This document shows, piece after piece, positions 1-64,000 of a DNA stretch of 64,000 nt (positions within the stretch are counted from its first letter, which is position 1; each line of letters opens with the position of its first letter). The position numbers and the translations under genes are program-made. The stretch comes from Thermodesulfobacteriota bacterium (GTDB lineage Bacteria; Desulfobacterota; BSN033; UBA1163). The notes beneath the pieces were generated by a model, which ran no database searches, had not been told where the DNA came from, and saw only the letters and a program-made list of their open reading frames with translations. The DNA lies in assembly GCA_026415035.1 (NCBI GenBank), contig JAOAHX010000015.1:1-64000 (forward strand), written 5' to 3'.

Positions 1-734
1 ACCACGATCAAAGTATTTCCGCCCATGATCAAAGGATCTGAAAGGGTCTCTTTTAAATGGTAATCTTCCTTTTTCTCTTCCGTCCAGAAAGAGCAGTAGC
101 ATCGGATGGCCCACACCAAGGGAAGAAGCCACCTCATTCGCCTTTTTTCCTTATCTCGGTCGAGAAAGAGGATTTTGAATCCACAATGCTCCATCATCAA
201 CCTCAAGATCGGAAAGGTCAAAGGAGAAAGGTGGAGCATGTAAAGATGTTCGAACCGATCTCTTCCCAATTTTTTAGGCGAAGGGATTTTAGAAAATAAT
301 CCAGTGATGAGAAACCTTAACCTTCTCTCGATATTGAGGTAATTAGGAAGGGTGAGAATCAATTTCCCCCCCGGTTTGAGGACCCGGGAAAACTCTCGAA
401 TCGCATTAAAAGGGTTCTCGAGATGTTCGATCCCTTCCACGCAGGTAATCAGATCAAACAGGTCAGCAGGATACGGAAGCGAGCGATTCAGGTCACCAAT
501 ATCGAGCGTCAAGTCTGGAGCAGAGAAATAAGTTGGATCGATATCACAGCATTGGACTTCGAATCCCAATTTTTTAAGCCGGGCCGCCAAAATCCCCGTT
601 CCCGTAGGGACATCGAGGGCCCTCCCCCTGGGTTCCTTCTGGGCAATCGCCATTACCTTCTCGTGGATCTCCGTCCGGGAGAGGGAGACCATCCCATAGG
701 GCCATTTTGTTGAAGAAGCAATCGGTCGGTTCAA
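1..734 (-). CDS. class I SAM-dependent methyltransferase, C-terminus cut by window edge
   Basis: Last gene of the leftward glycan operon; it runs off the left edge, so only the N-terminal about 244 codons are seen. The translation carries a glycine-rich SAM-binding motif (ALDVPTGTGILAARL), an acidic loop after strand 2 (CDIDP), and the downstream motif EGIEHLENPF followed by RVLKPGGKLILTLPN, all typical of UbiG/Methyltransf_11-type enzymes. A TTG codon overlapping the stop of the upstream kinase gene (TTGA) with GAAGGAAAGG just before it is the best start. It resembles the methyltransferase at 8508-9269 (same EGIEHLE/NGIEHLE region). The substrate is unknown; a sugar or lipid of the surface glycan is inferred from context. 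Confidence 0.8.
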   Translation of the reverse strand, partial: MNRPIASSTKWPYGMVSLSRTEIHEKVMAIAQKEPRGRALDVPTGTGILAARLKKLGFEVQCCDIDPTYFSAPDLTLDIGDLNRSLPYPADLFDLITCVEGIEHLENPFNAIREFSRVLKPGGKLILTLPNYLNIERRLRFLITGLFSKIPSPKKLGRDRFEHLYMLHLSPLTFPILRLMMEHCGFKILFLDRDKEKRRMRWLLPLVWAIRCYCSFWTEEKKEDYHLKETLSDPLIMGGNTLIV

Positions 735-2350
735 TGGAGCCTTTCCTTCACAACCCCCCAAGGGGAAACATAGACAATGCCTCTTTTCCGGCTTTCTCTG
801 ACGAGCCGACGGAGAAAGGTCTTTCTACCCCTGATCACAGGATTCTGATGTAAATACCATTTGATAAACCTCAGCCGATCTTTTGGAGATATGAAATGGG
901 GGATTGAGGTGTTGAGTTGGAGGAGATTTTTAAATAGCCTCTTTTCATCTATCTTTTTCCCCAACCGGATATCCTCCAGATCGAGCAGTTTAAAAGACCA
1001 CTGCTGATCTTCCCTTGAAACGAGAATATTACAGGCCTTCATATCCTGGTGGAAGACCTCTCGTTGATGAAGTCGGCTTAGCCACTGAGAAAAGTCCCGG
1101 ATGAAACGTTTCTTCGCCTCGTCATCCTCAAAACCCTTGCATAAAAAGCGATCCAGCTCCTCCCCTTCCGGTGCCTCCATAATCAAAAGGCTTTCCCGGG
1201 GCAAACCCCGTTCTCGCCTTTCGGCCAAGCCGAGGAGAGGGACGGAGGGCACCCCTCGGACTCGCACCCCGTTCCCTCCCACCCATGCCCTGACCCCTTT
1301 AGATCGCCGACACCGCTCTTTCAAACGATCCCACCAATGAGGATAGCAAAATTGCTTAACACATATCCTTTTGTCCCCGGCCTGGAAGATCGAAACCTTG
1401 ACTTCTGGACTCTGCTTGACCAGCAGGGCTGGAGTCTTTTCGACAAAGGTCCGGTGCCTCTCGATCGCACGGACGAGAAGATCCAAAGGGAAGTCCCTGC
1501 GGGAGTAGAAGGTAAACGGTTTATTTTGTTTGACGGAAAATTCGGTGCTCTCTTTTAAACAACGTCTGGTCCGGCTCTCCCATTGTTTTTTTTCGAGACG
1601 ATTCATCCAGGAATTGATTTTTTGGAAATAGAACGCCTTTTTCTTTTGGTAAGCTAAATCACCCTCAAAGTACTGATCGAGAAATCTTTCGAGCTTCTCT
1701 TTCGGCCAGACGAATCTCAAGGAGTGAAAGAGTTGGGCGATATTCCATAATTTCTGACTCATGGAGAGAGAAGGAGAAAACCTCGCCCGGTGGAGATCGG
1801 TGAGAAACAGCGACCCACCATCCCAGAGAAAGTTACCGACATGGAGGTCCTGATGAAATAACCCTGCCTGGTGTATCCGGAGAAGCATCTTCACCAGTTC
1901 GGTTACAATCCCTTCGTTTCTCAAAAGTTCGGGGTTCTCTGCCAAGGACCCCTCGGAAGGGATCGCTTCCGACATGTAGTAACTTTCCCAGACGAACCCT
2001 TTCGATATCCTTTCCATCCATCCCAGAGGGTTCGGGACCTTCAGGCCTCTTTTGCCCGACTGGTAGGCCACGAACCATTCTTTCCTCCCTTTTGAAGGGA
2101 AGATGGTATATTTCAAAGCCTCGATCCAGTCTTTCGTCAGATCTCTCTTGAGGAACACCTTTCGTCCGTCCGGTAACAGGAAAAACCCGGTCCACCTCCA
2201 TTTCGAGTGGCGGATACAACCTCCTCCTAAGGTCAATGCGGAGGCAACCGGATCGAGGAAGAAGGGAGAAGATAGAAACCCAAGCAGATCTTCCCTAATC
2301 CATCCTTTCAGGGACCCGGTGGCCACCTTGTGATAAAGGGGTTTAACCAT
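731..2350 (-). CDS. tandem (double) LPS-kinase-like protein
   Basis: The 539-residue product holds two successive kinase folds of the WaaP/InaA (Kdo/LPS kinase) type. The first half has Lys68, the catalytic loop HQDLHVGNFL at about 166-175 and a metal Asp at 185 (LTDLHR). The second half has Lys332, the loop HQDMKACNIL at about 434-443 and LLDLED at about 455-460. Both copies keep the Lys, the HxD loop, the Asn and the second Asp, so both could be active. WaaP-family kinases usually have a single domain of about 230-270 residues, so this length equals two. The start overlaps the upstream reading frame by ATGGTTAA, and its stop overlaps the next gene, so it is translationally coupled. Inferred role: phosphorylating LPS core sugars, perhaps two positions. 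Confidence 0.85.
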   Translation of the reverse strand: MVKPLYHKVATGSLKGWIREDLLGFLSSPFFLDPVASALTLGGGCIRHSKWRWTGFFLLPDGRKVFLKRDLTKDWIEALKYTIFPSKGRKEWFVAYQSGKRGLKVPNPLGWMERISKGFVWESYYMSEAIPSEGSLAENPELLRNEGIVTELVKMLLRIHQAGLFHQDLHVGNFLWDGGSLFLTDLHRARFSPSLSMSQKLWNIAQLFHSLRFVWPKEKLERFLDQYFEGDLAYQKKKAFYFQKINSWMNRLEKKQWESRTRRCLKESTEFSVKQNKPFTFYSRRDFPLDLLVRAIERHRTFVEKTPALLVKQSPEVKVSIFQAGDKRICVKQFCYPHWWDRLKERCRRSKGVRAWVGGNGVRVRGVPSVPLLGLAERRERGLPRESLLIMEAPEGEELDRFLCKGFEDDEAKKRFIRDFSQWLSRLHQREVFHQDMKACNILVSREDQQWSFKLLDLEDIRLGKKIDEKRLFKNLLQLNTSIPHFISPKDRLRFIKWYLHQNPVIRGRKTFLRRLVRESRKRGIVYVSPWGVVKERLH

Positions 2351-2443
2351 ATCGGTTCGGAGATCGCCCCCCTCGTCCTTCGCTCAGCTTTCGAATCTTT
2401 CTTTTCAACCTCATCCACAGCCGATCGTCACTTTTCACAAATC

Positions 2444-2962
2444 TCAGGGGGGGAGCCTTCCCCATTCCTCCTGGGACCCCGTTTTTCGGGCGGTGACCCA
2501 TATTCCTTTCGGCCGTTTCCGGTCCCCTTCTAAGGTGCAATCCAAAATCTTGAATCGGTTCAGCAATAATTCGATGCCTTGGGGAGTAAAACGCCAGTAA
2601 TCCTTAGGGGCAGGATGGATTTTAAAATGCATGACGGTGGTTAGGATCAAAAGACCCTCGGGTTTTAACACCCGATAGATCTCATCGATGGCCTTCTGGG
2701 GATAGGGGAGATGTTCCAAAGACTCGAGATTAAGCACCAGGCCGATACTTTCGTCGGCGATGGGTTTCATGTCGGCAATGTCGCAAAGGATGTCGATACA
2801 AGGGGGATCGAAATCCTGAATGTCCTGCTTGAGGTAACGCCGCCCAGGGAAAAGGGGCTGATAATAATTGGGCTCCCACCCGGCACAGGTATCCAGGATG
2901 GGTTCCTCAAAGGGATACCGTTCAATCACCCATTTCACATAATTCACCACGGCCTCTCTCAT
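2444..2962 (-). CDS. class I methyltransferase, possibly frameshifted near its end
   Basis: About 172 residues. It has a variant motif I (LDTCAGWEPNY), an acidic DIQDFDPP region, and the classic post-motif LESLEHLPYP followed by RVLKPEGLLILTT, so it belongs to the Methyltransf_11-like group. The ATG at 2962 lies 11 bases after AAAGGAA and follows the glycosyltransferase stop, so upstream in-frame ATGs inside that gene were not used. The frame ends in a run of seven C on the coding strand. One extra C would extend it by a basic tail (RLWMRLKRKIRKLSEG) to a stop overlapping the next gene's ATG. The substrate is unknown. Confidence 0.75.
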   Translation of the reverse strand: MREAVVNYVKWVIERYPFEEPILDTCAGWEPNYYQPLFPGRRYLKQDIQDFDPPCIDILCDIADMKPIADESIGLVLNLESLEHLPYPQKAIDEIYRVLKPEGLLILTTVMHFKIHPAPKDYWRFTPQGIELLLNRFKILDCTLEGDRKRPKGIWVTARKTGSQEEWGRLPP

Positions 2963-2976
2963 CGCAGTTCTTTCCT

Positions 2977-3972
2977 TTAGGGCATGCCAAAAACCCGTTG
3001 AAGGATAGAGAGCATTTTCGGAGCACAGGCTTGCAGGGTGTACTGGCTCGCCACTTTCTTTAGGCCTTCCATTCCCATCTTCTCCCTTAATTCTGGATCT
3101 TCGATTAAGAGGGACAACCTTTCCATCCATTCCTCCGGTGTCCTGGCGTAAAACCCGTTTACCCCGTCTTCCACCAGATCCCGGTTGATCCCCACCGGGG
3201 TGCAGACCACTGGCAGCCCCACCCCCTGATATTGGAGAATTTTCAACCCACACTTTCCCCAGGACCACGGATCGTCCACCAGGGGCATCATCCCGATGTC
3301 AAAGCTTTGGAGGTCGGCCACCTCTTCATCGGCCCTCCAATTTTTTTTGATCACCCTTATCGATTCGCAATCGAAGAAGGTGTCGCAGACGATCTTCAGG
3401 TCAAGGTAGGAATATTTCCGCCCGAGCTGTTCGAAAATGGGCTTCATTTTCTCAAGATAGTGGATCGACCCATGATCCCCGATCCATCCCAGGGTTATCC
3501 GTTCCCCTCGATGCCTATAGTTTTTGGGCCGGTAGCGGCTGATGTCGATAGGGGTGGGGATGACCTCCACGCGGGGATGAAGGGCCAACACTTCCCTCTT
3601 TAAAAATTCATTCCCTGCGATGACGAAATCAGAGGCGCGGATCATCTGAGCGAACCGCCTTCTCCGGGAGAGGGAGAGGGGTTGTTCGGATTTGGAATTT
3701 CGATACATGACCGCATCATCAAAATCGTAGACGATTTTCTTTGCCCTTTTCCGAAGGAGCCAGAGCCTCGGGTGATTGAATCGTTTCCTTTGGATAAAGA
3801 CGATATCATAACGAGGAAGCGATCTGAACCATCGAAGGTATTCCCGGGGAGTCCTGGGGAAAAGTTCGACCGTGGCCTCCACCCCGTTGGATTGGAGATA
3901 GGAGAGGTATTGGAGCACCCGATACCGACTGGCGGCAACAGTGTATCCTTGGATAAGAAAAAGGACCTTCAA
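2977..3972 (-). CDS. GT4-like glycosyltransferase (paralog B)
   Basis: 331 residues, with a two-Rossmann GT-B pattern: N-terminal KVLFLIQGYT, then IVFIQRKRF and IVYDFDDAVMYR, and in the C-terminal half RITLGWIGDHGS, DIGMMPLVDDPW and KILQYQGVGLPVVCTPVGIN, the usual nucleotide-sugar-binding end. It is clearly paralogous to the next gene upstream (3969-4976), sharing FIQRK/R, the D-DDA-MYR segment, SFDIG-MPL, KILQY and GLPVVC-PVG. TTG at 3972 is the probable start because GGGGGAAGAG precedes it and it overlaps the upstream stop; the open frame extends further up only through out-of-frame sequence of the neighbour. Probably transfers a sugar onto LPS or O-chain; donor and acceptor not determinable. 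Confidence 0.85.
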   Translation of the reverse strand: MKVLFLIQGYTVAASRYRVLQYLSYLQSNGVEATVELFPRTPREYLRWFRSLPRYDIVFIQRKRFNHPRLWLLRKRAKKIVYDFDDAVMYRNSKSEQPLSLSRRRRFAQMIRASDFVIAGNEFLKREVLALHPRVEVIPTPIDISRYRPKNYRHRGERITLGWIGDHGSIHYLEKMKPIFEQLGRKYSYLDLKIVCDTFFDCESIRVIKKNWRADEEVADLQSFDIGMMPLVDDPWSWGKCGLKILQYQGVGLPVVCTPVGINRDLVEDGVNGFYARTPEEWMERLSLLIEDPELREKMGMEGLKKVASQYTLQACAPKMLSILQRVFGMP

Positions 3973-4976
3973 CAAATCGCTCTTCCCCCGATCAGGGATT
4001 GCAAAACCTGATAAAGTTGGTGAAAACAGACCTCGATACAATAGCCTTCCTTCACGGTCTCGATGCCCTGGCGGCCCATCTCCCTTCGCATGCCGGGGTC
4101 CTCGAGGAGCGTCTCCAAATGCCTGACCCATTCTTCCTCGGTTTCCGCCCAGAAACCGTTGACCCCGGGTTTGATGATATCGCGGTTCATCCCCACGGGT
4201 GAACAGACTACCGGGAGGCCGACGCTCAAATATTGAAGAATTTTTACACCGCATTTCCCCCTTGACCAGGGGTGGTCCTGGAGGGGCATCACCCCGATAT
4301 CGAAAGAAATTAAGTCCAGATTCTCTTCCTCCAGGGCCCAGGGTTTATTGATCGTGGGAAGGAATCGGGATTCAAAATGGCCATCGCTGACGATTTTTAA
4401 AGCCAAATTCGGGAACCTTGAGGCCAAGGTCCTAAACACGGGCTCTAATTTCTGGAGGTACCGCAAATTACCCTTGGTCCCCATCCACCCGATGATCAAA
4501 GGAGAGGAGGAGGTGGGTTCCTTTTTCAAGGGGTAAGCCCTCAAATCGACCGGGGTGGGAATGACCGAGACGTTTTTTCGGGGATCGGCTCTTAACACTT
4601 CCTCTCGAAGAAAGGAGTTCCCCGCAATCACCGCATCGCTCTTTTTGACCATCCACTTAAATTTAACCCATCTCGAAAGGGAACGAGGCTTGGGTGAGCT
4701 GGAAGACCGGTACATGATGGCATCGTCGAGATCGAAGAGAATCTTCTTCGATTTCCTCCGAATCCATGAAAATTCAATGGGGGAAAGGAGCCTCCTCTGA
4801 ATAAAGACGAGGTCATACTGGGGGAGCCTCATATAAATAGAAAAACGATCTTGAATCGAGGCGGGCAAGGGCTGCCAGAGAGGCCACACCCCGCGATGCC
4901 GGAGAAGGGGGAAATATTGTTCGACTCTAAACCGGTGCCCTTGATCGCTGGAATGGGTAAGGAAAATGATATTCAT
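3969..4976 (-). CDS. GT4-like glycosyltransferase (paralog A)
   Basis: 335 residues with the same layout as the downstream gene: N-terminal MNIIFLTHSSDQGHR, middle LFDLDDAIMYRSSSS and SDAVIAGNSFLREEV, then LIIGWMGTKGNLRYL, FDIGVMPLQDHPWS, KILQYLSVGLPVVCSPVG. It overlaps the methyltransferase upstream by ATGA and its own stop overlaps the next start, so the three are coupled. The pair looks like a local gene duplication that has diverged, typical of enzymes adding successive similar sugars. Cytoplasmic; specificity unknown. Confidence 0.85.
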   Translation of the reverse strand: MNIIFLTHSSDQGHRFRVEQYFPLLRHRGVWPLWQPLPASIQDRFSIYMRLPQYDLVFIQRRLLSPIEFSWIRRKSKKILFDLDDAIMYRSSSSPKPRSLSRWVKFKWMVKKSDAVIAGNSFLREEVLRADPRKNVSVIPTPVDLRAYPLKKEPTSSSPLIIGWMGTKGNLRYLQKLEPVFRTLASRFPNLALKIVSDGHFESRFLPTINKPWALEEENLDLISFDIGVMPLQDHPWSRGKCGVKILQYLSVGLPVVCSPVGMNRDIIKPGVNGFWAETEEEWVRHLETLLEDPGMRREMGRQGIETVKEGYCIEVCFHQLYQVLQSLIGGRAIC

Positions 4977-5617
4977 CCCTTTTCCCGAAGCCCCTTGACG
5001 GCCACTATTAAAATCGATTTAGCAAAGTCGACCCCTAAATATCGATGGAGAGGGGCCATCACATACTTTCGAAAGAGATAACGATGGAAGGCGTCGCTAT
5101 AGGTCCGGTACATCTCTTTGATCTCAAACCCCCGGGACATCAGGATCCCCCCCAGCTCGTCATAACAGTAAGGCTGTTTGTGGGTGGCATCCCGCCAGTA
5201 ACGCCCGGGGTTAAAGGTATTGGGCGTTGTCAGGATGAGCCTCCCGCCCTCTTTAAGAAGCTCGTAAATCTTCCCGAGCATCTTGATCCCCTCTTCCAGG
5301 GGGAGGTGTTCGATCACCTCGAATAGAAAAACCGCATCAAAGGTCTCCTGAATCTCTTCCAGGTCGTAATAATCGTGAAATTGATCGCGATCGACGTCCA
5401 TGCTTTTGTAAAGGAGTTTGGGAAAATGTTTTTTTAAACGCCTTTCCAAGGCTCGATCAGAGGCCCCTATGTCAAGCACCCGATCGCCATCCCGGAGGTG
5501 ACGAAGCATCAGCGGAAATCGCTTTTTAAGGATTTTTAAGTCCCATATCTCAGGATATCGCTGGTGGATTTGATTTCGGAACTCAAAAATCCTTGACCAA
5601 CTCATCCCTTCGACCAT
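4973..5617 (-). CDS. class I SAM-dependent methyltransferase
   Basis: 214 residues. Motif I is VLDIGASDRALER, followed by MDVDRDQ, then FLFEVIEHLPLEEG and LLKEGGRLILTTPNTF, giving a complete SAM-binding core. The C-terminal MYRTYSDAFHRYLFRKY segment is basic and aromatic. The start lies inside the 3' end of the acyltransferase gene (35-base overlap if the first ATG is used; a second ATG 12 bases on, after GAAGGG, is possible). Likely O- or N-methylation of a sugar or a capping residue in the surface glycan, by context only. Confidence 0.82.
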   Translation of the reverse strand: MVEGMSWSRIFEFRNQIHQRYPEIWDLKILKKRFPLMLRHLRDGDRVLDIGASDRALERRLKKHFPKLLYKSMDVDRDQFHDYYDLEEIQETFDAVFLFEVIEHLPLEEGIKMLGKIYELLKEGGRLILTTPNTFNPGRYWRDATHKQPYCYDELGGILMSRGFEIKEMYRTYSDAFHRYLFRKYVMAPLHRYLGVDFAKSILIVAVKGLREKG

Positions 5618-6194
5618 CCACTCGCACCCATTCCCTTTTCTCGAAGTCGAACCGTTTCACGACTTTCGCTGGAGCCCCCATCGCCACCGAATAGTCTGGA
5701 ATATCTTTGGTCACCACGGATAAGGCCCCGATGATGCAGTGTCTTCCAATCGTCACATTGGGCAAGACACAGGCACCATACGCAATCCAAGAATCCGCTC
5801 CTATATGGACATAGCCCACCTTGATCTCCTGCTCTTTGCTTGGCCGACGGATATCTCCTGGCTTTCGTGAATTATCGATGATCATCACATTGGGAGAAAT
5901 CCCCACATTCTCTTCGATGACGATGCGATTGCAAGCGCTTATAAAGCAACCCTCTGAAATAATCACATGGTCTCCAATGAACAACAGGCCCTCTTTCGAC
6001 CGCTTGTCTTTGGGATGGAGGTTGATGCTCGTATTCCGCTTGATCCGGACATGGTCGCCGATATGAACGAATCGGGGGCGATTGATGACGACCCCCGGTT
6101 CAATATAAACATCCTTCCCGTAGGAGCCAAAGAAAAAACGGTTTTTGAGATTGGCCAGGGGATACCAGAATCGTTTCTTTTTCATGGGGAGCAT
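5583..6194 (-). CDS. left-handed beta-helix (hexapeptide) acyltransferase
   Basis: 203 residues made mostly of hexapeptide repeats: VYIEPGVVINRP, VHIGDHVRIKRN, LFIGDHVIISEGCFI, IVIEENVGISPNVMI, VHIGADSWIAYGACVLPNVTIG, ending in the typical PAKVVKRF. This is the CysE/LacA/WbbJ-like acetyltransferase fold. The conserved catalytic His of sugar O-acetyltransferases is not in the usual ..NH.. context; the site reads IDNSRKPG, so the reaction is uncertain. SD GGAGGAAG sits directly before the first ATG, and a second ATG three codons on is also possible. Probable role: O- or N-acetylation of a glycan sugar. Confidence 0.82.
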   Translation of the reverse strand: MLPMKKKRFWYPLANLKNRFFFGSYGKDVYIEPGVVINRPRFVHIGDHVRIKRNTSINLHPKDKRSKEGLLFIGDHVIISEGCFISACNRIVIEENVGISPNVMIIDNSRKPGDIRRPSKEQEIKVGYVHIGADSWIAYGACVLPNVTIGRHCIIGALSVVTKDIPDYSVAMGAPAKVVKRFDFEKREWVRVDGRRDELVKDF

Positions 6195-7357
6195 CTTCCT
6201 CCTGATTGAATCCCCGAGAATAGTTGGCTGAGGGTGTGCCAGGTCCCTTGATGAGAATACGGCACCATAGCGCCTTCGGGGTCACTGGGGTTTTGACCCG
6301 CCCCTCTTTTCAGAAACAGGAGGATGGATTGGGCAAGGGAACCGTGATCTCGAGGATCCGAAAGCACCAAACCCTCTCGATGAGTCCTCATCACCCCACT
6401 GGCCCCGTTCCAAGAGGTCGTGATGACAGGCAGTCCGCTTGCTAAGGCTTCCAAGACCGTAAGGGAACAGGCATCGTAATAGGTGGGATGGACCAAGAGA
6501 TCGGCCGCCCCATAATACTTTTCCGGTTCATCGGTGGAACCCGCAAAAACGATGTCCTCCGAAACTCCAGATTGTTTGGCCAACCGGAGATAAGGGGTCT
6601 GCCGATCTCTCCCAAGGATCATAAGTTTGAAGGGCGGGCAACCCCCTTTTTTTAAGTCCCCCAAGGCTCGGATCAAGGTGTGCAATCCTTTCATCCGGAA
6701 GTTATTCGACACAAACAGGATGAGGAAGTCCTCTCCGAACCCGTATCGTTTCCGAATTTCATCTCGATATCGGCGATTTTGGGGATGAAATCGAACGGTA
6801 TCCACTCCGTTGTAAACCACCGCGATCCGGTCTTCTGGAATTTTATACCATTGGATCAGATCTTCTTTGACCATGTCGGAGATGGCGACGATCCTTTTAT
6901 AGCTTCCTCTTTTAAAAGGGGCGCTCTCGATATAGCCCTGGACCCATTGCTTCGGGCTCAGCACCCTGCCCAAAAATTTGATCGACCGTAAGAGGGGATG
7001 ATCGTAGGCCTTTAAACTGCGCCAGAACCAGGCCCAATGGACGCCCCCATGGGGTTGAAGCACATCCGCCTCCAAAGTATTTCCCACCCCGAGGGTGACG
7101 TCGTATTGTCCTCTTTTGATCTCCCGGGTTGCCTTTATGGCAAAGGATAAGAGACGGAGGCTCTTCGGAAAAGGGATCGTCCTCACCCTGTGAAGCAGAA
7201 TCCCTTTCACCCCTTCCTCCCAACGCTCTGCATAGACATGGACCTCATAGCCCTCGCCCGCCATCCAAGTGCAGAGGTCGACCACATATCTCTCCGCGCC
7301 TCCCCTGCGTTTGGAGAAGTCAGGGATGGCCGTGGCAAACCTTATTTTCCTCTCCAT
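6182..7357 (-). CDS. GT4 family glycosyltransferase (WaaG-like)
   Basis: 391 residues. The N-terminal segment IRFATAIPDFSKRRGGAERYV with its GGAE motif, DVLQPHGGVHW, VAISDMVKEDL, VVYNGVDTVRFHP, LFVSNNFRMKGLHTLI and the C-terminal HPTYYDACSLTVLEALASGLPVITT (E-x7-E motif) closely follow the lipopolysaccharide glucosyltransferase I / WaaG pattern. It overlaps the upstream GT4 by 16 bases and the downstream acyltransferase by 13. Known members transfer glucose onto the inner-core heptose at the cytoplasmic face of the inner membrane; that assignment is likely but not proven here. Confidence 0.85.
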   Translation of the reverse strand: MERKIRFATAIPDFSKRRGGAERYVVDLCTWMAGEGYEVHVYAERWEEGVKGILLHRVRTIPFPKSLRLLSFAIKATREIKRGQYDVTLGVGNTLEADVLQPHGGVHWAWFWRSLKAYDHPLLRSIKFLGRVLSPKQWVQGYIESAPFKRGSYKRIVAISDMVKEDLIQWYKIPEDRIAVVYNGVDTVRFHPQNRRYRDEIRKRYGFGEDFLILFVSNNFRMKGLHTLIRALGDLKKGGCPPFKLMILGRDRQTPYLRLAKQSGVSEDIVFAGSTDEPEKYYGAADLLVHPTYYDACSLTVLEALASGLPVITTSWNGASGVMRTHREGLVLSDPRDHGSLAQSILLFLKRGAGQNPSDPEGAMVPYSHQGTWHTLSQLFSGIQSGGRCSP

Positions 7358-8511
7358 CTCCCCAATTTCATCACCTCTTGGTAGAACCCTTCAACGACCT
7401 CGGCCTGTCGGTCCAATCGGAATTCCCGCTGGGCCTTCTCCCGGGCCGCTTGCCCCATCTTGGATCGTAACTCCGGAGCCTTTAAAAGCTGAAGGGTTGC
7501 CATCGCCAAATTCTCGGGCGTATCCTCGACGACCAGACCCGTTACTCCGTGATCGATCAGCTCGGGGAGAATTCCCCGGTTCGCCACGATCGATGGTTTT
7601 CCCATGGCCATGGCCTCTCGGAGGGCCCGGGCCGTTCCGTCGGAACCGGGCATCAAAAAGACGAAGAGGTCCATACAGGCCAGCGTGTCGAGATAGTGAT
7701 CGGTCTGATACCCACCGAGAACCACCCAGGGTTCCACGCCGAGCCTCTTCATCGGTTTGAGGACGCTCTCCTCCATCTGGCTCGACCGTCCCACCAGAAG
7801 GACCTTGATCTTGGGGTATTCTGGGACGATCTGCTTGATCGCCTCGAGGAAAACCTCGGTCCTCCGATATTTCTGAAATCTGGCCACCATCCCGATCACG
7901 ATCTCCTCTTCCCCTATCCCGAAGTGGGCTCTCATGTCTTTTCCCGCGATCCGAGTTCGAAATCGTTCGAGATCGAGGGCGGGGTTGGCTTTGCAGATTC
8001 GTTCCTTCGGAAAACCGAAATGCCTTTCGACCTTCTCTCTCCCGGTTTCCGAAAAAGTAATGAGGCCATCGGTGAATTTGGAAATCAAGAGGCGATTTCC
8101 GATATGCGAGGGGATGGCATCGCGCTTATGGTCTGTCCGGATCACCACCACCGGGCCTCCGGCCCTTCGGGCGGCCATCCCGCCCAGGAGGTGGTCGTGA
8201 GACTGGTGGACATTGAGCACTTCGATCTTTTCCGATCGGAGATAATCCGTGAGATCGAAAACGTCCGAGAGGTTATCCCGGATCGATCGAAAGGAGTATA
8301 ACCTCAAGGGGCGGTTCAGATGAAACTTGTCGGTGGCGAAGATGCCATTCTCTCTGACCCTTCGCTCCAAGCTGTCCTCCACTGGAACGGGAGGTCTCCG
8401 ATAGGCGAGGATCACCTCGTGTCCCCTCCTCTCCAACGCCTTGCAGAGGTTGAGGATCGGTTCAGAGGGCCCGGTCCATTTCCAGTCGCTGAAGAGATGG
8501 AGGATCTTCAT
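7342..8511 (-). CDS. GT4 family glycosyltransferase
   Basis: 389 residues. Starts with MKILHLFSDWKWTGPSEPIL, which fits the donor-proximal loop of GT-B enzymes, then VLNVHQSHDHLLGG, ITFSETGREKVERHFG, IVIGMVARFQKYRRTEVFLEA and, near the end, MPGSDGTARALREAMAMGKPSIVANRGILPELI with the E-x7-E-like element. The start overlaps the methyltransferase stop as ATGA. Cytoplasmic sugar transferase acting in the same pathway as its neighbours; donor unknown. Confidence 0.85.
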   Translation of the reverse strand: MKILHLFSDWKWTGPSEPILNLCKALERRGHEVILAYRRPPVPVEDSLERRVRENGIFATDKFHLNRPLRLYSFRSIRDNLSDVFDLTDYLRSEKIEVLNVHQSHDHLLGGMAARRAGGPVVVIRTDHKRDAIPSHIGNRLLISKFTDGLITFSETGREKVERHFGFPKERICKANPALDLERFRTRIAGKDMRAHFGIGEEEIVIGMVARFQKYRRTEVFLEAIKQIVPEYPKIKVLLVGRSSQMEESVLKPMKRLGVEPWVVLGGYQTDHYLDTLACMDLFVFLMPGSDGTARALREAMAMGKPSIVANRGILPELIDHGVTGLVVEDTPENLAMATLQLLKAPELRSKMGQAAREKAQREFRLDRQAEVVEGFYQEVMKLGRWRGK

Positions 8512-9269
8512 CCGGTTCGAAGGTATCCTGGGTCTTTTTCGGCCAGGAGAAAGAGTTTTTTCCCGAAGATCAGGTCCGCCGACATCGTATGTCGAAAAAT
8601 CTCCCTGTTCCTCTCCCTCTGGAGAGGATTCCTTTCCCTTTGAAAGGCGCGATAGGTGGCCAGGTAAATCAAAGGAAAGAGGAAGAAGAGAACCATCGCC
8701 GTGTTGCTGTACTGGTGCGTGGTGACCTTTAGGATCCGAAACCCATTTCGATGAAGCATGACCCTGAGCTCAAAATAATTCGCAAGATGGATATGTTCTC
8801 CCCCGGCAAAGGCATCCACCTCGTTACAGGGCCTTCCAGTAAAAAGATTAAAGCCCACCAGAAGGTTTGCCAGCCTCGCCTTTAAATTCAAAAGATTGGG
8901 CGTCGTAATCAACAGTTTTCCTTTGGTTTTCAGAACCCGGTAACATTCCCGGATAAACTGGAAAGGGTCCTCGAGGTGCTCGATGCCGTTCGAACAGAGG
9001 ACGAATTCGAAACTTTCATCGGGAAAGGGCAGAGGGGCATTAAGGTTCGCCCGAAGACAAGAGATCCCTTCTGCGCCAAAGAGGCTGGGTTCGATATCCA
9101 CCGCCAATACCTCAAAACCGGCCTCCTTTAAACGACGGGAGAGGGCCCCCGTCCCTGCCGGAGCATCCAATAATTTTCCCCTTGGGCCAATATCGGTCAA
9201 AATCTTCACCACTTTATCATGGGGGTGTCGGGTCCCCAGGACCTTCTCCCTCAACGACCCATCCCTCAT
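8508..9269 (-). CDS. class I methyltransferase with C-terminal hydrophobic segment
   Basis: 253 residues. Motif I LLDAPAGTGALSRRL, acidic AVDIEPS, then FVLCSNGIEHLEDPF and VLKTKGKLLITTPN identify a SAM methyltransferase closest in the window to the one at 1-734. After about residue 180 a hydrophobic stretch (MVLFFLFPLIYLATY) suggests membrane association, as in methyltransferases acting on lipid-linked sugars. Both ends overlap neighbours by ATGA. Substrate unknown. Confidence 0.83.
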   Translation of the reverse strand: MRDGSLREKVLGTRHPHDKVVKILTDIGPRGKLLDAPAGTGALSRRLKEAGFEVLAVDIEPSLFGAEGISCLRANLNAPLPFPDESFEFVLCSNGIEHLEDPFQFIRECYRVLKTKGKLLITTPNLLNLKARLANLLVGFNLFTGRPCNEVDAFAGGEHIHLANYFELRVMLHRNGFRILKVTTHQYSNTAMVLFFLFPLIYLATYRAFQRERNPLQRERNREIFRHTMSADLIFGKKLFLLAEKDPGYLRTG

Positions 9270-10390
9270 CGAGCCTTATCCCTCTGTGAGAAATATCGAA
9301 TACCTTCTCCCACTTCCCTGATCTCTTCGTCGCTCAATTCAGGATAGAGGGGAAGGGAGAGAATTTCTCTGGAGCCTCTTTCGGTGACGGGTAGATCTCC
9401 CCTCTGGTAGCCCAAATCCTGAAAGGCCTTCTGAAGATGGATGGGGATGGGATAGTGGATGAGGGTTTCAACGCCCTTCGCTTTCAAGAACCGCTGAAGC
9501 TTATCCCTCCGTTTCACCCGGATGACGAAGAGATGATAGACATGTTGACTTTTCTCGCTTTCCACCGGGCATTGCACGCCCGTTTCTTGAAGTCTTTCCT
9601 TATAAAGTTGGGCTTTGGCCCTCCTCTGGGCATTCCATCGGTCGAGATAGCTTAACTTCACCCGGAGAATGGCGGCCTGGAGTTCGTCAAGCCGGCTATT
9701 TCCGGCCCGGAGGGCATGATGGTATTTTTTCCTTTCTCCGTAACACCGAAGGATCCGAAGTTTTTCGTATACCTTCCCGTCATCCGTCACGATCATCCCC
9801 CCATCTCCGCCGCCCCCCAGATTCTTGGTGGGATAAAAGCTGAAGCAACCCATGAGGCCAAAGGACCCCACCCTTTTGCCTTGGTACGCCGCCCCATGGG
9901 CCTGACAGGCATCCTCGATGATCAGGAGATGATATCGACGGGCAATGTCCATAAGGGAGTCCATCTCTGCGGGTTGGCCGTAAAGATGAACGGGAAGAAT
10001 GGCCTTTATCCTCTTGCTTCTTCGTTTCTTCAGGAGATGTTCGAGATGACCGGGATCCATATTAAAGGTCGCGGGATCGACATCGACGAAAAGAGGTCTC
10101 GCCCCTGTGAAAGCGATGGCCAGAGCGGTCGCAATAAAAGAGTTGGCGACCGTGATCACTTCATCCCCTTCTCCGATACCCGCTGCTTTTAAGGCGAGAT
10201 AGAGGGCATCGGTTCCAGAATTGACTCCAACGCCATAACGAACCCCACAAAAACGGGCAAATTCCTCCTCGAAGGCGGAGACCTCCTCCCCGAGGACGAA
10301 CCTCCCCTTTTCCAGGACCCGCCTCGTGGCGGAGAGAATCTCACCCCCGATCTCTCGGTACTGCCTGGTCAGATCGATAAAAGGCACCAT
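9266..10390 (-). CDS. DegT/DnrJ/EryC1/StrS sugar aminotransferase
   Basis: 374 residues. PLP enzyme of the sugar aminotransferase family: VPFIDLTRQYREIGGEI at the N-terminus, GVGVNSGTDALYLAL for phosphate binding, IEDACQAHGA with the cofactor Asp, and CFSFYPTKNLGGGGDGGM where the Lys forms the internal aldimine. It would convert a nucleotide-keto-sugar to an amino sugar, usually paired with an upstream dehydratase or epimerase such as the next gene. SD GGAAAAGGG precedes the ATG. Length is typical. The exact product (for example a 3- or 4-amino sugar) cannot be read from the sequence. Confidence 0.9.
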   Translation of the reverse strand: MVPFIDLTRQYREIGGEILSATRRVLEKGRFVLGEEVSAFEEEFARFCGVRYGVGVNSGTDALYLALKAAGIGEGDEVITVANSFIATALAIAFTGARPLFVDVDPATFNMDPGHLEHLLKKRRSKRIKAILPVHLYGQPAEMDSLMDIARRYHLLIIEDACQAHGAAYQGKRVGSFGLMGCFSFYPTKNLGGGGDGGMIVTDDGKVYEKLRILRCYGERKKYHHALRAGNSRLDELQAAILRVKLSYLDRWNAQRRAKAQLYKERLQETGVQCPVESEKSQHVYHLFVIRVKRRDKLQRFLKAKGVETLIHYPIPIHLQKAFQDLGYQRGDLPVTERGSREILSLPLYPELSDEEIREVGEGIRYFSQRDKAR

Positions 10391-10404
10391 CCCTTTTCCT
10401 CATT

Positions 10405-11403
10405 TTATTCCCAATACTCCTTCTTATACCTCCGATAAAAATCAATGGTCTTTCGAAGCCCCTCTTCGAGGTCGGTCTTGGGACTCCACCCTACCACCCT
10501 CTTGATCTTTGAGATGTCCGTATAATAATCGCCCGGCTCCACCTCTTTCCGCTCTTTCGTGAATTCCGTGAAGATCACCCTTCCCGTGCCGGCGATCTCT
10601 ACAATCTTCTTGGCAAGTTCGACAAAGCTGATCGGCACGCCTGTCCCCACATTGAAGACCTCCCCGTACGCTTGGGGGCAGGCCGCCACCTGGAGGAAAC
10701 AGTCCACGAGATCATCCACATAGAGAAAGTCTCTCAAAATACGGCCATCCCCGAAGACAGGAATCGCCTGGTCGTCGATGGCCTTCCGAATAAACCAGTT
10801 GACCACCCCATATTCATCATGGGCCATCTGGTGTCGGGGGCCATAGGTGTTGGTAATTCGGAGGCAGGTTCCGGAGATCTTGTGGACATCATCGTAAACC
10901 AGGACCATCTTCTCCGCCGAAAGGTTGGTCACCGCATAGATCCCCTTAGGGTTGGTGGGATGATCCTCCCCCACCGGAAGCCTGACGCTCGACCCGTACT
11001 CTCCCCGGGTCCCTGAAAAGATGATTTTCACCGCCGGGTTATTCTTTCGGCAGGACTCGAGGAGGACCAGGGTTCCCCGGCAGTTGATGTCCAGGTCCTG
11101 GATGGGATTGCGGATGCTATCCACATGATTGACTTGTCCGGCGAGATGAAAGATGTAGTCCTGATCTTTCACCAGGTAGTCCATCGAATGTTCGTCGCGG
11201 ACATCGCTGAAATTGATCCGGATCCGATCCACGATCTCTCTTACGTTGAAGAGGTTTCCTCCAAGGCGGGGCATCATATTGTCAACGATCGTCACTTTGG
11301 CTCCGAGGTTGACGAGGCGGAGGGCGAGGTTCGATCCGATGAAACCCAATCCTCCCGTGATCAGGACCCGTCTTCCCTGAAAGGCTTCCTCATAGGAGGT
11401 CAT
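10405..11403 (-). CDS. NAD-dependent sugar epimerase/dehydratase (extended SDR)
   Basis: 332 residues from the ATG at 11403, which has AGAAGGAGAA before it; the open frame continues upstream only as out-of-frame sequence of the GT2 gene. Rossmann motif LITGGLGFIGSNLAL, IFHLAGQVNHVDS and SGTRGEYG occur. The catalytic YxxxK reads YAVTNLSAEK, so the expected Y-x3-K has N at +4 (Y-A-V-T-N) and no Lys there, an atypical active site. RITNTYGPRHQM and FGDGRILRDFLYVDDLV are classic for UDP-glucose epimerase/dTDP-glucose dehydratase relatives. It overlaps the upstream gene by 14 bases. Likely makes the keto or epimer sugar used by the aminotransferase, with a modified mechanism. Confidence 0.85.
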   Translation of the reverse strand: MTSYEEAFQGRRVLITGGLGFIGSNLALRLVNLGAKVTIVDNMMPRLGGNLFNVREIVDRIRINFSDVRDEHSMDYLVKDQDYIFHLAGQVNHVDSIRNPIQDLDINCRGTLVLLESCRKNNPAVKIIFSGTRGEYGSSVRLPVGEDHPTNPKGIYAVTNLSAEKMVLVYDDVHKISGTCLRITNTYGPRHQMAHDEYGVVNWFIRKAIDDQAIPVFGDGRILRDFLYVDDLVDCFLQVAACPQAYGEVFNVGTGVPISFVELAKKIVEIAGTGRVIFTEFTKERKEVEPGDYYTDISKIKRVVGWSPKTDLEEGLRKTIDFYRRYKKEYWE

Positions 11404-12172
11404 CGAGATTCTCCTTCTGGGCCCTCTGGATCTCCCAGAGCTTCGCATACTTGATGAAGACATAGAACATGGTCGAGACGATGATGACCAAACCGGGCAG
11501 GCCATCCCGAAATCCCATCTTCAAAAGGTATTCCTTGATAAAACGGAAGGGGGGGTGGAATAGGAGCTTGAAGAGACTGAACTTCTCCCCCTTTCGAACC
11601 ATATCCTCCGCGGCGATTCGAGAATATTTGTCGATCGTCTGAATCTGGTCCGAAATGTCTCGATAGGTATAGTGAAGGTACTTATTTTTGAGGACCTTCA
11701 CTTTTCCGTCAACCACCACCTTGGCATGAAGTCCGCCCTCCCACCTCCCCTTCTCCCTCCGGTATAGCCTGATCTCGCCATCCGGATACCACCCGCCGTA
11801 TCGAATCCACCGTCCCAGGTAGTAGGTCTGACGGTAGACGAAAAAACCGTCCACCCCGTCTGCGCCGTCCTTTAAGACCTCTCCGATCTCTTCCGCCAGG
11901 GCCCGAGGAACCTCCTCGTCCGCATCCACGAACATGATCCAGGGCCGGGTCGTCAGATCCGCCGCATATTGGTATTGATCCCGATGGCCCCGGAATTCCC
12001 TCCGGTAGAGCTTGTCGGTATAACGTTGACAGATTTCATAGGTTCCGTCGGTACTTCCCGAATCCACGACCACCAGTTCCTCAGCCCAGGGAAGGCTTTT
12101 CAGACATCGCTCAATGGTTCGACGATTGTTAAAGGTTAAAACATAGACCGAGACTGGAAGTTTATCCCTCAT
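11390..12172 (-). CDS. GT2 family glycosyltransferase (WaaE/KdtX-like)
   Basis: 260 residues from the ATG at 12172. GT-A fold features: VSVYVLTFNNRRTIERCLKS, ELVVVDSGSTDGTYEI, IMFVDADEEVPRALAEEI (DxD) and YLHYTYRDISDQI. These match the LPS core beta-1,4-glucosyltransferase WaaE/KdtX group. The C-terminus holds one or two hydrophobic segments (GLPGLVIIVSTMFYVFIKY). TTAGGATCAAGG precedes the start. Acts at the cytoplasmic membrane face on the LPS inner core by family knowledge. Confidence 0.87.
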   Translation of the reverse strand: MRDKLPVSVYVLTFNNRRTIERCLKSLPWAEELVVVDSGSTDGTYEICQRYTDKLYRREFRGHRDQYQYAADLTTRPWIMFVDADEEVPRALAEEIGEVLKDGADGVDGFFVYRQTYYLGRWIRYGGWYPDGEIRLYRREKGRWEGGLHAKVVVDGKVKVLKNKYLHYTYRDISDQIQTIDKYSRIAAEDMVRKGEKFSLFKLLFHPPFRFIKEYLLKMGFRDGLPGLVIIVSTMFYVFIKYAKLWEIQRAQKENLDDLL

Positions 12173-12256
12173 GGCCTTGATCCTAATCAAGGGGGCAGGG
12201 TTCCACAACCAATCACCCAATCCTACCGGCCCAATCCCCAATCCTTTCCTCCCCTT

Positions 12257-13366
12257 TTAAGGAACAAGGGGGGATTGGCAGTGGGCGCTTAGGGGGTGTT
12301 CAGGCCTTGAGATTCGGCGATTCGAAAAGGTTTCCCAACCCTTGTCAATGACCTCCTCAACCTCTTCCACCGTGATCTGTTCCATACATCGGTGATCGGT
12401 CGGGCAAACCCTTTTAAAACAGGGGCTGCAGGAGACCTCCTTTTTTACAACGACATGTCCCTCTCCCCAAGGGCCGGTGGCAGAAGGATCGGTCGGGCCA
12501 AAGATGGCCACCACAGGCGTCCCGACGGCGGTGGCCACATGCATCGTTCCGGTGTCATTCGTGAGGAGAAAGGCACACCGTTCAAGGAGGGCAGCAAGCT
12601 GAAGCAGATTGGTCCTCCCAGTAAGGTCTATCCCATCGTTCCCTAAGTGATCCAGGATCCTGCGACCAATCCTCCGTTCCGATTCGCTTCCAAAGATGAT
12701 CACCTTGGCCTTCCGTGCCCGGGCGAGCCTTCTTCCCAGCTCGCCGAAACGTTCCGGAGACCAGCACTTGGCCGACCCATAGGCCGCTCCTGGATTGAGG
12801 CCGACCAATGGGTTCCCCTCCAGCCCCCCCCTCCCCTTTAAAATCTCTTCAGCCCATCCCCTTTCTTCCTCCCCCAGCGGAAGGGAGGGAGAGGATGGAA
12901 CCTCCTGATGGCCAAGGGATCTTAAGAGCTCGTGATAATAGAAAATCCTGTGGACCCGGAGGAGCTCTTCCTTGCGGACGATCCCGTGGGTGAGCAGGAT
13001 TGACCGGCCTTCATCCCGATATCCAACCCGGATCGGGACTCTTGCCAAATAGACCTGGAAGGCGGAACGAAAAGACCTCGGGAGGATGAGGGCCAGATCA
13101 AACCTCTTCTTTTCTAAGCTCCTCCCGATTCTGAGATCGTCAAAAACGGCCCTCGCCCCTCCTCTCTTCTCAAACGGGATGATCTCGTCGACATAGGGAG
13201 AATTCTTCCATAAATCCGCCAGAGGGGCCGGAACCAGGACCGAGAGCATCGCCCCTGGAAATCGCCTCTTCAGGGATTCCACCGTTGGGTAGGTGAGGAT
13301 CGTATCGCCGACCCAGTTGACCCCCCGGACCAGAATTCGCCTCACCTGATCAAAGTCGACCTTCAA
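12257..13366 (-). CDS. waaF: ADP-heptose:LPS heptosyltransferase II
   Basis: 369 residues, GT9 family. ILVRGVNWVGDTILTYPTVESL is the WaaF acceptor-side signature (the N-terminal N-W-x-G-D element); GLNPGAAYGSAKCWSPERF and LTNDTGTMHVATAVGTPVVAIFGPTDP form the ADP-heptose site; the C-terminal SCSPCFKRVCPTDHRCM Cys cluster is common in family members. TTG is the apparent start with GGAG 11 bases before it. Adds the second heptose to the LPS inner core. It follows the related waaC-like gene but is separated by a 103-base gap with a strong hairpin. Confidence 0.93.
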   Translation of the reverse strand: MKVDFDQVRRILVRGVNWVGDTILTYPTVESLKRRFPGAMLSVLVPAPLADLWKNSPYVDEIIPFEKRGGARAVFDDLRIGRSLEKKRFDLALILPRSFRSAFQVYLARVPIRVGYRDEGRSILLTHGIVRKEELLRVHRIFYYHELLRSLGHQEVPSSPSLPLGEEERGWAEEILKGRGGLEGNPLVGLNPGAAYGSAKCWSPERFGELGRRLARARKAKVIIFGSESERRIGRRILDHLGNDGIDLTGRTNLLQLAALLERCAFLLTNDTGTMHVATAVGTPVVAIFGPTDPSATGPWGEGHVVVKKEVSCSPCFKRVCPTDHRCMEQITVEEVEEVIDKGWETFSNRRISRPEHPLSAHCQSPLVP

Positions 13367-13386
13367 GCTCGATTTCTCTCCTTATT

Positions 13387-13419
13387 GAAAGGGGACAGGC
13401 ATCGTGGCTGTCCCCTTTC
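13387..13419. repeat. perfect 12-bp inverted repeat, REP-like hairpin
   Basis: GAAAGGGGACAG and CTGTCCCCTTTC are perfect complements separated by nine bases, between two heptosyltransferase genes. No T tract follows on either strand, so a simple intrinsic terminator is unlikely. The GGGGACAG core recurs in two other intergenic hairpins of this window. Confidence 0.75.
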
Positions 13420-13469
13420 GATTCATTAAATTATTCTATTTAGCCTCCAAAGTCAATATGAATATCTTT

Positions 13470-14531
13470 TCAAGTGCTTAGAGACAAGACCTCCTCTGTT
13501 GCTTTAAATACGTCCTCCACCGTGATCTCTTCAAGGCAGGTTAACCTCCGGCAGGAACGTTCCCTGCAGGGGTTACAACCCACCTTCTTGACCACCTTTT
13601 TGTGAATCCCTATGGGTTCGTTCACAACGGGGTCGGTTGGCCCATAGAGGACCACCACGGGAATCCCCATCAGGGAGGCCAGGTGCATTGGGCCCGTATC
13701 CCCCCCGATATAAAGATGGCATCGCCGGTAGACCTCCGCGAGCTGGGTAAGGGAAAATGTCCGTGGCCCGAGGAGGGAATGGCCTTTCATCCTTCCCTGA
13801 ATCTCTTTGACCCAATCCAATTCCTCGGGACCCCAGGTATAGAGGACGGTGGCTCCAAGCTCCATGGTGAGCCGGTCAGCAAGTTGGGCATAGTGGCCTG
13901 GAAACCACCTTTTGTAAGGCGTGTTACGGCTGGTGCCCGGATGAATAGCGATGAGAGGACCTTTGGAAGCAGGGATGGCTTGATCAAAAAAATGGTTTAT
14001 ATAATCCCTGTCCGGCTTTGGGACGAAGACCGGGTAGGGTTGGGGTGGAATCTCGAGGCCCATTCCCTTGAGCAATCTGAAATTCTTCTCATAACGGCTG
14101 ACCCTTTCAACGAAATCGATTCGGACGTTCGAAAAGAGGAAGTTTCCTTCTCTGCTCGCTCTTCGGCCATAACCGATCCGTTTGGGAGAACCCGAAAAAA
14201 AGGAAAGCAGTCCGCTCTTCAGGATGCCGTGGAAGTCGAGCACCAGGTCGAATCTCCTGCTGCGGAGGAGCCGAACCCAGGAGAGGACCTCCCAGGCCGT
14301 TCTCATCAGGCCTTGAGCCGATTTCATCCCCCTTTCCCACCTCTTTCTCGGAAAGAGGATCACCTCGTCAATCTCGGGTTGGCTTTCGAGGAGCCCTTGG
14401 GAGGGCTCCTCGACCACCCATGAAATAGACGAGGAAGGATGGTGTGCCTTGATGGCTTTTACGGCCGGAAGGGTCCGGATCACATCCCCCACTGCGCTCA
14501 GCCTTAAAATTAAAATCCTTTGGTATCCCAT
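13470..14531 (-). CDS. waaC: LPS heptosyltransferase I-like protein (GT9)
   Basis: 353 residues of the GT9 heptosyltransferase family. ILILRLSAVGDVIRTLPAVKAI is the WaaC-type start (S-x-x-G-D), LVLDFHGILKSGLLSFFS matches the heptosyltransferase I helix with the DxH..K motif, IAIHPGTSRNTPYKRW and IGGDTGPMHLASLMGIPVVVLYGPTDP are the ADP-heptose site. The C-terminus has a four-Cys GCNPCRERSCRRLTC. It is the first gene of the leftward glycan operon. A TAAGAT hexamer ends six bases before the ATG with no obvious SD. Symbol by family pattern; other GT9 members cannot be ruled out. Confidence 0.82.
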   Translation of the reverse strand: MGYQRILILRLSAVGDVIRTLPAVKAIKAHHPSSSISWVVEEPSQGLLESQPEIDEVILFPRKRWERGMKSAQGLMRTAWEVLSWVRLLRSRRFDLVLDFHGILKSGLLSFFSGSPKRIGYGRRASREGNFLFSNVRIDFVERVSRYEKNFRLLKGMGLEIPPQPYPVFVPKPDRDYINHFFDQAIPASKGPLIAIHPGTSRNTPYKRWFPGHYAQLADRLTMELGATVLYTWGPEELDWVKEIQGRMKGHSLLGPRTFSLTQLAEVYRRCHLYIGGDTGPMHLASLMGIPVVVLYGPTDPVVNEPIGIHKKVVKKVGCNPCRERSCRRLTCLEEITVEDVFKATEEVLSLST

Positions 14532-14608
14532 CGATCGATCTTACTTATCTCACGCCGATTCTGACTTCGAGGACATCCACGGGCCCTTCCCCATTCCTCC
14601 TGCTTCAC

Positions 14609-15010
14609 CTAACCGGCCAGGCACTGGAGATACGTGTCGGGAAGGCTCCTCGTTTTGCCCTCAATGCTGACGCAGAGGTGTTTCGTCTCTCCCTCGGCCA
14701 GGATCTCCTTCCGGTCCTCACCCAAGATCTGATACGCAAACGTGACCATCCGTTTATTCAATTGTTTCAACCGAGTTCTAACAAGGATCAATTCGTCATA
14801 CCTTGCAGAACCCCTGTAGCGGCAATGGACCTCGGATACGACAAGCCGGTATCCGAGCTTTTCGAGGTCAGCATATCGAAACCCCTTCCGGCGACAGAAC
14901 TCCGACCTTCCCACCTCAAACCAGATGAGATAATTGGCGTAATAAGCCACCCCCATCTGATCCGTCTCCGCATATCTCACCCGTATCTCGACATCCACGT
15001 AATCCTTCAT
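14609..15010 (-). CDS. ybgC: YbgC/4-hydroxybenzoyl-CoA-type acyl-CoA thioesterase
   Basis: 133 residues, hot-dog fold. The signature VRYAETDQMGVAYYANYLIWFEVGR contains the catalytic Asp in the D-x-M-G-V-x-Y-x-x-Y pattern of YbgC enzymes, which hydrolyse short-chain or phospholipid-derived acyl-CoA. YbgC usually sits next to tol-pal; here it follows a radical SAM gene and an envelope operon (FtsB, TonB-like, TPR). Length is typical. Cytoplasmic. Confidence 0.88.
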   Translation of the reverse strand: MKDYVDVEIRVRYAETDQMGVAYYANYLIWFEVGRSEFCRRKGFRYADLEKLGYRLVVSEVHCRYRGSARYDELILVRTRLKQLNKRMVTFAYQILGEDRKEILAEGETKHLCVSIEGKTRSLPDTYLQCLAG

Positions 15011-15067
15011 CTCCTCCCCTCAAGGAACGATCCTCATGCCATCGCCCTGATTGATTCGCCGGCCGGG

Positions 15068-15937
15068 TCAGAGCCCCCTCAGGTATTCCGGCCTCAAGAG
15101 AGCGGGGTCTCTTCTTTTGAGGACCTCCCGGATCCTCCTTAGCGCTTCCTCCTTCTGCTCGGGAATCCAAAACCGAAGGGGAAGGTAATTCGAGGCATGG
15201 TTAGAGGCAAAGAAGCAATGGGTCATCTCGCTGTGCTCGATCATCGTCTCGAGCTCCTGGATGAGGCCAAAGGGGGTGGGAAGAACCAATCGTCCTTCCT
15301 CGATCTCTCTCTCAATCGGCGTTCCCGGCACGACCATCAGAGAAAGGGCCCCTACGAAGTCCGGGTCCATTTTAGAAAGGACAAGGCCTGTCTCCCGGGC
15401 ATGGGCCTGGCTTCCCTCCACCCCGCCCAAACCTAAAATGACGGTCACCGAAAGGAGGATCCCGGCCTCCTTCACGATCCGGGCCGCCTGGATCATCTGC
15501 TCCACCGTCGCATTCTTTTTCACCCTTTTCAGGACGTGGGGGTCGCCAGACTCCAATCCTAAATAGAGGATCCCCAACCCTAATGTTCGAAGTTCCTTCA
15601 ATTGTTCCAGCCCCTTCCTGAGGATGTCCCTCGCATTGGCATAAATCCCTACTCTTTCGAGCCCCTTGATCCTCCTCCGGAGGTATTCAAGGATCTTCCT
15701 CAGTTCATCCTGAGGGATGGCCAGGGCATCCCCGTCGGCCAAAAAGACCCTACGGATCGGATATCCGCTCACCTCATCAATGTCCTCCTGGATCTCCTCG
15801 AAACGTTTCACCCTGAACTTCTTCCCCCGATAGGCGCCACAGAAGGTACATCGATTATAGGAGCAGCCTACCGTGACCTGGAGGATCAAGCTCTCGGCCT
15901 CGCTGGGCGGTCGAAAGATCATCCCTTCATATTTCAT
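15068..15937 (-). CDS. radical SAM protein
   Basis: About 289 residues from the ATG at 15937 (GAGGG seven bases before it); a TTG 21 bases upstream is an alternative. The cluster motif is CSYNRCTFC, i.e. C-x4-C-x2-C instead of the common C-x3-C-x2-C, a spacing found in one radical SAM subgroup. It is followed by VFLADGDALAIP, LYLGLESGDPHVLKRVKKNATVEQM (GGE-equivalent and helix), and LGLGGVEGSQAH. No B12-binding or second cluster domain is evident. Substrate unknown. Confidence 0.85.
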   Translation of the reverse strand: MKYEGMIFRPPSEAESLILQVTVGCSYNRCTFCGAYRGKKFRVKRFEEIQEDIDEVSGYPIRRVFLADGDALAIPQDELRKILEYLRRRIKGLERVGIYANARDILRKGLEQLKELRTLGLGILYLGLESGDPHVLKRVKKNATVEQMIQAARIVKEAGILLSVTVILGLGGVEGSQAHARETGLVLSKMDPDFVGALSLMVVPGTPIEREIEEGRLVLPTPFGLIQELETMIEHSEMTHCFFASNHASNYLPLRFWIPEQKEEALRRIREVLKRRDPALLRPEYLRGL

Positions 15938-16088
15938 CTTCAAACCCTCGCTCCCCAATTCCTTTAAGCAGGACCTTTAATCAGACCTCCTTTGATCCGG
16001 ATGGGTGATTTGGGTTAAAACAGCCGCTACTCCAAACCTGGCCCCGTGAACCAGGAACTCGCCCTCGGACAAACGGACGGGCTTGGGC

Positions 16089-16385
16089 CTAACGGTTTTT
16101 CCCCTCCGGAAGATCGAACTGATAGAGGAGTTCCCCCTCCTTGACCAACCCGAGCTCCTTTCTTGCGACCTCCTCAATATAACCTTTATCATTCCGAAGC
16201 CGTCGAATTTCCTCCTTCAACTTCTCGTTTTCCTCCGATAATTTCAGATTCATCTCCCTGATCCTGGCCAGCTCCTTTTTTAAACGGATGAGATGGAGCA
16301 GGCCTTTCTCCCCGAAAAAGGTGAAGAACCCGAAAAGGAGAAATCCGATCAAGAGAAGGAAGAAGGATTTCTTTTTAAACCTCAT
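16089..16385 (-). CDS. ftsB: cell-division protein FtsB/DivIC family
   Basis: 98 residues: a short basic N-terminus, one membrane segment (SFFLLLIGFLLFGFFTFFG), then a coiled coil (RLKKELARIREMNLKLSEEN) and the conserved tail GYIEEVARKELGLVKEGELLYQF seen in FtsB/DivIC. These bitopic proteins join FtsL and FtsQ in the divisome. It lies just after a TonB-domain gene on the same strand, spaced 11 bases, suggesting one transcript. Confidence 0.88.
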   Translation of the reverse strand: MRFKKKSFFLLLIGFLLFGFFTFFGEKGLLHLIRLKKELARIREMNLKLSEENEKLKEEIRRLRNDKGYIEEVARKELGLVKEGELLYQFDLPEGKNR

Positions 16386-16396
16386 AGACCTCGAAT

Positions 16397-17227
16397 CTAT
16401 TGGAGTTTAAACTTGATGGGGATGGTCCCTGACTGTTCCACCTGGGGGTGATCTTTCGGAAGAGGGGCAAAGCGCCAATGCTTCAGGTATTGGATCGCGA
16501 TCCGCTCCAGCTCTGCATCCCCTTTGATCGTTGGCACGACACGATCGACCATGCCGTTTGGCAGGACCCAGATCATCATTTCAATTTCTGCCTCCACCCC
16601 CACTTGGGCCGTTGGAGGAGGGGGCCTCTCGATAATCCTCCGGGTAACCAGCTGTCCTTTGATCCCTAATTTGAGGTTCTCCTCCAGGGGTTTCGCGGTC
16701 ACGGGCCTTTCTTTAACGAGGAGCAACCTCTCGGCGACCCTCTCTGCGCCTCGATCTCTGATTTTCTCTATCTTCAAAGCCTCCTTCATCGAGGGAATCG
16801 GTGCCTCGGGGATGAATTTCTCCTCCTTCTCCCTTAAATAATTTTCGATCTCCCTTTCCAGGGCCTTAAACTCAGGGTGATTCTTGAGGGCCCTCATCCG
16901 TTCCTCTTCCGTGGCCCCCTCGATCTTGGGCATTCGGGGATATTCTGGGGCAAGGGCCCTCCAATCTTGCTGAGCGCTCGCCTCCTCCATTTTTTTCAAA
17001 ATGACCTCTTCCCGGATCCTCTTCTCTTCCAGGGAAACTCCCTCGCCCCTTTTCAAACCGAGACGCTTGGCCGCCTCCCGGCTTATCTCCCGCCATCCCT
17101 GTTCGAGAGGGAATTGGACCGACGGGATGTAGAGAAGGGCCCAAAGACAAAAACCGACCACGGCGATGAGGAGGAAGACGAGACGGGGCACCTTCGGTCT
17201 AGAACTTGGCCTTTTTACCTTATTCAT
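16397..17227 (-). CDS. TonB-family (C-terminal domain) inner-membrane protein
   Basis: 276 residues. One N-terminal membrane anchor (LVFLLIAVVGFCLWALLYIP), a long charged helical middle, a short proline run (IERPPPPTAQVG) and a C-terminal TonB_C-like domain (EIEMMIWVLPNGMVDRVVP, LERIAIQYLKHWRFAPL). The proline-rich spacer of classic TonB is nearly absent. Together with the upstream TPR protein it suggests an envelope assembly or transport role; no ExbBD genes are in the window. Confidence 0.78.
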   Translation of the reverse strand: MNKVKRPSSRPKVPRLVFLLIAVVGFCLWALLYIPSVQFPLEQGWREISREAAKRLGLKRGEGVSLEEKRIREEVILKKMEEASAQQDWRALAPEYPRMPKIEGATEEERMRALKNHPEFKALEREIENYLREKEEKFIPEAPIPSMKEALKIEKIRDRGAERVAERLLLVKERPVTAKPLEENLKLGIKGQLVTRRIIERPPPPTAQVGVEAEIEMMIWVLPNGMVDRVVPTIKGDAELERIAIQYLKHWRFAPLPKDHPQVEQSGTIPIKFKLQ

Positions 17228-17236
17228 TAACCGACC

Positions 17237-20200
17237 CTACCTCCCCTTGATCTGCTCCAGCATGCTCCGGGCCAACCGGCGCCTCTCTTCCCGGCTCGTC
17301 TTCTCAAAAAGGCGCTGATAAACCTGCCTGGCCTCCGCCCATCGCCTCTCCTCCATATAGAGGGCTCCCAGCTTCAACAGCGCCTCCTCTGTCAAGGCTG
17401 TCAGATGGGGATAGAGATAGAGGACCTTCGAAAAATGGAGGATGGCCGCTTCCCGATTCCCGGCTTCGGCATAGGCCTCGCCCAATTTGAACAGTGCTTG
17501 GCCAGCCATCCCCTCCTCCGGGCTTCGAAGGGCTTGGGTGAGGGAAGCGATGGCCTCGGAATAACGTTTGAGGTGAAGATAAAGAAGACCCAATCTATAA
17601 AAGATCTCAAAACGCGCCTCCTCCTGGGGATATTTTTCGAGAAACTCCTTCAGGATCTTTTCGGCCTCCTCCATTCGGCCCATGTGTCGGTAGGCCTCTT
17701 CCATCCCCAAGGTGCTTCTCCGGAATGCGAGGCTTGTCGGCCGATTTTTCATCACCCAGGAAAACCGTTCGAGGGCCTTCGGGTAGGCCTTGAGGAGAAG
17801 GTAAGTCTCCCCTGCCTCGAGATAGGCCTCCTGGAGGAGATGGCTTCTCGGATAGGCCCGTATGAACTTCTCCATCTCTTCCATCGCCTCGGACCACCGC
17901 CTCTCTCCCTTCAGCAGGAGGCCGAGGCGAAATTGGGCCTCCTCCGCCCAAGGGCTTTGGGGAAAGAGACGAACCGTTTCCTGGAAGGTCTTCAAGGCCT
18001 TCTCCAACACCTTCGATTGTTGGTAATACTCTCCCAATTGGAGGAGGACCTGGCCTGCCAAGGGATGCTGGGGATAATGTTTGATAAATGCCTCCGCACG
18101 CACCAGGTAGGGGTCAAATTGCTTCTCCTGGAAAAGGCAGAGGAGGATCCCGTAGTCGGCCTCCGGCGCCTCCTTCGATTTGGGGTGTTCTTTGACCAGC
18201 TGTTGGTAGGCCTGGATGGCCTGGGAATACTGTTTAAGGTTGTAGAAGCTGTCCCCAATCTTTAGGAGCGAAGAGGGGGCCAGAGGGCCCTCCGGATGGT
18301 GCCTGAGGAGCTCCTGAAATGCCTCGATCGCCTTTTCGAAATCCCTCTTCCTGAAATGGGACCAACCGGCCCAATATTGAGCCTCCCCGCGGTAGGAACT
18401 CGAAGGATATCTCTCCTTCAGTCTCCCAAAATAATTTAGGGCTTCCTCAAACCGTTCCTGTCGGTAAGCAATCCATCCCAGGAGATAGTATCCTTTCTCC
18501 TTCCCCTCTTCCTCCTGGGACTCCACCAGCCGGATCAAATGGACCTTGGCCTCCTCGTACTGATTCTGGTTCATATAGCATTGACCGAGGACAAGAAGGA
18601 GGGGGGGTGAGGATCGAAATTGGGGAAACTCCTTCAAGATTTTTTGAAAATAAGACAGGGCCTCTTTCCACTCCCCCCGTTCGAAATGGTACCATCCCAA
18701 GGTATTCAACCCTTTTGGATAGAGGGTTGGATTTCCCCTCAGCCCTTCCACGTATTGAAGACCTTTCGGGTAATCTCCCCCCAGAAGGTGGCTCTCGGCC
18801 AACCAATAGAGCACCTCCGGCATTTCAGGATGTCCAGGAAATTTCCTAACCCACTGTTCCCAGTAACCGATGGCCTCCCCATACCGTTTCATAAGGAAGT
18901 GAGTCACCCCAAGCTTCCTGTAGACCTGCTCCTCGAATTCCACTCTCCTCTTAGACCGAAGGATCTGCAGGTAGGCGTCGATGGCCCCCGGGAAGTCCTT
19001 CTGGTTAAAGAGGGAATCTCCTAACATGAGATAGACCCTCTCCCGAAGCTCATTTTCTGGAAAGGCCCTCAAGAACATGCGGAACATCGAGATGGCCTGG
19101 CCGAAATCCCTCTTTTGAAAAAAGTGCTGGCCGATATCGAAGAGACTCTGTTCGTTATAAGGGGATGGGAGAAAATAGGAGAGAAATCTTTGATAATAAT
19201 CGATAGCCCGTTCGGATTCGTCATTTCCGAGATAGCTCCTCAAAAGGCCCCAGAAAATGGCATCCGATAGCGGGGTATGAGGAAAGTGGAGGAGAAGGTC
19301 CTCGAAGGTTTTTCGTCCCCCGAGGTAGTCCTTAGAGGCAATCTGGCTCCAGGCCAGGGCATATCGTGCGCTCTCCTCGAGGGGATGCCGGGGATACCTT
19401 CGCAAAAAGGCTCGAAAAAGGCTCAGGGCGTCTTCATATCGCTTTAACCTGAAGATGTTGAGACTCCTCAGGTATTCGGCCTCGGGCCGCCAGAGTCCCT
19501 CGGGATATTGTTGAAGATGGTCCTCAATCACCCTGAGCGATTCATCAAAACGGCCCAGCTGATAGAGGCAGTATCCTGACCAGAACAGGGAAGACTGGGC
19601 AATGGATAGGCTGGGCTTCGCTTCGTAAGCCAGACGGAAGAACCGGCTGGCCTCCTCGTAGGCCCCTCCCGTCATCCGGATCCAACCGCAGGAGTAAAGG
19701 GCATAGGGTGAGAATTCGTTCTCAGGAAAGGCATCGACGACCCTTTGAAAGTAAACAAAGGCCTCCTCCACGTTCCTTTGATGGAACTTGGCCTCTCCCA
19801 ACCAGTAGGTCGCAGCCCCCCGCCAAGGACTTTCGGGGTATTCCGAAAGCAGCCTTTGGAAGAGATGGACGGCCTCTTCATAATCCCCCTGGAGGTACAG
19901 ATACCTGCCGCGTTCATAAAAGGCCTCGTCCCCACGGATCATCCCCCTGGTCAATCGGCTTCGATAGGCGCAACCTGGCTGTGTCGTGGCAGGGCCCATC
20001 TTCTTCATGGGCGCGATCCGATCTTCCTGAAAGTCAATCGACCCCCAGAAGGGTTCTTCTTTGGTCCCGTGGGCCACGAGCTGGGGGACGGGGGGGTCTC
20101 GCACCTCCTTCCATCGTCTTTCTTCGATCCCTGTGATGGTCACCGCAGAGGTGTTCCCTCGGGTCTGATCCTGGCCATTGAGGAACGAAAAAGAGAAGGT

Positions 20201-20257
20201 AAGGGAGAGGAGGAGGAAAAGGCTGAAGATCTTGACCGCCATTTTGAAAATGTTCAT
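17237..20257 (-). CDS. large exported TPR-repeat protein
   Basis: About 1006 residues from the ATG at 20257; a TTG 12 bases earlier lies between the -10 box and the ATG and is unlikely. An N-terminal signal (MAVKIFSLFLLLSLTFSFSFLNG) is followed from about residue 100 by some twenty tetratricopeptide units of the BamD/YbgF type, each with the pattern of an aromatic pair, A-x2-Y/F-x3-L and YP-spaced turns (LFQRLLSEYPESPWRGAATYW is one; others end FPENEFSPYAL, YPRHPLEESARYAL). Known proteins of this build are periplasmic or outer-membrane-associated scaffolds. Operon partners are a TonB-domain protein and FtsB. Function unknown. Confidence 0.85.
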   Translation of the reverse strand: MNIFKMAVKIFSLFLLLSLTFSFSFLNGQDQTRGNTSAVTITGIEERRWKEVRDPPVPQLVAHGTKEEPFWGSIDFQEDRIAPMKKMGPATTQPGCAYRSRLTRGMIRGDEAFYERGRYLYLQGDYEEAVHLFQRLLSEYPESPWRGAATYWLGEAKFHQRNVEEAFVYFQRVVDAFPENEFSPYALYSCGWIRMTGGAYEEASRFFRLAYEAKPSLSIAQSSLFWSGYCLYQLGRFDESLRVIEDHLQQYPEGLWRPEAEYLRSLNIFRLKRYEDALSLFRAFLRRYPRHPLEESARYALAWSQIASKDYLGGRKTFEDLLLHFPHTPLSDAIFWGLLRSYLGNDESERAIDYYQRFLSYFLPSPYNEQSLFDIGQHFFQKRDFGQAISMFRMFLRAFPENELRERVYLMLGDSLFNQKDFPGAIDAYLQILRSKRRVEFEEQVYRKLGVTHFLMKRYGEAIGYWEQWVRKFPGHPEMPEVLYWLAESHLLGGDYPKGLQYVEGLRGNPTLYPKGLNTLGWYHFERGEWKEALSYFQKILKEFPQFRSSPPLLLVLGQCYMNQNQYEEAKVHLIRLVESQEEEGKEKGYYLLGWIAYRQERFEEALNYFGRLKERYPSSSYRGEAQYWAGWSHFRKRDFEKAIEAFQELLRHHPEGPLAPSSLLKIGDSFYNLKQYSQAIQAYQQLVKEHPKSKEAPEADYGILLCLFQEKQFDPYLVRAEAFIKHYPQHPLAGQVLLQLGEYYQQSKVLEKALKTFQETVRLFPQSPWAEEAQFRLGLLLKGERRWSEAMEEMEKFIRAYPRSHLLQEAYLEAGETYLLLKAYPKALERFSWVMKNRPTSLAFRRSTLGMEEAYRHMGRMEEAEKILKEFLEKYPQEEARFEIFYRLGLLYLHLKRYSEAIASLTQALRSPEEGMAGQALFKLGEAYAEAGNREAAILHFSKVLYLYPHLTALTEEALLKLGALYMEERRWAEARQVYQRLFEKTSREERRRLARSMLEQIKGR

Positions 20258-20269
20258 CCGTTCTATCAA

Positions 20270-20297
20270 AGTATCAGATGGGCCAACGGATTGTCAA
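20270..20297 (-). promoter_or_regulatory. sigma-70-type promoter for the TPR gene
   Basis: TTGACA at 20297-20292 and GATACT at 20275-20270 with a 16-base spacer, reading leftward. The -10 box ends 12 bases before the ATG and no Shine-Dalgarno lies between. Confidence 0.6.
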
Positions 20298-20319
20298 GAA
20301 TTGACAGGATATTCAAAGG

Positions 20320-20325
20320 TATGAT
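20320..20325 (+). promoter_or_regulatory. candidate -10 box for the PCMT gene
   Basis: TATGAT ends 11 bases before the GTG. A TTGACA lies only 13 bases upstream (20301-20306), too near for a normal -35, so the promoter call is weak. Confidence 0.3.
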
Positions 20326-20336
20326 AACCTTCGGTT

Positions 20337-21077
20337 GTGAAGTCAACTTTCTGCGTTTACCTCCTTTTTGTCATCCTATGCGTCTTAACGGGAGGATGTA
20401 GCGGGGAGAGGGTGGGATTCCCTCCAAAGGCGGAAAGGGATTTCAAGAAGATGCGGGAGAAGATGGTGGAGACCCAGATTAAACAAAGGGGCGTGAAAGA
20501 TGAACGGGTCCTCGCCGCCATGCTGAAGGTCGAGCGCCACCGCTTCGTTCCAGAGGAGTATCAGGCCCTTGCCTATTCTGACCAGCCTCTTCCCATCGGA
20601 GAGGGACAGACCATCTCCCAGCCCTATATCGTCGCCTTGATGACGGAACTGCTCGAGCTGAAAGGGGAGGAGAAAGTTCTCGAAGTTGGAACCGGATCGG
20701 GCTATCAGGCGGCCATCCTTGCCGAACTGGCCAAAGAGGTTTACACGATCGAGATCCTTGAAACGCTTGCCACTTCAGCCAGGCGGCTGCTCCAAGAACT
20801 CGGGTACCCCAATATCCAAGTGAAAGCCGGAGATGGCTATCTCGGTTGGCCGGAGGCTGCCCCTTTCGATGCCATCATCGTCACCTGTGCCCCTGACCAC
20901 ATTCCCGTTCCCCTCATCGAACAGCTTAAGGAAGGGGGACGGCTGGTCCTCCCCGTCGGGACCCATGCTCAAGAGTTGAAAAAGGTGATCAAACGATCCG
21001 GCAAGATCGAAACGATCGACGTCATCCCGGTCATCTTCGTCCCGATGACCGGCGAGGGGGTGAAACGAAAGAAGTAG
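20337..21077 (+). CDS. pcm: exported protein-L-isoaspartate O-methyltransferase
   Basis: 246 residues. The catalytic part is a clear [76 protein letters not shown] (SAM motif I), then [20 protein letters not shown] and [12 protein letters not shown]. Ahead of the usual start is an in-frame 20-residue signal peptide with a Cys lipobox-like end (CVLTGGC), so a lipoprotein destined for the periplasm is predicted; the -3 residue (Thr) is not optimal. PCMT is normally cytoplasmic because SAM is. A start at the internal ATG (MREKMVE, after AAAGGG) would give the cytoplasmic form; both may be made. Confidence 0.88.
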
Positions 21078-21080
21078 ACC

Positions 21081-22415
21081 CTACCTTTTCTTCCTCCAGG
21101 CCTCCAACCTCCTTTTGATCTCCTTCTCGAATCCCTGCTCCGAGGGGTGGTAATAGATCTTCCCTTTCAAATTTTCCGGGAGATACTCCTCTTCAACGAA
21201 ATGATCCGGGTAATCATGAGGGTACTTATAATCTCTCCCGTAGCCCAGATCCTTCATCAAGGAGGTGACCGGATTTCGGAGATGGAGGGGGACGGGCAGA
21301 TTCTCCAGCTCCCGGACATCTCTCTGGACGGCCTGAAAGGCAGTGTAAAGGGCATTCGATTTTGGAGCGGTGGCCAAGTAGACCGCGGCCTGCGCCAGGG
21401 CCAGGTCGCCTTCCGGACGGCCGATGAAATGAAAGGCCTGCATGGCCGAGACCGAAACCTGAAGGGCATGGGGGTCGGCGTTTCCGATGTCTTCCGAGGC
21501 AAACCGGATCATCCTTCTGGCGATGTAGAGGGGATCTTCCCCGGCTTCGAGCATTCGACCGAGCCAGTAGAGGGCGGCATCCGGGTCGCTCCCCCTGAGG
21601 CTCTTATGGAAGGCGGAGATCAGATTATAATGCTCCTCTCCGCTCTTGTCGTAAAGAAAGGCCTTCCTCTGGAGGACCTCTTCGAGGTTCTCTGGCGTGA
21701 TTTGACGGACTCCATTTTCATCGGGCGGGGTGGTGAGGACAATCATTTCGAGGGTATTCAAGCCCACCCTCGCATCCCCATTGGCCAGGGTCGCAATCCT
21801 CCGGATCACTTCGCCACTTATCTGGGCAGGATATTGCCCCAGCCCCCTCTCTCGATCCTTTAAAGCCCGGCTCAGGATGACCTCGATCTCCTCCTCCCGA
21901 AGGGCGTTAAGAGTGAAGACCTTGGCCCTGGAAAGGAGGGGGGAGATGACCTCGAAAGATGGGTTCTCTGTGGTTGCGCCGATGAGGATGATCGTCCCCC
22001 TTTCCACGTGGGGGAGGAAGGCATCTTGTTGGGCCTTGTTGAAACGGTGGATCTCGTCGATAAAGAGGATGGTCCGCCTTCCCCGGTATCCCCACTCCTC
22101 CTCCGCCTCCTTGATAACCTCTTTGATCTCTTTGACTCCGGAAAGGACGGCGCTGAAGGCGATGAACCGGGCCCGGGTCAGCGAGGCGATGAGCAAGGCC
22201 AAGGTCGTCTTGCCCGAGCCCGGAGGCCCCCATAAGATCATGGAAGGGATTTGATCCGACTCGATGGCCTGCCGGAGGACCTTTCCAGGACCCAGGAGAT
22301 GGTCCTGCCCGACAAACTCTTCCAAAGTCCTGGGCCTCATGCGGTCTGCGAGAGGACCGTCTTTCCTGAACGTCTCCCCACCGGTTCTTCGGAAAAGATC
22401 GGGCTGTCTCTTCAA
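21081..22415 (-). CDS. rarA: replication-associated recombination protein A (MgsA/RarA AAA+ ATPase)
   Basis: 444 residues. MRPRTLEEFVGQDHLLGPG, Walker A GPPGSGKTTLALLIA, Walker B ILFIDEIHRFNKAQQ, sensor 1 LIGATTENPSFEV, arginine-finger LLSRAKVF and the C-terminal MgsA region (SDPDAALYWLGRMLEAGEDP, YKYPHDYPDHFVEEEYLP) leave little doubt. Clamp-loader-like protein acting at stalled forks. TTG start with GGAG six to seven bases upstream. It ends four bases from the convergent PCMT stop. Confidence 0.96.
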   Translation of the reverse strand: MKRQPDLFRRTGGETFRKDGPLADRMRPRTLEEFVGQDHLLGPGKVLRQAIESDQIPSMILWGPPGSGKTTLALLIASLTRARFIAFSAVLSGVKEIKEVIKEAEEEWGYRGRRTILFIDEIHRFNKAQQDAFLPHVERGTIILIGATTENPSFEVISPLLSRAKVFTLNALREEEIEVILSRALKDRERGLGQYPAQISGEVIRRIATLANGDARVGLNTLEMIVLTTPPDENGVRQITPENLEEVLQRKAFLYDKSGEEHYNLISAFHKSLRGSDPDAALYWLGRMLEAGEDPLYIARRMIRFASEDIGNADPHALQVSVSAMQAFHFIGRPEGDLALAQAAVYLATAPKSNALYTAFQAVQRDVRELENLPVPLHLRNPVTSLMKDLGYGRDYKYPHDYPDHFVEEEYLPENLKGKIYYHPSEQGFEKEIKRRLEAWRKKR

Positions 22416-22448
22416 TGTCCCACTCCTACCGCCGTCCCCTTCCTCGTC

Positions 22449-23261
22449 TTAGGCAGGTCCTCCAGACCACCGGACCTCCTGAATCGACTGCAGCATCTCC
22501 TCGTGGATCAACCCATTGGTGGCGATGAGGAGTCCTGCGGAATAGATATCGAAAGGCTTGTCCTCTGGATCGGTCACCTTTCCCCCGGCCTCCCGGATCA
22601 TGAGACTGCCCGCGGCGATATCCCAAGGTTTCAATTTAAATTCCCAGAAGCCATCAAAACGGCCTGCCGCGACATAGCAGAGGTCGATGGCGGCCGACCC
22701 GGGACGGCGAATGGCCAGGGTTTGGCGGATAAATTGACGAAAGTAAGGGAGGTAATCGTCGGGTCGTTCTTGCACATCATAGGGAAACCCGGTGGCGATA
22801 AAACTCCTCCGCAACCGCCCGGTCTGAGAGACGCGGATTCTCCTTTCGTTGAGATAGGCCCCGCCCCCTTTCAGGGCGACGAAGAGCTCATCCAGAATGG
22901 GGATGTAGACCACCCCGAGAATTACCTCCCCTTCCCGCTCAAGGGCGATCGAGATCGAGAAGAAGGGGAATCCCCGGGCATAGTTAGTCGTCCCATCTAA
23001 GGGGTCGATGATCCATCTCCAAGGCCCCCCCCTTCCCTGAAAAGGGCTCTCCTCGGTCAGGATCTCATGCTCAGGGAACTGCTGCCGGATCGTCCTTTGG
23101 ATGGTTAAATCACAGAGGCGATCCACCTCGGTCACGGGGTCGAACTCTCCCTTGTAGGTGATCGACTGGGGCCTGCCAAAATGGTCCATCTGGATCTTCC
23201 CGGCCTCCCTGGCCGCCTGGAGGGCCACCGCGAGATAGGGTTCGCTCTCTTTTAGGGACAT
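22449..23261 (-). CDS. suhB: inositol monophosphatase family protein
   Basis: 270 residues from ATG 23261 (GGGAG five bases upstream). FIG/IMPase motifs: DPVTEVDRLCD, HEILTEESPF (metal Glu), IIDPLDGTTNYARGFPFF (metal Asp pair) and LKPWDIAAGSLMIREAGGKV. Hydrolyses inositol-1-phosphate or related sugar phosphates with Mg; family members also include NADP phosphatases and SuhB. Frame extends upstream of the ATG only over the divergent neighbour. Symbol tentative. Confidence 0.88.
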   Translation of the reverse strand: MSLKESEPYLAVALQAAREAGKIQMDHFGRPQSITYKGEFDPVTEVDRLCDLTIQRTIRQQFPEHEILTEESPFQGRGGPWRWIIDPLDGTTNYARGFPFFSISIALEREGEVILGVVYIPILDELFVALKGGGAYLNERRIRVSQTGRLRRSFIATGFPYDVQERPDDYLPYFRQFIRQTLAIRRPGSAAIDLCYVAAGRFDGFWEFKLKPWDIAAGSLMIREAGGKVTDPEDKPFDIYSAGLLIATNGLIHEEMLQSIQEVRWSGGPA

Positions 23262-23279
23262 CCTCTCTCCCACAGGGGT

Positions 23280-23308
23280 TTGACATTCCTTAGATCTGAC
23301 TATATGAT
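23280..23308 (+). promoter_or_regulatory. sigma-70 promoter for the hot-dog thioesterase
   Basis: TTGACA (23280-23285), 17-base spacer, TATGAT (23303-23308). It overlaps the leftward suhB promoter, so only one may fire at a time. The predicted 5' leader of about 80 bases contains the small hairpin at 23353-23370. Confidence 0.7.
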
Positions 23309-23327
23309 ACCCCAAAATACAAGTCAA
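23299..23327 (-). promoter_or_regulatory. sigma-70 promoter for suhB
   Basis: Leftward TTGACT (23327-23322), 17-base spacer, TATAGT (23304-23299). The -10 shares bases with the rightward promoter. Confidence 0.7.
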
Positions 23328-23352
23328 CCTGGGGCCCATAAAAGGGTGGACC

Positions 23353-23370
23353 CCTGTCCCTCGGGGACGG
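23353..23370. repeat. GTCCC/GGGAC hairpin in the 5' leader
   Basis: CTGTCCC and GGGACGG can pair around a three-base loop (one G-T pair). It belongs to the GGGGACAG-type hairpins also found at 13387 and 50106. Confidence 0.5.
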
Positions 23371-23394
23371 CAAAGGTTCGAATCAGGAGGGAAG

Positions 23395-23805
23395 ATGGAA
23401 TTCGTTGCGGAAGGGAGCTGTTTTGTCTGCGGTGAAAAGAACCCAGGGGGGTTGAAGATCAAATTCCAGGTAGATCGGGTGAATCAGACCATCTCGGCGA
23501 CCTATTCGGTCCCCTCCACCTATCAAGGGTGGGAGGGCGTGGTCCATGGCGGAATCGTTTGCACCCTCCTTGACGAGGCCATGGCCAATCTCGTCTACGA
23601 ACTGGGACTGGGCGGCATCGTGGCGGCGATGGAGGTTAGGTTTAAGAAACCCGCCCCGGTCCTTGAGCCCCTTAATATTTTTGGGGAGATCACAGAGGTG
23701 CACAAAAAGCTGGTCAGGGCCAAAGCGAGGATTTCAAGGGAGGATGGAACCTTGCTGGCTACAGCCACCGCCACTTTCGTTCGGCAGGAGCGTCAGACGG
23801 GCTGA
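23395..23805 (+). CDS. PaaI/YigI-type hot-dog thioesterase with CxxC head
   Basis: 136 residues. N-terminal SCFVCGEKNPGGLKI has a CxxC found in a subgroup of hot-dog thioesterases; the core WEGVVHGGIVCTLLDEAMANL has the H-G-G and the catalytic Asp/Glu region of the PaaI fold; KPAPVLEPLNIFGEI follows. Likely hydrolyses an acyl-CoA. GGAGGGAAG precedes the ATG. Its stop overlaps the convergent amidohydrolase gene by 13 bases. Confidence 0.87.
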   Translation: MEFVAEGSCFVCGEKNPGGLKIKFQVDRVNQTISATYSVPSTYQGWEGVVHGGIVCTLLDEAMANLVYELGLGGIVAAMEVRFKKPAPVLEPLNIFGEITEVHKKLVRAKARISREDGTLLATATATFVRQERQTG

Positions 23806-24680
23806 ACTTTAGGCTTCTCATCCGCCTCCCTCAGAAAGGGTTTCGATGGAAGGAGTCTCAAGAGGTTCGATCCCAGGATTTTTTCCCTCTCCTCCGTCGT
23901 GAGGCCGAGACGCTCCATCTCCTCGAAGTACCTCCCAGGCCTGATCAAGGGGAAGTCCGATCCGAAAACGATCTTTTCGACCCCGATGATCCGCTTCGCC
24001 ACCTGGTAGATCTCTCTCGAATAGAGGAACGGGGAGGCTGCTGTATCGTAAAAGACGTTTTTCATCGCCCGGGCCACCTCCGGCATCAGTTCATAAAAGA
24101 AAAGGCCCCCGCCCCAATGGGCCAAGAGGATTTTAAGCCCGGGAAAGGCGAGGACGAACTGATAGATCGTTTCAAGGTCTGTCTGGACCTTCCCCGGGTA
24201 GAGGTGGCCTACAGGTTCATTGGCATGGAGCAGGAGGGGGATCTCCCATTGCTCCATCCTCCTGAAAACCCTTTCCAGGGCCTTCATTCCCTCGAGGCTC
24301 ATTGGCCGATCGTAAAAGGCCATCTCCCCCACCCCACAGGCCCCTTCCCCGATCCCTCGTTCCAACTCCTGCAAAGACCATTCTGGGTCAGAAAAGGGGA
24401 AAAGGATGAAAACGATCAGCCGGCCGGGATAGCGCCTGCTCGATTCGATCAGGTAGGCGTTGTGAAGGGCGCAGAGTTCCTTGTCCCTCCAGGGGAAACC
24501 GCAGATGACGGCTCGGGATACCCCGGCCTCGTCCATGGAGGCGATCAACTCCTCGGCGCCGATGAGCCTGGCCTTCGGATGAGCGTAGATCGCAGCAAAC
24601 CCCCGGTCTTTCCCACAGAAACCGATTCGGTCTCTTCTGACCGATTCCGGAAAGATGTGGGTATGACCATCGATGATCAT
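23793..24680 (-). CDS. amidohydrolase-2 family metal-dependent hydrolase/decarboxylase
   Basis: 295 residues, TIM-barrel. MIIDGHTHIFPE (HxH metal site), VGEMAFYD, PLLLHANEP (His), ILLAHWGGG (His) and FGSDFPLI (catalytic Asp) are all present and in order. Amidohydrolase-2 enzymes include aromatic-acid decarboxylases and lactone hydrolases; which reaction is meant is not evident. The gene ends the leftward group starting with the NlpC/P60 gene; the spacing to the YciO gene is 24 bases. Confidence 0.87.
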   Translation of the reverse strand: MIIDGHTHIFPESVRRDRIGFCGKDRGFAAIYAHPKARLIGAEELIASMDEAGVSRAVICGFPWRDKELCALHNAYLIESSRRYPGRLIVFILFPFSDPEWSLQELERGIGEGACGVGEMAFYDRPMSLEGMKALERVFRRMEQWEIPLLLHANEPVGHLYPGKVQTDLETIYQFVLAFPGLKILLAHWGGGLFFYELMPEVARAMKNVFYDTAASPFLYSREIYQVAKRIIGVEKIVFGSDFPLIRPGRYFEEMERLGLTTEEREKILGSNLLRLLPSKPFLREADEKPKVQPV

Positions 24681-24704
24681 GCAGGAGAGGAGACGTCCTT
24701 GGAT

Positions 24705-25313
24705 TTACAGGAAGAGGCTGACATCCCCCTTCCCTTTACGGAGGACCTTGGGCTCATCCTCGGTGAGGTCGATGATGCTCGAATGCTCTGCGACGATGAC
24801 CCCTCCGTCGATGACGAGATCGAGCTGCTTCCCGAACCGCTCTTCGATCTCGAGGGGGTTGTTGTATAAGGTGTCCTCAGGTGTGTAGACGCTGGTGCTG
24901 ATGATCGGATGGCCCAATTCCTTGACGAGGGCGAGGCAGATCTTGTTGTCGGGGATGCGAATGCCGACCGTCTTCTGCTTCGTCATGGCCATCTTGGGGA
25001 CCAGCTTGGTCGCCTTCAGGATGAAGGTGTAAGGGCCGGGGAGAAGCTTCTTCATCATTTTATAGGCGTAATTGGAGACGTAGGCATAGCGGCTGATGTC
25101 CTTCAGGTCGGCACAGATAAAACTGAGGGGTTTCTTCCCGTCCATCTTTTTCAAACGATGGATCCTCCGGATCGCCTCGGGTTGAAAGAGGTCGCAACCC
25201 AATCCATAGATGGTGTCGGTGGGATAACCGATGACCCCTCCCTGTTGGAGGACCTCCACCACCTTTCGGATCAGCCGGACCTGAGGATTTTTGGGATTGA
25301 TGGTAAGGATCAT
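24705..25313 (-). CDS. yciO: YciO/YrdC/Sua5 family protein
   Basis: 202 residues. GGVIGYPTDTIYGLGCDLF and KPLSFICADLKDISRYAYVS are YrdC-domain motifs; the shorter, YciO-like C-terminus (IDLTEDEPKVLRKGKGDVS) lacks the Sua5 extension. YrdC/Sua5 make threonylcarbamoyl-AMP for tRNA t6A37; YciO itself has no firmly settled role, so the product could be TsaC or the YciO paralog. It is preceded by the wall hydrolase, stop and start four bases apart. Confidence 0.9.
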   Translation of the reverse strand: MILTINPKNPQVRLIRKVVEVLQQGGVIGYPTDTIYGLGCDLFQPEAIRRIHRLKKMDGKKPLSFICADLKDISRYAYVSNYAYKMMKKLLPGPYTFILKATKLVPKMAMTKQKTVGIRIPDNKICLALVKELGHPIISTSVYTPEDTLYNNPLEIEERFGKQLDLVIDGGVIVAEHSSIIDLTEDEPKVLRKGKGDVSLFL

Positions 25314-25316
25314 CTC

Positions 25317-26234
25317 TCAACTCTCTTGTTCCAGTTCGATCACCCGCACCCCGTTGAGGAACCTCTGTCTGAAATAAGGCAAATCGAGGCTGTCCACCCG
25401 CACCTCTTTGCTCCGATAGGAGGCGTGGATGAATTCGTTGTTGCCGATATAAATCCCTACGTGGATGTTGTTGGCCCGCCGCGTTCGGAAAAAGAGAAGG
25501 TCCCCCTCTTCAAGCTCCTCCCGACCGACCTTCTTCCCAATGGACAGCTGTTCCCGGGCGGTCCTTGGAAGATGGACATTGAAGATCTCGAAGATCTTCT
25601 TCACAAAAGCGGAACAGTCCATTCCTTTGATCGTGCTGCCGCCCAACCGGTAAGGGACGCCCAGGAAGGTCTTCACCACCCGTATGAAGAGGTTTCGTTC
25701 TTCAGGGCTCCTCCACTTTCCCAGGGGTTCGGAGTCTTTAAACCCTTCGGCCTCTGTCACCGGAGAGTCGCTGCTCTCCGAAACGTCGCCGAGTTCCTCC
25801 AGTTCCTCCGCCTGGCTCCCCCTTCGCTCCGATAGGATCAGCCTCTGGCCTACCTTCAACGCAGACGTCTGGAGCCGGTTCAACCGCTTGATCTCTTCAA
25901 TCGAAAGGCCCGTCTTTTTCGATATCGAATGGAGGCTCTCTCCCTGTTTGACGACATAGACTTCAGGCTCCCAGGTGGTCTTCCTCAGACCATTTCCCGA
26001 AGGTCCCTTTTGGGGAGAGGGGATGAGAAGAACCTGTTTGGGCCGGAGAAGGGAGCCGGAAAGACCGTTCGCCTCTCTCAACGCCTCTACGGAAATGCCA
26101 TATTGCTTTGCGATCGTGTAAAGGGTGTCTCCAGATTTGACCGTATACCTTGTCTCTGCCAGAATTCCCGCTGGGAAGGCCAGAAGCAGAAGGACGACCA
26201 GCCTCACCCCCAGAAAGCTCAACCGTCCTGCCAT
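25317..26234 (-). CDS. secreted LysM-NlpC/P60 peptidoglycan hydrolase
   Basis: 305 residues. Signal peptide (VRLVVLLLLAFPAGILA), two LysM domains (YTVKSGDTLYTIAKQYGI and YVVKQGESLHSISKKTGL), a Ser/Glu linker, then an NlpC/P60 domain with GMDCSAFVKKIF (catalytic Cys), NIHVGIYIGNNEFIHAS (His) and the final polar residue region. Cuts peptide cross-links (D-Glu-diamino-acid type in the family). A strong SD AAAGGAGGA precedes the ATG. Periplasmic by prediction. Confidence 0.93.
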   Translation of the reverse strand: MAGRLSFLGVRLVVLLLLAFPAGILAETRYTVKSGDTLYTIAKQYGISVEALREANGLSGSLLRPKQVLLIPSPQKGPSGNGLRKTTWEPEVYVVKQGESLHSISKKTGLSIEEIKRLNRLQTSALKVGQRLILSERRGSQAEELEELGDVSESSDSPVTEAEGFKDSEPLGKWRSPEERNLFIRVVKTFLGVPYRLGGSTIKGMDCSAFVKKIFEIFNVHLPRTAREQLSIGKKVGREELEEGDLLFFRTRRANNIHVGIYIGNNEFIHASYRSKEVRVDSLDLPYFRQRFLNGVRVIELEQES

Positions 26235-26343
26235 AAACCCATCCTCCTTTCGTTCAGAATCTCATCCCGACCGAAAGAGGCTCCGATAAAAAATCTCACC
26301 GTCTGAAGATGTGGTTTATTTATACATCGATCGGACCGATCTG

Positions 26344-27327
26344 TCAACCAACCCCCCTCCCTTGGAAACGGGGGGAGAGAGGGGAGGAACGGTTCAGCTC
26401 TTCCAAAAAGGCCTTCACCTTTAACAGCTTCCGGTCCCTCTCTTTCAAAATGGCTTCGAGGCCTTTGGAGGAGTAGTCGTAGAATCCTCTCCCAGATTTG
26501 ATCCCGACATGTCCCTTCTTCACCAGCTGGCTCAAGGTCCTCGGGATCCGATCCCGGGAGACGAGGCGGATGGAGGGGTTCTGTTCGAAGGTGAGGGCCA
26601 GATCCAGACCGGTGAAATCGTATCGTTGGACGACGCCCAAAACGGGGATCCGGATGCCGAGGCTGTTCTTCACCGCCCGGTCGATCTCTTCGGCCGTGGC
26701 ATACCCATTGTCGAGGAGAAAGAAGATCTCCCTTGCCATGGCCCTCTGGAGACGGTTGACGATATAGCCGGGGATGAATCGATTCATCACCACGGGCACC
26801 TTTCCGAGCTTCAGGAGGATCTCTTTTACCGTCTCCACCGTCCCGGCGGAGGTTTGGGGCCCTTTGACGAGATCGACCAGGGGGATGAGATGGGCAGGGG
26901 CATAGAAGTGGCAGATGACCATCTTTTGGGGACGGATCCCCTTGGCGAGCCGAAAGAGATTGAGGTAGGAGGTGTTGCTCGCAAAGATCGTCCGGCCAGG
27001 GCAGAGGCGATCGAGGGTTTGAAACAGTCGCCTTTTCGCTTTGGGATTTTCTGAGATGGCCTCGATGACCAGGTCGGCCCGGCCCGCCGGATCGAGGGAG
27101 GTGGTGGGGTGGATGCGGGCCATGATCTCAGGAAGGGGGCGGCCGGCCAAGGCCCTCGCTTCTTTTAAGATCCGGAGGCTTGCCCGAATCAGGCCGAGCC
27201 CACGGTCAAGGGCCTCCTCCTTTTCGTCCATGAGATCGACCTCGTAGCCCCCTCTCGCAAAGACAAGGGCGATGGAATGTCCCATGGTCCCCGCTCCGAT
27301 AACCATGACCCTCTGAACCCTTCCCAT
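26344..27327 (-). CDS. 3-hydroxyacyl-CoA dehydrogenase
   Basis: 327 residues. NAD site VMVIGAGTMGHSIALVFARGGYEV, then TSLDPAGRADLVIEAISEN, ASNTSYLNL, VICHFYAPAHLIPLVDLV (the H of the HxxN-like active motif here in HFYAPAH) and the C-terminal dimer domain with SGRGFYDYS. It oxidises 3-hydroxyacyl-CoA in beta-oxidation or butanoate-type pathways. It follows the carbonic-anhydrase-like gene by two bases and the thiolase in the same leftward unit. Confidence 0.9.
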   Translation of the reverse strand: MGRVQRVMVIGAGTMGHSIALVFARGGYEVDLMDEKEEALDRGLGLIRASLRILKEARALAGRPLPEIMARIHPTTSLDPAGRADLVIEAISENPKAKRRLFQTLDRLCPGRTIFASNTSYLNLFRLAKGIRPQKMVICHFYAPAHLIPLVDLVKGPQTSAGTVETVKEILLKLGKVPVVMNRFIPGYIVNRLQRAMAREIFFLLDNGYATAEEIDRAVKNSLGIRIPVLGVVQRYDFTGLDLALTFEQNPSIRLVSRDRIPRTLSQLVKKGHVGIKSGRGFYDYSSKGLEAILKERDRKLLKVKAFLEELNRSSPLSPRFQGRGVG

Positions 27328-27328
27328 T

Positions 27329-27880
27329 TTATGCCCCTGAAGGTCGGAAAATCTTTAAATACTTCTTCGCCTTTTCGTAAGCTTCGGCCCACTGCTCTCT
27401 CGATCGCCTCCTCGCCTCCTCGTCCAAAGGCTTGACGACCTTGCCCGGGATGCCTAAGACGAGAGACCCCTCTGGGATTTTCGTATGGGGAGGGACCACA
27501 GAGCCGCTTCCGATGATCGAATCCCTCCCCACCTCAACCCCGTCCAGGAGGATGGCGCCGATCCCGACGATCGCCCCTTGCCGGACGACACATCCGTGTA
27601 AGATGGCCCCGTGGCTGATCAAAACCTCATCCTCGATGAGGACGGGGAATCCTGTCGGAGCTTCGATGAGCACCTTGTCGAGGATGACCGATCGTTCGCC
27701 CACGACGATCCGATCGCTATCAGCCCTTAATAGGGCGAAGGGCCAGATGCTTGATTCCCTCTTCAGGACGACCTCGCCGATCAACCTCGACGAGGGATCG
27801 ATGAAGACGCTCTCGTCGAACAAGGGGGTCTTGCCCTCGAAAGGCGTAATGAGGGGTTGAGGGGGTGAAGGGAATGCCAT
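27329..27880 (-). CDS. gamma-carbonic anhydrase-like hexapeptide protein, incomplete zinc site
   Basis: 183 residues, left-handed beta-helix repeats (VVLKRESSIWPF, IEDEVLISHGAILHGCVV, GAIVGIGAILLDGVEVGRDS, GSVVPPHTKIPEGSLVLG). Arg52 and Asp54 and two zinc His (90, 95; ISHGAILHGC) match gamma-CA. The first zinc His, expected after the T-N-x-Q-D-like segment, reads VILDKVLIEA, so it is Glu, and the usual Gln is Leu. Hence likely not a normal anhydrase; PaaY-type or CoA-binding helper roles are possible. It lies between thiolase and dehydrogenase genes, suggesting an acyl-CoA context. SD AAGGAGC. Confidence 0.83.
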   Translation of the reverse strand: MAFPSPPQPLITPFEGKTPLFDESVFIDPSSRLIGEVVLKRESSIWPFALLRADSDRIVVGERSVILDKVLIEAPTGFPVLIEDEVLISHGAILHGCVVRQGAIVGIGAILLDGVEVGRDSIIGSGSVVPPHTKIPEGSLVLGIPGKVVKPLDEEARRRSREQWAEAYEKAKKYLKIFRPSGA

Positions 27881-27920
27881 AGAGATGCTCCTTCCCGTTT
27901 ATGGATTATCTGGTTCTTCC

Positions 27921-29165
27921 TTACCCTTTTCTTTCGAAGATGGCCGCGATCCCGAGGCCTCCGCCGCCACAGATGGCCTCGAGGCCGAAGCGGCTCCCCC
28001 TTCGTCTCATCTCGTGAAGGAGGGTCACCAAAACGCGCGCCCCTGTGCAGGCGATGGGGTGGCCGAGAGAGATGCCGGAGCCATTGACGTTGACCCTCTC
28101 CTCATCCTTTTGGGTCAATCCTAAAAGTTTCATATCTGCAAGCACCTGGGCTGCAAAGGCCTCCTGGATCTCGATCAAATCCATCTGCTCCAACCTCAAT
28201 CCGGTCTTTTGCAAGACCTTTTTTACGGCAAGGTCGACCGCCTTGTAGGTCTCCCTGGGATCCACCCCTGCGACAGAAAAATCGACGAGCCAGGCCAGGG
28301 GGGACAGCCCCATCGCCTCGGCCCTCTCCTCGGTCATCACGACACAGGCGGCCGCCCCGTCATTTTCGGAGGAGGAGTTTCCCGCTGTGCAGACCCCTCC
28401 CAGGATCGGCGGAAGCTTCGAAAGTTGCTCGAGGGTCGTATCCGGCCTTGGCGTCTCGTCACGATCCATCCGCGAGGTCGTGGCCTTCTCACCGGTGAGG
28501 GGAATGGCCACGATCTCCTCCCTGAATCGGCCGGAGTCGGTGGCCTCGCAGGCCTTTCGATGGCTTCGGAGGGCCCAGCGGTCGCAATCCTCCCTCGTAA
28601 TCCCCTCTGCCCGGGCTGCTGTCTCCGCCCAGGACATCATCGTAGGAAGCACCCCATACCTCTCGATGGGCTGAGACATCACCCTGGCCCTCTGGATCCG
28701 GTCATAGAGGGGAACGCCCCAAATGGCGAGATCTCCATGGCCCTTGGGCATCCCCCTCTTTCCGCCGATCCCCCACTTGATCTCCCCCGGGAGGTAGAAT
28801 TCGGCATTGCTCATGCTCTCGACGCCGCCTGCCACCACAATCTCGGCATGTCCCGATTGGATGGCCATGGCGGCAAAACAGATCGCATCGAGGCCACTTA
28901 AGCACCGCCGATCGAGGGTGATCCCGGGGATCGACTCAGGCCAACCCGCTTTCAGAAGGGACATCCGGGCGATATTGACATACTCGCCGCTCTGGTAGGA
29001 CTGGCCCAGGATCACCTCATCCACCTGATCGGGGCGCAATCCCGCCCTCCGGATGGCCTCGTCGATGACGAGGGCGCCGAGGTCATAGGCGGGGATATCC
29101 CTCAACATCCCGAGGTATCTCCCGATGGGCGTTCGAACCGCACTGACGATCACCGGCCTTCTCAA
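27921..29165 (-). CDS. acetyl-CoA acetyltransferase (thiolase)
   Basis: About 414 residues from a TTG start with AGGGGG five bases ahead; a GTG at 29222 is less likely. Starts RRPVIVSAVRTPIGRYLG. The nucleophilic Cys is in DRRCLSGLDAICFAAMAI, and the C-terminal GHPIACTGARVLV and CGGGGLGIAAIF supply the His and second Cys of the thiolase site. QEAFAAQVL is the conserved N-E-A-F position with Q for N. It cleaves or condenses 3-ketoacyl-CoA. The operon (ligase, TRAP importer, thiolase, dehydrogenase) suggests organic-acid catabolism. Confidence 0.9.
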   Translation of the reverse strand: MRRPVIVSAVRTPIGRYLGMLRDIPAYDLGALVIDEAIRRAGLRPDQVDEVILGQSYQSGEYVNIARMSLLKAGWPESIPGITLDRRCLSGLDAICFAAMAIQSGHAEIVVAGGVESMSNAEFYLPGEIKWGIGGKRGMPKGHGDLAIWGVPLYDRIQRARVMSQPIERYGVLPTMMSWAETAARAEGITREDCDRWALRSHRKACEATDSGRFREEIVAIPLTGEKATTSRMDRDETPRPDTTLEQLSKLPPILGGVCTAGNSSSENDGAAACVVMTEERAEAMGLSPLAWLVDFSVAGVDPRETYKAVDLAVKKVLQKTGLRLEQMDLIEIQEAFAAQVLADMKLLGLTQKDEERVNVNGSGISLGHPIACTGARVLVTLLHEMRRRGSRFGLEAICGGGGLGIAAIFERKG

Positions 29166-29228
29166 AACATCCCCCTTTGAAGGTAACCCCTGATCTTCCG
29201 ACCATCCCTTTCTGGATCCCACCGACCC

Positions 29229-31085
29229 TTATCGGGATCGGTCTCGGAACTTCTGGGATAGGACGACCGCGATCAGAAGGCCCAGGCCGACCATATCTGT
29301 CACCCACCCGGGTTTGATCAGGCAGAGCGCGCCCGCGATGAGCAATCCCCTTTCCAGAAATGTCGTCTCTTTCAAAAACCATCCCATCAGGCCGGCCGAA
29401 AGCAGGATCACACCCACCGATGCCGAAAGGATCGTCGTAACCACACTTATCGGAGAGCCGATGAGGAGCAGGGAAGGCCCGTAGACGAACATGAAGGGGA
29501 CGATGAATCCCGTGGCCCCGGCCCTCATGGCCGCAAGCCCCGTCCTCCAGAGGTTCGAGCCGCTGATGCCCGCAGCCGCATAGACGGCCATGGCCACCGG
29601 AGGGGTGATGGCCGAGATGATGGCAAAATAGAAGACGAAGAGGTGGGCGGCGATGACCGGCACCCCCAGTTTGATGAGGGCAGGGATGAGAAGGGCGGCC
29701 TGGACGATGTAAGCGGCTGTGGTCGGAAGCCCCATGCCGAGGACGATCCCGGCGATCATCGTGAAGATCAGGGCGGGAACGAGGGAGTCGCCGGCGATGA
29801 GGAGGATGAGGCTGGTGAACTTCAGCCCGAGGCCGGTGAGGTTGATCACCCCCACGACGATCCCGGCACAGGCGCAGGCCGCGGCCACCGGAAGCATATT
29901 CTTCGCGCCGGATTCCAATGCCTCCAAGACTTTGACCACCCCCATCCTCGTCTCCCTCCGGATCAGGGAGATAAGGACAACGGAGATCGTCGCGAAGATG
30001 CAGGCGTACATCGGCGTATATCCAGCCATCATGAAATAGACGATGACGACCAAGGGTACGAAGAGATGGCCTCTCCATAGGAGGATCTGTCGGAGCGGGG
30101 GCCTCTCCTCTTTCGGGACCCCTAAAAGGCCTGTCCTGGAGGCCTCGAAATGGATCGCCATGAAGAGGGCCAGATAATAGAGGAGGGCCGGGATGAGGGC
30201 GTGCTTGCAGATGTGGATGTAGGAGATGCCCGTATACTCGGCCATGACGAAGGCCGCCGCGCCCATGACCGGCGGCATGATCTGGCCTCCTGTGGAGGCC
30301 GTCGCCTCGACCGCTGCCGCAAATTCGCGCTTAAATCCCGCCCGTTTCATCAGGGGGATGGTCAACCACCCATCGACCATCACATTGGCCACAGCGCTTC
30401 CAGAGATCGTTCCAAAGAGGCTGCTCGACACGACCGAGATCTTTCCAGGCCCTCCCTTGGCCCCGCCTACCAAGGAGGTCGCAAAATCCATGAAGAACTT
30501 TCCCGCCCCGGACTGTTCGAGAAAGGCCCCGAAGACCACGAAGAGGATCACATAGGTTGCCGAGACGCCGAGGGGGATTCCGAAAATCCCTTCCGTGGTG
30601 AGGTAGAGCTGGTCGATGACGGTCTCGACGCTGAACCCGGTATGCCGTAACAACCCTGGAAGGTATTGGCCGAAGAGACCGTAGAGGAGGAAGCCCACCG
30701 CGGTCAACGGCAAGGCCCATCCGATCACCCTTCTCGAGGCCTCAAGAAGGAGCAGGGTGAGGGCCACCCCCGATCCAAAGGCCCATGGCGTGACGGGATG
30801 GACATAGGGATAGCGGGTGACGACGTATTCGTAGTGGAGGAAAATATATCCCAACGAAATACCGGCGAGGAGAAGGAGGAGGATATCCAGGGCTATCCTC
30901 CCTCGAGACCTTCTGCTTTCGGTCGTCAGGCCAATGAGAAAGATCAACACCAGAGTGAAGGCGAGATGGACGGTTCGGTGCATCATCGCCTCGGGCGCCC
31001 CGAAGGCGCCCGTATAGAGGTGGTAGAGGGACATGAGGATGGCAATCCCGGCGGCCACCCGTTTCATCTGACGTACCTTATTCAT
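29229..31085 (-). CDS. fused TRAP transporter permease (4TM/12TM)
   Basis: About 618 residues. Start chosen at the ATG of MNKVRQMKR, which has GAGAGCAGG ahead; an ATG 54 bases upstream lacks a site. Some 15 hydrophobic segments; the N-terminal four correspond to DctQ and the rest to DctM, a fusion typical of TAXI-family systems. Recognisable M-subunit motifs include GTISGSAVANVMVDG and GLPTTAAYIVQAALLIPALI and ISAITPPVAMAVYAAA. Na-driven uptake of a carboxylate is the family role; the TAXI receptor gene is immediately upstream. Confidence 0.93.
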   Translation of the reverse strand: MNKVRQMKRVAAGIAILMSLYHLYTGAFGAPEAMMHRTVHLAFTLVLIFLIGLTTESRRSRGRIALDILLLLLAGISLGYIFLHYEYVVTRYPYVHPVTPWAFGSGVALTLLLLEASRRVIGWALPLTAVGFLLYGLFGQYLPGLLRHTGFSVETVIDQLYLTTEGIFGIPLGVSATYVILFVVFGAFLEQSGAGKFFMDFATSLVGGAKGGPGKISVVSSSLFGTISGSAVANVMVDGWLTIPLMKRAGFKREFAAAVEATASTGGQIMPPVMGAAAFVMAEYTGISYIHICKHALIPALLYYLALFMAIHFEASRTGLLGVPKEERPPLRQILLWRGHLFVPLVVIVYFMMAGYTPMYACIFATISVVLISLIRRETRMGVVKVLEALESGAKNMLPVAAACACAGIVVGVINLTGLGLKFTSLILLIAGDSLVPALIFTMIAGIVLGMGLPTTAAYIVQAALLIPALIKLGVPVIAAHLFVFYFAIISAITPPVAMAVYAAAGISGSNLWRTGLAAMRAGATGFIVPFMFVYGPSLLLIGSPISVVTTILSASVGVILLSAGLMGWFLKETTFLERGLLIAGALCLIKPGWVTDMVGLGLLIAVVLSQKFRDRSR

Positions 31086-31184
31086 CCTGCTCTCGGGTAG
31101 AAGAAAAGGCGGGAGGGGAGGGCGTCCCGCCTCCTCCATCGGGGAACCCCTTTCCGAATGCCGTTTAAAAGTTTCTTCCCGACC

Positions 31185-32144
31185 TCATTTGAGGAGGCCT
31201 TTTTCCCGGTAAAACTTCAAGGCCCCCGGGTGAAAAGGAACCCCGATGTCATGGGCAAGGTCCTTTGCCGTCACCCCTTTCATGTCTTTGACGACATCGC
31301 CCAATCGATCGACGTTCTCCACGAGGACCTTCGTGATCTTGTAGACGAGGGCCTCGGGGAGTTTGGCGCTGATGATCAGATGGGTAAAATAACCGACCGT
31401 GACCACATCGTAATTGACCCCAGGGTAGGTCCCGGCGGGGATGACCCTTCGGATATACCCGACGTTCATCCTTTGAAGCTCCTTGATCTTATCCTCCGGG
31501 ATGGAGAGGAGCCGGATCTTCTTCGTCGTCGCCAAATCGACGATCGTGGCCGCAGGGATGGTCGTCCCCGGCATATAGGCATCGGCATGGCCATCCTTCA
31601 TCAACGAGGCCGAATCCGCATAGCTCACGTAATTGACCTTGGCCATGTCTTTATAGGAAAGGCCGTGGACCTGGAGCACCTGGCTGGCCAGGAGTTCGCC
31701 CGTCATCCCTTTGGTCCCGGGACAGATCCTCTTCCCTTTTAAATCCAGGATCGTCTTGATCGGGGAATCTTCGAGGACCACGATTTGGAAATACTGCGGG
31801 TAGAGGTTGGCCAGCTGCATCACATTCTTCGTAGGGGCCTTGAAGGGTTCCCTTCCCGCCACCCCGTCCACGCTGGAGGAGGAATTCCCGAAACCGATGT
31901 CCGCCTTTCCCTCTTCGACGGCCACCACATTGGCGATGCCAGCCCCTGGGGCCACCGAGACGGTCGTCCCCGGGATATTCTTCTGGATCAACTCGGCAAT
32001 GGCGCCCCCGAGGGGAATCCACACCCCGCCAGTGGGCCCGCTCATTATCTTGAGATCGACCTTCTCCTGTGCGAAGGAAAACAATGGAACCATCAACAAA
32101 AGGAGCAAGCCTAACCCCAGACCCATGAGTCTCTTGGATGTCAT
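31185..32144 (-). CDS. TAXI family TRAP solute-binding protein
   Basis: 319 residues. Signal peptide (GLGLGLLLLLMVPLFSFA) then the TAXI fold: MSGPTGGVWIPLGGAIAELI, SVAPGAGIANVVAVEEGKAD, GFGNSSSS, and ICPGTKGMTGELLA. Periplasmic receptor delivering a ligand to the adjacent permease; TAXI ligands are mostly unidentified (glutamate and C4/C5 acids reported for some). SD GGAGGTAGGAG precedes ATG. A leftward promoter TTGACA-N17-TTTATG lies 32 to 61 bases upstream. Confidence 0.93.
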   Translation of the reverse strand: MTSKRLMGLGLGLLLLLMVPLFSFAQEKVDLKIMSGPTGGVWIPLGGAIAELIQKNIPGTTVSVAPGAGIANVVAVEEGKADIGFGNSSSSVDGVAGREPFKAPTKNVMQLANLYPQYFQIVVLEDSPIKTILDLKGKRICPGTKGMTGELLASQVLQVHGLSYKDMAKVNYVSYADSASLMKDGHADAYMPGTTIPAATIVDLATTKKIRLLSIPEDKIKELQRMNVGYIRRVIPAGTYPGVNYDVVTVGYFTHLIISAKLPEALVYKITKVLVENVDRLGDVVKDMKGVTAKDLAHDIGVPFHPGALKFYREKGLLK

Positions 32145-32176
32145 CTCCTACCTCCCTGAATGGATTGATGGCTCTT

Positions 32177-32205
32177 CATAAACCATAAATTGAAAGGGAT
32201 GTCAA
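32177..32205 (-). promoter_or_regulatory. candidate promoter for the TAXI-TRAP unit
   Basis: Leftward TTGACA (32205-32200), 17-base spacer, TTTATG (32182-32177). The -10 is weak, so moderate support; the ligase gene upstream may also read through. Confidence 0.4.
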
Positions 32206-32258
32206 GAAGCCTTGACTTCCCCTCCCCGACGAGATGGGTTCGCCAATTGAAAAGAGGC

Positions 32259-33812
32259 CTATTCACCGAGGCTCGGGTCTCCAGCCCCCACCCTCTTTAA
32301 ATAATCTTCCTTCAGGATCCTCTTGAGGACCTTTCCGGAGGGATTCCTCGGAAGGGCCTCCACGAATTCCACGGATTTTGGCTTTTTGTAACTGGCCAGA
32401 TGTCTTTTACAGTACTGGATCACCTCCGCTTCGGTCATCACCTCCCCTCTCTTTAAAACAACGAAGGCCCTGACCGATTCTCCCCAGAGCGGATCGGGAA
32501 CCCCGATCACGGCCGCCTCCTCGATCTTGGGGTGACGAAAGAGGACCTCCTCGATCTCGCGTGGATAGATATTTTCCCCCCCGCTTACGATCATTTCCTT
32601 CTTCCGGCCGACGATATAGAGGAACCCTTCTTCGTCCATCCGGGCAAGGTCGCCCGTGTGAAGCCAACCGCCCCGGAGCGCCTCGCGGGTGGCCTCCTCA
32701 TCTTTATAATAGCCCTTCGTCACATTGGGCCCTCTGCAGACCACCTCGCCCACCTCCCCAAAGGGAAGGTCCCGATCCTGCTCGTCCACGATCCTCACCT
32801 CGAGAAAGGGGACCGCCCGGCCCACACATCGCTCCTTCTTCATGGACTCCCCGGCCTTTAGGATGGCGATGGAGGGACTGGCCTCCGTGCAACCGTAAAC
32901 GTCATAAATCCCGGTGAGGTTGGGAAAAAGCTTGACCAATCTCTCCTTCGTCTCTGTCGGGAGGATAGAGGCCCCTGTGGTGCATTTCGTGATGGACCGG
33001 GTATCGTACCGGCCCTCAGGGAGGGAGAGCATGAAATGGTAGGCGGCCGGCGCACCCGAGATCACGGTGGCCCTTTCTTCTTCGATGATCTCCATCACCC
33101 TTTCGGGGTCGAATTGTTTCACGAGGATGCTCGTTCCGGCCATTGCCACACGGGTGAGGAAATGGTTGTTGAGGCCCGCGGTGTGGTAGAGGGGGCTGAT
33201 GACGATGGAGCGCTCCCCTTCTCTCTCCTCCCTTCCCAGGATGGTGTTGAAGAGGTTCCAGAGGAGATTCCCATGGGTGAGGAGGGCGCCCTTTGGCCTT
33301 CCGGTCGTGCCGGAGGTGTACATTAATTCGCATTCGTCCCTCTCGGTGAGCTGGACCTCCGGGGCCTCGGAAGAGGCCTCTCTTAGGAGGGTCTCGTAGT
33401 CTAATGTACGGGCAGAGGACGACTCCCCCACGGCCAGGAAGAACTCGATCCTTTCCAGTCTGGGCCGGATGGTCTCGACAAGTTCGGAAAACTCCTGGCC
33501 GTAGATAAAAAATCTGGCGTCGGAATGGTCCAGGATGTAAAAAACCTCCTCGGCGGTAAACCGGAAATTGATGGGCGTGAAGACGCCTCCGGTGCTTGCG
33601 CAGGCGAAGAAGATCTCGACCATGGGGATCGAATTATAGAGAAGGACGGCCACCCGGTCCCCCTTCCTCAGACCGATCCGGAGAAGCCCATGGGCCAGCC
33701 GATGGACCCGATCTTCATAGGCCTGGTAGGTCACCCGCTCCTCTCCGCAGATCAAGGCGATCCGATGGGGGAATTTACGGGCGGTCAAGGCGAGGATCTT
33801 TCCGAGGTCCAT
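32259..33812 (-). CDS. acyl-CoA ligase (AMP-binding, long-chain type)
   Basis: 517 residues of the ANL superfamily: CELMYTSGTTGRPKGALLTHGN (P-loop A3), YDVYGCTEASPSIAI (A5), GWLHTGDLARMDEEGFLYIVGRKKEMIVSGGENIYPREIEE in parts (A7-A8), and LPRNPSGKVLKRIL with the catalytic Lys (A10). It activates a carboxylic acid to its acyl-CoA via acyl-AMP. The first gene of the leftward acid-import unit. Substrate chain is not predictable. SD region GAAAGGG. Confidence 0.92.
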   Translation of the reverse strand: MDLGKILALTARKFPHRIALICGEERVTYQAYEDRVHRLAHGLLRIGLRKGDRVAVLLYNSIPMVEIFFACASTGGVFTPINFRFTAEEVFYILDHSDARFFIYGQEFSELVETIRPRLERIEFFLAVGESSSARTLDYETLLREASSEAPEVQLTERDECELMYTSGTTGRPKGALLTHGNLLWNLFNTILGREEREGERSIVISPLYHTAGLNNHFLTRVAMAGTSILVKQFDPERVMEIIEEERATVISGAPAAYHFMLSLPEGRYDTRSITKCTTGASILPTETKERLVKLFPNLTGIYDVYGCTEASPSIAILKAGESMKKERCVGRAVPFLEVRIVDEQDRDLPFGEVGEVVCRGPNVTKGYYKDEEATREALRGGWLHTGDLARMDEEGFLYIVGRKKEMIVSGGENIYPREIEEVLFRHPKIEEAAVIGVPDPLWGESVRAFVVLKRGEVMTEAEVIQYCKRHLASYKKPKSVEFVEALPRNPSGKVLKRILKEDYLKRVGAGDPSLGE

Positions 33813-33836
33813 CCCTTTCTTCTCATCCCTCGGCCC

Positions 33837-33865
33837 ATCCTATATAAAAAAGGATCCTCCGTCAA
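33837..33865 (-). promoter_or_regulatory. sigma-70 promoter for the acyl-CoA ligase
   Basis: Leftward TTGACG (33865-33860), 17 bases, TAGGAT (33842-33837). It is back to back with the rightward lipoprotein promoter 24 bases away. Confidence 0.6.
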
Positions 33866-33888
33866 GCACAAGGCGGCCGAAGGTCGAT

Positions 33889-33917
33889 TTGATTTTTTCT
33901 GGCGCGGAAATTATAAT
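33889..33917 (+). promoter_or_regulatory. strong sigma-70 promoter with near-perfect SD for small lipoprotein
   Basis: TTGATT (33889-33894), 17 bases, TATAAT (33912-33917). A very strong Shine-Dalgarno, AAAGGAGGTGA, lies at 33947-33957, seven bases before the ATG, so high expression is expected. Confidence 0.8.
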
Positions 33918-33964
33918 GCAAGAAATTTTGAAGAAAACTTGAGAGAAAAGGAGGTGACTCGTAG

Positions 33965-34255
33965 ATGAAGAAGACGATCTCGTTGGCGCTTTCCATCTTC
34001 CTGATCGGCGTGTGCCTGTCCGGCCTTCTGGGGTGCGGAGCGGACATCAAGGCCGAAAATGAGAAGTTGAAAGCGGAGAACGCAAGCCTCAAGTCAGACA
34101 ATGACAAACTGAAACTCGAGGTCCAGAAATTGAAAGAAGACCTCCAAAAGGGCGCTGAAAAGGAGGCCACCATCGCCTCTCTCACCGCGGAGAACGAAGC
34201 CCTGAAAAAACAGGTGGAAGACCTCAAATCCCAGCTTGCGAAGAAGAAGAAGTAA
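33965..34255 (+). CDS. small coiled-coil lipoprotein (Lpp-like)
   Basis: 96 residues. Signal peptide ending at a lipobox (LSGLLGCGAD), then an uninterrupted heptad coiled coil rich in Lys, Glu, Leu (AENEKLKAENASLKSDNDKL and on) and a polylysine end (AKKKK). The layout is like Braun lipoprotein Lpp but longer; the terminal Lys run could be a peptidoglycan link point. It has its own strong promoter, strong SD and a strong terminator, i.e. a one-gene transcript for an abundant envelope protein. No sequence family can be named. Confidence 0.8.
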   Translation: MKKTISLALSIFLIGVCLSGLLGCGADIKAENEKLKAENASLKSDNDKLKLEVQKLKEDLQKGAEKEATIASLTAENEALKKQVEDLKSQLAKKKK

Positions 34256-34272
34256 ATCGTCCTGGCCCCCCC

Positions 34273-34311
34273 AAAAAGGGAAAATCCCTCTCTGGCGGAT
34301 TTTCCCTTTTT
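34273..34311 (+). terminator. intrinsic terminator of the lipoprotein gene
   Basis: A 15-bp perfect inverted repeat (AAAAAGGGAAAATCC ... GGATTTTCCCTTTTT) with a nine-base loop, the right arm ending in a T run. It starts 18 bases after the stop codon. It could act bidirectionally. Confidence 0.9.
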
Positions 34312-34331
34312 GATTCTTCATCTCCTTCTCC

Positions 34332-36809
34332 ATGGACAAAGGGAAGAAAAAAATAAAACCACGGAGGAAGAAAAAGACCCAAAAGGGGCTTGTCTATTCC
34401 CTTCTCCTGGCCTTCGCAACCTCGGCCTTCTTGCTCCTCCTCTTAGGCATCTCGCTCTTCGTCTATTATTCCCGGAACCTTCCGGACTTCGCCTCCCTCA
34501 AAGAACGAGACCTGGAAGCTTATTCCATCGTCTATTCGGAGGACGACGAGGTCGTGGGGAAATTCCTTCTGAACAATCGAATCCCGATCTCTTACGAAAA
34601 GATCCCCAAACCCGTGATCCAGGCCTTCCTGGCCGCCGAAGATGCGGAGTTCTTTGAACATCGGGGGATCGACTATCGGGGGATCCTCCGTGCCCTGTTG
34701 AAAAACATCCTCGCAGGAAAGATCGTCCAGGGAGGGAGCACCATCACCCAGCAGGTGACCAAGACCTTCTTCCTGACCCCCCAGAGGAGCTTGCTCAGAA
34801 AGTTGAAAGAGGTGGCCTATGCCTTCGGGCTCGAACGCAATTTTACCAAAGAGGAGATTTTGACCCTCTATCTGAACCACATCTATTTGGGCAACGGCGC
34901 CTATGGGATTGAGGCGGCCGCAGAGAGCTACTTTAACAAACGGGTCGAACAGCTCAACCTCGCTGAAATCGCCATGCTGGCAGGCTTGGCCAAGGCCCCC
35001 AGCCGTTACTCTCCCGTACACAACCTTTCAAGGGCCAAAGAGCGGCAACATTACGTCCTGAGTCGGATGGCCGAATTGGGATTCATCACCCCGGACCAAA
35101 AGGAAAAGGCCCTGAGGAGCCCCCTGAAGGTCCAATCCAGGGGCAGCGCCTTTTTCAGCAGGGCACCTTACTTTACCGAACTTATTCGCCAACAAATCGA
35201 GAGGAAATATGGGAAAGAGAAACTCTATAAGGAGGGGTTGAGAATTTATACCGGCCTCGACCTCAACCTACAGAAGGCCGCTGAGAGGGCCATCGACATG
35301 GGGTTGAGGGACCTCGATAAAAGACAGGGATTTAGGGGACCCGTTCAGAGACTCACCCCTGAGGAGTTGAAGGAGATCACAAAAAAGAAAAGGCCCCCTT
35401 TGCAACCCCTATCGACTCAGGAGATCTATGAGGGGGTGGTCCTCTCGCGAGAAGACTCGCAGAAGCATTATCTGATCTGGGTGGCAGATCGGAAGGGGAT
35501 CCTCCCTTATTCAGAGATGGCCTGGGCGCTTCAGGTGAAACCCACCCCCCATTTCAAACCGGGGCCGATTCGATCGCCCGCAGACCTTTTCAAGCCCGGA
35601 GATGTCGTCCAGGTGAGGCTGAAAGAGCCACCCAGAAAAGAGACCCCGCCCGTATTCACCCTCGAGCAAGAACCGCTGGTCCAAGGAGCCCTGATCTGCA
35701 TCGATCCACGAACAGGGTTTGTGAAAGCTTTGGTAGGGGGACGGGACTTCCTGGAAAGCCAATTTAACCGAGCGGTCCACTCTCGAAGGCAACCCGGCTC
35801 GGCCTTCAAACCCCTCATCTATGCCGCTGCCTTGGAGAAAGGGTATACCCCCTCGACGATCCTGATGGACTCCCCTGTCGAATACTCCGACTATGACGGA
35901 GGATACTACTGGGCTCCCAAAAACTACGACAAAAACTTCATGGGACCCATCACTTTCCGGAATGCCCTCGCCCATTCGAGAAACGTCGTTACCGTCAAGA
36001 TCCTCGAAGACATCGGCATCGGATATGCCCTCAAATTCTTCAAGAAGTTGGGCATCGAATCCCCCATCAAGAGGGACCTCTCCGTAGCCCTGGGGACCTC
36101 AGGGGTCTCCCTGCTTGAATTGGTCTCCGCCTATGCGGTCTTTGCTAATGGGGGGGAGCGCATCCAGCCCCTGTTCATCAAAAAGGTCGTGACGATGAAG
36201 GGAGAGGTGCTCGAAGAGCACATCCCATTCGAAGGATATGAGGAGGTGGAGGAGGATGAGGAGGAAGCCGAAGAGCCCTCTCCCAAACCGTCTCCCACCC
36301 CCGTCAGGGAGCAGGTCATTTCGCCCCAACATGCCTTCATCATGACCCATCTTCTCGAAGGGGTGATCCAACACGGGACTGGACAGAGGGCCAAGATTTT
36401 AGGCAGGCCTGTGGCAGGAAAGACGGGGACCTCGAGCGATTATGCCGACGCCTGGTTCATCGGATATACCCCCTCCCTTCTTGCAGGGGTATGGGTAGGT
36501 TTCGATGATAAAACCTCGTTAGGGAGGAATGAGACCGGAGCCAAGGCTGCCCTTCCCATCTGGATCGCTTTCATGGGATGGGCCTTGGACCGCACTCCTC
36601 CGGAGCCCTTCAGAGTCCCGGAGAAGATCGTCCTGGTTAGGGTCAATCTCGAGACCGGCCTGCCCGCCGATGGCAGCGTCTCCCAAACCGTTCTGGAGGC
36701 CTTTGTCGAGGGGACCGTTCCTAAGGAGAGAGGGGATCTCACCGGTGCCGCTCCTTTCCGGGGGGTCTCCCTGTCAGATCCCTCACGGCCTCCGACCACG
36801 GGTCCATGA
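34332..36809 (+). CDS. mrcA: penicillin-binding protein 1A (bifunctional glycosyltransferase/transpeptidase)
   Basis: 825 residues. Basic N-terminus, one membrane anchor at about 20-46, GT51 domain with catalytic Glu103 (AAEDAEFFEHRGIDYRG), KLKEVAYAFGLERNFTKEEIL and YLNHIYLGNGAYGIEAAA; then the transpeptidase with S490-A-F-K493, S549-R-N551 and K697-T-G699. An acidic, low-complexity insert (EEVEEDEEEAEEPSPKPSPT) precedes the last motif. Makes and cross-links peptidoglycan in the periplasm. It starts about 20 bases after the lipoprotein terminator with no SD or clear promoter visible, so transcription may depend on read-through. Confidence 0.95.
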   Translation: MDKGKKKIKPRRKKKTQKGLVYSLLLAFATSAFLLLLLGISLFVYYSRNLPDFASLKERDLEAYSIVYSEDDEVVGKFLLNNRIPISYEKIPKPVIQAFLAAEDAEFFEHRGIDYRGILRALLKNILAGKIVQGGSTITQQVTKTFFLTPQRSLLRKLKEVAYAFGLERNFTKEEILTLYLNHIYLGNGAYGIEAAAESYFNKRVEQLNLAEIAMLAGLAKAPSRYSPVHNLSRAKERQHYVLSRMAELGFITPDQKEKALRSPLKVQSRGSAFFSRAPYFTELIRQQIERKYGKEKLYKEGLRIYTGLDLNLQKAAERAIDMGLRDLDKRQGFRGPVQRLTPEELKEITKKKRPPLQPLSTQEIYEGVVLSREDSQKHYLIWVADRKGILPYSEMAWALQVKPTPHFKPGPIRSPADLFKPGDVVQVRLKEPPRKETPPVFTLEQEPLVQGALICIDPRTGFVKALVGGRDFLESQFNRAVHSRRQPGSAFKPLIYAAALEKGYTPSTILMDSPVEYSDYDGGYYWAPKNYDKNFMGPITFRNALAHSRNVVTVKILEDIGIGYALKFFKKLGIESPIKRDLSVALGTSGVSLLELVSAYAVFANGGERIQPLFIKKVVTMKGEVLEEHIPFEGYEEVEEDEEEAEEPSPKPSPTPVREQVISPQHAFIMTHLLEGVIQHGTGQRAKILGRPVAGKTGTSSDYADAWFIGYTPSLLAGVWVGFDDKTSLGRNETGAKAALPIWIAFMGWALDRTPPEPFRVPEKIVLVRVNLETGLPADGSVSQTVLEAFVEGTVPKERGDLTGAAPFRGVSLSDPSRPPTTGP

Positions 36810-36846
36810 AGATTCTAACCCTTCGATCGATCTGAGGTGATTCGGG

Positions 36847-37269
36847 ATGATCAAAGAGGATGTGAAGCTCAAGGAAATCTTAGAGAGTTGTAAAACGATC
36901 GCCGTCGTCGGAATCTCACCCAAAGAGGATCGGCCCAGCTACGGGGTGGCCGCTTATCTCCAATCCAAAGGATATCGGATCATCCCCGTCCGGCCGGATG
37001 GCCAGGTCATCTTAGGGGAAAAAGTTTACCCCTCGCTCTCGGAGATCCCGGGAGAGATTCAGGTGGATCTCGTCGACATCTTTCGGAGAGCAGAGGAGGT
37101 TCCGCCGGTGGTGGAGGAGGCGATCAAGCGGGGGGTCAAAGTCATCTGGATGCAAGAAGGCGTCCTCCACCCCGGGGCCGCGGCAAAAGCGAGGGAGGCC
37201 GGCCTCCTCGTGGTCATGGACCGGTGCATGAAGAAAGAACATGAGCGTCTTTTTCGGGACGATCGTTAA
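36847..37269 (+). CDS. CoA-binding domain protein (YccU family)
   Basis: 140 residues. CKTIAVVGISPKEDRPSYGVAAYLQ is the Rossmann CoA-binding start; VDLVDIFRRAEEVPPVVEEA and VIWMQEGVLHPGAAAKAREAGL complete the YccU/YneT pattern. It binds CoA in family structures, cellular role unknown. SD GAGGTGA sits eight bases before the ATG; the gap to PBP1A is 37 bases, so they may be co-transcribed. Confidence 0.9.
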   Translation: MIKEDVKLKEILESCKTIAVVGISPKEDRPSYGVAAYLQSKGYRIIPVRPDGQVILGEKVYPSLSEIPGEIQVDLVDIFRRAEEVPPVVEEAIKRGVKVIWMQEGVLHPGAAAKAREAGLLVVMDRCMKKEHERLFRDDR

Positions 37270-37287
37270 ATCCCTCTTTGGAAGAGC

Positions 37288-38400
37288 TCAGGAATATCCC
37301 AAGATGGTTCTCCTCCCGTTGTAGCGTTCGATGTCATACTGGGTCTGGACATCGACGAGGTTCAGTTTGCCCACAGCCTCTTCGAGGGGCACAGCCGTGA
37401 TTTTGCCGTTTCTATAGCTCACCATCTTGCCAAAGTCCTCTTTGACGATCAGGTCGACCGCTGCGATCCCGAAATACCTTCCCATCCGACGATCGTAGGC
37501 ACAGGGAGCCCCTCCCCGCTGGAGATGGCTCAAGGTGATGCTCCGGGTCTCGATCTTGGTGGCCTTCGAAATCTGGTTGGCCAAGAATTCTCCGATCCCT
37601 CCGAGGGTTTTGTGGCCAAAGCTGTCCAGACCGTTCTCTTTGGTGAATTCGGTCCCGCCCACGGGCTTGGCCCCTTCGGCGACGACGATGATCTCATAGC
37701 GTGTGCCCTTTCGCCTCCCCTCGAGGAGCAGCTCGTTCACCTTGTTCACCTCGAAATCGTACTCGGGGATGAGGATGATGTAGGCCCCGCTCGACTCCCC
37801 CCCCTCCAATGCCAGCCACCCGGCATGGCGGCCCATCGTTTCGACGACGAAGATCCGGCGATGGGACCCTGCGGTCGTCCGGAGCCGATCGATCTCCTCG
37901 GTGATCACGTTCAGGGCCGTCTCGAACCCCAACGTATAATCGGTCCCGGAAAGGTCCTTGTCGATCGTCTTGGGAATGCCGACGACCTTCACCCCTTCTT
38001 TAAAGAGCTTATTTGCCACCCCAAGGGTATCCTCTCCTCCGATGGCGATGAGATAGTCGATCTTATACCGCTCGAGATTCTCCAGAACGATTTTGGAACG
38101 ATCCCTTTTGGGATCGTAGGGGTTCGTCCTCGATGTGCCGAGGTTCGTCCCTCCGTAGCGATCCCAGGTCCTCACCATCTCCTCGGTCAACGTCACCAGT
38201 CTGGGGACAGGGGACTCCTCATCCCCTTCGGGCTCGACCAGCCCCTTCCAGCCATCCCGTATCCCGATGACCTCGTGTTCGACCTTTCTCATCCGCTTAA
38301 GTCTGTCATCCAGCGCGGTCTTCACCACCCATTTGATCGCAGGATTCAACCCGGCACAGTCTCCTCCCCCGGTCAAGACGCCGATCCTTTTCTTTTCCAT
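37288..38400 (-). CDS. pfp: 6-phosphofructokinase, predicted PPi-dependent
   Basis: 370 residues from the ATG at 38400 (AAAGGAGGG before it). N-terminal RIGVLTGGGDCAGLNPAI, GGTNLGTSRTNP, AIGGEDTLGVANKL, GIPKTIDKDLSGTDYTLGF, ETMGRHAGWLAL. In the family the position after the metal Asp of GGDG is Gly in ATP enzymes and Asp in PPi enzymes, and the PGTID Gly is Lys in PPi enzymes; here they are Asp (GGED) and Lys (PKTID), which predicts pyrophosphate as phosphoryl donor and a reversible glycolytic step. The Asp of GGD is Glu here, as in some group III PFKs. Assignment is inference from residue pattern. Confidence 0.9.
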   Translation of the reverse strand: MEKKRIGVLTGGGDCAGLNPAIKWVVKTALDDRLKRMRKVEHEVIGIRDGWKGLVEPEGDEESPVPRLVTLTEEMVRTWDRYGGTNLGTSRTNPYDPKRDRSKIVLENLERYKIDYLIAIGGEDTLGVANKLFKEGVKVVGIPKTIDKDLSGTDYTLGFETALNVITEEIDRLRTTAGSHRRIFVVETMGRHAGWLALEGGESSGAYIILIPEYDFEVNKVNELLLEGRRKGTRYEIIVVAEGAKPVGGTEFTKENGLDSFGHKTLGGIGEFLANQISKATKIETRSITLSHLQRGGAPCAYDRRMGRYFGIAAVDLIVKEDFGKMVSYRNGKITAVPLEEAVGKLNLVDVQTQYDIERYNGRRTILGYS

Positions 38401-38439
38401 AGACCCTCCTTTCCCTATCAAGATGGTCAAAAGACCCGA

Positions 38440-38916
38440 TCAGACAATCCTCTTGCAAAAGGTGATCCGGTCGTTTCCTTCCCAGTAGTAATCGGCAATC
38501 CTGGCCACCTCCTGAAATCCCCTGGCCCTGTAGAAGGTCTGGGCTTTCTGATAGGATGGGAGGGAGGAGGTCTCCACGAGGAGCATCCTCCCCCTTGAGG
38601 ACCGAAGGCGGTCTTCGAGAAAAGCGAGAAGGGTCGAACCGATCTTCTGTCCCTGGACCTTGGGATCGACCGCGATCCAGTAAAGGTCGTAGGTCCCCCG
38701 GGTCATCGGGGCCGGCCCATAACAGATATATCCTATCGGGCGATCATGGACATCGACGGCGCAGGCGACCTGATAATCCTTCTGATGTTGGTTTTCAAGG
38801 ACGATATCGATGAGTTCCAAGGCGACGCCGATCTCTTCCTCTGTGAAGACGGCCACCTCTCTCAGCATCCTCTCGAGTCCGGCTCTGTCCTTGGCCATCA
38901 ACGCACGGATCCTCAT
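38440..38916 (-). CDS. GNAT family N-acetyltransferase
   Basis: 158 residues from an ATG that overlaps the protease stop (ATGA). VACAVDVHDRPIGYICYGPAP, YDLYWIAVDPKVQGQKIGSTLLAFLEDRL (acetyl-CoA-binding Q/R-x-x-G-x-G/S loop) and YQKAQTFYRARGFQEVARI are the GNAT motifs in order. Possible RimI-like or small-molecule acetyltransferase; target unknown. Coupled to the M48 protease gene. Confidence 0.88.
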   Translation of the reverse strand: MRIRALMAKDRAGLERMLREVAVFTEEEIGVALELIDIVLENQHQKDYQVACAVDVHDRPIGYICYGPAPMTRGTYDLYWIAVDPKVQGQKIGSTLLAFLEDRLRSSRGRMLLVETSSLPSYQKAQTFYRARGFQEVARIADYYWEGNDRITFCKRIV

Positions 38917-40355
38917 CGCCCCCTCTCCACCACTTTGACCAGACTCCCCGCCGCAAGGGTCTGGCCCGCCCTTCCTCCGTTCAACAGGATCGCCTCCTGC
39001 ATCCGCTCTTTGGGGACACCGAGTTGGGTTAAACAACCTTCCAGGGTGCCGGAGGTTTTAACCGCCTGAACCCTCACCCGATCCGGTTTGACCTCGATCC
39101 TTCTCGGGTCCGTCAACTCCTTGAATTGACCCATCGTCGTCTCGAAGACCCTAACATAAGAGGGAAATCGCTGGGCCAAAGTCACCCCGTGAAAGGCAAA
39201 GGCCTTTCGATCCTTTTCGATAAAATAGGAGAGGACCCGAAGGAGGTCGTTCTGAGATCGGTGATCGGAGAGGAGCCGCCGCGCAGGCAGACCGTTCACC
39301 CGGAGGGTTTCGGACCGAAGGACGATGGGCTGGGTCTTTGCGAGGAACTGCCGTTCCGCCTCCCAAGAGGAGGACGCCGTTGAGACGAGGAACAGGAGGA
39401 GGGCCTCCCCGCCTTCGCTGACGAACTGGACTTGCGAGGGCCTCTGATTGAGCTTCCACCTCGAAGGCGTCGGAAACTCGAACCGGTGGACAGGATGGTA
39501 AAAGACATCTTCGGCCACGTAACCCTGCCTCGGGTCTTCCCCATAGAGGAGCCCATCGATCCTTTTCAAATAGCCCTCCCTTTCAACCCGCGAAGTTTGA
39601 AGATTCAGTTTCTGGAACCATTCTTTCGCCTTCGCCCTTACCGCAGCGATCCGATTTTCTGGACTGGGATGGGTTGAAAACCATCCCGGCAGGCCGCTTC
39701 GATCAGAACCGGGATTGAGCTTCTCGAGGGTCTCGAAAAATTGGGCCAAGGCCTCTGCATCGTACCCTGCCCGGGCTGCATACTCCACCCCCAACTCATC
39801 GGCTTCCCTCTCATTGTCCCTGCTGAACCTCAGAAAGAGGAGGCCTACGCCGATCTGGGCCAGTCCGGTGACGAGGGGGGAATCGATGAGGACCGACCCT
39901 AACCCCAATCCCAACTGAGCGATCTGGGCCTTGCTATATTGCTGGGCGGAGTGCCGGGCCGCGATGTGGCCGATCTCGTGTCCCATCACCCCTGCCAGCT
40001 CTGCCTCGCTGTTGAGAAAGGCCAATATCCCGCGCGTGAAATAGACATAGCCTCCTGGAACCGCAAAGGCATTGACGACCGGCGCATCGAGGATCTTACA
40101 ATCGTAGTTCAGGTGAGGCCGGTGGGAGAAGCCTCCGATCCGCTTGGCCATCTCCTGAACATAGCTCGTCAGCTTCGGATCTTCATAGAGGCCGTACTGT
40201 TGCAGGATCTCCCTGTCGGTTTCCCTGCCCAATTGCAGCTCGTCTCGTTCGCTGAGAAGCATCAACTCCTTTTTTCCGGTGACCGGGTTGACCGCACAGG
40301 AGACGATGAAGCAGAGAAGCACCAGCCAGGCGACCGGGCCTGTCATCCCTTTCAT
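38913..40355 (-). CDS. M48 metalloprotease lipoprotein (BepA/LoiP-like) with extended C-terminus
   Basis: 480 residues from the ATG at 40355 (GGAAGGA before it). Lipoprotein signal (LVLLCFIVSCAVNP), YVYFTRGILAFLNSEAELAGVMGHEIGHIAARHS with the HEIGH zinc motif, and RFSRDNEREADELGVEYAAR with the third ligand Glu region; GWFSTHPSPENRI closes the M48 domain. The next about 230 residues do not form the TPR part of BepA but a separate domain ending in VAAGSLVKVVERGR, resembling the M48 C-terminal extension of YfgC relatives. Envelope protease that degrades or assembles outer-membrane proteins. Confidence 0.9.
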   Translation of the reverse strand: MKGMTGPVAWLVLLCFIVSCAVNPVTGKKELMLLSERDELQLGRETDREILQQYGLYEDPKLTSYVQEMAKRIGGFSHRPHLNYDCKILDAPVVNAFAVPGGYVYFTRGILAFLNSEAELAGVMGHEIGHIAARHSAQQYSKAQIAQLGLGLGSVLIDSPLVTGLAQIGVGLLFLRFSRDNEREADELGVEYAARAGYDAEALAQFFETLEKLNPGSDRSGLPGWFSTHPSPENRIAAVRAKAKEWFQKLNLQTSRVEREGYLKRIDGLLYGEDPRQGYVAEDVFYHPVHRFEFPTPSRWKLNQRPSQVQFVSEGGEALLLFLVSTASSSWEAERQFLAKTQPIVLRSETLRVNGLPARRLLSDHRSQNDLLRVLSYFIEKDRKAFAFHGVTLAQRFPSYVRVFETTMGQFKELTDPRRIEVKPDRVRVQAVKTSGTLEGCLTQLGVPKERMQEAILLNGGRAGQTLAAGSLVKVVERGR

Positions 40356-40389
40356 ATTCCTTCCTCCCATCGATGAGGGTGATGGGGAA

Positions 40390-40418
40390 ATTATACCCCA
40401 TTTCTCCCCCTCTGGTAA
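40390..40418 (-). promoter_or_regulatory. promoter for the M48 protease unit
   Basis: Leftward TTACCA (40418-40413), 17-base spacer, TATAAT (40395-40390). Its -35 hexamer is the same six base pairs used on the other strand by the malQ promoter. Confidence 0.55.
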
Positions 40419-40441
40419 ACTCCGCGGGCTTCGGATATAAT
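40413..40441 (+). promoter_or_regulatory. promoter for malQ, start codon close to the -10
   Basis: Rightward TGGTAA (40413-40418, weak -35), 17 bases, TATAAT (40436-40441). The -10 overlaps a first ATG (40440) and ends ten bases before the ATG at 40452, the probable start; no SD is present. Confidence 0.5.
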
Positions 40442-40451
40442 GGGTCGACCG

Positions 40452-42028
<1,577 letters not shown>

Positions 42029-42166
42029 CTTTGGTCGGAAAGGGGAAACCTTTTTCTCCGGCCCCCCTCGAGGTTAACTATGTTGTGCCACTTTCCTTTA
42101 GGAATTTCAACTCTCCTTTTCGGGCCTACGACCTTCCTTCCATAGCCTCTCCCATGCCGCCATCCC

Positions 42167-42194
42167 TTGAATTTTCTGTCCATTGTAGTATGAT
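42167..42194 (+). promoter_or_regulatory. sigma-70 promoter for relA/spoT, leaderless-type
   Basis: TTGAAT (42167-42172), 16-base spacer, TATGAT (42189-42194). The -10 ends nine bases before the ATG at 42204 and no SD lies between. Confidence 0.7.
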
Positions 42195-42203
42195 GTGTTT
42201 AAG

Positions 42204-44375
42204 ATGTTAAGATTCAATGACATTTTGGATCGCTTGCTCTCCTACAACCCAAATGCGAATGTCGACCTCTTGAAGAAGGCCTACGTCTTTTCGGCCAAAG
42301 TCCATCAGGGCCAGGTCCGTCTCTCGGGAGAGCCCTATCTTACCCATCCCCTCGAAGTCACAGGGATTCTCGCCCAGATGAAACTGGATGTGGCGGCCTT
42401 GGCCACCGGCCTCCTCCACGATACCGTTGAGGATACCCTCACCACCCTCGAGGAGATCCGCAACAACTTCGGGGACGAGATCGCAGAGCTCGTCGACGGG
42501 GTCACCAAAATCAGCCGGATCTCCTTCCGATCCTCCGAGGAGAGACAGGCCGAAAATTTTAGAAAGATGATCCTGGCGATGGTCAAAGACATCCGGGTCA
42601 TCCTCATCAAACTGGCCGACCGCCTCCACAACATGCGGACCCTTCGATATCACCATCCGGAAAAGCAGGCCGAGATTGCCCAGGAGACGCTCGATATCTA
42701 TGCCCCCCTCTCCAATCGTCTGGGGATCGACTGGATCAAAACCGAACTGGAGGATCTCGCCTTCAAACACCTCCACCCTGAGATTTATCAGGAGATCCAA
42801 CGAAAGATCTCCAAAATGGAGAAGGAGCGGCACCGGTATATCGATGAGGTGAAGCGGACCCTCATGAAAAAGCTCTATGAGAATAAGATCGAGGGGGAAG
42901 TGACCGGCCGGCTCAAGCAGATCTACAGCATCTACCAGAAGATGAAGGACCAGAATATCGACTTTGACCAGGTTTACGACATCACGGCCTTTCGGGTCAT
43001 CGTCAATACCGTCAAGGAATGCTACGATGTCCTCGGGATCATCCACTCCCTCTGGAAACCCATCCCGGGAAAGTTCAAGGATTACATCGGGCTCCCCAAG
43101 GAGAACCTCTATCAATCCCTCCACACCTCCGTCATCGGACCTTACGGGGAACGGATCGAAATCCAGATTCGGACGAAGGAGATGCACCGGATCGCCGAGG
43201 AGGGGATCGCCGCCCATTGGAAATACAAAGAGGGAAAACCCTTGGACGAGGCCGACGACAAACGGTTCACCTGGCTGAGGCAGCTCCTCGAGTGGCAGCG
43301 CGACTTAAAAGACGATCAAGAGTTTATCGAAAGCGTCAAGGTCGACCTCTTTCCCCATGAGGTCTATGTCTTCACCCCTAAAGGGGAGGTCAAAGAGTTT
43401 CCGGTGGGAGCCACGCCGGTCGACTTCGCCTACAGCATCCATTCCGACATCGGCCATCATTGCGTCGGCGCCAAGGTCAACGGAAAACTGGTCCCCTTGA
43501 GATATGAGTTTAAGAGCGGCGATACGGTCGAGATCCTCACCTCGCCCAATCAAAAACCGAGCAAGGACTGGCTCAAATTTGTCAAGACCTCTCGGGCCAA
43601 GACGAAGATCCGCCAGTGGTTCAAAGCGGAGGAGAGGCAGAAATCGATCCTCCTCGGAAGGGAGATCCTCGAAAAGGAATTGAGAAAATATGACCTCCAG
43701 CTGGCGAAAGTCACCAAATCGGGAGAGCTGGATCGGGTGGCCTCGGAATTCAGCTTTCAGGGGGCCGAGGACCTCATCGCGGCCGTGGGCTACGGAAAGA
43801 TCACGGCCAACCAGATCATCGGAAAGATCCTCCCCCCCGAGAAGATGGAGAGGAAAGAAGAGACCGAGGAGGGACGCCTGAGAAGCCTCCTCCATAAAAT
43901 CACCCATGCCGGTCCGAAAGATGCCCTTCTCATCAAAGGGGTCGACAACGTGATGGTGCGCTATGCGGGCTGTTGTAATCCCGTGCCAGGGGACCGGGTC
44001 GTGGGGTTCATCACCCGGGGCCGGGGCATGACCCTCCATACGGTCGACTGCCAGAACATCATCGATGAAGATCCCAACCGGAAGGTGGAGGTGGAATGGG
44101 ACGGGACGAAAGAATACAGCTACCCCGTCCGAATTCGGGTCTATTCGGAGGACAAGAAAGGGTTGCTCGCCGAGATCAGCAGTTCGATCGCCTCGAACGA
44201 AGCCAACATCACCAACGCCCGTGTCGAGACGACCGAGGACCACAAGGCGATCGGGACCTTCGAATTACAGATTAGGGATCTCAACCACCTGAAAAAGGTG
44301 ATCAAGGGTCTCGAAAAGATCAAAGGGGTTCTCCGGGTGGAGAGGATGAAATTCGAAACCCAGATCGATTCCTGA
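42204..44375 (+). CDS. spoT: bifunctional (p)ppGpp synthetase/hydrolase RelA/SpoT
   Basis: About 723 residues from ATG 42204; a GTG three codons up overlaps the -10 region. HD hydrolase with AKVHQGQ, HPLEV and HDTVEDT near residues 30-80 and LIKLADRLHNMRTLR; synthetase with GRLKQIYSIYQKM, VYDITAFRVIV and KENLYQSLHTSVIGP; then TGS, helical, zinc-finger-like and ACT domains (VYSEDKKGLLAEISSSIASN). The hydrolase active-site His-Asp pairs are intact, so both activities are expected. Single long RSH in the window. The lack of SD and short distance to the promoter suggest a leaderless transcript. Confidence 0.96.
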   Translation: MLRFNDILDRLLSYNPNANVDLLKKAYVFSAKVHQGQVRLSGEPYLTHPLEVTGILAQMKLDVAALATGLLHDTVEDTLTTLEEIRNNFGDEIAELVDGVTKISRISFRSSEERQAENFRKMILAMVKDIRVILIKLADRLHNMRTLRYHHPEKQAEIAQETLDIYAPLSNRLGIDWIKTELEDLAFKHLHPEIYQEIQRKISKMEKERHRYIDEVKRTLMKKLYENKIEGEVTGRLKQIYSIYQKMKDQNIDFDQVYDITAFRVIVNTVKECYDVLGIIHSLWKPIPGKFKDYIGLPKENLYQSLHTSVIGPYGERIEIQIRTKEMHRIAEEGIAAHWKYKEGKPLDEADDKRFTWLRQLLEWQRDLKDDQEFIESVKVDLFPHEVYVFTPKGEVKEFPVGATPVDFAYSIHSDIGHHCVGAKVNGKLVPLRYEFKSGDTVEILTSPNQKPSKDWLKFVKTSRAKTKIRQWFKAEERQKSILLGREILEKELRKYDLQLAKVTKSGELDRVASEFSFQGAEDLIAAVGYGKITANQIIGKILPPEKMERKEETEEGRLRSLLHKITHAGPKDALLIKGVDNVMVRYAGCCNPVPGDRVVGFITRGRGMTLHTVDCQNIIDEDPNRKVEVEWDGTKEYSYPVRIRVYSEDKKGLLAEISSSIASNEANITNARVETTEDHKAIGTFELQIRDLNHLKKVIKGLEKIKGVLRVERMKFETQIDS

Positions 44376-44442
44376 AGCTCCTCCAGAGGGGCTTGCGGAA
44401 AATGCGGGAGGGAAAAACGAAGGGGCTAAAGGGTGAAGGAGG

Positions 44443-44634
44443 TCAGGCGGCCTTTACCACCCGGCCGGAGCGAAGGCACCTTGAGCAAACTTTGATCTGG
44501 AAGGTCTTGCCTCCCTGAGAGGCCTTGACCTTGTGGAGATTGGGATACCAGACCCTCCGGGTCTTATTGTTGGCATGGCTCACGTTGTGGCCGAAGACAG
44601 GGCCTTTGCCGCAAATGTCACATCTCTTTGCCAT
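44443..44634 (-). CDS. rpmB: 50S ribosomal protein L28, zinc-binding form
   Basis: 63 residues. [33 protein letters not shown] is cut into the L28 signature, and two CxxC pairs (CDIC, CSRC) form the zinc ribbon of the C+ L28 paralog. Large-subunit protein. Its gene stands alone, leftward, between spoT and the TrmN6-like gene; SD GAGG lies about eight bases before the ATG. Confidence 0.96.
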
Positions 44635-44729
44635 AGAAAGACCTCAAACGAAATTGAATATTGATTAACACACCCTTTGACCAAATTCAAGGACCCTTGA
44701 CGGACAACCCCGGGAGAATCGCAACGTCC

Positions 44730-45470
44730 ATGGAAAAAGAAGAGGGCCCGGTTTCCCCCTCGACCGACGAAACACTCGATGCCTTCTTTAACGGCGAACT
44801 GAGGGTCATTCAGAAGAAGGAGGCCTATCGTTTCTCGATCGATGCGATCCTGCTCAGCGAGTTCGTCGCCCTGCGCCCCCGGGAGAGGGTGATCGATCTG
44901 GGTACGGGATGCGGGATCTTGCCCCTCCTGTTGTCCAAAAAATCGGAAACGGCCACCTTCGTCGGGGTGGAGATTCAGAAATCTTTGGTGGAGTGCGCTG
45001 TCAAAAATGTGCACCTCAATCGTCTCCAGGAACGCATCACCATCCTCCAGGACGACTTTCGAAAATTAAGGGACACCCTTCCCCCCGCCTCCTTCGATGT
45101 CGTCATCTCCAATCCCCCTTATCGAAAGGCTCACTCTGGGAGAGTCAACCCTTCCTTTTCGAAGGCGATGGCCCGTCATGAAATCCATGCCACCCTGGAC
45201 GACCTCACCTCGCTCGCCTCCTATCTCCTTCCGAACAAGGGGAGATGTTATCTCATCTATCCGGCTTCCAGGCTCGTCGATCTTTTGGTGTCGCTGAGGC
45301 GAGAAAAGCTGGAACCGAAGCGTCTCCAATCGGTCCACCCCTTTTGGGGGGAAAAGGCGGTCTTCGTTGTCGTCGAATCGATCAAGTCGAGTGGCGCCGA
45401 GTTGACCTTGATGCCTCCCCGGATCCTCCATCCGGGGGGTCGGGACGGAAAGGACCGAAATACGTTTTGA
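44730..45470 (+). CDS. TrmN6/YfiC-type tRNA(adenine-N6) methyltransferase
   Basis: About 246 residues from the ATG at 44730; a TTG at 44661 is also open. FNGELRVIQKKEAYRFSIDAILLSEFV, VIDLGTGCGILPLLLS (SAM motif I), FDVVISNPPYRKAHSG (NPPY amino-methylase motif) and HPFWGEKAVFVVVE identify COG4123, whose E. coli member modifies A37 of tRNA1Val. Start uncertain because no strong SD is seen. Its end overlaps the promoter of the next gene. Confidence 0.88.
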   Translation: MEKEEGPVSPSTDETLDAFFNGELRVIQKKEAYRFSIDAILLSEFVALRPRERVIDLGTGCGILPLLLSKKSETATFVGVEIQKSLVECAVKNVHLNRLQERITILQDDFRKLRDTLPPASFDVVISNPPYRKAHSGRVNPSFSKAMARHEIHATLDDLTSLASYLLPNKGRCYLIYPASRLVDLLVSLRREKLEPKRLQSVHPFWGEKAVFVVVESIKSSGAELTLMPPRILHPGGRDGKDRNTF

Positions 45471-45493
45471 CAACGGGCGAGGAATAGGATAAT
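45467..45493 (+). promoter_or_regulatory. promoter for polyprenyl synthase, leaderless-type
   Basis: TTGACA (45467-45472), 15-base spacer, GATAAT (45488-45493). The -10 ends nine bases before the ATG at 45503. It overlaps the stop codon of the preceding gene. Confidence 0.6.
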
Positions 45494-45502
45494 TATTGTC
45501 TA

Positions 45503-46519
45503 ATGAAGGCATGGGAAGCGGCGACACCGAAGACAGAAGAGAAGCTCTCGCTGAAAGATCTCCTGGATTGGCTCGGGGATGACCTGAAAAAGGTCGATCT
45601 CGAGTTCCGAAAGAATCTCAACTCCAGGGTCCCCATCATCTCTGCCATCGGGGAGCACCTTCTATTTAGCGGGGGGAAAAGGCTCAGACCCCTCCTTCTC
45701 CTTCTCTCTGCCAGGGCCTGCGGCTACCAAGGTCATGACCACATCTCCATGGCCAGCCTCATCGAATTCATCCATACCGCAACCCTCCTCCATGACGATG
45801 TGGTGGACCGGGCAGAACTCCGGAGGGGGATGGAATCGGCCAATGCCAAATGGGGCAATGAGGCCTGTGTCCTGGTAGGAGATTTTCTCTTCACCAAGTG
45901 TTTTTCCCTCCTCGTCGAAAACGGCAATCGTAAAATCCTACAGGCCATCGCCAAGGCCACCACCTCGATGGCGGAGGGTGAACTGGAGGAATTGATCAAG
46001 ACGAATGACCTCTCTCTGACAGAGGAAGAGTACCTTTTCATCGTCACCCGAAAGACCGCCTCCCTCTTCTCTGCGGCAGCCCAGGTGGGCGCGATCCTCG
46101 GCGAGGCCTCGGAGGAGGAGGAGTGGGCCCTCGCCCATTTCGGAAAGGAACTCGGGATTGCCTTCCAGCTCATCGACGACAACCTCGACTACATCTCCCG
46201 GGAGGAGGAGTTTGGCAAGAAGATCGGGATCGACCTCCAGGACGGGAAGATCACGCTCCCCTTGATCTTCACCCTGGCCCAATGCACCGAAGAGGAAAGG
46301 GCCCTCGTCCACCGAGCCGTTTCTACGGAGGAGATGGCTCAGGAGTCCTTTGATCAGGTTTTGGCCCTGATCGAAAAATACGAGGGAACCCGCTACACCT
46401 ATGAAAAAGCGAAGAGCTACGTCGAACAGGCCAAGACGCGTCTCCATCTTCTGCCCCAATCGAGAGAAAGGGAGGCCTTGAGGGCCCTTGCGGATTACGT
46501 GGTAGAAAGAAGATGGTGA
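45503..46519 (+). CDS. ispB: trans-polyprenyl diphosphate synthase (octaprenyl/heptaprenyl type)
   Basis: 338 residues. SGGKRLRPLLLLLSARACGY, the first aspartate-rich motif HTATLLHDDVVDRAELRRG, GDFLFTKCFSLL, and the second motif FQLIDDNLDYISREEEFGKKIG with KITLPLIF. The residues before the first motif and the length fit long-chain enzymes making the side chain of quinones. Which chain length is not readable. Starts close to its promoter without SD. Confidence 0.92.
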   Translation: MKAWEAATPKTEEKLSLKDLLDWLGDDLKKVDLEFRKNLNSRVPIISAIGEHLLFSGGKRLRPLLLLLSARACGYQGHDHISMASLIEFIHTATLLHDDVVDRAELRRGMESANAKWGNEACVLVGDFLFTKCFSLLVENGNRKILQAIAKATTSMAEGELEELIKTNDLSLTEEEYLFIVTRKTASLFSAAAQVGAILGEASEEEEWALAHFGKELGIAFQLIDDNLDYISREEEFGKKIGIDLQDGKITLPLIFTLAQCTEEERALVHRAVSTEEMAQESFDQVLALIEKYEGTRYTYEKAKSYVEQAKTRLHLLPQSREREALRALADYVVERRW

Positions 46520-46563
46520 ATCTTTCTAAAAGAACAAAAATCACCGTTTGAGAGGAGTGAACC

Positions 46564-46896
46564 ATGGCAACGGAAACCTTCCTTCTTCATCTGACAGACC
46601 AAAATTTCGCCGCCGAGGTCCTGCAATCCGACCTGCCCGTCCTGGTCGATTTCTGGGCGAGCTGGTGCGGACCCTGCCGGGCGATCAGCCCCCTCGTCGA
46701 TGAACTGGCCCAAGAATATTCGGGCCGTGTCAAAGTCACCAAGCTCAATGTGGATGAAAACCCCCTCACCCCCTCCCAGTACGGGGTCAGAAGCATCCCC
46801 ACCCTCATCCTCTTCAAGGCAGGAAAAGTTTTGGATCAGATCGTGGGCTCGGTTCCAAAGGCCCGTCTGAAGGCCATGATCGAAAAGGCATTGTAG
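46564..46896 (+). CDS. trxA: thioredoxin
   Basis: 110 residues. [27 protein letters not shown] with the WCGPC redox site, [31 protein letters not shown] with the cis-Pro, and the [15 protein letters not shown] end. Cytoplasmic disulfide reductase. SD GAGAGGAG before ATG. Downstream TlpA-like gene follows by 26 bases. Confidence 0.96.
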
Positions 46897-46922
46897 CCGG
46901 ACCCCTCCCTTCGGAGCAAAGC

Positions 46923-47450
46923 ATGTCATTGAAACGCCTTTTCTTGCAGACTTCCCTTGCCTTCGCCTTTGCCCTGAGCGTTCTCATCCTCCTCCCCTGC
47001 TGCGCCAAAAAGACGGAGGAGCGGGATCAGGCCCCCAATTTTTCCCTCCGGACTTTAAACGGTCAGCAGATCACCCTCTCCGACTTGAAGGGGAAGGTGG
47101 TCTTGCTCGATTTCTGGGCCACCTGGTGCGGTCCTTGTCGAGAATCGATCCCCCATCTGGTTCGTCTCTACAGAAATTACCAAGAGAAAGGCTTCGAATT
47201 GATCGGAATGAGCAAAGACCGGTCAGAGGACATCGAGGTGGTGCGGAAATATGTCAGGACGATGGAGATCCCCTACCCCATCATCCTGACCCCCGACGAG
47301 GTAGCCCGAAAATACCGGGTGACCGGGCTTCCCACAACCGTCCTCATCGACCGAAAGGGGGTCATCCGCCAAAGGATCGTCGGCTTCAATAGCGCCATCG
47401 GCCAGCAGATCGACTCGAAAGTGGAAGAGCTGATCGCCGAATCTCCCTGA
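46923..47450 (+). CDS. TlpA/ResA-like thioredoxin-fold lipoprotein
   Basis: 175 residues. Lipobox at VLILLPCCAKK, APNFSLRTLNGQQITLSDLKGKVVLLDFWATWCGPCRESIPHL with WCGPC, VIGMSKDR and RKYRVTGLPTTVLIDRKGVI. Envelope thiol-disulfide reductase, typically for cytochrome c maturation or reduction of exported proteins. GGAG eight bases before the ATG. Confidence 0.93.
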   Translation: MSLKRLFLQTSLAFAFALSVLILLPCCAKKTEERDQAPNFSLRTLNGQQITLSDLKGKVVLLDFWATWCGPCRESIPHLVRLYRNYQEKGFELIGMSKDRSEDIEVVRKYVRTMEIPYPIILTPDEVARKYRVTGLPTTVLIDRKGVIRQRIVGFNSAIGQQIDSKVEELIAESP

Positions 47451-47464
47451 TCGCCCTCCCCCGT

Positions 47465-47776
47465 CTATTTCTTCCTCTCCTCTTTGAAGAGCCGGAAATA
47501 TCCCTCCACCAAACGCTGGGGGTCCAAATGGAGGAACCGGGCATAGGCCTTTAGAAATCCCTTGAGATAGACCGGGGCAGGGAGTCGCGAAAGGTCTTCG
47601 GCCTCGATCGCTTCCAGAATTTTGGGGTTGATCTTCGTTTCAGCGGAGATCGTTTTGAGGTCGATCCCCAACTTTTCTCGGAGCTCTTTTAAGGACCTCC
47701 CGCGATAGTCGATCTCGCCCGTCTCCAGGGTGATCTCCTTGAAGGTGAGGGTCCCGTCCGTGTCGGCCGGCTTCAT
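47465..47776 (-). CDS. short RodZ-like HTH protein
   Basis: 103 residues. From residue 28: SLKELREKLGIDLKTISAETKINPKILEAIEAEDLSRLPAPVYLKGFLKAYARFL in parts matches the RodZ/HTH_25 N-terminal domain, including the conserved LP and G-F-x-x-Y-A positions. The membrane span and C-terminal domain of RodZ are absent, and the stop follows a basic KEERKK tail. It may bind DNA or the MreB cytoskeleton. Follows AmrS, 21 bases away. Confidence 0.83.
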   Translation of the reverse strand: MKPADTDGTLTFKEITLETGEIDYRGRSLKELREKLGIDLKTISAETKINPKILEAIEAEDLSRLPAPVYLKGFLKAYARFLHLDPQRLVEGYFRLFKEERKK

Positions 47777-47797
47777 CGGTTCTCTGCCTCCCTCTTC

Positions 47798-48808
47798 CTA
47801 ATCCCAGACCCCCTCGATCTCCCTTTGACAGTACCGGCACCTTCCCTGATGGATCTCCAACCGGGTCACATTAAATCCGATGCGTTCGATGATCTTTCGA
47901 CCGCACCCCGGACAGAAGGTGTCCTCGCCGCCTCTGCCAGGGATATTGCCGCAATAGACATACCAGAGTCCAGCGGCCAACCCGATCTCTCTGGCCCGGT
48001 GGAGGGTTTCCGCAGAAGTCCTCGGAAGGCGGGTCATCCGGTAAGTGGGATAGAAGGCTGAGATATGCCAAGGGGTTTCCCGTCCCAAGGTGAGAATGAA
48101 CTGGGCAATGGCTTCGAACTCCCTCTCCGAATCGTTCAACGTAGGGATCACCAGCGTGGTGACCTCCACCCAGATCCCGAGGGATTTCATCAACTTCAGG
48201 GTCTCCAGCACCGGCTGGAGTCTGGCCCCGCAGATCTCCCGGTAGAACTTCTCCTCAAAGCTCTTCAAATCGACGTTGGCCCCGTGGAGGTAAGGCCGGA
48301 TGGCCTTCAACGCCTCCTCGGTCATGTAGCCATTGGTCACGAAGATGTTTTTAAACCCCTTCTGGGCCGCAAGGAGGGCGGTCTCGTAGGCATATTCGAA
48401 ATAGATGGTGGGTTCGGTATAGGTGTAGGAGATGGATTGGCATCTTCGCTGTTCGGCGAGGGAGACGATCCGGGAGGGAGCAACGGGCGTCCCCTCGATC
48501 CTCTCCTGATCCACGGGCATCTGCGAGATCTCGTGGTTCTGACATTGAAGGCACCGGAAGTTGCATCCGACCGTGGCGATGGAGAAGGTGGCTGTGCCCG
48601 GTTGAAAGTGGAAAAGGGGTTTCTTCTCGATCGGGTCGACATTCATCGAGATGACCCGCTCGAAGACAAGGCTGTAGAGCTTCCCCCCCCTGTTTTCTCT
48701 CACCCCGCAGAGGCCCCTCTTCGAGGGGAGGATAAGACACCGATGATGGCAAAGGTGGCACTTGACCTTCCCCTCCTCGAGGGAGTGGTAAAGCATCGCC
48801 TCTTTCAT
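47798..48808 (-). CDS. amrS: AmmeMemoRadiSam system radical SAM enzyme
   Basis: 336 residues from the ATG at 48808 (GGGGAT before it). N-terminal KCHLCHHRCLILPSKRGLCGVR is the four-Cys region; then TFSIATVGCNFRCLQCQNHEIS holds the C-x3-C-x2-C cluster, YTYTEPTIYFEYAYETALLA, TNGYMTEEALKAI, and the C-terminal YCGNIPGRGGEDTFCPGC zinc-like element. This is the AmrS member of the AMMECR1/Memo/radical SAM trio; the partners are not in this window. Reaction unresolved. Confidence 0.93.
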   Translation of the reverse strand: MKEAMLYHSLEEGKVKCHLCHHRCLILPSKRGLCGVRENRGGKLYSLVFERVISMNVDPIEKKPLFHFQPGTATFSIATVGCNFRCLQCQNHEISQMPVDQERIEGTPVAPSRIVSLAEQRRCQSISYTYTEPTIYFEYAYETALLAAQKGFKNIFVTNGYMTEEALKAIRPYLHGANVDLKSFEEKFYREICGARLQPVLETLKLMKSLGIWVEVTTLVIPTLNDSEREFEAIAQFILTLGRETPWHISAFYPTYRMTRLPRTSAETLHRAREIGLAAGLWYVYCGNIPGRGGEDTFCPGCGRKIIERIGFNVTRLEIHQGRCRYCQREIEGVWD

Positions 48809-48834
48809 TCTATATCCCCAGGCAGGAACGACGC

Positions 48835-50013
48835 CTAAAGGTCGAAATGGGGCAACTGTTCCAGGACATATTTCCGGATCTCCTGAGGTGCGGGAGAGTC
48901 CTGAAGAATCCGGTGATGGTCGATCAAAGGGAGGAGGAGATCCTCGAAATGCCCTCCGCAGGCACACCGGTCTGAGCCCCTTTCCGAAGCCTCCGAGGGA
49001 GGTCGATAGGGGACCAACTTATCCTGGTAGCATTTCGTGCAGCGGAGGACGCTCTTCGAACCCGACATCTTTCCCCTTTTGGCCAGGGGTTTCCCTTCGA
49101 TTTCCACGATATCCATCGCCAGGTCGATCGACCGCGCATTGGTAATCGAGGTACCCACCCCGTAGGCATCCACCACGGGATTGAGGCTCAAGATCCGTTT
49201 TTCGTCCAATCCTCCGCTGACAAAGATCTTCACATGGCCATGGCCTCTCAGGTTGAGTTCCCAACGGATCTCTTCGATGATCTTCTGCAGATCCCCTCGC
49301 CTCGAACTCGGCGTGTCGAGCCGGATGCCGTATAGTTTCTTTCCCAAGGCCTCTGCCACCCGGACGGCCTCGACCTTCTCGTCGTTGAAGGTGTCGATCA
49401 GGGCCACCCGTTTCACCTTGGGGTCGATCACCTCGTCAAAGGCCTTGGTCGCTTCCACCGTGTCTCCGAAGAGGAGGACCAGGGCATGGGGCATTGTGCC
49501 GGAGGGCTCCTCGTGGATCAACTCCGCATCCTTGACCACGGCAACGCCATCACAACCTCCGATGAAGGCATTCCGTTCCACCATCGGCGCGATGGCAGGA
49601 TGGATGCGCCTGGCCCCGAAGCTGATGACCCCCCGATCCCCGGCGGCCTTCTTGCAGCGGGCCGCCTTGGTGGCAACGCCAGAGGCCTGACAGAGGAGCC
49701 CCAAGATGGACGTCTCATAGAGGCCGAAGTCGGTATACATCCCCTCGATCTCCATCACCGGCTCGTAGGCCCTGAAGATCGTCCCCTCTCTCATGGCCCT
49801 CACTTTTATCGGAAGGTCTTTGAGGAGATAGACGGCCTCCTCGATCCCGGCCAGCACGCCCCAACTGTAGTCCTCGGGAAAGCGCTTGGCAATAAATTCC
49901 GCCTTGACCCGTTTATCGATCTTCTTCGCCTTGAGGACCTCCATCGTCCGGGTAAAATAGACGTCCGTGTACTTTCCGGCTTTGATATCCTTGGGATCAG
50001 CGATATGGAACAT
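48835..50013 (-). CDS. pncB: nicotinate phosphoribosyltransferase
   Basis: 392 residues from the ATG at 50013, preceded by GAGAGGAAGGG. AGKYTDVYFTRTMEVL, FRAYEPVMEIEGMYTDFG, GVISFGARRIHPAIAPMVERNAFIGGCDGV in parts, IDTFNDEKVEAVRVAEALG, GIRLDTPSSRRGDL and VKIFVSGGLDEKRI mark a NAPRTase of the archaeal-type group. A C-terminal CTKCYQ/CACGG pair may bind zinc. Makes nicotinate mononucleotide in the NAD salvage. AmrS is the next gene downstream, 26 bases away. Confidence 0.93.
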   Translation of the reverse strand: MFHIADPKDIKAGKYTDVYFTRTMEVLKAKKIDKRVKAEFIAKRFPEDYSWGVLAGIEEAVYLLKDLPIKVRAMREGTIFRAYEPVMEIEGMYTDFGLYETSILGLLCQASGVATKAARCKKAAGDRGVISFGARRIHPAIAPMVERNAFIGGCDGVAVVKDAELIHEEPSGTMPHALVLLFGDTVEATKAFDEVIDPKVKRVALIDTFNDEKVEAVRVAEALGKKLYGIRLDTPSSRRGDLQKIIEEIRWELNLRGHGHVKIFVSGGLDEKRILSLNPVVDAYGVGTSITNARSIDLAMDIVEIEGKPLAKRGKMSGSKSVLRCTKCYQDKLVPYRPPSEASERGSDRCACGGHFEDLLLPLIDHHRILQDSPAPQEIRKYVLEQLPHFDL

Positions 50014-50048
50014 CGTCCCTTCCTCTCGGCTCGGAGTTCTCTTTTCCC

Positions 50049-50078
50049 TATATAACAGAAACTTCCTGCCCCTGTCTA
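50049..50078 (-). promoter_or_regulatory. promoter for the pncB-amrS unit
   Basis: Leftward TAGACA (50078-50073), 18 bases, TATATA (50054-50049). Distance to the ATG about 36 bases with an SD. Confidence 0.5.
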
Positions 50079-50105
50079 TATGAGATGGCTCTCGGGAGGG
50101 AGGTC

Positions 50106-50137
50106 GTCCCCTCCTCTTGCCTCGACAGGAGGGGGAC
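50106..50137. repeat. GTCCCCTCCT/AGGAGGGGGAC hairpin
   Basis: A ten-base stem with one bulged G, eleven-base loop, in the 149-base gap between the ABC permease stop and pncB. No T run follows, so a weak or non-classical terminator or REP-like element. Same GGGGAC core as at 13387. Confidence 0.5.
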
Positions 50138-50162
50138 AGGGGGTCACGAGAAGGCGAGAGCT

Positions 50163-51866
50163 TCAAGGCCCTCGGGGATTAATCCCCTCCTCGAGGAGCC
50201 TCCGTTCTCCTTTTCGGATGGGAATCCACGTGGCCATCCCACTGAGTCCGAGGACACAGACCAAGGACCCAGCCATCCACGCCCACTGGTCAAGGGTGAG
50301 GCTCTCCCAGCCGAGGCCGGCCATGAGGAGCCGCCACACCGGCCCTGCCTCGAGGACGATGACAACGGCGATGAACCCGCTACAGAGGGTCATAAAGATC
50401 AGGCCCCCGAGGCTCGTGGCGAATCGGGCAGGGCTCTCCGATTGAAAATCGGCATACATGGCGCCCAGCCCGACCCCCATCGCCACAATCCCTGGAACGA
50501 CCAGAAAGAGGGTGATGACCGAGAGGGTCATCATCAGAGGGTTCACCTGAAGAAGGAGGTTGCTTATAACGATCAAGGCCTCGGCCAGAAAGAGGAGAGG
50601 AGCGCCGTAGACACACACCTTGATCCAGAGAAAAGAGCGGATGGAGAGAGGGGAAGACCTCACGATCCAGAAGGCCTCTCTCTCGAGGCTGACCGCGGGG
50701 AAGACGAACCTCACGGAGATGGCGCTCAGGACAAAGGCAGCCAACCCCATATTTAAAAAAGCGAGGACGTTTCGGAGGGAGTCGATGGGGAGCGAACTCT
50801 TCTCCAGGGGGAGGACCGAAAAGTTATATAGGTAGATCACGATCACCCCCAGGATCAGGAAGATCTGGGACCACTGGGACTGATCTCGAAAGAAGGTCTT
50901 CACCTCCTTTTCAGCAAAGGCCCGGACGGAACGGGGAAGAGGCCGAAGGAGGATCGCCATTCCCCTCCCTAACCGGGAGGGATAGGTCGGAGAGCCTCCT
51001 CTGCCGCTCAGGGATTTTGAGAACCCTCCAAAATAGAGGCTTCCTGCAATCCAGGTCGAGAGGAAGACCCCGCTGAGGGCGCAGCTCCAGGAGAGGGCGG
51101 TGTTGAACCAGACCTCCTCCCATGAACCGAGCAGGGCTCCCCTGACGGCCTCCCACATCCAGGTGGTGGGGAGGAGGGGAGAGGAGGGAGTCTCGAGGGT
51201 CCTGAGATAGAGAAGGAGCGTGGCAAACGATTCTGGATTGACGAACTGTTCTGGCCGGATCAAACGGAACACGATCACGAGGAGGAGGACCGCCATCAGG
51301 CCGAAAAAGAGGAAGAGATTCCGGAGCCGACCCGCTGGAAGGACCTTGGCAGAGATCAAAACCAATAGGGCGCTGAGGCTCGAGGCGATGGCGCAGAAGG
51401 GAATGAGGTTGAGTCCCACCGCGAGGTAATAACCCGCTCCTCCCCCATAGACCACTCCATAGGCGATAAAGACGGGCAGGCTGTAAACGAGAATCATCCA
51501 GGAACTGTCAAAGGTCGATTCCACCCACCGGGAGAGGTAGAGCGTCTCTTTGAAGACGGGCATCGAATGGAGGAGGGGGAGATCTTTCGAGAGATAGAGA
51601 TGGTTCAGGGTGGCCAGGACCGCGCTGAAGAGGAGGAGGAAAAAGAAGGTGATGAGGATCATGGAAAGGAGCTTGAAGGCCAGGAGGTCTCCGAAGCCCT
51701 CCACCGCGTGAAGATAACGGAGGACCCGGAAGAAAAGGAGGAAGAGGCCTCCCCAGAAAGACAGGCCGAAAACCCCGAAGAGCATCTTCAGCCCTCTCCG
51801 AGGAGAACCCCTACGAGGTTTGAAGGAGAGGAGCCTCGGCCTCAAGAGGATGAAGATCTCCTTCAT
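50163..51866 (-). CDS. ABC-2-like transporter permease, large
   Basis: 567 residues with about twelve hydrophobic segments and no cytoplasmic enzyme motif; N-terminal MKEIFILLRPRLLSFKPRRG, middle AFAEKEVKTFFRDQSQWSQ typical of this putative ABC permease group, and ends with charged KGERRLLEEGINPRGP. It overlaps the ATPase gene as ATGA. With the ATPase it forms an exporter-type complex; its cargo and the reason for the transglutaminase neighbour are unknown. Confidence 0.85.
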   Translation of the reverse strand: MKEIFILLRPRLLSFKPRRGSPRRGLKMLFGVFGLSFWGGLFLLFFRVLRYLHAVEGFGDLLAFKLLSMILITFFFLLLFSAVLATLNHLYLSKDLPLLHSMPVFKETLYLSRWVESTFDSSWMILVYSLPVFIAYGVVYGGGAGYYLAVGLNLIPFCAIASSLSALLVLISAKVLPAGRLRNLFLFFGLMAVLLLVIVFRLIRPEQFVNPESFATLLLYLRTLETPSSPLLPTTWMWEAVRGALLGSWEEVWFNTALSWSCALSGVFLSTWIAGSLYFGGFSKSLSGRGGSPTYPSRLGRGMAILLRPLPRSVRAFAEKEVKTFFRDQSQWSQIFLILGVIVIYLYNFSVLPLEKSSLPIDSLRNVLAFLNMGLAAFVLSAISVRFVFPAVSLEREAFWIVRSSPLSIRSFLWIKVCVYGAPLLFLAEALIVISNLLLQVNPLMMTLSVITLFLVVPGIVAMGVGLGAMYADFQSESPARFATSLGGLIFMTLCSGFIAVVIVLEAGPVWRLLMAGLGWESLTLDQWAWMAGSLVCVLGLSGMATWIPIRKGERRLLEEGINPRGP

Positions 51867-52603
51867 AAAAGGCCTTCCCCTTCGGTCAGGATCAGGAAGA
51901 CCTTCTCGAGATCTCCTTCTTCGATCTGGGCCGATGCTTTCAGCTCTCCGATCGTCCCCGTGGAGATCAGGTTTCCCCTGTGGATGACGCCGATCCGGTG
52001 GCAGAGTTCTTCGGCCACGGACAGAAGATGGGTCGAGAGAAAAAGGGTGGTCCCCTTCTCAACCAGGTCCACAAAAAGGCGTTTGATCAATCTCATGCCG
52101 GCCGGGTCCAGGCCGACCATGGGCTCGTCGATGATCAACACCTTCGGCTCGCGAAGAAGGGCGGCTGCAAAGACCAATCGCTGTTTCATCCCGTGGGAAT
52201 AGGATTCGATCAATTCGTGGCGCCAATCGGTCAGGGAGAAGATATCCAACCAAATCTCGGCCCTCTCCCAGAAACGATCCTCCTCGAGCCCGTAGAGGTC
52301 CGCCGTGAACCTCAAAAATTCCATCCCCGTCAGCTTCTCATAAAGAAAGGGGCGATCCGGAATATAGCCGAGGCGCTGTTTGGCCTTTTCCGGCTCTTTG
52401 GCCATGTCGATGCCGTCAATCATCACGGTCCCTTCGGTGGGGGAGAGGATGCCGCTGATCATTTTTAAAGTAGTCGTCTTGCCCGCCCCATTAGGACCGA
52501 TGAACCCGAAAATCTCCCCCTCTTTGACCGTGAGATTGATTCGGTTGACGGCGATCCGATTTCCAAAGGTCTTGGTGAGGTTTCTCAATTCGATGGCGCC
52601 CAT
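51863..52603 (-). CDS. ABC transporter ATP-binding protein
   Basis: 246 residues. Walker A FIGPNGAGKTTTLKMISGIL, Q-loop LGYIPDRPFLYEKLTG, signature ESYSHGMKQRLVFAAALL (SHGMK in place of LSGGQ, common in this subfamily), Walker B KVLIIDEPMVGLDPAG and switch His FLSTHLLSVAEELCH. DRA/CcmA-like exporter ATPase. It is between the transglutaminase gene and its permease, 37 bases after the former. Confidence 0.93.
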   Translation of the reverse strand: MGAIELRNLTKTFGNRIAVNRINLTVKEGEIFGFIGPNGAGKTTTLKMISGILSPTEGTVMIDGIDMAKEPEKAKQRLGYIPDRPFLYEKLTGMEFLRFTADLYGLEEDRFWERAEIWLDIFSLTDWRHELIESYSHGMKQRLVFAAALLREPKVLIIDEPMVGLDPAGMRLIKRLFVDLVEKGTTLFLSTHLLSVAEELCHRIGVIHRGNLISTGTIGELKASAQIEEGDLEKVFLILTEGEGLL

Positions 52604-52640
52604 CCCAAAGGCCTCCCGAAGATTTCCCCCCCAGTCGCAC

Positions 52641-54110
52641 TCACTCCAGGATCGTCAGTCGGATCTTTCCGATCATCCCGGCCAGGTCGATCTGTCGAGC
52701 CGCCCCCCGCACAAATCGTAGGTGCGTCACGTCCGCCGGAAGTTGGTTTAAGGTGGCATCGGCGGTGACCCATCTTCCCAAATAGAGGACATTCCAGGCG
52801 TGATAATAGAATCTCCCGTTTTGGTAAACCAGACCCGCTTCGACCTCTGCCGGGAGGCCGGCGGCCCTGGCCAGTGCCGCCAAGAGGACCGCATGTTCGT
52901 TGCAATCGCCGACCCGTTTTCGCAATGTCTCGAGGGCATTGGGAATCGAGAAGACGGGCTGCCTCCGGATATTCTGGTGGACCCAGAGGACCAGTTTTCT
53001 CCCCTTTTCCAGATCCGAATCCTCCTGCGAAAGGATCGCCCTTGCCTGGGCCAAAATCTCAGGATGATCGGACTGGATAAACGGAGAGGGCTTGAGGAAA
53101 TCCTTGAGATCTCCCCCTCCCTCCCTCTCCTGGTTCGGCGGGGGGCGGAGGAGGTCTTCTCTCCGGACGGTCAAGATCCCATTTCGGAACGCCTGCCTCC
53201 CTCCATGGAGGAAGAACCTTGGGGCCTCAATCCCTTCCAACCGGATCCTCAAAAGGTTCAGGGAGGAGGGCTCCGGGAGAACCCGGCTGACCGGCACCGA
53301 GGCCACTTCCGCAAGATCTAAAGGGAGGGAAAGACCTCCCCCTTGGATGGCTTCCTCCCGGGTGGTTCGCTCAAGCCTCAGGCCGAGGGAGCCTTCCTCT
53401 CTCAGGATTGAACCGTCTTCTCCAATCCAAGCCACCTGCGGGGAACCCATCCAGTCGACGGAAACCTTCTTCGCCTTCTCCCGGCGATCCATCACCTCGA
53501 TCGTCTCTTCGGCCACCACCGTCAATCGGACGGATCTTCGGGAAAGGGTCAAGGGATCAAATACCTCAAAGCTTCGCCGATCCCCGACCCTCATCGTCGC
53601 GGGCTTGAGCGATTCCAAAAGACCGACCGGGAGATGGACCTCGCGGTCGAGGGGGATTTGGAGGTATTCCTCCGAACCGGTTGGCCCACAGGAAACGGCG
53701 AGGGTCCGGCCCTGGACCCCTCCCCTCGCCCTGAACCGGACGAGGCCGGATTGGAGTTCAAAGTCGAAGCCGGAAAGGCCGAGGCGGTGATTTAGATCTC
53801 CCGTCATCCTGAACCGGAGGTCTTGGACCAGGCCAAGGATGTTCATTCTGAGCGAAACCGTCTCCTGAACCCGAAACCCGTCGGCCATCTCGAAAAATTG
53901 GCGGTGGGCATACCCGATCCTCCGGTCGTGCTGGAAGATCTGCATCCAGATCTCCCGGTTCGGGCCGGAGGGAAGGGTGAAGGAGAGCGAGGGCCCTCCT
54001 TTCCCCTTGGGCTCCAGGACCCCCAAACGGAGCATCAGAAGGAAGGTGAAGACCGATAGGAAGCCCAATCCGAGGACCGCGTAAGGTCTGAATCGAGGGA
54101 GGTTCTTCAT
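52641..54110 (-). CDS. membrane-anchored transglutaminase-like cysteine protein
   Basis: 489 residues. An N-terminal membrane segment (VLGLGFLSVFTFLLMLRLGV), a long beta-rich region, and a transglutaminase-like domain near 380-470 with the triad Cys in KRVGDCNEHAVLLAALARAAG, His in FYYHAWNVLY and Asp in WVTADATLNQ. Family members act as peptidases or cross-linking enzymes; periplasmic side likely. The ATG starts six bases after a TATGAT -10 box. Operon with the ABC exporter. Confidence 0.86.
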   Translation of the reverse strand: MKNLPRFRPYAVLGLGFLSVFTFLLMLRLGVLEPKGKGGPSLSFTLPSGPNREIWMQIFQHDRRIGYAHRQFFEMADGFRVQETVSLRMNILGLVQDLRFRMTGDLNHRLGLSGFDFELQSGLVRFRARGGVQGRTLAVSCGPTGSEEYLQIPLDREVHLPVGLLESLKPATMRVGDRRSFEVFDPLTLSRRSVRLTVVAEETIEVMDRREKAKKVSVDWMGSPQVAWIGEDGSILREEGSLGLRLERTTREEAIQGGGLSLPLDLAEVASVPVSRVLPEPSSLNLLRIRLEGIEAPRFFLHGGRQAFRNGILTVRREDLLRPPPNQEREGGGDLKDFLKPSPFIQSDHPEILAQARAILSQEDSDLEKGRKLVLWVHQNIRRQPVFSIPNALETLRKRVGDCNEHAVLLAALARAAGLPAEVEAGLVYQNGRFYYHAWNVLYLGRWVTADATLNQLPADVTHLRFVRGAARQIDLAGMIGKIRLTILE

Positions 54111-54116
54111 CGATTA

Positions 54117-54145
54117 ATCATATCTTACAACCCCCCTCCGTTCAA
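54117..54145 (-). promoter_or_regulatory. sigma-70 promoter of the transglutaminase gene, leaderless
   Basis: Leftward TTGAAC (54145-54140), 17 bases, TATGAT (54122-54117). The -10 ends six bases before the ATG, so transcription would start at or within the codon. Confidence 0.65.
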
Positions 54146-54167
54146 CCTTCTCTTGCCCATCCCGAAA

Positions 54168-54196
54168 TTGACAGAAGGGGATTGCTTGGGTTAAAC
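54168..54196 (+). promoter_or_regulatory. promoter for the modE-like gene
   Basis: TTGACA (54168-54173), 17 bases, TTAAAC (54191-54196). The -10 is weak; the transcript start would fall in the operator just downstream. Confidence 0.4.
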
Positions 54197-54198
54197 AC

Positions 54199-54222
54199 CA
54201 TTATATACGATGGAGTATAACG
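54199..54222 (+). promoter_or_regulatory. ModE-type operator overlapping the SD
   Basis: Read on the minus strand, CGTTATAC-N8-ATATAATG, matching the E. coli modA operator plan (CGTTATAT-N8-ACATAACG as I recall it). It contains GGAG at 54212-54215, seven bases before the ATG at 54223, so a bound regulator would block both initiation and ribosome access. Confidence 0.65.
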
Positions 54223-54570
54223 ATGAGGCCCCCTCCCGTGAAGCTCGGTTATAAATTATGGCTCGATCGCCACGGAAAGGCCTTCGGCGATGGCCCCTAC
54301 GAACTCCTCCGGAGGGTGGAGAAGACCGGTTCCCTCCACCGGGCCGCCCTGGACATGGGGATGTCCTACAACAAGGCCTGGCGGTTGATGGGCATCCTCG
54401 AGAAGCGCCTGGGTTTCCCGCTTCTCGAACGAAAGACCGGGGGAATCGCAGGAGGGGGCTCCCGCCTCACCCCTGAGGGGAAAAAGATGATGGACCGATA
54501 CGGGAGGTTCCGCAAAGAGGCCGACCGAGTCCTCCGGAAAGTCTTCAAAGACCATTTCCAGAAGGTATGA
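54223..54570 (+). CDS. ModE N-terminal-type winged-helix regulator
   Basis: 115 residues, only the LysR-like HTH half of ModE: LLRRVEKTGSLHRAALDMGMSYNKAWRLMGILEKRLGFPLLERKTGG in parts, then GGSRLTPEGKKMM, the classic molybdate-regulator DNA-binding domain. The molybdate-binding MopII/TOBE domains of full ModE (about 260 residues) are missing, so the ligand might be sensed by another protein or the regulator is constitutive. Overlaps the transporter gene as ATGA and has an adjacent ModE-type operator. Confidence 0.9.
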   Translation: MRPPPVKLGYKLWLDRHGKAFGDGPYELLRRVEKTGSLHRAALDMGMSYNKAWRLMGILEKRLGFPLLERKTGGIAGGGSRLTPEGKKMMDRYGRFRKEADRVLRKVFKDHFQKV

Positions 54571-55448
54571 GAATTTTCCCTCTTCTTCGAAGACCGCTTC
54601 GGGCCCCTTTTTTCGCTCTCCTTCTATGGCCCTTCCTCGTCGTCGTGGGAGAGGCCTCCTCTCCTGAAAAACTGCTCCTCTTTGCCGGCGCCGCAAGCAA
54701 ACCCCCGACCGATAGCGCCATCCGGTCGTTCCAAAAGAGAACGGGTACCCGGGTGGAGGTCGTCTATGGAGGGTCCGGTTTTGTCCTCTCCCAGATGAAG
54801 CTCTCGAAAAAGGGCGACCTCTTCTTCCCGGGCTCCTCGGACTTCATGGAGCTGGCCAAAAGGGAGGGCCTTGTCTTTTCTGAATCGGAGAGGGTCGTGG
54901 CCTACCTGATCCCCGCGATCAACGTCCAGAGGGGTAACCCCAAAGCGATCCGGTCACTGAGGGACCTTGCCCGCCCCGGAATTCGTCTCGCCATCGCCAA
55001 CCCCGAGTCGGTCTGCGTGGGCACCTATGCCGTCGAAATCATCGAAAGGAATCTTTCCCCCTCGGAAAAGGAGGCCCTGAGGAAGAATCTGGTCAGCTAT
55101 ACCGAAAGCTGCGAGAAAACGGCCAATATCATCTCCCTCAAAGCGGTGGATGCGGTGCTGGGCTGGGAGGTCTTTCAGCACTGGGACCCGGATCGGATCG
55201 AAACGGTTTTGCTAAGGCCCGAGGAGATCCCCAGGATCGGATATCTCCCCATCGCCATCTCTAAGTTCACCCGGAGCAAGCCTCTGGCCCAAACCTTTAT
55301 TGACTTCCTCCTGGGGCCCGAGGGAAAAACCCTATTCAGGAATCATCACTATCTGATGGATCTCGAAGGGGCACGCCGCTTCACAAAACCCGACACCCCC
55401 GTGGGCGGGGAGTACCGGCTGCCAAAGCAATGGAGGACGAGACCGTAA
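54567..55448 (+). CDS. modA: molybdate/tungstate ABC substrate-binding protein
   Basis: 293 residues. A signal peptide (FFALLLWPFLVVVGEASS), then LLLFAGAASKPPTDSAIRSF (the ModA start with A-A-S), VEVVYGGSGFVLSQMKLSKKGDLFFPGSSDFM (gssG-x-L-x-x-Q and oxyanion loop), RLAIANPESVCVGTYAVEII and AVDAVLGWEVF. ModA fold binding MoO4 or WO4; which one is preferred cannot be read. Translationally coupled to the regulator. A small hairpin (55487-55500) and 112-base gap follow. Confidence 0.92.
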   Translation: MRIFPLLRRPLRAPFFALLLWPFLVVVGEASSPEKLLLFAGAASKPPTDSAIRSFQKRTGTRVEVVYGGSGFVLSQMKLSKKGDLFFPGSSDFMELAKREGLVFSESERVVAYLIPAINVQRGNPKAIRSLRDLARPGIRLAIANPESVCVGTYAVEIIERNLSPSEKEALRKNLVSYTESCEKTANIISLKAVDAVLGWEVFQHWDPDRIETVLLRPEEIPRIGYLPIAISKFTRSKPLAQTFIDFLLGPEGKTLFRNHHYLMDLEGARRFTKPDTPVGGEYRLPKQWRTRP

Positions 55449-55486
55449 CCGATCCCAAGCCCCCATCCCCCAACCCTTTTCAATGG

Positions 55487-55500
55487 CCAGTCCCGACTGG
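55487..55500. repeat. six-base inverted repeat in the modA-modB gap
   Basis: CCAGTC and GACTGG separated by two bases, in the 112-base gap between binding protein and permease. It may tune the different expression of receptor and permease; no T run follows. Confidence 0.35.
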
Positions 55501-55559
55501 TCGTGGGTCAGGATTGGCTGAAAGGGATGCGGTGATTGGCGGTAAATCGAGGAGGACCG

Positions 55560-56336
55560 ATGGCCTTTCGATACACGATGATCGGAGCTGCCCTTGGGAT
55601 TTTCTCCTTCTACCTTGCCCTTCTCGTCTCCCTCGTTTTTTCGGTGACCCCAAAAGGTGTCCTCGACTCCCTCCTCCAACCCTCGACCCTCTTCTCCATC
55701 CGGTTGAGCCTCATCGCTGCAACCGTGGCCACGCTTCTGGCCATCGGGGTCGGCCTTCCCTCGGCCTATGCCCTTTCCCGTTTTCAGTTCAGGGGGAAGC
55801 AGATCGTCGATACCTTCCTTGAAATTCCCATCATCATGTCTCCCATCGCCCTGGGCGCCTCCCTTCTGATCTTTTTGAATACGCCTTTGGGAGAGTTCCT
55901 CCAGTCTAAAGGCATCTCTTTCGTCTTCGAATTCCCGGGAATCCTCCTGGCCCAGTTCGCCACAATCGCGGGGCTGGCGACCCGGTTGATGAAGGCCTCT
56001 CTGGATGAGATCTCCCCGAGGTACGAGGCCGTGGCCCGATCCCTCGGCTCTTCGCCATGGGAGGCCTTCTATCGAATCACGCTGCCCCTCTCCTTCAGGG
56101 GGCTGCTGGCCGCCACCATCCTCTCCTGGGCCAAAGCGGTGGGCGAATTTGGGGCGACGGTGACGGTGGCCGGGGCCATGCCGCTGAAGACCGAAACGAT
56201 GCCCATCGCCATCTATACGGCCCTGGCGACGGCCAATACCGAAAAGACGATCCTCTTGATCCTGATCCTCGTCTCCCTGGGCCTCCTCGCCCTCTTTGCG
56301 GTTCGCCTGACCGGAAAACTGTACCGTTATGATTAA
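55560..56336 (+). CDS. modB: molybdate/tungstate ABC permease
   Basis: 258 residues from the ATG at 55560 (GGAGG four bases before it). Six hydrophobic segments with the ABC EAA-type motif EAVARSLGSSPWEAFYRITLPLSFRG and the substrate-gate WAKAVGEFGATVTVAG, the ModB/WtpB signature (E-F-G-A). The frame upstream to 55536 starts with TTG and is not needed. Overlaps the ATPase gene ATGA. Confidence 0.93.
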   Translation: MAFRYTMIGAALGIFSFYLALLVSLVFSVTPKGVLDSLLQPSTLFSIRLSLIAATVATLLAIGVGLPSAYALSRFQFRGKQIVDTFLEIPIIMSPIALGASLLIFLNTPLGEFLQSKGISFVFEFPGILLAQFATIAGLATRLMKASLDEISPRYEAVARSLGSSPWEAFYRITLPLSFRGLLAATILSWAKAVGEFGATVTVAGAMPLKTETMPIAIYTALATANTEKTILLILILVSLGLLALFAVRLTGKLYRYD

Positions 56337-57423
56337 GATCGAATCCCTTTCGATCGATGTCGGCACCTTTAAACTGAAAGACCTCGACATCACGATCGAG
56401 GAAGGGTCCTTTCACTTTCTCCTCGGCCCAACGGGATCGGGCAAGACCCTCATCCTCGAGTCGATCATCGGCCTCCATCGGCCGGAAAGGGGGAAAATTT
56501 GGGTCGGCCAGAAGGAGGTCCAAAGGCTTCCTCCCGAGCGAAGAGAGATCTCGTATGTCCCTCAGGATCTGGCCCTTTTCCCCCATCTCAGCGTGAGGGA
56601 GAATATCCTGTACGGGATCCGGGCGAGGAATCACATGCCGAAAAATTACGAAGAATACCTGGAATCCCTGATCCGGGCGATGAGGGTTGAAGGCCTTCTC
56701 GATCGGTATCCGGCTCGTCTCAGCGGCGGAGAGAAAAAACGGGTGGCCCTTCTCAGGGCCCTCGCTCCACAGCCGAAGCTCCTCCTCCTCGACGAGCCCC
56801 TTTCGGGCCTCGATCCCTCCATCAAGATCGAGATCCTCTATCTCCTGAAGGCCCTTCATGCCTCGTTTCGGCCGACCGTTTTGTGTGTCTCTCACGATTT
56901 CGAGGAGGCCTATATGCTCGGCGAGAGGATCACCGTCTTCATGGACGGGAAGGTGGAGCAGGTGGGCAGCAGGGACGACGTCTTCCTCAGGCCCCGAACG
57001 AGGAAGGTGGCCGAGTTTTTAGGTCATCGGAACCTTTACAGGGGAAGAATCCTCTCCAGAGATGAGGCTCAGGGGAGGACCTTGCTCGATATTCAAGGGC
57101 TGAGGTTTTCCGCTCCTTCTGCGGCCGACCCGAAACGGAAGGAGAGGGGAAAAGAGGTGGACCTCTATATCCGGCCGGAGGAGGTGATGATCCTCCGGGA
57201 GGGAAAGCCTGTCAAAGATTCTTTAAAGAGGAATATCTTCGAGGGGGCGATCCTCGACATCGCCGATCGAGGAAGGCACCATGTCATCTTCTTCCAGGAA
57301 AAGAGCCATTGTGTCCTTTTCGAAATCTCCATCCCGAATTACGCCCTTCGAAATCTCAATCTCTCTTCGGGCCAGGAAGCCAAAATAGCTCTCCGGGACG
57401 AGGCCTTCTGGGTGATGGAATAG
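56329..57423 (+). CDS. modC: molybdate/tungstate ABC ATPase with C-terminal TOBE region
   Basis: 364 residues. Walker A FLLGPTGSGKTLILESIIGL, Q-loop YVPQDLALFPHLSVREN, signature ARLSGGEKKRVALLRAL, Walker B LLLLDEPLSGLDPSIKIEI and SHDFEEAYML (switch His). The C-terminal about 100 residues hold beta-rich regulatory TOBE-like sequence. It stops 11 bases from the convergent mobB. Confidence 0.94.
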   Translation: MIKIESLSIDVGTFKLKDLDITIEEGSFHFLLGPTGSGKTLILESIIGLHRPERGKIWVGQKEVQRLPPERREISYVPQDLALFPHLSVRENILYGIRARNHMPKNYEEYLESLIRAMRVEGLLDRYPARLSGGEKKRVALLRALAPQPKLLLLDEPLSGLDPSIKIEILYLLKALHASFRPTVLCVSHDFEEAYMLGERITVFMDGKVEQVGSRDDVFLRPRTRKVAEFLGHRNLYRGRILSRDEAQGRTLLDIQGLRFSAPSAADPKRKERGKEVDLYIRPEEVMILREGKPVKDSLKRNIFEGAILDIADRGRHHVIFFQEKSHCVLFEISIPNYALRNLNLSSGQEAKIALRDEAFWVME

Positions 57424-57433
57424 AGGCAGAGGG

Positions 57434-58087
57434 TCAAACGGGATCGAGGATCTGGATGTCTATCTTTTTAAAGGTTTCGCACCCCTTAAGGGACCTCACC
57501 ATTCCCTTGATCGATCCCGTCAGGAAATCGCGGATGAAAGGTTTCAAGGGGATCGTCTTCCCATCCACCTTCAAGGTGATCTCCACCTCCCTTTTCGGTT
57601 TGAGAAACTTCCTCTCGATGAAGTCTGCCACCTCTCCGGGAGCATCCAGGGAGAAACAGGGCACGTCCACCTCGAAGGTCTGATTCGATACGATGGCAAC
57701 CAGGTTGTCTTCTTTGGTACAGAGCAGTTCCTGATGCACCTCCTTCCGGAAGATCTCGATCTTGGGCTGGACGTCCTTCTTATACCCCTCAGAGAGGATG
57801 AGATCGACGTCCTGGATGAACTTTTCCCGTATCTCGTCCAGGGTCAAATCCCTCTCCACATCCCGGATGAGCGCAACCTTTTGGGGAGAGGAGATCACCA
57901 CCGTATGGGCTCCCGCCTTCTTATGCCGCCAGCTATCCTTCCCCTCCCGGTCCACCTCAAACCCGTGGACATCGTGTTTCACGGTGGCCACCCGGTAGCC
58001 CCTCTTCACCAGTTCGGGCAAGAGCTTCTCGATGAAGGTCGTCTTCCCGCTATCGGACTTTCCTACGATCGATATGATGGGAATCAT
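57434..58087 (-). CDS. mobB: molybdopterin-guanine dinucleotide biosynthesis protein MobB, extended
   Basis: 217 residues. GTP-binding start IPIISIVGKSDSGKTTFIEKLLPEL (P-loop), VATVKHDVHGFEVDREGKDSWRHKKAGA with the MobB H-D-x-H region, and LILSEGYKKDVQPKIEIFRKE. After residue 160 the protein carries an extra about 50 residues not seen in E. coli MobB. It assists MobA in forming the bis-MGD cofactor for Mo/W enzymes. Leftward, adjacent to moeA. Confidence 0.92.
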   Translation of the reverse strand: MIPIISIVGKSDSGKTTFIEKLLPELVKRGYRVATVKHDVHGFEVDREGKDSWRHKKAGAHTVVISSPQKVALIRDVERDLTLDEIREKFIQDVDLILSEGYKKDVQPKIEIFRKEVHQELLCTKEDNLVAIVSNQTFEVDVPCFSLDAPGEVADFIERKFLKPKREVEITLKVDGKTIPLKPFIRDFLTGSIKGMVRSLKGCETFKKIDIQILDPV

Positions 58088-58166
58088 GGTCGGTTGGCTC
58101 CCGTATTGAGTTCCGAGGGCATCCTTGGAAGGTTGAAGGCTTGAACACCAGGGGATGAAAAAGGTT

Positions 58167-59408
58167 TCATTTCAGCGGACCCGATCCTACGAACTCCGGA
58201 GGGTAAAGCAGTTGCACCTTCACCCTCTCCCCTTCCTTGACCCCCTCCCGATCTTCCGGAAGGATGATCAACCCGTTGGCCCGTACCATCGATCGCAATA
58301 TTCCGGAGCCCTGAGGACCCGTGGTTTTCACAGAGTATCCCTCCGGCCCGTAAGAGACCACCCCTCGGATGAAATGTCTCTTCCCGGGTTCTTTCCGGAT
58401 CTCTTCGGCAAGGATGGCTTCGATCACAGGCCGAAAGAGCTGGCCGTGGCCCATCATCTTGAGCAGGGCGGGTCGGACAAACTGCTCAAAGGTCACCATG
58501 GAGGAAACCGGATTTCCGGGAAGGCTGAAAACGGGCTTTCCATCATATTGCCAGAAGGCCACGGGTTTTCCGGGCTTCATGGCTACCCGCCAGAAGATCA
58601 GCTGCGCCCCCAACTCCTTCAATGCCTCTCGGACAAAATCATAATCGCCCACGGAGACGCCCGCAGAGGAGATAAAAACGTCCGCCTGAAGCCCCTGGAG
58701 CAGTTTCCTCTTTATCTCCTCCTTATCATCTCTTGCGATTCCCAACTGCATCGGGACGGCCCCGCACTCTTTCACCTGAGCAGCCAGGGTATAGGAATTG
58801 CTGGAGACGATCTTGGCCCCTTCCAGAGGCTCCCCGACATCGACCAGCTCCTCTCCCGTACAGAGGATGGCGACCACCGGCCTCCGGTAGACCAGGACAA
58901 AGGGTTTCCCGATGGAGGCCAACATCCCGACTTCCGAGGGCCGGATGACCTCCCCGTGGGTGATCACGCGATCCCCCTGCTTAACATCCTCTCCGGCCCT
59001 CCGGATGAAATCTCCAGGGCGAACGCTCTTCCGGATGGAGACCGACCTTCCGTCCGATCTCGTCTCCTCCACAGGAACCACCGCATCTGCCCCTGCGGGG
59101 ACAGGAGCTCCCGTCATAATCCGAATGGCCTGTCCCTCCTGAAGGGCGTTTTTGGCAAAAAACCCTGCCCGAAGATCCTCGATGATTATTAAAGAGACCG
59201 GGTTCTGTTCCGAGGCCTTCTGAACATCCACGGATCGAACCGCATAGCCATCCATCCCGGAATTGTCATAAGGGGGGAGGTCGCGGGGGGCGACGGCATC
59301 CTCAGCGATCACACGGCCCAGGGCCTCCAGGATCGAGACCTTTTCGAGCCCAAGGGGATGAACATGAGAAAGGATCCTTTCGATGGCTTCCTCAACCCGG
59401 ATCATCAT
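58167..59408 (-). CDS. moeA: molybdopterin molybdenumtransferase MoeA
   Basis: 413 residues. MMIRVEEAIERILSHVHPLG, DLPPYDNSGMDGYAVRS (the P-P-F/Y-x-N-S-A/G-M-D-G signature), IMTGAPVPAGADAVVPVEE, ICTGEELVDVGEPLEG, VSSNSYTLAAQVKECG, STGG-like SAGVSVGDYDFVREAL and FSLPGNPVSSMVTFEQFVRP. Inserts Mo or W into molybdopterin. A TATATT hexamer ends ten bases before the ATG and no SD is seen. Between mobB and the ferritin-like gene. Confidence 0.95.
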   Translation of the reverse strand: MMIRVEEAIERILSHVHPLGLEKVSILEALGRVIAEDAVAPRDLPPYDNSGMDGYAVRSVDVQKASEQNPVSLIIIEDLRAGFFAKNALQEGQAIRIMTGAPVPAGADAVVPVEETRSDGRSVSIRKSVRPGDFIRRAGEDVKQGDRVITHGEVIRPSEVGMLASIGKPFVLVYRRPVVAILCTGEELVDVGEPLEGAKIVSSNSYTLAAQVKECGAVPMQLGIARDDKEEIKRKLLQGLQADVFISSAGVSVGDYDFVREALKELGAQLIFWRVAMKPGKPVAFWQYDGKPVFSLPGNPVSSMVTFEQFVRPALLKMMGHGQLFRPVIEAILAEEIRKEPGKRHFIRGVVSYGPEGYSVKTTGPQGSGILRSMVRANGLIILPEDREGVKEGERVKVQLLYPPEFVGSGPLK

Positions 59409-59416
59409 ATCGGCCT

Positions 59417-59424
59417 ATAATATA
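59417..59424 (-). promoter_or_regulatory. candidate -10 box of moeA
   Basis: Overlapping TATATT/TATTAT hexamers 8-10 bases before the ATG. No convincing -35 is seen. Confidence 0.35.
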
Positions 59425-59524
59425 AAACGATCTGACTGAAAATTCACTCCCTTGGGACTCCTCTGAATGCCAAAGCCGCCTCTCGATCGGATCTCAAACC
59501 CCTCTTCCTTATCTCCTTGAGATA

Positions 59525-59553
59525 TTGAGATATTTTAAATCACTCCTTATAAT
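59525..59553 (+). promoter_or_regulatory. sigma-70 promoter of the ferritin-like gene
   Basis: TTGAGA (59525-59530), 17-base spacer, TATAAT (59548-59553). The leader is about 80 bases; it includes a purine-rich stretch and ends in AAGGAGG nine bases before the ATG at 59640. Confidence 0.75.
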
Positions 59554-59639
59554 CGATCTGTCCGGAAAAGAGAGGAGGAGGGCCTTTGACCCTCGTCCTT
59601 AAAAGTCACAGCAAAAAAACAAAAAAGGAGGGACCCGAT

Positions 59640-59936
59640 ATGCTTTCGAAAATACCTGTGGATCTTGAAAAAATATCCCGAGGCGATCTGGACAAAGAGA
59701 TCCTCAGGGCAGGCATTATCGCGGAACTGGACGCCATCAACCTTTATGAACAGATGGCCGCCCTGACAAAAAATCAGAGGATTAAGAAGGTCCTGCTTGA
59801 CATCGCCCGGGAAGAGAAGACCCATGTGGGAGAATTCCAGGCCCTTTTGCTCCAGGAGGACAGGGAGCAGGAAGAAGAGTTAGAGAAGGGTCGGATGGAA
59901 GTAAAAGGGAGGGTGGACCCTAAGAGAGGGGGATAA
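59640..59936 (+). CDS. two-helix ferritin-like protein (encapsulated-ferritin type)
   Basis: 98 residues from the ATG at 59640 (AAGGAGG before it). Two helices carrying a ferritin half-site: AGIIAELDAINLYEQMAAL (Glu29, Glu37) and DIAREEKTHVGEFQALLLQE (Glu59, His62, Glu65, ExxH). Two-helix length and motif match encapsulated ferritins (EncFtn), which form decamers and need two subunits to build a diiron site. The tail KGRMEVKGRVDPKRGG is basic and has no obvious encapsulin-targeting peptide, and no encapsulin gene is adjacent. Possibly an iron-oxidising or rubrerythrin-like protein. Confidence 0.83.
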   Translation: MLSKIPVDLEKISRGDLDKEILRAGIIAELDAINLYEQMAALTKNQRIKKVLLDIAREEKTHVGEFQALLLQEDREQEEELEKGRMEVKGRVDPKRGG

Positions 59937-59943
59937 AAAAGGT

Positions 59944-59972
59944 TTGATCCTGCCACTCCAACGTGGTATGAT
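59944..59972 (+). promoter_or_regulatory. sigma-70 promoter of the 150-residue unknown gene
   Basis: TTGATC (59944-59949), 17 bases, TATGAT (59967-59972). An 8-codon open frame (60028-60054) lies in the leader. Confidence 0.7.
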
Positions 59973-60053
59973 ATAGAGGTAAAGAGAATCGGGTGGGGGC
60001 CCTCCAAGAGGGACGAAGTTCGTCGACATGAACACCGATCCTTTAAACTCCTG

Positions 60054-60506
60054 ATGAACGCAATCCAGGCCAGAGACGAATTACGAAAGATGGGCATACG
60101 AGATCTCTTTCGTCTGGCCGCCGACCAAAAACTCTCCGAATGCCTGGTGGGAGCGAGGGCCTGTAGCCTTTACCTGAAATACCGGGGTTACCCCTTCTGC
60201 CTTTCGGAATTACTGGGGAAAGGCTGTATTTATGAGGAGCGATTAAAAAGGGATCGGATTTCGAGAGAAACCCCTCATCCCCTTCTTTTCCCTGCCCATC
60301 GCCTATCTCCCGTAAAAACGGAAGGCATCCCTTTCAAGGTCTATTGGAGGGATGAATCCACCCGGGCGATGATCTTTCTCGGAGAGGTTGTCGAAAGAAG
60401 GACCAAAGAGAGGAAGAACAACCTTCAGGATCTCCTGATCAAAGCAAGGAAAGAATTTTCCCATCGGGTAGAAAATCCGGCCGGGATCTTTTTATTGGGC
60501 CCTTAA
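60054..60506 (+). CDS. unrecognised 150-residue protein
   Basis: No family is recognised. N-terminal half has four Cys at residues 30, 37, 49 and 58 within 29 residues, which could hold a metal or FeS cluster but no known motif fits. The C-terminal half is basic with RRTKERKNNLQDLLIKARKEF. No signal peptide or membrane segment, so probably cytoplasmic. The ATG is the A of a TGATG overlap with a small upstream frame and no good SD is seen. It has its own promoter and lies between the ferritin-like and the dehydratase-like gene; a function is not assigned. Confidence 0.65.
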   Translation: MNAIQARDELRKMGIRDLFRLAADQKLSECLVGARACSLYLKYRGYPFCLSELLGKGCIYEERLKRDRISRETPHPLLFPAHRLSPVKTEGIPFKVYWRDESTRAMIFLGEVVERRTKERKNNLQDLLIKARKEFSHRVENPAGIFLLGP

Positions 60507-60603
60507 GGGATGGCCTCTCCCCGTATCCTGCCCCCTCAGCAAACGCTGGCCGGCCGGGAAGCGGTGTAAAGGGGCGACCTCGCCATGCACGAAAGGAGAA
60601 AAA

Positions 60604-62064
60604 ATGGCTCTGATCACACCCGAACAGTATGAGGGGAGCCTAAAGAAGAGAAAACCCAGGATCTTCATGAACGGGAAGAAGGTCGAAGACTACCTCAGTA
60701 ATCCCAATATTCGTACGGTCATCGAGGCGAACAAGGCCAGTTACCGGTGGGCCTTGGACCCCGACACCCAGGAGATCATGACGGCCCTCTCCCCCCTGAC
60801 GAAGGACCGGGTCAACCGATACGTCCATGTCTGCGGAAGCCGGGAGGACCTGGTCGCAAAGGCCATCGCAGGGACTTTCGCCGCTGAACGGCTGGGAACC
60901 TGCATCTACCGGTGTCCCGGTCTGGACGCCTTCCACAGCCTGGCCAGCACGACTTGGGAGATGGACAGGAACCTCGGAACGGAGTATCACAGCCGGTTTA
61001 TGAGATACCTGAAGTGGGTTCAGGAGAACGACCTGGTGGTCTCGGGGGCCTTGACAGAACCCCGTGGAGATCGCAAAAAGAGGGCCCTCGACTGGCCAGA
61101 TCCTTATCTCTCCCTGAAGGTGGTGGAAAAGAGATCGGACGGGATCGTCGTCCGGGGAGCCAAGATCAATATCAGCGGCGCCTTCGTCAGCCACGAACTG
61201 GTCGTCCTTCCCCAATCCGCAAAGAAGAGAGAGGAAGGCGATTATGCCTTGGCCTTTGCGATCCCTTCCGATGCCGAAGGCATCACCTATATCTGCCAGT
61301 ACTCCCCTTATTCAGCCGAACGCGAAATGGCCGAGGATATCTACGAGCTGGGAAACCCTCTCTTCGGCCAGAGGGAGACGGCCATGGTCGTCTTCGACAA
61401 TGTCTTTGTCCCTTGGGAAAGGGTCTTTCACTGCGGGGAAACCGAATATTCCTCAAAATTGGTCGAACGCTTCGCCAAGACCCACCGGATGACCTGCGGG
61501 GGGACCTGCAAGGTCGGGTTCATGAACCTCATCATCGGGGCCTGCAAGCTCCTCCAGGAGTATAAGGGATTGGAGAAGGCCCAGCACATCAACGACGAGC
61601 TGACCGAGATGGTCGTCTTGAGGGAGACCGGAAGGGCCTGCGGTCTGGCCTCGGCCAATCTCGGAAAAGAAGAACCGGAAGGATCGGGCGTCTTCCTCCC
61701 CGATGAGTTGATGGGGAACGTGGCCAAGCTCAACATCTGCAATGCCTTCTGGCGGGTGATGGCCCTCGCAGGTGACATCGGAGGCGGCCTCATCGTCACC
61801 CTCCCCTCCCTCAAGGAGTTGAAGAACCCGGAGACGAAAAGGTATGTCGAGGAATTCCTGGGGTTCGGTTCGGAGGTGCCCACCGAACACATCCTCAAGG
61901 TGACGAAACTCCTTCAGAACTGGACCGCCGGCCAGCACGGGGTGGGCACCTGGCATGGCGCGGGTCCGGTCATGGCCCAGAAGATCATGATCCAGAGGAT
62001 CGTCGATTACGAGCACGAAAAGAAGCTGGTCAAAGAGGCTTTGGGGATCTTGGAGAAGAGATGA
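60604..62064 (+). CDS. 4-hydroxybutyryl-CoA dehydratase/HpaB-fold [4Fe-4S] enzyme
   Basis: 486 residues. Flavin and cluster fold of 4-hydroxybutyryl-CoA dehydratase (AbfD). Cys100 and Cys104 (CIYRC) match C99/C103; H294 and C302 (HRMTCGGTCKVG) match H292/C299 but with one extra residue. AbfD's Tyr296 aligns with Cys298 here. Lys303 corresponds to K300. The full cluster set suggests a radical dehydratase or isomerase, not an HpaB monooxygenase; the changed active-site residue suggests another substrate. SD AAAGGAG. Coupled to the MBL gene by ATGA. Confidence 0.88.
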   Translation: MALITPEQYEGSLKKRKPRIFMNGKKVEDYLSNPNIRTVIEANKASYRWALDPDTQEIMTALSPLTKDRVNRYVHVCGSREDLVAKAIAGTFAAERLGTCIYRCPGLDAFHSLASTTWEMDRNLGTEYHSRFMRYLKWVQENDLVVSGALTEPRGDRKKRALDWPDPYLSLKVVEKRSDGIVVRGAKINISGAFVSHELVVLPQSAKKREEGDYALAFAIPSDAEGITYICQYSPYSAEREMAEDIYELGNPLFGQRETAMVVFDNVFVPWERVFHCGETEYSSKLVERFAKTHRMTCGGTCKVGFMNLIIGACKLLQEYKGLEKAQHINDELTEMVVLRETGRACGLASANLGKEEPEGSGVFLPDELMGNVAKLNICNAFWRVMALAGDIGGGLIVTLPSLKELKNPETKRYVEEFLGFGSEVPTEHILKVTKLLQNWTAGQHGVGTWHGAGPVMAQKIMIQRIVDYEHEKKLVKEALGILEKR

Positions 62065-62894
62065 GGATCACCATCTTGTGTGAAAATTCGGTCGGGAAAC
62101 TTATCGGCGCCGGCGAGCATGGCTTCTCCGCCTTTATCGAAACCGCCCATGGAAACTACCTCTTCGATACCGGAAGCGGCCCTTCCGTGGTTACAAACTC
62201 CCTCGTCCTGAACAAGGATTTAAAGGGCGTCAAGAAGATCTTCTTGAGCCATGGCCATTACGATCACACAGGGGGTCTGCCCGAGGTTCTGAAGCTGAAG
62301 GGCAAGGTCGATGTCCACGCCCATCCCCATCTCTTCTCAGACAGGATTGCCATCCACAAAGAAGACGGAGGGGAGGTGAGGCGATTCATCGGAATCCCTT
62401 ACAAAAGGACCTACCTGGAATTTCTCGGGGCCAACTTTATTCTCAACACCGAATTTACCGAGGTGGAAAAGGGGATTTTTTTGACCGGCGAGGTTCCTCG
62501 GATCACCCCTTTTGAGAAACTGGACCCAAGGCTCTTGGTCGAAACCGAGGGAAGATTTTCCCAAGATCCCCTCCTCGACGATCAATCCCTTATCCTCGAT
62601 ACGGAAAAGGGACTCGTTCTCATTCTCGGATGTGCCCACTCCGGAATGATAAACATCCTCCACCATGCGATCCATAAAACGGGGAAGGATAAGTTCCACG
62701 CCCTCCTCGGCGGGACCCATCTCGATTTTATGTCTCCGGAGCAACTCGAAGAGTCGATCAAGGCCCTCAAAGAGATTAGGGTCGAACGGATCGGTGTCTC
62801 CCACTGCACCGGCATGAGAGCCGCCTTCAGACTTCATCAGGAATTCGGAGATCGCTTCTTCCACGGATGCGTGGGAAGCGTCTTGGAGGTCTAA
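62061..62894 (+). CDS. MBL-fold metallohydrolase (COG1237 type)
   Basis: 277 residues. The MBL motif reads IFLSHGHYDHTGGLPEVL, then HAHPHLFSDRIA, ILGCAHSGMINILHHAIHK and the C-terminal ISHCTG-like GVSHCTGMRAAFRL. COG1237 members include a dihydropterin-related protein of methanopterin pathways. Overlaps the dehydratase by ATGA, so the two are one expression unit. Metal-bound hydrolase; substrate unknown. Confidence 0.9.
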   Translation: MRITILCENSVGKLIGAGEHGFSAFIETAHGNYLFDTGSGPSVVTNSLVLNKDLKGVKKIFLSHGHYDHTGGLPEVLKLKGKVDVHAHPHLFSDRIAIHKEDGGEVRRFIGIPYKRTYLEFLGANFILNTEFTEVEKGIFLTGEVPRITPFEKLDPRLLVETEGRFSQDPLLDDQSLILDTEKGLVLILGCAHSGMINILHHAIHKTGKDKFHALLGGTHLDFMSPEQLEESIKALKEIRVERIGVSHCTGMRAAFRLHQEFGDRFFHGCVGSVLEV

Positions 62895-62932
62895 AATCCC
62901 CTCCCCTCCACCTTCTTCGCCCCCTCCTCGGA

Positions 62933-63763
62933 TCAAAGCTGACCGAGGAAGGCCAGGTATTCGGCCTTCAGATACCGTTCGAGCAAGAGCAACAGGATGA
63001 CCCCCGGAACCATCAAGACCAGCGCGGTGACGGAGGCGACTTGGAGTTCATATCCGATGCTTGCGGTGTACATGTAAACAGGCAAGGTGACGACGAAAGG
63101 AGCTCCGACCAGAAGCGTCCCTGTGAACTCGTCCAGGGAGTACAGGAAGACCAACAAGGCGCTGGCCAGGATCCCAGGCAACGCCAGCGGCAAACTCACC
63201 GTGGCAAAACTTCGGGTCAGCGACGCTCCCAGGTTCATGGCCGCCTCTTCCAAGGAGTCCGGAATGGAACGGAAGACCGCCGTCATCGTCCAAACGGCGA
63301 AGACCAAGGCTCCCACCAGATGGATGAGAATGACCCCCGGAACCGTGCCGGAGAGTCCGAAGCGGTAAAATTCCCGGGTGGCGCTGGCAAAGACGGGCAA
63401 TTGAGGGAAGGCTTGCGGGAGCAAGAAGGCTAAAAGGATGAAGATCCTCCCCGGAAACCGGAGGCGGGCCAGGACGTAACCCATCGGGATCGCCAAGATC
63501 AGGGAGAGGATCGTCACGAGGGTGGCGATCCATACCCCTCGCCTGAGGGGGATCAGAAAGTCTCCCGTCAACATCTGGGCCCAGTACTTGAAGCCCAGGA
63601 TCTGGGGGAAGCTTGCAGGCCAGGTCCACCGCTCGGCAAAGGACCAGAGGACCAGGCTCGAGAGGGGTCCGAGGATGACGAAAAGAAATATGAGGAGGAG
63701 GATCAGTCTGCCTGCGAGGCGAATTGAACCCCCTCTCCTTCTTTTGTGATCTGTTGAAGTCAT
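62933..63763 (-). CDS. ABC transporter permease (PotC-like, MalG-type)
   Basis: 276 residues with about six hydrophobic segments and the EAA motif EEAAMNLGASLTRSFATVSLPLALPG. The N-terminus is basic, then RLILLLIFLFVILGPLSSLVLW. Fits spermidine/putrescine, Fe(III) or 2-aminoethylphosphonate importers. Overlaps the next gene by ATGA-like ends (63760-63763). Ligand unknown because the binding protein is outside the window. Confidence 0.9.
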   Translation of the reverse strand: MTSTDHKRRRGGSIRLAGRLILLLIFLFVILGPLSSLVLWSFAERWTWPASFPQILGFKYWAQMLTGDFLIPLRRGVWIATLVTILSLILAIPMGYVLARLRFPGRIFILLAFLLPQAFPQLPVFASATREFYRFGLSGTVPGVILIHLVGALVFAVWTMTAVFRSIPDSLEEAAMNLGASLTRSFATVSLPLALPGILASALLVFLYSLDEFTGTLLVGAPFVVTLPVYMYTASIGYELQVASVTALVLMVPGVILLLLLERYLKAEYLAFLGQL

Positions 63764-64000
63764 TGGACGATCTTTCTCAAATAAACGAAGGCAGCCCCCG
63801 AGGCCATCAGATAGGCCACGACCCCAAGGGCCCCTGCCGTCGCATAATCGCCGTGTTGGCCGAACCGATAGTATACGTCGATCATGATCATTTGAGGTCC
63901 GCTCCCTTTTCCCATCATCAGGGGGATGGAAAAAGAGGCCAACATGGAAGCAAAGACGAGGACGCAGGCCACCGCGATCGACGGAGCGGCCATCGGGATC
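63760..64000 (-). CDS. ABC transporter permease (PotB-like), partial
   Basis: Only the last about 79 codons are in the window; the gene continues past the right edge. Seen are IPMAAPSIAVACVLVFASMLASFSIP and GALGVVAYLMASGAAFVYLRKIVQ, membrane segments of the inner-membrane partner of the PotC-like gene. Stop overlaps the downstream start. Confidence 0.8.
   Translation of the reverse strand, partial: IPMAAPSIAVACVLVFASMLASFSIPLMMGKGSGPQMIMIDVYYRFGQHGDYATAGALGVVAYLMASGAAFVYLRKIVQ

Follow-up and report, generated by a model that had tools for sequence, protein, structure and literature searches.

An AbfD-type enzyme of a Thermodesulfobacteriota bacterium with cysteine at the position of the catalytic tyrosine, and the clade that shares this exchange

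Closest described enzymes and identity of the focal protein

4-Hydroxybutyryl-CoA dehydratase (4HBD, AbfD) needs neither SAM nor B12 nor ATP to form its flavin radical. A role of Tyr296 and Glu455 in this process was proposed from mutants, the AbfD variants Y296F and E455Q being reportedly nearly or fully inactive. In this proposal Tyr296, deprotonated by Glu455, would reduce FAD to the semiquinone, and Glu257 and Thr190 would provide the proton path. For the gamma-butyrobetainyl-CoA TMA-lyase BbuA, a flavin acyl-CoA enzyme that belongs to the acyl-CoA dehydrogenase family and is only about 10% identical to 4HBD, a published description proposes a cryptic radical C4 elimination resembling the 4HBD reaction (PMC8364193). 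The likeness of BbuA to the enzyme presented here is drawn from that description.

The window analysed is the whole 64,000-nucleotide stretch of contig JAOAHX010000015.1. Its focal gene codes for an AbfD-type protein, probably binding FAD and a [4Fe-4S] cluster (Table 1), with matches to the Pfam domains HpaB_N (280.1 bits) and HpaB (189.7 bits), both above the gathering score. Phmmer scores 361 bits (E 7e-107) against the 4HBD of C. aminobutyricum (1u8v), 338 bits against the oxygen-tolerant 4HBD of N. maritimus (6vjr) and 134 bits against the HpaB protein 2yyg. Identity to AbfD is about 40% over a similar overall length. The AlphaFold2 model, computed from 65 aligned sequences (pLDDT 91, pTM 0.91), is likewise closest to the two 4HBDs: Foldseek places 1u8v first (TM 0.93, 1.9 A) and 6vjr second, followed by HpaB entries at TM 0.82-0.88, and VIA-align 2 yields Z values of 52.6 for 6vjr, 51.5 for 1u8v and 39.3 for the best HpaB entry. 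The model thus gives confidence that the protein has the predicted fold of a 4HBD subunit.

The Pfam domain names and the general fold are shared with the HpaB family (4-hydroxyphenylacetate 3-monooxygenase), and a flavin monooxygenase of that type, devoid of cluster, would account for them. We consider this extremely improbable. The protein falls far under the cut-offs of the NCBIfam HpaB equivalogs (162.8 vs 480.2 and 86.2 vs 885.2 bits), its nearest structures are 4HBDs, and it keeps the cluster ligands, whereas the more distant 2yyg, in sequence and in structure, has M, a gap, N and L in the ligand columns.

Alignment to 1u8v brings C99, C103, H292, C299 and K300 of AbfD onto C100, C104, H294, C302 and K303. 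The four ligands and K303 are invariant in a 65-row alignment of clade and non-Cys family members. By this correspondence the [4Fe-4S] ligand set of AbfD is kept in the focal protein, which presumably binds the cluster. Tyr296 is replaced by Cys298, and the distance from the histidine to the last cysteine is 8 instead of 7, owing to one extra residue before C302. The alignment bears out what a preliminary description, made from the sequence of the window, had recognised at these positions: the four ligands, the cysteine in place of Tyr296 and the longer spacing. It adds three features to that description. Gln101 is replaced by Tyr102, Glu455 is lost, with Gly448 of a shortened loop in its column, and Thr259 stands in the Glu257 column, adjoined by Glu258 across an alignment gap. 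The exchange of Thr190 for Ser191 is conservative. The protein is not to be filed as a 4HBD on these sequence features, because the catalytic tyrosine and glutamate of AbfD are both absent. The N. maritimus enzyme has the same fold and ligands and differs from the focal protein in keeping Tyr296, Gln101, E257 and E455; its histidine-to-cysteine spacing is one shorter than in AbfD and two shorter than in the focal protein. The same shortening occurs in the relatives L019 and L022, which, like 6vjr, keep the full catalytic set. The longer spacing, which the preliminary description had listed together with Cys298 in suggesting another substrate, is therefore abandoned as a sign of one by itself.

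Table 1. Positions in the window of the focal gene, of its cluster and active-site residues and of the adjoining gene.
Feature	Position	Strand	Basis or remark
Focal gene, AbfD-type enzyme (putative FAD and [4Fe-4S] cofactors); T type, HRMTCGGTCK, of the Cys298/Tyr102 clade	60604..62064	+	ORF, ATG start, 486 aa
C100-I-Y102-R-C104, two cluster cysteines and clade-specific Tyr102 (AbfD Gln101)	60901..60915	+	Alignment
Ser191 (AbfD Thr190)	61174..61176	+	Alignment
Glu258-Thr259; Thr259 in the AbfD Glu257 column, Glu258 one earlier, local alignment uncertain	61375..61380	+	Alignment
H294-RMT-C298-GGT-C302-K303, His and Cys cluster ligands	61483..61512	+	Alignment, pattern match at 61483
GVGTWHGA shortened loop; AbfD Glu455 missing, Gly448 in that column	61939..61962	+	Alignment
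MBL-fold hydrolase gene	62061..62894	+	4-base overlap with the focal stop (62061-62064)

Structure prediction of the 294-303 loop, which had been proposed as a check, places it inside a helix spanning residues 280-320 (41 residues), where H294, C298 and C302 occupy positions i, i+4 and i+8. The matching helix of a control model, that of a full-set relative from L094 with the Tyr loop, spans residues 277-316 (40 residues); this control was computed from 25 sequences, reached pLDDT 84 and has two segments of low confidence in other parts. We infer that the extra residue may be absorbed as a helix bulge, both ligands staying in register. This predicted arrangement also lends itself to a reading in which Cys298 is itself a cluster ligand, either in an all-cysteine site (C100, C104, C298, C302) that frees H294 to act as an unligated base or in replacement of C302, the insertion providing slack. 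All 97 Cys-type sequences presented below have five potential ligands, and the regular spacing of three of them along one predicted helix fits the idea. We nevertheless find it doubtful: H294 and C302 align with known ligands and are invariant, and the insertion lies inside a helix (41 vs 40 residues) where a bulge can keep the register.

Coupled substitutions in the Cys clade

Homology searching gave 98 matches, from which 70 distinct relatives were drawn. The loop HRMxCGGxCK is present in 13 of them, which are 50-100% identical to the focal protein, and absent from the other 57 (30-46% identity). With motif-found sequences added, the loop occurs in 97 of 161 distinct homologues. The 97 include three pairs, two of the V type and one of the N type, whose partners are more than 99% identical. 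The motif CxYRC, carrying Tyr102 at the position of Gln101, is found in all 97 Cys-type sequences and in none of the 64 other relatives; the motif-found part of the 97, which came from the contig search and the DNA pattern described below, was recruited by these same motifs and is not independent. Since many of the 97 were gathered in this way, the 70 relatives found by homology only are the fair subset, and there the motif divides the sequences as cleanly (13/13 vs 0/57). The short loop of GVGTWHGA type is found in 96 of the 97, L074 having GVVTWHGAG instead, and the canonical Glu455 pattern in none.

A dereplicated set of 71 sequences with less than 82% mutual identity, three of them PDB chains, includes 22 with HRMxCGGxCK and 20, among them 1u8v and 6vjr, with the full canonical set C99, C103, T190, E257, H292, Y296, C299, K300 and E455. 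The exchanges that separate the canonical sequences (20/20) from the Cys clade (22/22) without exception include Q101 to Y102, Y296 to C298, R232 to Y233 and R238 to E239. The exchange of E257 for T259 shows the same counts in the weakest column, which lies in a gapped stretch, and E258 next to T259 could still play the part of E257 in the clade. E441 to Q438 follows closely (19/20 vs 22/22). Cys298 of the focal protein is thus not a lone mutation. By alignment, the residues proposed to generate the radical in AbfD appear remodelled together in the Cys clade. The preliminary description had suggested that the enzyme acts on another substrate, and this remodelling (Cys298, loss of E455, Thr259 in the E257 column) makes the suggestion likely.

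A FastTree phylogeny of this dereplicated set, with HpaB as root, gathers all 22 Cys-type tips in one clade (support 1.0) that is separate from both AbfD and HpaB. The focal protein groups with the cluster-bearing AbfD types and not with the HpaB monooxygenases, the grouping by which the preliminary description would have been refuted. The clade comprises the T type (HRMTCGGTCK, 16 tips, including the focal protein), the V type (HRMVCGGSCK, one kept tip) and the N type (HRMNCGGACK, five tips, support 0.79). Its placement among the remaining AbfD clades is poorly supported, with values of 0.58 and 0.17 at the adjacent nodes.

An ordinary 4HBD isoenzyme, in which the loop substitutions are tolerated and the reaction is unchanged, would retain the cluster ligands, the counterpart of K300 and the overall fold, as observed here, and the histidine-to-cysteine spacing does vary in 6vjr, which was deposited as a 4HBD. 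In the loci L078 and L094, moreover, genes for an Fe-alcohol dehydrogenase and for an AbfD homologue lie no further than about 2-8 kb from the Cys-type gene; the homologue at L078 shows the full residue set, and its L094 counterpart shares 94% identity with it. The preliminary description had seen no GABA or succinate pathway around the gene, which holds for its surroundings in the window but may not extend to these two loci. We regard the isoenzyme as an unlikely explanation. The Y296, E455 and E257 columns are changed in the 22 kept clade members and the full set is kept in 20 others, the inactivity of the AbfD mutants speaks against tolerance of such changes, and the genome of the window has a separate copy with the full set (L002). 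That genome codes for one more family member, L003, of the HRHSYSGCKP kind.

Departures from AbfD are not confined to the Cys clade. Loops of the HRHSY[S/T/C]GCKP type without E455, copies without cluster ligands and a clade, with 6vjr among its members, whose spacing is one residue shorter also occur in the family. A further AbfD-type clade has histidine at the position of Tyr296 (HRQSHGGCK; L032, L153, L158, L162, L169, L170, L183, L184). It keeps the cluster ligands, and its five kept members have cysteine in the Glu257 column; from its sequences it is a further candidate for changed chemistry. Beside the N-type gene of L195 lies a second, tandem family member (L195:9904-11361), to which L194:6039-7574 corresponds by position and similarity. 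With its motif YRACIGACVAG it keeps three cysteines and has tyrosine for the histidine ligand and isoleucine at the Tyr296 place; it is possibly a partner subunit of the N type. A relative of it is found in another genome (L180). The genome G040 gives 11 matches to AbfD-type sequences of several subfamilies at E <= 1e-60. In one MAG a T-type gene is split into two ORFs of 159 and 309 aa (L102:3437-4909).

Distribution in genomes and neighbouring genes

A degenerate DNA pattern for HRMxCGGxCKVG is found in 37 of 395 sampled genomes of the phylum of the window, the reversed control giving 0 throughout. A search of genome contigs yielded 205 relatives, of which the best 80, at 71-92% identity, were retained; these loci are labelled Deltaproteobacteria, Desulfobacterales, Syntrophobacteraceae, Desulfomonile, Dehalococcoidia and a few others. 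In the phylum of L098, a Dehalococcoidia-labelled carrier (Chloroflexota-type), the pattern is found in one of 251 genomes, which is the centre genome itself. Presence in Chloroflexota-type genomes is sporadic and may reflect either transfer or mis-binning of MAGs. In the isolate Desulfoferrobacter suflitae DRH4, the sole family member at E <= 1e-40 is a T-type orthologue 77% identical to the focal protein.

Gene neighbourhoods were counted in 77 of the best 80 loci, L037, L048 and L062 being dropped because the focal gene was not called as an ORF. The preliminary description had given the focal gene an MBL hydrolase as partner. The two genes do overlap by 4 bases in the window, and an MBL gene directly downstream (same strand, within 175 bp, at least 37% identity) recurs in seven of the 77 loci (L038, L039, L040, L045, L064, L069, L088). 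Three of these, L064, L069 and L088, carry Dehalococcoidia/Chloroflexi labels, L064 and L088 belonging to one MAG. MBL relatives lie at greater distance in L041 and L079. Relatives at E <= 1e-30 are found in 41 of 59 related genomes, among them G012, G013, G015 and G016, where the best matches to the focal gene are only 33-38% identical. The pairing is loose because MBL relatives occur with or without a close focal homologue. A dedicated partnership is rejected on these counts, and the MBL gene is probably a mere neighbour.

Upstream of the focal gene, window positions 59586-59936 code for a ferritin-like protein resembling an encapsulin cargo (EncB family model, below cut-off). Positions 54223-59408 hold genes for a ModE-like regulator, a substrate-binding protein and an ABC transporter, assigned by eye, followed by MobB and MoeA (Pfam), which together look like a cluster for molybdate/tungstate uptake and for the cofactor.

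Among the 77 loci no universally conserved neighbour of the Cys-type gene was found. Many have unrelated housekeeping neighbours (ComF-, ProS- and ProC-like by eye), the focal gene looking stand-alone, and in 14 of the 77 it is immediately preceded by a gene for a TetR-like regulator, an assignment that Pfam bears out for the copy in L065. Several associations nevertheless recur. A gene for a URO-D-family protein resembling the MtaA/CmuA methyltransferases, below the cut-offs of those models, lies downstream of the focal gene in 9 of the 77 loci. The two V-type loci retrieved together with their surroundings (L200, L201) have the order PaaK-like ligase, focal gene, URO-D, and the N-type L186 has focal gene, PaaK, URO-D. 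At E <= 1e-80, 16 of the 395 genomes have a URO-D relative. The Cys type is present in 13 of these 16, compared with 37 among all 395 (Fisher p 2e-12; with families as the unit, 5/7 vs 12/107, p 1.4e-4). In four of the 13 (G007, G042, G215, G237) the URO-D gene is physically close to the focal gene; seven come from one family (f21), whose URO-D copies show 42-44% identity to the query and lie on contigs other than that of the focal gene. URO-D is present without the Cys type in G097, G191 and G296, and the genome of the window gives no URO-D match at E <= 1e-60.

Acyl-CoA genes form a second group of neighbours. In L199 and L059 the T-type gene closes an operon-like run that begins with the two subunits of a B12 acyl-CoA mutase, first the large and then the B12-binding one, and continues with a PaaK-type ligase; the gaps between ligase and focal gene are 28 and 9 bp, respectively (small subunit and ligase of L199 confirmed by Pfam). 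Another acyl-CoA mutase gene is near the N types of L191, 365 bp away on the same strand, and of L192, 2.6 kb away on the opposite one, its best PDB match being HCM 4r3u. Ile90 and Asp117 of HCM, which we take to be the substrate-informative positions of such mutases, correspond to Ile and Val in the L199 mutase and to Phe and Ala in that of L191. Both mutases score under the NCBIfam cut-offs for named mutases, and no claim on their substrates is made from these residues. The N-type genes of L193-L195 are followed by a gene resembling aldehyde:ferredoxin oxidoreductase (AFOR Pfam for L195, the others by eye). In L038 and L040 the genes after the focal gene code for two BcrAD/BadFG-type ATPases and a ferredoxin-like protein (Pfam for L040, similarity for L038). 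The neighbouring ligases and mutases suggest that acids are converted to CoA esters and that some lineages add a skeletal rearrangement. Redox proteins of the C_GCAxxG_C_C family are coded close to T- and N-type genes (L186:10107-10481 and L192:11019-11561 by PF09719; L040:9453-9971 through its likeness to a protein of L094 in which this domain is present).

A non-catalytic or regulatory paralogue that kept the cluster as a redox sensor would suit the lack of a fixed operon and a gene that is often alone. It is a very unlikely alternative, as the best 80 of the 205 loci are 71-92% identical with cluster and loop motifs kept, which argues for catalysis, and acyl-CoA genes lie alongside in several lineages.

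Proposed chemistry and meaning for the family

We privilege the hypothesis, with a probability of roughly 0.55, that the focal protein is an FAD/[4Fe-4S] radical acyl-CoA lyase or isomerase whose substrate is other than 4-hydroxybutyryl-CoA. The oxygen-sensitive FAD enzyme would hold one [4Fe-4S] cluster per subunit through C100, C104, H294 and C302. It would carry out substrate-triggered radical chemistry on an acyl-CoA thioester, an elimination or a double-bond isomerisation with no net redox change. H294, beside the cluster, could be the base that removes the unactivated beta-proton, and the FAD semiquinone would be the radical initiator. Cys298, a single turn along the helix from H294, and Tyr102, placed between the cluster cysteines, may take over the donor and proton-relay roles, and the acyl-CoA tail would sit in a pocket differently shaped or charged. 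Given the radical proposal for AbfD, the joint exchange at Tyr296, Glu455 and Gln101 is most readily taken to mean both a changed donor or relay and a changed acyl tail. As to the substrate, the neighbourhoods of some lineages suggest a carboxylic acid, with a PaaK-type ligase for its activation or a B12 acyl-CoA mutase for its rearrangement.

A bolder reading, which is considerably less probable, is that the redox-active tyrosine has moved in the clade (Tyr296 to Cys298, Gln101 to Tyr102, Glu455 lost). Flavin/[4Fe-4S] radical generation would then be naturally re-engineered, with Tyr102 or Cys298 (via a thiyl) as electron donor to FAD, and used on a branched or non-canonical acyl-CoA in an anaerobic pathway linked to a B12 mutase or a corrinoid methyltransferase.

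No description of a Cys-for-Tyr subfamily was found in titles and abstract starts, the subscription literature being thinly covered and novelty unproven. For the proposal that Tyr296 and Glu455 generate the radical in 4HBD, a natural clade that lacks both and has a tyrosine between the two cluster cysteines in 97 of 97 members offers a ready test. The Cys clade probably marks a new acyl-CoA reaction in anaerobes.
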